Both the position numbers and the translations under genes were made by a program. Of a DNA stretch of 11,592 bases, positions 1 through 11,592 are shown in pieces. The stretch covers positions 1-11,592 of the forward strand of contig NZ_RCYB01000063.1 in the NCBI RefSeq assembly GCF_004168205.1. The letters are read 5' to 3'. Positions within the stretch are counted from its first letter, which is position 1, and each line of letters starts with the position of its first letter. Origin of the DNA: Catenibacterium sp. co_0103 (GTDB lineage Bacteria; Bacillota_I; Bacilli_A; Erysipelotrichales; Coprobacillaceae). The notes below the pieces were generated by a model. It was not told the origin of the DNA. It made no database searches and was given only the letters and a program-made list of their open reading frames with translations.

Positions 1-1
1 A

Positions 2-181
2 AGAATGATGCTTGTCAGTATATACCATATGATTCTTACTGGAGAGACATTTAATCCTTCAGATTATGAATCATTTAAAAATCCTAAGCCACCTATAAAG
101 CAACAAGTTTTAACAGAAGAATCAGCGATAGAGTTTCTTAAGAAATCAGGTTTTGACGTTTCTAAATTAACTAAACCATAA
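2..181 (+). CDS. IS110-like transposase, C-terminal end (partial)
   Basis: An open frame enters from the left edge and ends at TAA 179-181, giving 59 residues with no start in the window. It reads RMMLVSIYHMILTGETFNP near the edge, followed by a Pro/Lys-rich stretch and a tail ending in SKLTKP. A methionine/leucine helix with IYHM...TGE close to the C-terminus is typical of IS110-family (DEDD/Ser) transposases, as I recall that family. Because the catalytic domains lie outside the window, the family call is moderate. A rho-independent terminator follows at 213-241. The gene converges on the broken SWIM gene fragment. Whether this is a complete insertion sequence cannot be seen. Confidence 0.65.
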   Translation, partial: RMMLVSIYHMILTGETFNPSDYESFKNPKPPIKQQVLTEESAIEFLKKSGFDVSKLTKP

Positions 182-212
182 TATTCAATTATTCTATTTT
201 TTCTAAATTATT

Positions 213-241
213 CAAACTTATTTTTAAGTTTGTCTTTTTTT
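213..241 (+). terminator. rho-independent terminator of the transposase gene
   Basis: A perfect 8-bp stem (CAAACTTA / TAAGTTTG) with a TTTT loop is followed directly by TCTTTTTTT on the plus strand. It lies 31 nt after the transposase stop codon. It overlaps the last bases of the convergent SWIM gene fragment (stop at 224-226). The minus strand lacks a good U-run, so it acts mainly on plus-strand transcripts. Confidence 0.8.
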
Positions 242-678
242 ATACGTTTTGATTGATTTTTGTTTCACACTTCTTAACTCTTCTACAATTTGGTAATAAT
301 GCTTTCTGCTTCCAGTAGATTCAGCCTGTTTTTCAACATTTTCTCGATATATCTGAAGCAGCCGTTCAGGATATTTCTCACTAAGCAAATCGGTATATTG
401 ATGCAGCAAATATTTATCGTCACTTCTTAAGAGAACGTCTAATAGCTGTTCATATAGTTGCTCTGTTTCTAATATTTCACATAAGAACCTTCCAGGAGTA
501 AGCTGTTCAATTATAGAGTCTCTTTCCTTGATCCATTCTTTATCAGAAAAGAGACTTCTCAGCTCAACATAATCCTCTAAATTAGTATCATTGAAAAAGA
601 GAATCAAATTCTTTAATTCTTCTCTGTAAGCTTTGATATTTCCCTGCTTCTTATAAATATCTTTCTTCAATTTTATAT
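224..678 (-). pseudogene. SWIM zinc-finger protein, C-terminal fragment (split by the element)
   Basis: This frame encodes about 150 residues and is the C-terminal part of the protein whose N-terminal part is at 8111-9212. Three points support this. The fragment has no ribosome site and no ATG; its only candidate start is a TTG at 668-670. The reading frame runs upstream across the element boundary in the same codon phase as the other piece (both have AAG TTT at the junction). The sequence (KKDIYKKQGN... KYPERLLQIYRENVEKQAE... TGSRKHYYQIVEELR) is the helical repeat tail seen in SWIM-domain proteins of Bacillota, as I recall them. It has no zinc ligands itself. The frame reads into the element as far as an in-frame TGA near 737, so it is probably not translated. 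Rejoined, the protein would be about 520 residues. Confidence 0.8.
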
Positions 679-706
679 TAAACTTGATATAGAAAATCCG
701 ATTATC
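679..706 (+). repeat. left terminal inverted repeat of the element
   Basis: Reading inward from the left end: TAAACTT, 3 nt, ATAGA, 6 nt, GATTATC. The right end read inward on the minus strand gives TAAACTT, 3 nt, ATAGA, 5 nt, GATTATC. These paired ends are the expected place for core-type integrase binding. The family role is known for Tn916; the assignment here is inference from position and symmetry. Confidence 0.7.
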
Positions 707-754
707 CGCATAAATACAGCATTTAAGGGCTGTTCATCACTTGAAAAAATAAGT

Positions 755-781
755 GTTTTACCACGAATTTACCATAATTGA
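755..781 (+). repeat. left arm-type integrase binding repeat
   Basis: The block starts GTTTTACCACGA and ends ATTGA. It recurs in the same orientation at 7946-7973 with one extra base and few changes. Each copy contains two tandem units close to TTTACCACGA. Direct repeats inside both ends are the Tn916 arrangement for binding the integrase N-terminal domain (DR-2 type sites). The role is inferred from location. Confidence 0.6.
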
Positions 782-806
782 ATATGAGTCTTGATATGAC
801 GAAATA

Positions 807-850
807 TAAAGGGAGATTGCACGTATAATAAAACCGCGTATCTCCCTTTA
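807..850 (-). terminator. inverted repeat after the ABC ATPase gene, possible terminator
   Basis: A perfect 11-bp inverted repeat (TAAAGGGAGAT at 807-817 and ATCTCCCTTTA at 840-850) with a 22-nt loop lies just past the ATPase stop codon at 856. On the minus strand it is followed by TATTTCG, so the U-run is weak. It probably ends or stabilises the bacteriocin operon transcript near the element's left end. Confidence 0.5.
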
Positions 851-855
851 ACAAA

Positions 856-1506
856 CTATCTAAAGTTTTCTACATTTATAACTCTGGAAAAACAATCGCA
901 CAAATTCATGTTGTGAGTGACCATGATTATAGTAATGCCCTTTTCATTTAATTCTTTCAAAAGTTTCATCACTATCAATTCGTTCTCTTTATCAAGTCCA
1001 GAAGTTGGTTCATCAGCTAATATAATCTGACTTCCTTGCAAAATCAATTTAATAATTGCAATTCGCTGTTGCTCTCCACCGCTTAACTGATATACTTTTT
1101 TGTTAAGCATGTCACTTAGCTCAAATTGCTTTAAATACTTATTGATTAGTTTCAGTTTTTCTTCTTTTTTTACTTTTTTATATTCAAGAGCTAATTTTAA
1201 ATTCCACAACACGCTTTCATCTTCTATTAGTCCATAATTTTGAAATAGATAGCCTATTGTATATCTTCTCAAAATCATAGCATTTTTACCGTTCATGGAC
1301 AAATTTTTATGACTATCAATAGTGATTGTTCCCTCGGATATATCAGTAATCAATCCTATTATATTTAAAAGTGTCGTTTTACCTGCCCCGCTTTTCCCTA
1401 CAAGCCCCACAAATTCGCCTTTTTCTATTTCTAAAGATAAATTTTCAAATAGAACCTGATTTTTCCCATATTCTTTTTTGACGTTCTTTAATGTAATCAA
1501 TGACAT
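856..1506 (-). CDS. ABC transporter ATP-binding protein, lactococcin-972 type
   Basis: The protein has 216 residues and a complete single ABC domain. Visible motifs are Walker A GKSGAGKT (37-44), a Q-loop FQN at Q89, the signature LSGGEQQR (141-148), Walker B IILADEP (161-167, catalytic E166) and the switch histidine in VTHN (H198). It is the size of MacB/LolD-like ATPases that work with FtsX/MacB-type permeases. The ATG lies 2 nt after the permease stop codon, so translation is probably coupled. In the lactococcin-972 group the order bacteriocin, large membrane protein, ATPase is characteristic, and the pair is thought to give export-linked functions or self-protection. The family is clear; the exact role (immunity or export) is inference. 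It is the last gene of the operon. Confidence 0.88.
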   Translation of the reverse strand: MSLITLKNVKKEYGKNQVLFENLSLEIEKGEFVGLVGKSGAGKTTLLNIIGLITDISEGTITIDSHKNLSMNGKNAMILRRYTIGYLFQNYGLIEDESVLWNLKLALEYKKVKKEEKLKLINKYLKQFELSDMLNKKVYQLSGGEQQRIAIIKLILQGSQIILADEPTSGLDKENELIVMKLLKELNEKGITIIMVTHNMNLCDCFSRVINVENFR

Positions 1507-1508
1507 AC

Positions 1509-3464
1509 TTATGCCCCCTTTTCAATCTCATATAAAGCGTTTGAGATATAAATTCTATAAAGCAATTCGCAGAATATGTAGTCAATAAGTATAATCGCAA
1601 AAAGGCAAGCAAAATAATAATTTATAGCAGTTAATACGCCTGATATAATTATTTCGATTCCCCAAAAAATATACCGATTTTTCAGTGTCCTAAAATGAGA
1701 GAATCCTAAAATCTCTTTTGCCGCATATCTCTTTCGATTTACAAAAATGTCCACATAATTTGAAATATACAAAATAAACAGTAAAGACACTATAAAGACA
1801 ATCGTAAACATAGTGAGTGTTTTAAGAACGAATGTCACATTTTCAAGTTGCATTAAATAAGGTGTAAGTAATGTTCCAGCTGTAACTAATTGCTCTAAAT
1901 CATATTCTGATAACAAAGAAGAAAAATCTTCTCTTGACTCCATTTGAAAAAATAAACACCTTGTATTTAAAGAATCCAAATAGTAAAGTCCTGCAAAATT
2001 GCCCGTATCAACAATGATAATAGGATTAGCCATATCCGAAAAACCATTTTCTGTATTGACTTTTATCGTAGAATCATCGTCTATATAAACAACATTAAAT
2101 TTATCAATAGTTTTTTCTTCTCCCGGTATTCCATAAAATTGATTGTAATTCATCAATCGGAAATATTCTTGCTTAATATATTCGCTAATAGAATTTTCAT
2201 CATTCTTATATTTATGTGGAACTAATACTGTTGGTTCACTAAATATATCTTCTCCCAATGGTTTTCCACTGAGCTGGATATTTGAAAATTCATTCAGATA
2301 ATTTCTATTTGCAATAACAAGCTGTTGTTCATAATAGGGGCGTGATGTCTGCAAACCACCGTCTGTCCTAAAATCACATAGTAGTGAATGGTTATGATTA
2401 TACATCTCTAATGTTTGTTCAGAATATTTTTCTAATATGTCTGTGTTTGCTAACGCATAATCATACTCCGATGAATTAAAACCATTAGCGGTATAATATC
2501 CGTCCAGATACTTATAATCTAAAACAGCTTGTTGGCTTTGTCTAAATGAGTTCCCCTGATTCAGCAATGAAATAATAGTGATAGCGATTATTACCGAAAA
2601 AATTATTTTTATAGCCTGAACTACAATATTTGTGCCGCTATTTAAAGTCTTATTTTTTATCATTGCCTCTAAAGAAACAAACTTAATTAAAATACTTGTA
2701 ATTAAAACACAAAGTATATTTATAGCTAAAACACCAATAAAGAACAGTACACTTGTTGCTAAATAAGAAAAATCATATCTGTTTGTTAATGCGTAATATA
2801 AATTTAGCAAGAACAGTAATACTAAACATATTACAGCAAAATATTTTATTACACTGGTAATTTGCTCCTTTAAAATATGTATAGTAGAAAAGCCCATGCT
2901 TTTTTTAATACCTATTTTTTTCAAACTATAAGACGTATAAATACAGTATATGATTTGAAGTACAATAAATAAGATTACAAAATTCAGAAGATTCAATTCT
3001 AATACCATACTATACGGAATAGCGTCATTTTCAAAGTTATTTATTGCGACGGACAGTTGAGAAGCTATCTCTTTAATTGCGTTAGCTGGTAAATCTGTAT
3101 AGAATACACCAACACTATCTAAAAAATCTTCCTTTTGCAATTCATGATATTGAAACAAAATAGAGGAAGATATAGGCTGTTTTTGTGTAAACTCATTTAA
3201 TGGATAGCAATATAAATCATAAACAGATTTATCTGTGGAAGTGAGCGTATTGTTAATGAGTTCTAATTTATTTTGAGAATATTCTTCTGTAAATATTGTA
3301 TAAAATTTGTCGAGAATTTCTGGCGATGTTTCTTCTAAAACATACCCTTTTAAATTCTCAGTAGCAATGTTATTCTTTTCATAAATGTTGTAAATAGAAG
3401 TATTAAAAATATATGCAAAGAGTATGACTTCAAGGAAAATAAAAATCTTTAAAAATTTTTTCAT
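1509..3464 (-). CDS. bacteriocin-associated multi-pass membrane protein (ABC permease)
   Basis: The start is placed at the ATG giving MKKFLKIF (651 residues). It has an AAAGGGG-type ribosome site about 10 nt upstream; the longer frame to 3512 adds 16 residues with no such signal. Membrane segments are seen at about 6-25, 157-178, 207-227, 237-260, 284-302, 550-575 and one or two between 600 and 645. Two large outside domains lie between TM1 and TM2 and between TM5 and TM6. Cytoplasmic loops with a KKIGIKKSMGFS-like motif after TM2, and AAKEILGFSHFRTLKNR after TM6, resemble the coupling helices of FtsX/MacB-type permeases. Size, topology and place between bacteriocin and ATPase match the bacteriocin-associated integral membrane proteins of lactococcin-972 loci. 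It should form a complex with the ATPase. Whether it exports a Sec-secreted bacteriocin or removes it from the membrane as immunity cannot be told from sequence. Confidence 0.8.
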   Translation of the reverse strand: MKKFLKIFIFLEVILFAYIFNTSIYNIYEKNNIATENLKGYVLEETSPEILDKFYTIFTEEYSQNKLELINNTLTSTDKSVYDLYCYPLNEFTQKQPISSSILFQYHELQKEDFLDSVGVFYTDLPANAIKEIASQLSVAINNFENDAIPYSMVLELNLLNFVILFIVLQIIYCIYTSYSLKKIGIKKSMGFSTIHILKEQITSVIKYFAVICLVLLFLLNLYYALTNRYDFSYLATSVLFFIGVLAINILCVLITSILIKFVSLEAMIKNKTLNSGTNIVVQAIKIIFSVIIAITIISLLNQGNSFRQSQQAVLDYKYLDGYYTANGFNSSEYDYALANTDILEKYSEQTLEMYNHNHSLLCDFRTDGGLQTSRPYYEQQLVIANRNYLNEFSNIQLSGKPLGEDIFSEPTVLVPHKYKNDENSISEYIKQEYFRLMNYNQFYGIPGEEKTIDKFNVVYIDDDSTIKVNTENGFSDMANPIIIVDTGNFAGLYYLDSLNTRCLFFQMESREDFSSLLSEYDLEQLVTAGTLLTPYLMQLENVTFVLKTLTMFTIVFIVSLLFILYISNYVDIFVNRKRYAAKEILGFSHFRTLKNRYIFWGIEIIISGVLTAINYYFACLFAIILIDYIFCELLYRIYISNALYEIEKGA

Positions 3465-3493
3465 AACATACGCCCCTTTCTTTGAAGAAATGT

Positions 3494-3526
3494 ATAAAAT
3501 AGGGCGGGACAAATAGCCCCACCCTA
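3494..3526 (-). terminator. attenuating terminator between bacteriocin and transporter genes
   Basis: On the minus strand, TAGGGTGGG pairs with CCCGCCCTA (one G-U pair) around a 9-nt loop, followed by TTTTAT. It lies 20-52 nt after the bacteriocin stop codon and before the permease ribosome site. Since no separate promoter is obvious for the transporter genes, partial read-through would give high bacteriocin and lower transporter expression. Confidence 0.65.
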
Positions 3527-3545
3527 GGTGTTTGAACTATTTTAC

Positions 3546-3860
3546 TTAATATGGATAATAATCATAATAAGATGTTTCGTTCGCCCACCAAACTCTCTTT
3601 GCATCTTTGTAAGCGTAGTTTGACTTGAATCCACTGGTATATGTATCTCCGCCGACCTTTACAGTTGCCTTTACCATGTAGTTGCGACTAATACCTGCTT
3701 TACGCCCAATTTCGGAATATACAATGGTGTCTGTTTGCCCTCCATTGTAGTACAAATCTCCACCCGCTACATCAATAGCCCACGCTGTAAGTGGAGCGCC
3801 GACAACCATAACTGCTGCTACAAGACCAACTACTTTCGTTCTCAACTTCTTTGCTCTCAT
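3546..3860 (-). CDS. lactococcin-972-like bacteriocin precursor
   Basis: The precursor has 104 residues. A Sec signal peptide is plain: basic start MRAKKLRTK, hydrophobic core VVGLVAAVMVVGAPL, and AWA before a likely cut after residue 28, giving a mature peptide of about 76 residues. The mature part begins IDVAGGDLYYNGG. It holds a KATVKVGGDTYTSG segment and ends in an aromatic tail, SYYDYYPY. GG plus aromatic residues near the N-terminus, an A.V..GG.TY.SG middle and a YY-rich end are what I recall for the lactococcin-972 family. Those are Sec-secreted bacteriocins without cysteines or modification; the type member binds lipid II and blocks septum formation. The following permease and ATPase match that family's operon. 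The ribosome site AAAGGAGG lies 9 nt upstream of ATG. No cysteines are present. Activity and target range are unknown. Confidence 0.78.
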   Translation of the reverse strand: MRAKKLRTKVVGLVAAVMVVGAPLTAWAIDVAGGDLYYNGGQTDTIVYSEIGRKAGISRNYMVKATVKVGGDTYTSGFKSNYAYKDAKRVWWANETSYYDYYPY

Positions 3861-3928
3861 TCGATAAACCTCCTTTCTCTTTTTTACTTTTTGATAGTTT
3901 TATGTCACGTACTGTTTTTGCTAACCTC

Positions 3929-3957
3929 AACATAACATATATTTCATTAAATGTCAA
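3929..3957 (-). promoter_or_regulatory. sigma-A promoter of the bacteriocin operon
   Basis: On the minus strand there is a consensus -35 TTGACA (3952-3957), a 17-bp spacer and a -10 TATGTT (3929-3934). The start of transcription would lie near 3921, giving an untranslated leader of about 60 nt before the bacteriocin ATG. The perfect -35 and ideal spacing predict strong transcription. Confidence 0.75.
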
Positions 3958-4172
3958 GTTATTTTTGTTTCTATTTTATATATGACCTCTTTGTTGCTAT
4001 CATATTTTGTGCATAATGCACAAAATCAAAGTACCAATATTAGTGCTTTCCACGATTGTACTTTTACAATGAAAAGACGAAGTACCTGTGATAAATTCAT
4101 TGCTCTAAAATTATTAGAGAAACTATACAATATAGCTATCCTTTTTTCTCTTGTCTGCCATAAACAGAAAAG
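3958..4172. other. AT-rich gap upstream of the bacteriocin promoter, no gene seen
   Basis: The stretch between the bacteriocin promoter and the xre terminator has no convincing gene on either strand. The open frames lack ribosome sites and look random. It contains a perfect 10-bp inverted repeat (4004-4026), a 6-bp one (ATTGTA/TACAAT, 4055-4070) and repeated AAGTACC words (4029-4035, 4079-4085). It may mark the join between cargo and backbone. Confidence 0.5.
4004..4026. promoter_or_regulatory. perfect inverted repeat upstream of the bacteriocin promoter
   Basis: ATTTTGTGCA (4004-4013) and TGCACAAAAT (4017-4026) flank a 3-bp centre TAA. It lies about 47 bp upstream of the bacteriocin -35 box. 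The symmetry and position fit a binding site for a dimeric regulator. No U-run makes it a terminator. No regulator can be assigned. Confidence 0.4.
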
Positions 4173-4239
4173 AAAAAGCCCTGTCAAGAGCCTGCCACTT
4201 CTTTAGAAGTGGTGCTTGCACTCTTGATCTGGGCTTTTT
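4173..4239 (-). terminator. large three-stem terminator after xre
   Basis: Three nested perfect stems are seen: AAAAAGCCC/GGGCTTTTT (4173-4181, 4231-4239), TCAAGAG/CTCTTGA (4184-4190, 4221-4227) and CCACTTC/GAAGTGG (4195-4201, 4206-4212) with a TTTA loop. Ending in T5 on either strand, it can act in both directions. It insulates the backbone genes from the bacteriocin cargo. It lies 34 nt beyond the xre stop codon. Confidence 0.75.
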
Positions 4240-4272
4240 GTTTGCTGTATCTTTCACGCAAGAGGAAAAAGG

Positions 4273-4908
4273 CTACTCGTCCCCGTTGTCAAAATCACTG
4301 ATTTTTAATACTTCCCGTAACAGCTCCATATCCTCTTTTGAGTTTGGGTTTATCTTCTTTACAACCTGATAAGGCGTACCGTACTTATGTCCCTCTGTGC
4401 TTTCCCCGAACATATCCATGCTGTATAAATCATCATAGCGGTTTAATACTTTCTGAAATTTCAAGTGCTGGATAAATTCCTTGATAGGGTAAAGGTCGGA
4501 CGCTTGTATGTCTGTTCCGCTGATATAGTCTGTGATATATTTCCGCAACTGTTCCAGCTCATATTCCAGCCATTCTTCCTCGCTGTCAAAGAAGTTATCA
4601 TAGTGTCCATGTTTCAACTCTGCGTTTAGGCGTTCTTCCGTCCTTAAAAACTGGCATACCTCCTTTTCCGCCTGTTGGACAAACTTCCATTCCCCCGACA
4701 ACAATTCATTGGGCGTTACTCCCAGTACGTCCATTATCTTTTCCAGCGTGTCAAAGGTCGGATAGTTTACCCCTCGTTCAATCTTGGAAAGGCTCTGCAT
4801 ATTGATACCGATGGCGTCCGCAAGCTCCTGCTGTTTCATTTTCCTGTGTTTTCTTATGGTCTGTATGTTCTCCCCTAAAAAATTTATTTTCTTTGTATCA
4901 TGCTCCAT
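4273..4908 (-). CDS. XRE-family transcriptional regulator
   Basis: The protein has 211 residues. Residues 10-65 form a classic HTH_3 domain (IRKHRKMKQQELADAIGINMQSLSKIERGV... followed by TFDTLEKIMDVLGVTPNELL). The remaining 140 residues are acidic and helical, with no known domain that I recognise; they probably serve dimerisation or sensing. It is divergent from the relaxase gene. Its own promoter (4959-4987) and the relaxase promoter (4998-5026) flank and overlap a perfect palindrome at 4983-5002, the expected operator for such a dimer. It is therefore probably an autorepressor that also controls relaxase and downstream mobility genes. The best Shine-Dalgarno (AAAGGAG) is about 15 nt from ATG, farther than ideal, with a weaker AAGAAG closer. 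Confidence 0.88.
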   Translation of the reverse strand: MEHDTKKINFLGENIQTIRKHRKMKQQELADAIGINMQSLSKIERGVNYPTFDTLEKIMDVLGVTPNELLSGEWKFVQQAEKEVCQFLRTEERLNAELKHGHYDNFFDSEEEWLEYELEQLRKYITDYISGTDIQASDLYPIKEFIQHLKFQKVLNRYDDLYSMDMFGESTEGHKYGTPYQVVKKINPNSKEDMELLREVLKISDFDNGDE

Positions 4909-4958
4909 AACTTCTTATATCTTCTCCTTTCCCGGCTTTTTCGTTCCTTTATAAGCCT

Positions 4959-4987
4959 ATCATACTTATTATAGACGAAAAAGTCAA
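4959..4987 (-). promoter_or_regulatory. sigma-A promoter of xre
   Basis: On the minus strand there is a -35 TTGACT (4982-4987), a 17-bp spacer and a -10 TATGAT (4959-4964). It gives a leader of about 45 nt. The -35 box lies within the left half of the palindrome at 4983-5002. Confidence 0.75.
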
Positions 4988-5002
4988 GAAAAAGTTCTTG
5001 AC
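4983..5002. promoter_or_regulatory. palindromic operator between divergent promoters
   Basis: GTCAAGAA (4983-4990) and TTCTTGAC (4995-5002) form a perfect 8-bp inverted repeat with a 4-bp centre. The half-sites overlap the -35 boxes of the xre and relaxase promoters. A dimeric repressor bound here would block both. The likely ligand is the XRE protein encoded at 4273-4908. Confidence 0.7.
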
Positions 5003-5026
5003 AAGTAATTCTAAAGGCGTTATTAT
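4998..5026 (+). promoter_or_regulatory. sigma-A promoter of the relaxase-xis region
   Basis: A consensus -35 TTGACA (4998-5003), an exact 17-bp spacer and a -10 TATTAT (5021-5026) are seen on the plus strand. The transcript would have a leader of about 335 nt that is rich in hairpins before the relaxase gene. Confidence 0.75.
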
Positions 5027-5039
5027 CATAGCAGATATA

Positions 5040-5066
5040 GTGATTAAGCACAATGAGGTTAATCAC
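5040..5066 (+). repeat. leader hairpin
   Basis: GTGATTAA (5040-5047) and TTAATCAC (5059-5066) form a perfect 8-bp stem with an 11-nt loop, just downstream of the relaxase promoter. A 17-residue open frame starting ATGAGG at 5053 has no ribosome site, so I do not call it a leader peptide. Confidence 0.4.
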
Positions 5067-5148
5067 ACGCTTGAGTAAGCATAGAAAAGAGTTGTTTTCG
5101 CTTTGATAGCATGAATAGGCATGGACTATCCGACCGAAAACTGTGTTT

Positions 5149-5277
5149 CTTCCTGTGCCTGCCCCGTTTAGCCACGAGCCTCCCAAAGGCTCGTGAGCGT
5201 TAAGAACGGGGCTGGTGCAGGAAGAAAAGGGAACGCCGCAGGCGTTCCGTACAGGGCGTATATGTAACACCGCCCTG
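5149..5277 (+). other. GC-rich multi-hairpin region, candidate oriT or replication origin
   Basis: This leader segment is far more GC-rich and structured than its surroundings. Nested stems are CTTCCTG/CAGGAAG (5149-5155, 5218-5224), GCCCCGTT/AACGGGGC (5161-5168, 5205-5212) and CACGAGCCT/AGGCTCGTG (5173-5181, 5187-5195). Two more hairpins follow: GGAACGCC/GGCGTTCC (5230-5248) and CAGGGCG/CGCCCTG (5252-5277). It lies directly upstream of the relaxase gene; Tn916 and ICEBs1 have their origin of transfer close to the gene of the same relaxase family. The nick site cannot be named. Confidence 0.5.
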
Positions 5278-5369
5278 CGCATACATGTCATAGTACCTAG
5301 AAGCTGTGATAAATAAAGGAAAAAACACGATTTTTACCTCGCAAAAAAACGGGAAGTACGAAAGGAGTA

Positions 5370-6456
5370 ATGCACTATAACTACACACAAAAATTTATCC
5401 GTTAAGATTGATTACATCAGCATTGTATTTGATACTGCAACCGCAGAAGATGTTATCATGCACATTTTAGGTTTACCGACTGACATTTTCAATGTCTATC
5501 CGGCAAGCGTTAAATTCAAGACGTATCAGGCGCGTTGGGAAATCGGGGACATTTATGTATCGGGGAACGCAAAAAAGACAGAGGACAACCCACAAGGGCT
5601 TGGCTGTTATCTCGTGATGACAGGCAGGGGGTGTGATGATATTTTCCGTATCCTTGATGAAAACGGCTTGACCTTTGGGGATATGTTTGAACGCTGTGAA
5701 AGAAGATATGGGACGGGCAACTATCATTTCACAAGGCTGGACGTTGCCATTGACGACAGGAACGAAACGCCGTTCTTTACCATAGAGCAGATAAAGAAGA
5801 AATGCGAAAAAGAGGAATTTGTTTCCAACAGTGAGGACTATCACTTTGACGAGAGCAAGTTTGACGATTTTAACACCGCAAAGACCGTCTATATCGGGGC
5901 TGGAAAATCAGGGCTTTCCTACCGCTTTTATGACAAAGACAAAGAAGTGTGCGGCAAATACAACAGGACGCTTGATGAAGTCGGGAGTTGGAAACGGACG
6001 GAAATGCAACTGCGTGATGAAAAGGCTCATGCCTTTGCTATGGCATTTCAGGAAAGACCGCTGGAGATTGGGGAACTGGCTTTCGGACTGCTGGCGGACA
6101 ACCTGCGTTTTGTCGTGGCAAACAGGAACGAGAGCAACAAAAGCAGGTGGAAAACGTGCCGTTTCTGGCAACGCTTTTTAGGGGCTGTGGAACTCTTAAA
6201 ACTCCATGTACCCACACCGCATAATTCCCTTGAAGAAACGCAACAGTGGCTTACAGAGGGTGGTGTCATATCCGCTGTCAAAGGCTTTTACTTCCTCGAA
6301 TCCCATGACGCTCTAGGTGGACTGGAACGTGTCGGGGATATGGTAGACAGGGCAAGGTACAGCACTTCCCTTTCCAGCAAGCTGACCGCCCATTTACAGC
6401 GGATAGACAGGACAGAACTGATACCCTATGTCCAGTATGACACAAAGAACAGGTAG
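5370..6456 (+). CDS. MOB_T relaxase / Rep_trans replication initiation factor (probable early frameshift)
   Basis: The main frame from ATG 5458 gives 332 residues of a Rep_trans-family protein, related to Tn916 Orf20 and ICEBs1 NicK. Those nick one DNA strand at oriT and stay bound through a tyrosine. Seen are FTRLDVAIDD (91-100, acidic metal-binding block), YIGAGKS...YRFYDKDKE (145-163, likely nucleophile Y158) and WKRTEMQLR (178-186). Coding clearly begins earlier: the same frame reads LSVKIDYISIVFDTATAEDVI before M1, but it has no start codon. ATG 5370 (MHYNYTQ) lies after AAAGGAG, and dropping one A from the run at 5389-5393 joins MHYNYTQN to LSVKIDY, a 361-residue protein of normal family form. 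So a +1 insertion, real or an error, truncates translation to 11 residues. The Shine-Dalgarno spacing to 5370 is short (2 nt). Initiation at 5458 would lose about 30 residues. Confidence 0.85.
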
Positions 6457-6468
6457 GGGGGTGGCATG

Positions 6469-6675
6469 ATGAACGAAAAGATTGATATTCCCGTATGGGA
6501 AAAATACACCCTTACCATTGAGGAAGCGTCAAGATACTTCACAATCGGGCAGAACAAGCTCCGCCGACTGGTGGAAGAAAACCGACACGGGGACTGGTAT
6601 GTGATGAACGGCAACCGTATCTTGATTAAGAAAAAACAGTTTGAGAAATTTATGGATAAAACAGACGTAATCTAA
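6469..6675 (+). CDS. xis: excisionase, Tn916 Xis type
   Basis: This is a small basic protein of 68 residues from the second of two adjacent ATGs (6466 adds one Met). Its beginning, [20 protein letters not shown], and its later segments [10 protein letters not shown] and [18 protein letters not shown] align closely with Tn916 Xis. That protein is a winged-helix DNA-bending factor that directs the integrase toward excision. The second ATG is preferred because it gives better spacing from the GGGGGTGG sequence after the relaxase stop (6454-6456), and it matches the family N-terminus. It is likely co-transcribed with the relaxase gene. The frame is intact, unlike its integrase partner. Confidence 0.92.
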
Positions 6676-6679
6676 TGCA

Positions 6680-6729
6680 AAAGAGCCTTGTATGTGATAT
6701 TATTTCAGTAAGTCATATCAAGGCTCTTT
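6680..6729 (+). terminator. hairpin between xis and int
   Basis: AAAGAGCCTTG (6680-6690) and CAAGGCTCTTT (6719-6729) form a perfect 11-bp stem, with additional weak pairing inside. TTTCTT follows, a modest U-tract. It lies 4 nt after the xis stop and before the int ribosome site, and may partly separate xis from int transcription. Confidence 0.6.
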
Positions 6730-6752
6730 CTTACGAAAGGAGCAGATAAGAA

Positions 6753-7944
6753 ATGTCGGAAAAAAGACGGGACAGCAAAGGTCGCCTCTTAAAGACAGGA
6801 GAGAGCCAGAGAGCAGACGGGAGATACTTATACAAATATGTGGACAAGGCTGGAAAGACAAGGTATGCCTATTCATGGAAACTTGTACCGACAGACCCCG
6901 TACCTAAAGGAAAGAGGGACGGGAAATCCCTAAGGGAATTAGAAACGGAGATACAAAGGGATTTACAGGACGGTATCGACACGACAGGCGGAAAAATGAC
7001 GCTGTGCCAGCTATACGCTAAACAGAACGCCCAGAGAGCCAACGTAAAGGAAAGCACAAGGCAGGGCAGGAAAAAGCTCATGCGGACATTAGAGGGCGAT
7101 ATACTGGGGGGCTAGGAGCATTGACAGCATACGCCTTTCAGACGCTAAGGAATGGGCGTTACGCATGAAAGACAGGGGCTATGCTTATCAGACCATAAGC
7201 AATTATAAACGCTCGTTAAATGCGTCATTCCGCATTGCCATAGCGGACGACCTCGTGAGGAAGAACCCCTTTGATTTCAAGCTGAATGAAGTCATAGAGG
7301 ACGACAGGACGCCACGGCAGGCATTGACCGAGGAACAGGAAGAAAGGCTCTTGTCCTTTGCCAGCAAAGACAGGACATACAGCAAGTATTATGACGCAAT
7401 CGTGATACTGTTAAAAACAGGACTCCGTATCTCAGAACTGTGTGGACTGACAAGGCAGGATATAGACTTTGAAAATGACGTTATCCATGTAGACCACCAG
7501 CTATTATCCAGCAAGGAAACAGGCTACTATATCGAAACGCCAAAGACGAAAAGCGGTGTGCGCGATGTCCCCATGAGCGAGGAAGTGAAACAGGCGTTTA
7601 GGCGTGTCATGGCGGTCAAGCCAAAGGCAGAGCCGATAGGGATAGGTGGGTACAGCGGTTTCCTCTTTCTGAACGGGAAAGGCTGTCCTATGACAAACGC
7701 CTATTATACTTCTACTTTCGCTAATCTGAGGAAGAAATATAACAAGAGCCATGAGGACAGCTTACCAAAGATAACGCCCCATATCCTGCGCCATACGTTC
7801 TGTACCAGACTTGCCAACAGGAATATGAACCCTAAGAGTTTACAGTACATCATGGGACACGCAAACATCAGTATCACGCTGAACCTGTACGCCCATGCGT
7901 CCATAGAGAACGTCAAGGCAGAATTAAGGAGCATGGTAGCCTAA
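6753..7944 (+). pseudogene. int: tyrosine integrase, Tn916 Int type, frameshifted
   Basis: The gene starts with AAAGGAG and ATG 6753 (MSEKRRDSKGRLLKTGESQR), which is almost the Tn916 Int N-terminus with its arm-binding domain. The frame stops after LMRTLEGDILGG at 7115. The rest of the protein continues in another frame to 7944. Removing one G from the six-G run at 7106-7111 gives DILGARSIDSIRLSDAKEW and a continuous protein of 396 residues, near the 405 of Tn916 Int. In that reading the catalytic residues are all present: R225 (TGLRISE), a lysine in TPKTKSG, H343 and R346 (HILRH), H369 (GHAN) and nucleophile Y379 (LNLYAH). The 259-residue downstream piece alone holds the catalytic domain but lacks the arm-binding region. 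Either the integrase is dead or the base is a sequencing error. The stop codon borders the right arm-type repeat. Confidence 0.92.
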
Positions 7945-7945
7945 A

Positions 7946-7973
7946 GTTTTACCACGATATTTACCACGATTGA
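7946..7973 (+). repeat. right arm-type integrase binding repeat
   Basis: This copy begins GTTTTACCACGA and ends CGATTGA. It matches the left copy at 755-781 in the same orientation, with a one-base insertion, and has two tandem TTTACCACGA units. It follows the int stop codon by one base and lies about 140 bp inside the right end. Confidence 0.6.
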
Positions 7974-8027
7974 CCGTGAGAAAAAGTGATAAAACGTGGC
8001 GGTTTGGAAGTATCAACCGAAAAGAGA

Positions 8028-8067
8028 AATGCCCGTAAAGCTGATAAAATAAGGCTTTGCGGACATT
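8028..8067 (+). terminator. hairpin after int, possible terminator
   Basis: AATGCCCGTAAAGC (8028-8041) and GCTTTGCGGACATT (8054-8067) pair over 14 positions with one mismatch and one G-U. No U-run follows on the plus strand. It may end int transcription before the host gene or simply be a structural part of the right end. Confidence 0.4.
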
Positions 8068-8083
8068 TAAGAAGATATGAAAA

Positions 8084-8110
8084 GATAATCAAAAATCTAT
8101 TTTAAGTTTA
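8084..8110 (-). repeat. right terminal inverted repeat of the element
   Basis: Read inward on the minus strand from 8110: TAAACTT, 3 nt, ATAGA, 5 nt, GATTATC, matching the left end (679-706). Bases 8111-8116 would be the coupling bases. The host gene resumes beyond, at AACTTCATACG. Confidence 0.7.
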
Positions 8111-9212
8111 TTTTAAACTTCATACGATCTTGATTTTCATATTCAAAATCAATACATTCGTCAATATAATCTAAAGCCTTGTCATATTCTTTATTATTAA
8201 TACAAGTATAGACACAGTCCATTCTAATAGGAATATATTCCCAGTACTTTTTATAAACAGCACTTATCTCCTTCTTTGATGCTTTATTCTTCTTTAAGAG
8301 TTCAAGATACTTTTTCGCAAATCCTTCAATTGCATATCCTCTATTAAAAATATCATCATGACTCTCTATGTAGTCTAACTGTTTTTTCACAAGATCAAGC
8401 TTCAGCTTTAAGAATTCTTTACCACTTAAACAATCAAAAAATATTTCAATAATCTTTTGGCTATCATAATAATCTCTCATGCTGTTGAGGTATTGTCCTA
8501 ATTCAACAAAAGCTTCTAATCTTTCTAAGTCATCCATACACATAATTATATTTGCCCATTGGCTTATAATGATAACAGAAAGTGCAACCGTTTCACCTCC
8601 ATTATCCTCAATATCTAGCTTATAAAATACTTCATAAGCTTTTAATAAGAATCTAAATGCGAGAGAATATTGATCCCTTTTCTTTAAAACATCAAGCCAC
8701 TTATCAACAGCATCTTCATAGTTATCACAAAAATCACGGCTAAATTCATAATCGATATAATGATAACCATTACTATAAGAATCACAAACCCCCTCCAAAT
8801 CATCAATCATTGTAGTCAAAGAAAATTCATTTTGTGTATATTGTTTAAAGGTTTCTACTAAATTAGGATTATCATCAAGTACTTGAATAAGAAATGATCG
8901 TACATCCTCTTCTGAAGCATCTTCAACAAGCTGTAAACTATCTATTTCTGGATGAGTCACTCTTAGTTGCCACTCATATAAAACAGCTGCCATGTGCTTA
9001 CAATTATGTCCATCTAATGCATAAGGACAATCACAGGACATGCCTATTATTTTATTTCCATTTAATTTAATTTCTACATGATAAAAATCTGTCCCATTAA
9101 CAACTGCTTTAATCCTATTAGAATTAATACGTAAATCTTCTACGCGATCATCAAAATAATAGTCATACCCCCTATCCAATATTCGTTTTTGAAAATAAGT
9201 TTCCCATTCCAT
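8097..9212 (-). pseudogene. SWIM zinc-finger protein, N-terminal fragment (split by the element)
   Basis: The start is the ATG giving MEWETYFQKR, with GGGAGGT 6 nt upstream; the upstream in-frame ATG overlaps that ribosome site and is unlikely. The frame holds 371 residues. C60, C62, C71 and H73 form the SWIM zinc motif (CDC...CKH), preceded by a beta-rich segment and followed by helical repeats. SWIM domains bind zinc and may contact DNA or protein; the cellular role of this protein is unknown. The last few codons (KINLK then TAG) belong to the element's right end. The true continuation lies at 224-678. The truncated product keeps the zinc domain and might still be made. A -10-like TATAAT (9238-9243 on the complement) lies 26 nt upstream with no good -35. 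Confidence 0.85.
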
Positions 9213-9245
9213 ATAAGCACCTCCCATATATAGTTCTATTATACT

Positions 9246-9270
9246 AAAAAAGACAGCATTTCTGCTATCT
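9246..9270 (-). terminator. rho-independent terminator of the unknown 175-residue gene
   Basis: On the minus strand, AGATAGCA, a GAAA tetraloop and TGCTGTCT (one G-U pair) are followed by TTTTT. It lies 16 nt after the stop codon of the gene at 9286-9813 and directly upstream of the SWIM gene's -10-like box. Confidence 0.85.
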
Positions 9271-9285
9271 AATTCATTTTCTTAT

Positions 9286-9813
9286 TCATATAAAAACCAC
9301 AATTTCATTATTCAACTCTGCCATACCATCTTTCATATCAATGAAGTCATCTAGAATACCTTGTTCATCGAAAATATGGTTAAGTAAATCCTTTCCTTTT
9401 AATATTTCTATTTTTTCAGAAAACCAACAATCCTCCTTAATAAAACATAATTCATAATCATTTAAGCTAAATATAATAGCTTTGGTATCCCACACATCAT
9501 AAGATATTCTGTCATTCTTTTCCAATACAATATGTTCATTTAATAAAATAACCTTTGATATAATCTGATTTACATTTACCGTAATCTGAGTATTATCAGG
9601 ACCATTTCTATAAGAATCAGATATTCTATACACTGTATTTTCATTCTCTAATAAAAAGTAATCTAATTCTTCATATTCATTTATTAAACAATATACATTA
9701 TCACCAATTTGAATATCTACCATTTCTGTTATAGTATCTGTACATTTGTATGATGTTATTTGTAATCCCACAAAAGATTGCATTAGTTTTGTATCAAATC
9801 TAAAATCATACAT
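9286..9813 (-). CDS. uncharacterised 175-residue acidic protein
   Basis: I do not recognise this protein. It begins MYDFRFDTKLMQSFVGLQI, has no signal peptide or membrane segment, and is acidic with alternating beta-like stretches (VDIQIGDNVYCLINEYEELDYFLLENENTVYRIS; KAIIFSLNDYELCFIKED). The pattern resembles small beta-rich immunity or housekeeping proteins of unknown role, but that is only an impression. ATG 9813 has AGGGGG 9 nt upstream. It lies 77 nt after the deacetylase stop, on the same strand, and may be the last gene of that transcript. Its terminator follows at once. A 7-bp inverted repeat lies just upstream (9833-9847). Confidence 0.7.
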   Translation of the reverse strand: MYDFRFDTKLMQSFVGLQITSYKCTDTITEMVDIQIGDNVYCLINEYEELDYFLLENENTVYRISDSYRNGPDNTQITVNVNQIISKVILLNEHIVLEKNDRISYDVWDTKAIIFSLNDYELCFIKEDCWFSEKIEILKGKDLLNHIFDEQGILDDFIDMKDGMAELNNEIVVFI

Positions 9814-9832
9814 TCTTATTATATCCCCCTAA

Positions 9833-9847
9833 ATACTTTAAAAGTAT
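9833..9847. repeat. short palindrome before the unknown gene
   Basis: ATACTTT and AAAGTAT flank a single central A, about 20 bp upstream of the ATG at 9813 and next to its ribosome site. It could be a small operator or a chance AT-rich palindrome. Confidence 0.25.
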
Positions 9848-9890
9848 ACATGATAGTTTTTCCATGTTCATTTAGTAGAATAGTAGATTA

Positions 9891-10628
9891 CTATAAGGTT
9901 ACTAGTTGAATATCATTTTGTTTAATCCAATCCTTTAACCAATCACTACACAAAAAATCACATTCCATTGGTCTAATAAGCGTATAAGAGGAATTCGTTA
10001 AGATATATTGATCTAAATAACCAGGATGAAATATTGCAATACAGCATTCATTATCTTTCAACATTCCTAAATTATCTTCCATATACCTTTTTGGATCATA
10101 TAATCCTCTTTCATCAAAATGAATCATACCTAATCCATGAATATGATTTTCACTTACCCATTGAGGATCCATAGGATTCACAAAAAATAAACCATGTCTT
10201 TTTGCAACATTTTCTAATGCTTTCATATAATTAAAAGAAAATACAGCATGGCCTTCAAAATAATGTGGTTTAAATCCTGTGATTTCAATAAAATGATTTA
10301 ATTGAGCTTCTATTTCCTTTTCACATTCTTCAATGTTAATTGTATCTTCTTTTCTTTTATTAATAACTTTACTTGAATAGAATTCACCATTTTCATCTAC
10401 TAGACTTGGAATCTCTTCAGGAGAACATAGAGGCTTTCCTAAACAAATGTTTGTATGCTGGCCTACAGATACATTACAATCTTTAATCATTTCATATCCA
10501 TCTAAAGCATGTTCCATATTAGGCATGAGTCCTACACTTGTAATAACACCATCTTTAATGGCTTTACAAATTCCGCAATTCACTCCTTCACTTATTCCCA
10601 AATCATCCGCTCTCATTATTAACTTCAT
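9891..10628 (-). CDS. YdjC/ChbG-family carbohydrate deacetylase
   Basis: The protein has 245 residues, normal for the YdjC family of metal-dependent deacetylases; ChbG removes acetyl groups from chitooligosaccharides such as phosphorylated chitobiose. The sequence shows the family start, MKLIMRADDLGISEGVNCGI, with D8 and D9, then VGQHTN with H58, GFKPHYFEGH with H127, and FHPGY with H201. These are the expected metal-binding and catalytic positions. No signal peptide is present, so it acts in the cytoplasm, probably on an imported, phosphorylated sugar. Its ATG lies 2 nt after the kinase stop codon, with AAAGGAGAA inside the end of the kinase gene. The pair is an operon and translation may be coupled. 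The exact substrate is unknown. Confidence 0.85.
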   Translation of the reverse strand: MKLIMRADDLGISEGVNCGICKAIKDGVITSVGLMPNMEHALDGYEMIKDCNVSVGQHTNICLGKPLCSPEEIPSLVDENGEFYSSKVINKRKEDTINIEECEKEIEAQLNHFIEITGFKPHYFEGHAVFSFNYMKALENVAKRHGLFFVNPMDPQWVSENHIHGLGMIHFDERGLYDPKRYMEDNLGMLKDNECCIAIFHPGYLDQYILTNSSYTLIRPMECDFLCSDWLKDWIKQNDIQLVTL

Positions 10629-10630
10629 AG

Positions 10631-11518
10631 TTATTCTCCTTTCATTTTAATAAAGCGACAGTATGCACCTAACAAATTAGAATCATTTTGATACATACAT
10701 ACTTCAACCTTTGGTTTTCTAAAAACAAAGGCTTCTTCGTAAATTACATCGATATTTTCTTTAATTTTTTCTACAAATAGCGGATCAGCACTTATTCCAC
10801 CACCTATACAAATAACATCTGGATTATAAAGTACATCAATATTGTAGCAAAACTTTGCAATCGCAAAAAACCAAGCATCAAGATAATCATTTAATTCAGA
10901 ATAAGACTTCTCTCGATAAAGTGCCATCATTCTTTCACCATTTAAATCATCTTCATGAGTCATTTCTTTTGATTTATTTACAACTCTAATTGTCGAATAA
11001 AGTGTGGCAAAACAATCATAATTACCTACTTCATAATTAGTGAATAATGGTGAAAACTCTCCTGCAATCAAATAACAACCTCTTAATATTTCTTTATTAA
11101 TTATAACGCCTCCGCCAATACCTGTACCAAATATAAGGGCAACACTATTAGGATAATCTTTTCCACTACCAATTGTTGCTTCACATAAAGCGGCTGCTTT
11201 ACCATCATTTTCTACAGTTACACTAATACCATCACATACCTCTGAGAGTTCCTGTGCCAGATTAAATCCTTCTAAATATTCTAATATTCCTGCAGTTAAC
11301 ATAACACCTTCTTCACTAATTCTTCCCGGAGCAGAAATAGCAATTCCTCTTATTTCTTCTTTATAAGAATCATATAAACTTTTTAATTCGTCTAAAAAAT
11401 CTTCTGTTGTAGTATTTGGCGTTTTTACTTTTCCTTTATTAGAGATTTGATAATTTTCATGAATCAATCCATATTTAATAAAAGTTCCACCAATATCAAT
11501 AGCTAATACACTTTTCAT
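10631..11518 (-). CDS. ROK-family sugar kinase
   Basis: The start is the ATG giving MKSVLAIDIGGTFIKYGLI (295 residues), with GGAGG 5 nt upstream; the longer frame to 11557 adds 13 residues that run through a GC hairpin. Seen are the phosphate-binding DIGGT (7-11), VENDGKAAALCE with the catalytic aspartate, and FGTGIGGGVI. The usual ROK zinc cluster (CxCGxxGC) is not evident; instead the region has GEFSPLFTNYEVGNYDCFATLYS. That points to the glucokinase-like or beta-glucoside kinase branches that lack the cluster, and the exact sugar cannot be named. It transfers phosphate from ATP to a hexose or amino sugar in the cytoplasm. The deacetylase gene follows 2 nt later. Confidence 0.85.
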   Translation of the reverse strand: MKSVLAIDIGGTFIKYGLIHENYQISNKGKVKTPNTTTEDFLDELKSLYDSYKEEIRGIAISAPGRISEEGVMLTAGILEYLEGFNLAQELSEVCDGISVTVENDGKAAALCEATIGSGKDYPNSVALIFGTGIGGGVIINKEILRGCYLIAGEFSPLFTNYEVGNYDCFATLYSTIRVVNKSKEMTHEDDLNGERMMALYREKSYSELNDYLDAWFFAIAKFCYNIDVLYNPDVICIGGGISADPLFVEKIKENIDVIYEEAFVFRKPKVEVCMYQNDSNLLGAYCRFIKMKGE

Positions 11519-11534
11519 AATTTCCTCCATTTCC

Positions 11535-11553
11535 CCGCGCCTTCGTTGCGCGG
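11535..11553 (-). promoter_or_regulatory. GC hairpin in the 5' leader of the kinase gene
   Basis: On the minus strand, CCGCGC and GCGCGG form a perfect 6-bp all-GC stem with a 7-nt loop. It ends 8 nt before GGAGG in an otherwise AT-rich region. It could stabilise the mRNA end or mark RNA processing. No U-run follows, so it is not a terminator. Confidence 0.4.
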
Positions 11554-11592
11554 ACACAAATATATAACCAAACTCAAATCCCCCAAAACTCT

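Follow-up and report, generated by a model that had tools for sequence, protein, structure and literature searches.

Does the bacteriocin-like operon of this locus belong to the lactococcin 972 type, and does a Tn916-related mobilizable element carry it as cargo? Both had been proposed in a sequence-only reading of the window, by which we mean the whole analysed stretch of 11,592 nucleotides. The proposed layout holds, with the operon lying between the left end of an element and its xre-relaxase-xis-int genes (Table 1); the reading had missed that the integrase gene and the host gene are both split.

Table 1 Features of the window, with strand and supporting evidence
Feature	Position	Strand	Evidence
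Host SWIM-domain gene, 3′ part	224–670	-	First 136 residues 97.8% identical to P0121 residues 375–510
Left junction of element, 8-base repeat	678–685		TTAAACTT, repeated at right junction 8113–8120
ABC ATPase, 216 aa	856–1506	-	PF00005, 108.6 bits; TIGR03608, 244.8 bits (cut-off 254.85); read as half of protection pair
Multi-pass membrane protein, 651 aa	1509–3464	-	TIGR01654, 50.4 bits, residues 1–627 (cut-off 189.35); read as immunity partner
Intrinsic-terminator-like hairpin, precursor/membrane gene gap	3500–3526	-	11 pairs, 7 G-C, T tail
Putative bacteriocin precursor, 104 aa, cysteine-free	3546–3860	-	ORF; 171 relatives (E ≤ 10); no Pfam/NCBIfam lactococcin match
Predicted mature peptide, 76 aa	3549–3776	-	Predicted cleavage after A-W-A
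Promoter-like site with extended -10	3929–3957	-	TTGACA-17-TATGTT with TG; 10/12 matches
Xre-type regulator, 211 aa	4273–4908	-	PF01381
Rep_trans/MobT-type relaxase, 332 aa	5458–6456	+	PF02486, 132.1 bits; MobT NF041493, 89.7 bits (cut-off 600)
Excisionase, 69 aa	6466–6675	+	PF09035 Tn916-Xis, 66.6 bits
Tyrosine integrase, first piece (DNA-binding domain)	6753–7115	+	PF02920; frame broken before 7165
Tyrosine integrase, second piece (catalytic domain)	7165–7944	+	PF00589
Right end of element	8020–8112		76–94 bases, 86–93% identical at right ends of L036, L037, L038 and L040; 78% in L039
Host SWIM-domain gene, 5′ part	8097–9227	-	PF04434; 99.5% identical to P0121 residues 1–376; 8097–8112 inside element end

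An element of about 7.4 kb is delimited because the 8-base repeat, the point where homology to other loci begins on the left (669–679 in L001, L002, L004 and L010) and the right ends of its relatives coincide. It splits a SWIM-domain gene, and the host is presumably Catenibacterium-like. Apart from the last 12 residues of the 3′ part, which do not align, the two halves are contiguous in a single protein of 543 residues (P0121), which represents the empty site at the protein level only. Two further proteins, P0131 and P0152, likewise read through both halves, the latter being a 94% relative named Catenibacterium mitsuokai (class Erysipelotrichia). At this level, the chromosomal place was thus seen as an intact host gene and not as the operon lacking its element, an arrangement that the reading had counted as evidence against itself. 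The SWIM gene has matches in 13 of 99 relatives of genome G062, the best at 29–30% identity. In PADLOC, the SWIM protein matches PDC-S62, and generic ATPase and HTH matches fall in the element; no tRNA genes were found in the window, and Rfam gave no match to it at gathering score.

Gene content and borders, the latter compared with those of relatives, support a Tn916-related integrative mobilizable element, as had been proposed. The excisionase and both integrase domains belong to Tn916-type families, and an own relaxase of the Rep_trans family (PF02486) is present. No mating-pore genes occur among the named genes, the other listed ORFs being short or overlapping, and there is no room for a pore module because the named genes fill the ~7.4 kb. 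The integrase is split over two frames in the window; relatives are annotated with an uninterrupted gene, so that the break may be genuine or may stem from sequencing. Four related elements (L036–L039) share 77–80% identity over the 60–95% of the backbone that aligns. Their relaxases are 86–87% identical to ours in L036–L038 and 26% in L039 (C. difficile); the Xre regulator is 82–95% identical in L002, L036, L037 and L039, and 54% over residues 1–180 in L038. Between left end and xre, the same backbone holds other cargo. At this place the records predict resistance genes, namely cfr(B) for E. faecium, dfrF for Enterococcus and tet(M) together with mef(H) for C. difficile; in Agathobacter the slot contains small genes. 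By description, the 9,352-bp IME_SDSE_HUB-4529, which carries tet(M), resembles the window in its integrase, excisionase, MOBT relaxase, cargo gene and differing insertion sites, and similar structures are reported in Catenibacterium (PMC10044688, in the part of the text available). The reading was therefore right that this backbone is better known for resistance cargo.

In place of a resistance gene, the window carries three intact ORFs on the minus strand, in the order precursor, membrane protein, ABC ATPase, with the 104-residue cysteine-free precursor exactly where it had been described. This operon is not a chance arrangement, because the same three-gene order is intact in five of 17 related loci. 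A purine-rich stretch, readable as a ribosome-binding site, precedes all three starts, and a Kyte–Doolittle script finds nine hydrophobic stretches in the membrane protein. The G+C content is 30.5% in the cargo, 44.8% in the backbone and about 30% in the host flanks. We infer Sec export of the precursor, as did the reading, because it combines a basic start, a single hydrophobic stretch (residues 10–24) and an A-W-A site followed by I; the signal-like pattern itself is observed. The promoter that had been called strong does exist as a 10/12 match; this carries little weight alone, because positions 600–8200 contain 33 such sites versus 23.4 ± 4.7 in shuffled sequences. Terminator-like sites likewise do not exceed chance overall (6 versus 5.4 ± 2.6 in shuffles). 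A strong hairpin nevertheless recurs at the precursor/membrane gene gap in six of the eight relatives examined (L001, L002, L003, L004, L009 and L012); it is weak in L044 and absent from L010.

The proposed family models do not recognise the precursor. Against Pfam it matched no family at E up to 10, PF09683 included, and against NCBIfam at the same setting only one unrelated model (E 0.064), not TIGR01653; despite this setting, HMMER's filters discard most matches above about 0.1. No Pfam domain is found in the 120 listed of its 171 relatives, and more distant relatives at 42% identity (L043 and L047), each followed by the same two genes, match neither PF09683 nor TIGR01653. Direct assignment to these families was thus rejected; known members (L026, L027, L031 and L033) pass both models alike. 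The neighbours, for which matches to TIGR01654 and TIGR03608 had been anticipated, do hit these models, both below the curated cut-off. A partner standing beside a recognised lactococcin (L026) falls under the TIGR01654 cut-off as well, at 102.4 bits, and four plasmid lactococcin loci (L025, L026, L027 and L029) show the same order of precursor, large membrane protein and ABC ATPase.

Support for the lactococcin 972 type comes instead from fold and profile–profile comparison. The predicted fold of the precursor matches lactococcin 972 (PDB 2LGN) at 18% identity over the aligned fold, and the best two fold matches, 2LGN and 9HKJ, are both lactococcin-972-family proteins. A viral fold library returned nothing useful, and a first structure model was discarded at pLDDT 38; the alignment behind it was redundant, included signal peptides and had rows of odd length. 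When the mature parts were aligned by hhalign to a profile of known members (L030, a PF09683 match, was omitted as its ORF was not found; L029, L032 and L034 entered as core regions only), none of 300 column shuffles reached the score. The comparison gave P = 2.4e-4 at a probability of just 43%, and P = 0.01 without the bridges; the 96% obtained with signal peptides is inflated by their inclusion. Taken together, these comparisons support a precursor of lactococcin-972 type, with a mature peptide predicted to be a cysteine-free beta-strand protein of this kind, and likewise support a real, divergent operon of this type as the cargo of the element.

Compared with lactococcin 972, the predicted mature peptide is longer (76 versus 66 residues) and lacks the S-x-Y-x-H positions of known members, and its operon sits on an integrative element, whereas lactococcin 972 was first described on a plasmid (a title cited in PMC12345188). 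Formosin D, whose PDB entry 9HKJ describes it as a bacteriocin of the lactococcin 972 family, is 15% identical to our precursor; a literature search for a bacteriocin of this name found no paper, the matches concerning plant compounds. Closest by description is mediterrocin of Mediterraneibacter gnavus, an antibacterial peptide only 18% identical to lactococcin 972 (PMC12345188, in the accessible portion). It shares with the window a gut Bacillota background, a Sec-type precursor, a predicted lactococcin-972 fold at low identity, a membrane protein (there a seven-transmembrane DUF1430 protein) with an ABC partner, adjoining mobile genes with an integrase, and wide spread across gut species. 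Its precursor and mature peptide are of 114 and 89 residues versus 104 and a predicted 76, and it is annotated as lactococcin 972 family, unlike ours. The precursor could conversely have the fold and operon in common with these bacteriocins and yet be non-toxic, serving once secreted as a signal, adhesin or decoy. Strong conservation of the mature part across close relatives, the missing S-x-Y-x-H positions and the silence of the curated models would suit such a role. We regard it as very unlikely, given that the two top folds belong to lactococcin-972-family proteins, that lactococcin loci have the same operon partners, and that mediterrocin is antibacterial despite its low identity to lactococcin 972.

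What the membrane protein and ABC ATPase do is a matter of immunity or export, and the functions of these B and C genes are described as unverified by experiment in any lactococcin 972 locus (PMC11796350, as far as its text was available). In 17 related loci from genomes, we searched for a precursor up to 1.5 kb upstream of the pair. It is intact in five (L001, L002, L009, L010 and L012), broken in two (in frame in L004; in L011, where the N-terminal part does not resemble it) and absent from this interval in ten. In three of these ten (L013, L014 and L017) the membrane gene is truncated or disrupted, and seven retain a whole membrane protein and ATPase (L003, L005–L008, L015 and L016). In L003, only the precursor stretch has been lost, between short repeats, with promoter and terminator regions kept. 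An E. faecium plasmid also carries the pair, with transposase-like ORFs alongside and no recognisable precursor upstream. An unlinked precursor was found in none of the genomes of the 17 loci, searched with PF09683 only. As averages over the whole history of the compared sequences, dN/dS values of membrane protein and ATPase are 0.10–0.13 and 0.03–0.06 for five of the six pairs among L005, L006, L007 and L015, 0.15 and 0.15 for the window versus L003, 0.18 and 0.08 for the window versus L008, 0.18 and 0.07 for L003 versus L008, and 0.16 and 0.07 for the window versus L010, where both have a precursor. The pair is therefore under selection with or without a linked precursor, as expected of a protection pair. 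That it instead exports or releases the bacteriocin or an inducing peptide, with immunity encoded elsewhere, is what database names say (TIGR03608 is a ‘putative bacteriocin export ABC transporter’), and the unverified functions leave room for it. This seems unlikely to us, since the precursor bears its own Sec-type signal pattern, seven intact pairs persist without a linked precursor, four of them under purifying selection, and the loss in L003 is limited to the precursor. Protection genes, as the reading had called them, are the better reading of the pair, by inference from these patterns.

The cargo also occurs elsewhere. At another insertion site, in Blautia hansenii, this bacteriocin is again found in the arrangement that the reading had suggested looking for, and there it runs from the left end into the relaxase at 97.1% identity over 5,214 bases, as far as the contig end. 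In Collinsella aerofaciens (L001), a 3,479-base stretch is 99.86% identical to window positions 678–4156; Collinsella belongs to the Actinomycetota, another phylum than the window's host. This stretch sits inside an acyltransferase-like gene (left part PF01757) whose flanks are readable as one gene, though with a further frame break downstream, and the 21.7-kb locus contains no relative of the window's integrase, excisionase, Xre regulator or relaxase. L004 similarly has positions 673–3965 alone (92%), without relatives of the backbone proteins. Such loci, together with the broken integrase frame here, do not bear out the claim that the whole element spreads the trait. They could indicate that the stretch from about 678 to 4156 moves independently as a unit and came to lie in this element only incidentally. 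We consider this quite unlikely: the right borders vary (3965 in L004, 4156 in L001, 4542 in L010, past 5881 in L002), which points to decay of the whole element more than to a separate unit, no recombinase gene lies within the stretch, and a search of 58 genomes turned up no empty L001 site.

Among the genomes covered, the precursor was found in 1 of 58, 2 of 397 and 3 of 283 (one of these three, G062, broken), and by profile in 1 of 128 and 1 of 126, each time the centre genome itself; PF09683 was found in 0 of 58, 0 of 17, 2 of 291 and 5 of 397 genomes and in none of its 14 control genomes, all counts from overlapping samples whose composition was set by the search tool's draw. Plasmid records (72,556) and phage records (50,697) gave no precursor match at E 1e-5, and 56 stretches of viral contigs fitting a precursor pattern yielded none that was confirmed.

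We therefore consider it probable that the window holds a mobile bacteriocin operon, encoding a lactococcin-972-kind peptide and a protection pair on a Tn916-related element in a SWIM-domain gene. If so, an integrative mobilizable element of ~7.4 kb would have brought an AT-rich three-gene cargo into this gene. The precursor would leave the cell by Sec, cleavage would yield a beta-strand protein of 76 residues without cysteine, and the terminator after its gene may keep the peptide in excess over the two downstream products. By analogy with lactococcin 972, for which lipid II binding and septum inhibition are reported (PMC11796350 and PMC12345188, in the parts accessible), the mature peptide may act on susceptible neighbours by binding lipid II at their septum, and their growth would stop. 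Membrane protein and ABC ATPase would remove or block the bacteriocin at the membrane, and Xre, relaxase, Xis and Int would serve the movement of the element, presumably with a resident conjugative element supplying the pore, as the family suggests.

Family members located next to mobile genes (PMC12345188) or in a genomic island (Brevibacterium; PMC5719810), and lactococcin-972-group ABC genes among those that gut genera share (PMC10782964), are already in print in the portions of these sources available. The literature searched, to the same extent, neither names the window's peptide nor describes a mobilizable element of the MobT kind that bears an operon of lactococcin-972 type. What is new is that this precursor group goes unrecognised, that it sits in a backbone known to carry resistance, and that there is evidence for retention of the pair where no precursor is linked. 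A bolder proposal, which we hold only tentatively and think rather doubtful, is that an unrecognised lactococcin-972-fold subfamily crosses phyla as short cargo, and that the two partner genes form an independent, transferable module of resistance to lipid II-binding bacteriocins, retained in non-producers just as resistance genes are on the same backbone. In conclusion, the locus would add a bacteriocin group overlooked by curated models, whose operon occupies the slot where the same backbone holds cfr(B), dfrF or tet(M) and has a near-identical cargo copy in another phylum. The natural precursor-less pairs offer a direct route to testing the immunity role, described as unverified in the available text of PMC11796350.

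The membrane protein/ABC ATPase pair is retained in L003, a locus related to the window's element or operon, together with the promoter region and the terminator, despite the loss of the precursor gene, a loss bounded by short direct repeats. Another such pair lies on an Enterococcus faecium plasmid (L023; 79.5% and 88% identical to the window's membrane protein and ABC ATPase, respectively), with no recognisable precursor beside it. A search of plasmid records returned 108 matches, 107 of them from Enterococcus; coverage reached at least 80% in five of the 108, and in the remaining Enterococcus plasmid records, among the matches listed, the alignment was confined to residues 1–32. In L011, another related locus, an ORF joins an N-terminal sequence unlike the precursor to the precursor's C-terminal third, and a Pfam search with it gave no match.

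Coordinates of features in the window and related loci
Sequence	Positions	Feature
L003	~9900–9950	Precursor gene loss
L023 (NC_017963.1)	5001–7621	Membrane protein and ABC ATPase
L011	9536–9925	Precursor-like ORF
L001 (Collinsella aerofaciens)	9057–12535	Bacteriocin stretch
Window	678–4156	Bacteriocin stretch
Window	6753–7944	Integrase, frame broken
Window	8097–9227	Host SWIM-domain protein
Window	224–260	Last 12 residues, left SWIM piece
L040 ([Eubacterium] eligens plasmid NC_012780.1)	1649–6076	Sdp-type locus: SdpI, SdpR, ABC ATPase

The window's integrase reading frame is interrupted; relatives have uninterrupted genes. The host SWIM-domain gene split by the element may be a defence candidate, because its product resembles the PADLOC candidate PDC-S62 (E 2e-12). 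The end of its left piece does not align to P0121, a 543-aa homologue, so the host gene differs at its 3′ terminus as well.

The Collinsella bacteriocin stretch, 99.86% identical to that of the window, is located inside an acyltransferase-like gene and lacks the mobile backbone. In L040, the Sdp-type locus is enclosed by both ends of the window's element family, and neither the integrase nor the relaxase of the window has a relative in that stretch. It is a non-autonomous relative with a different, immunity-like cargo.
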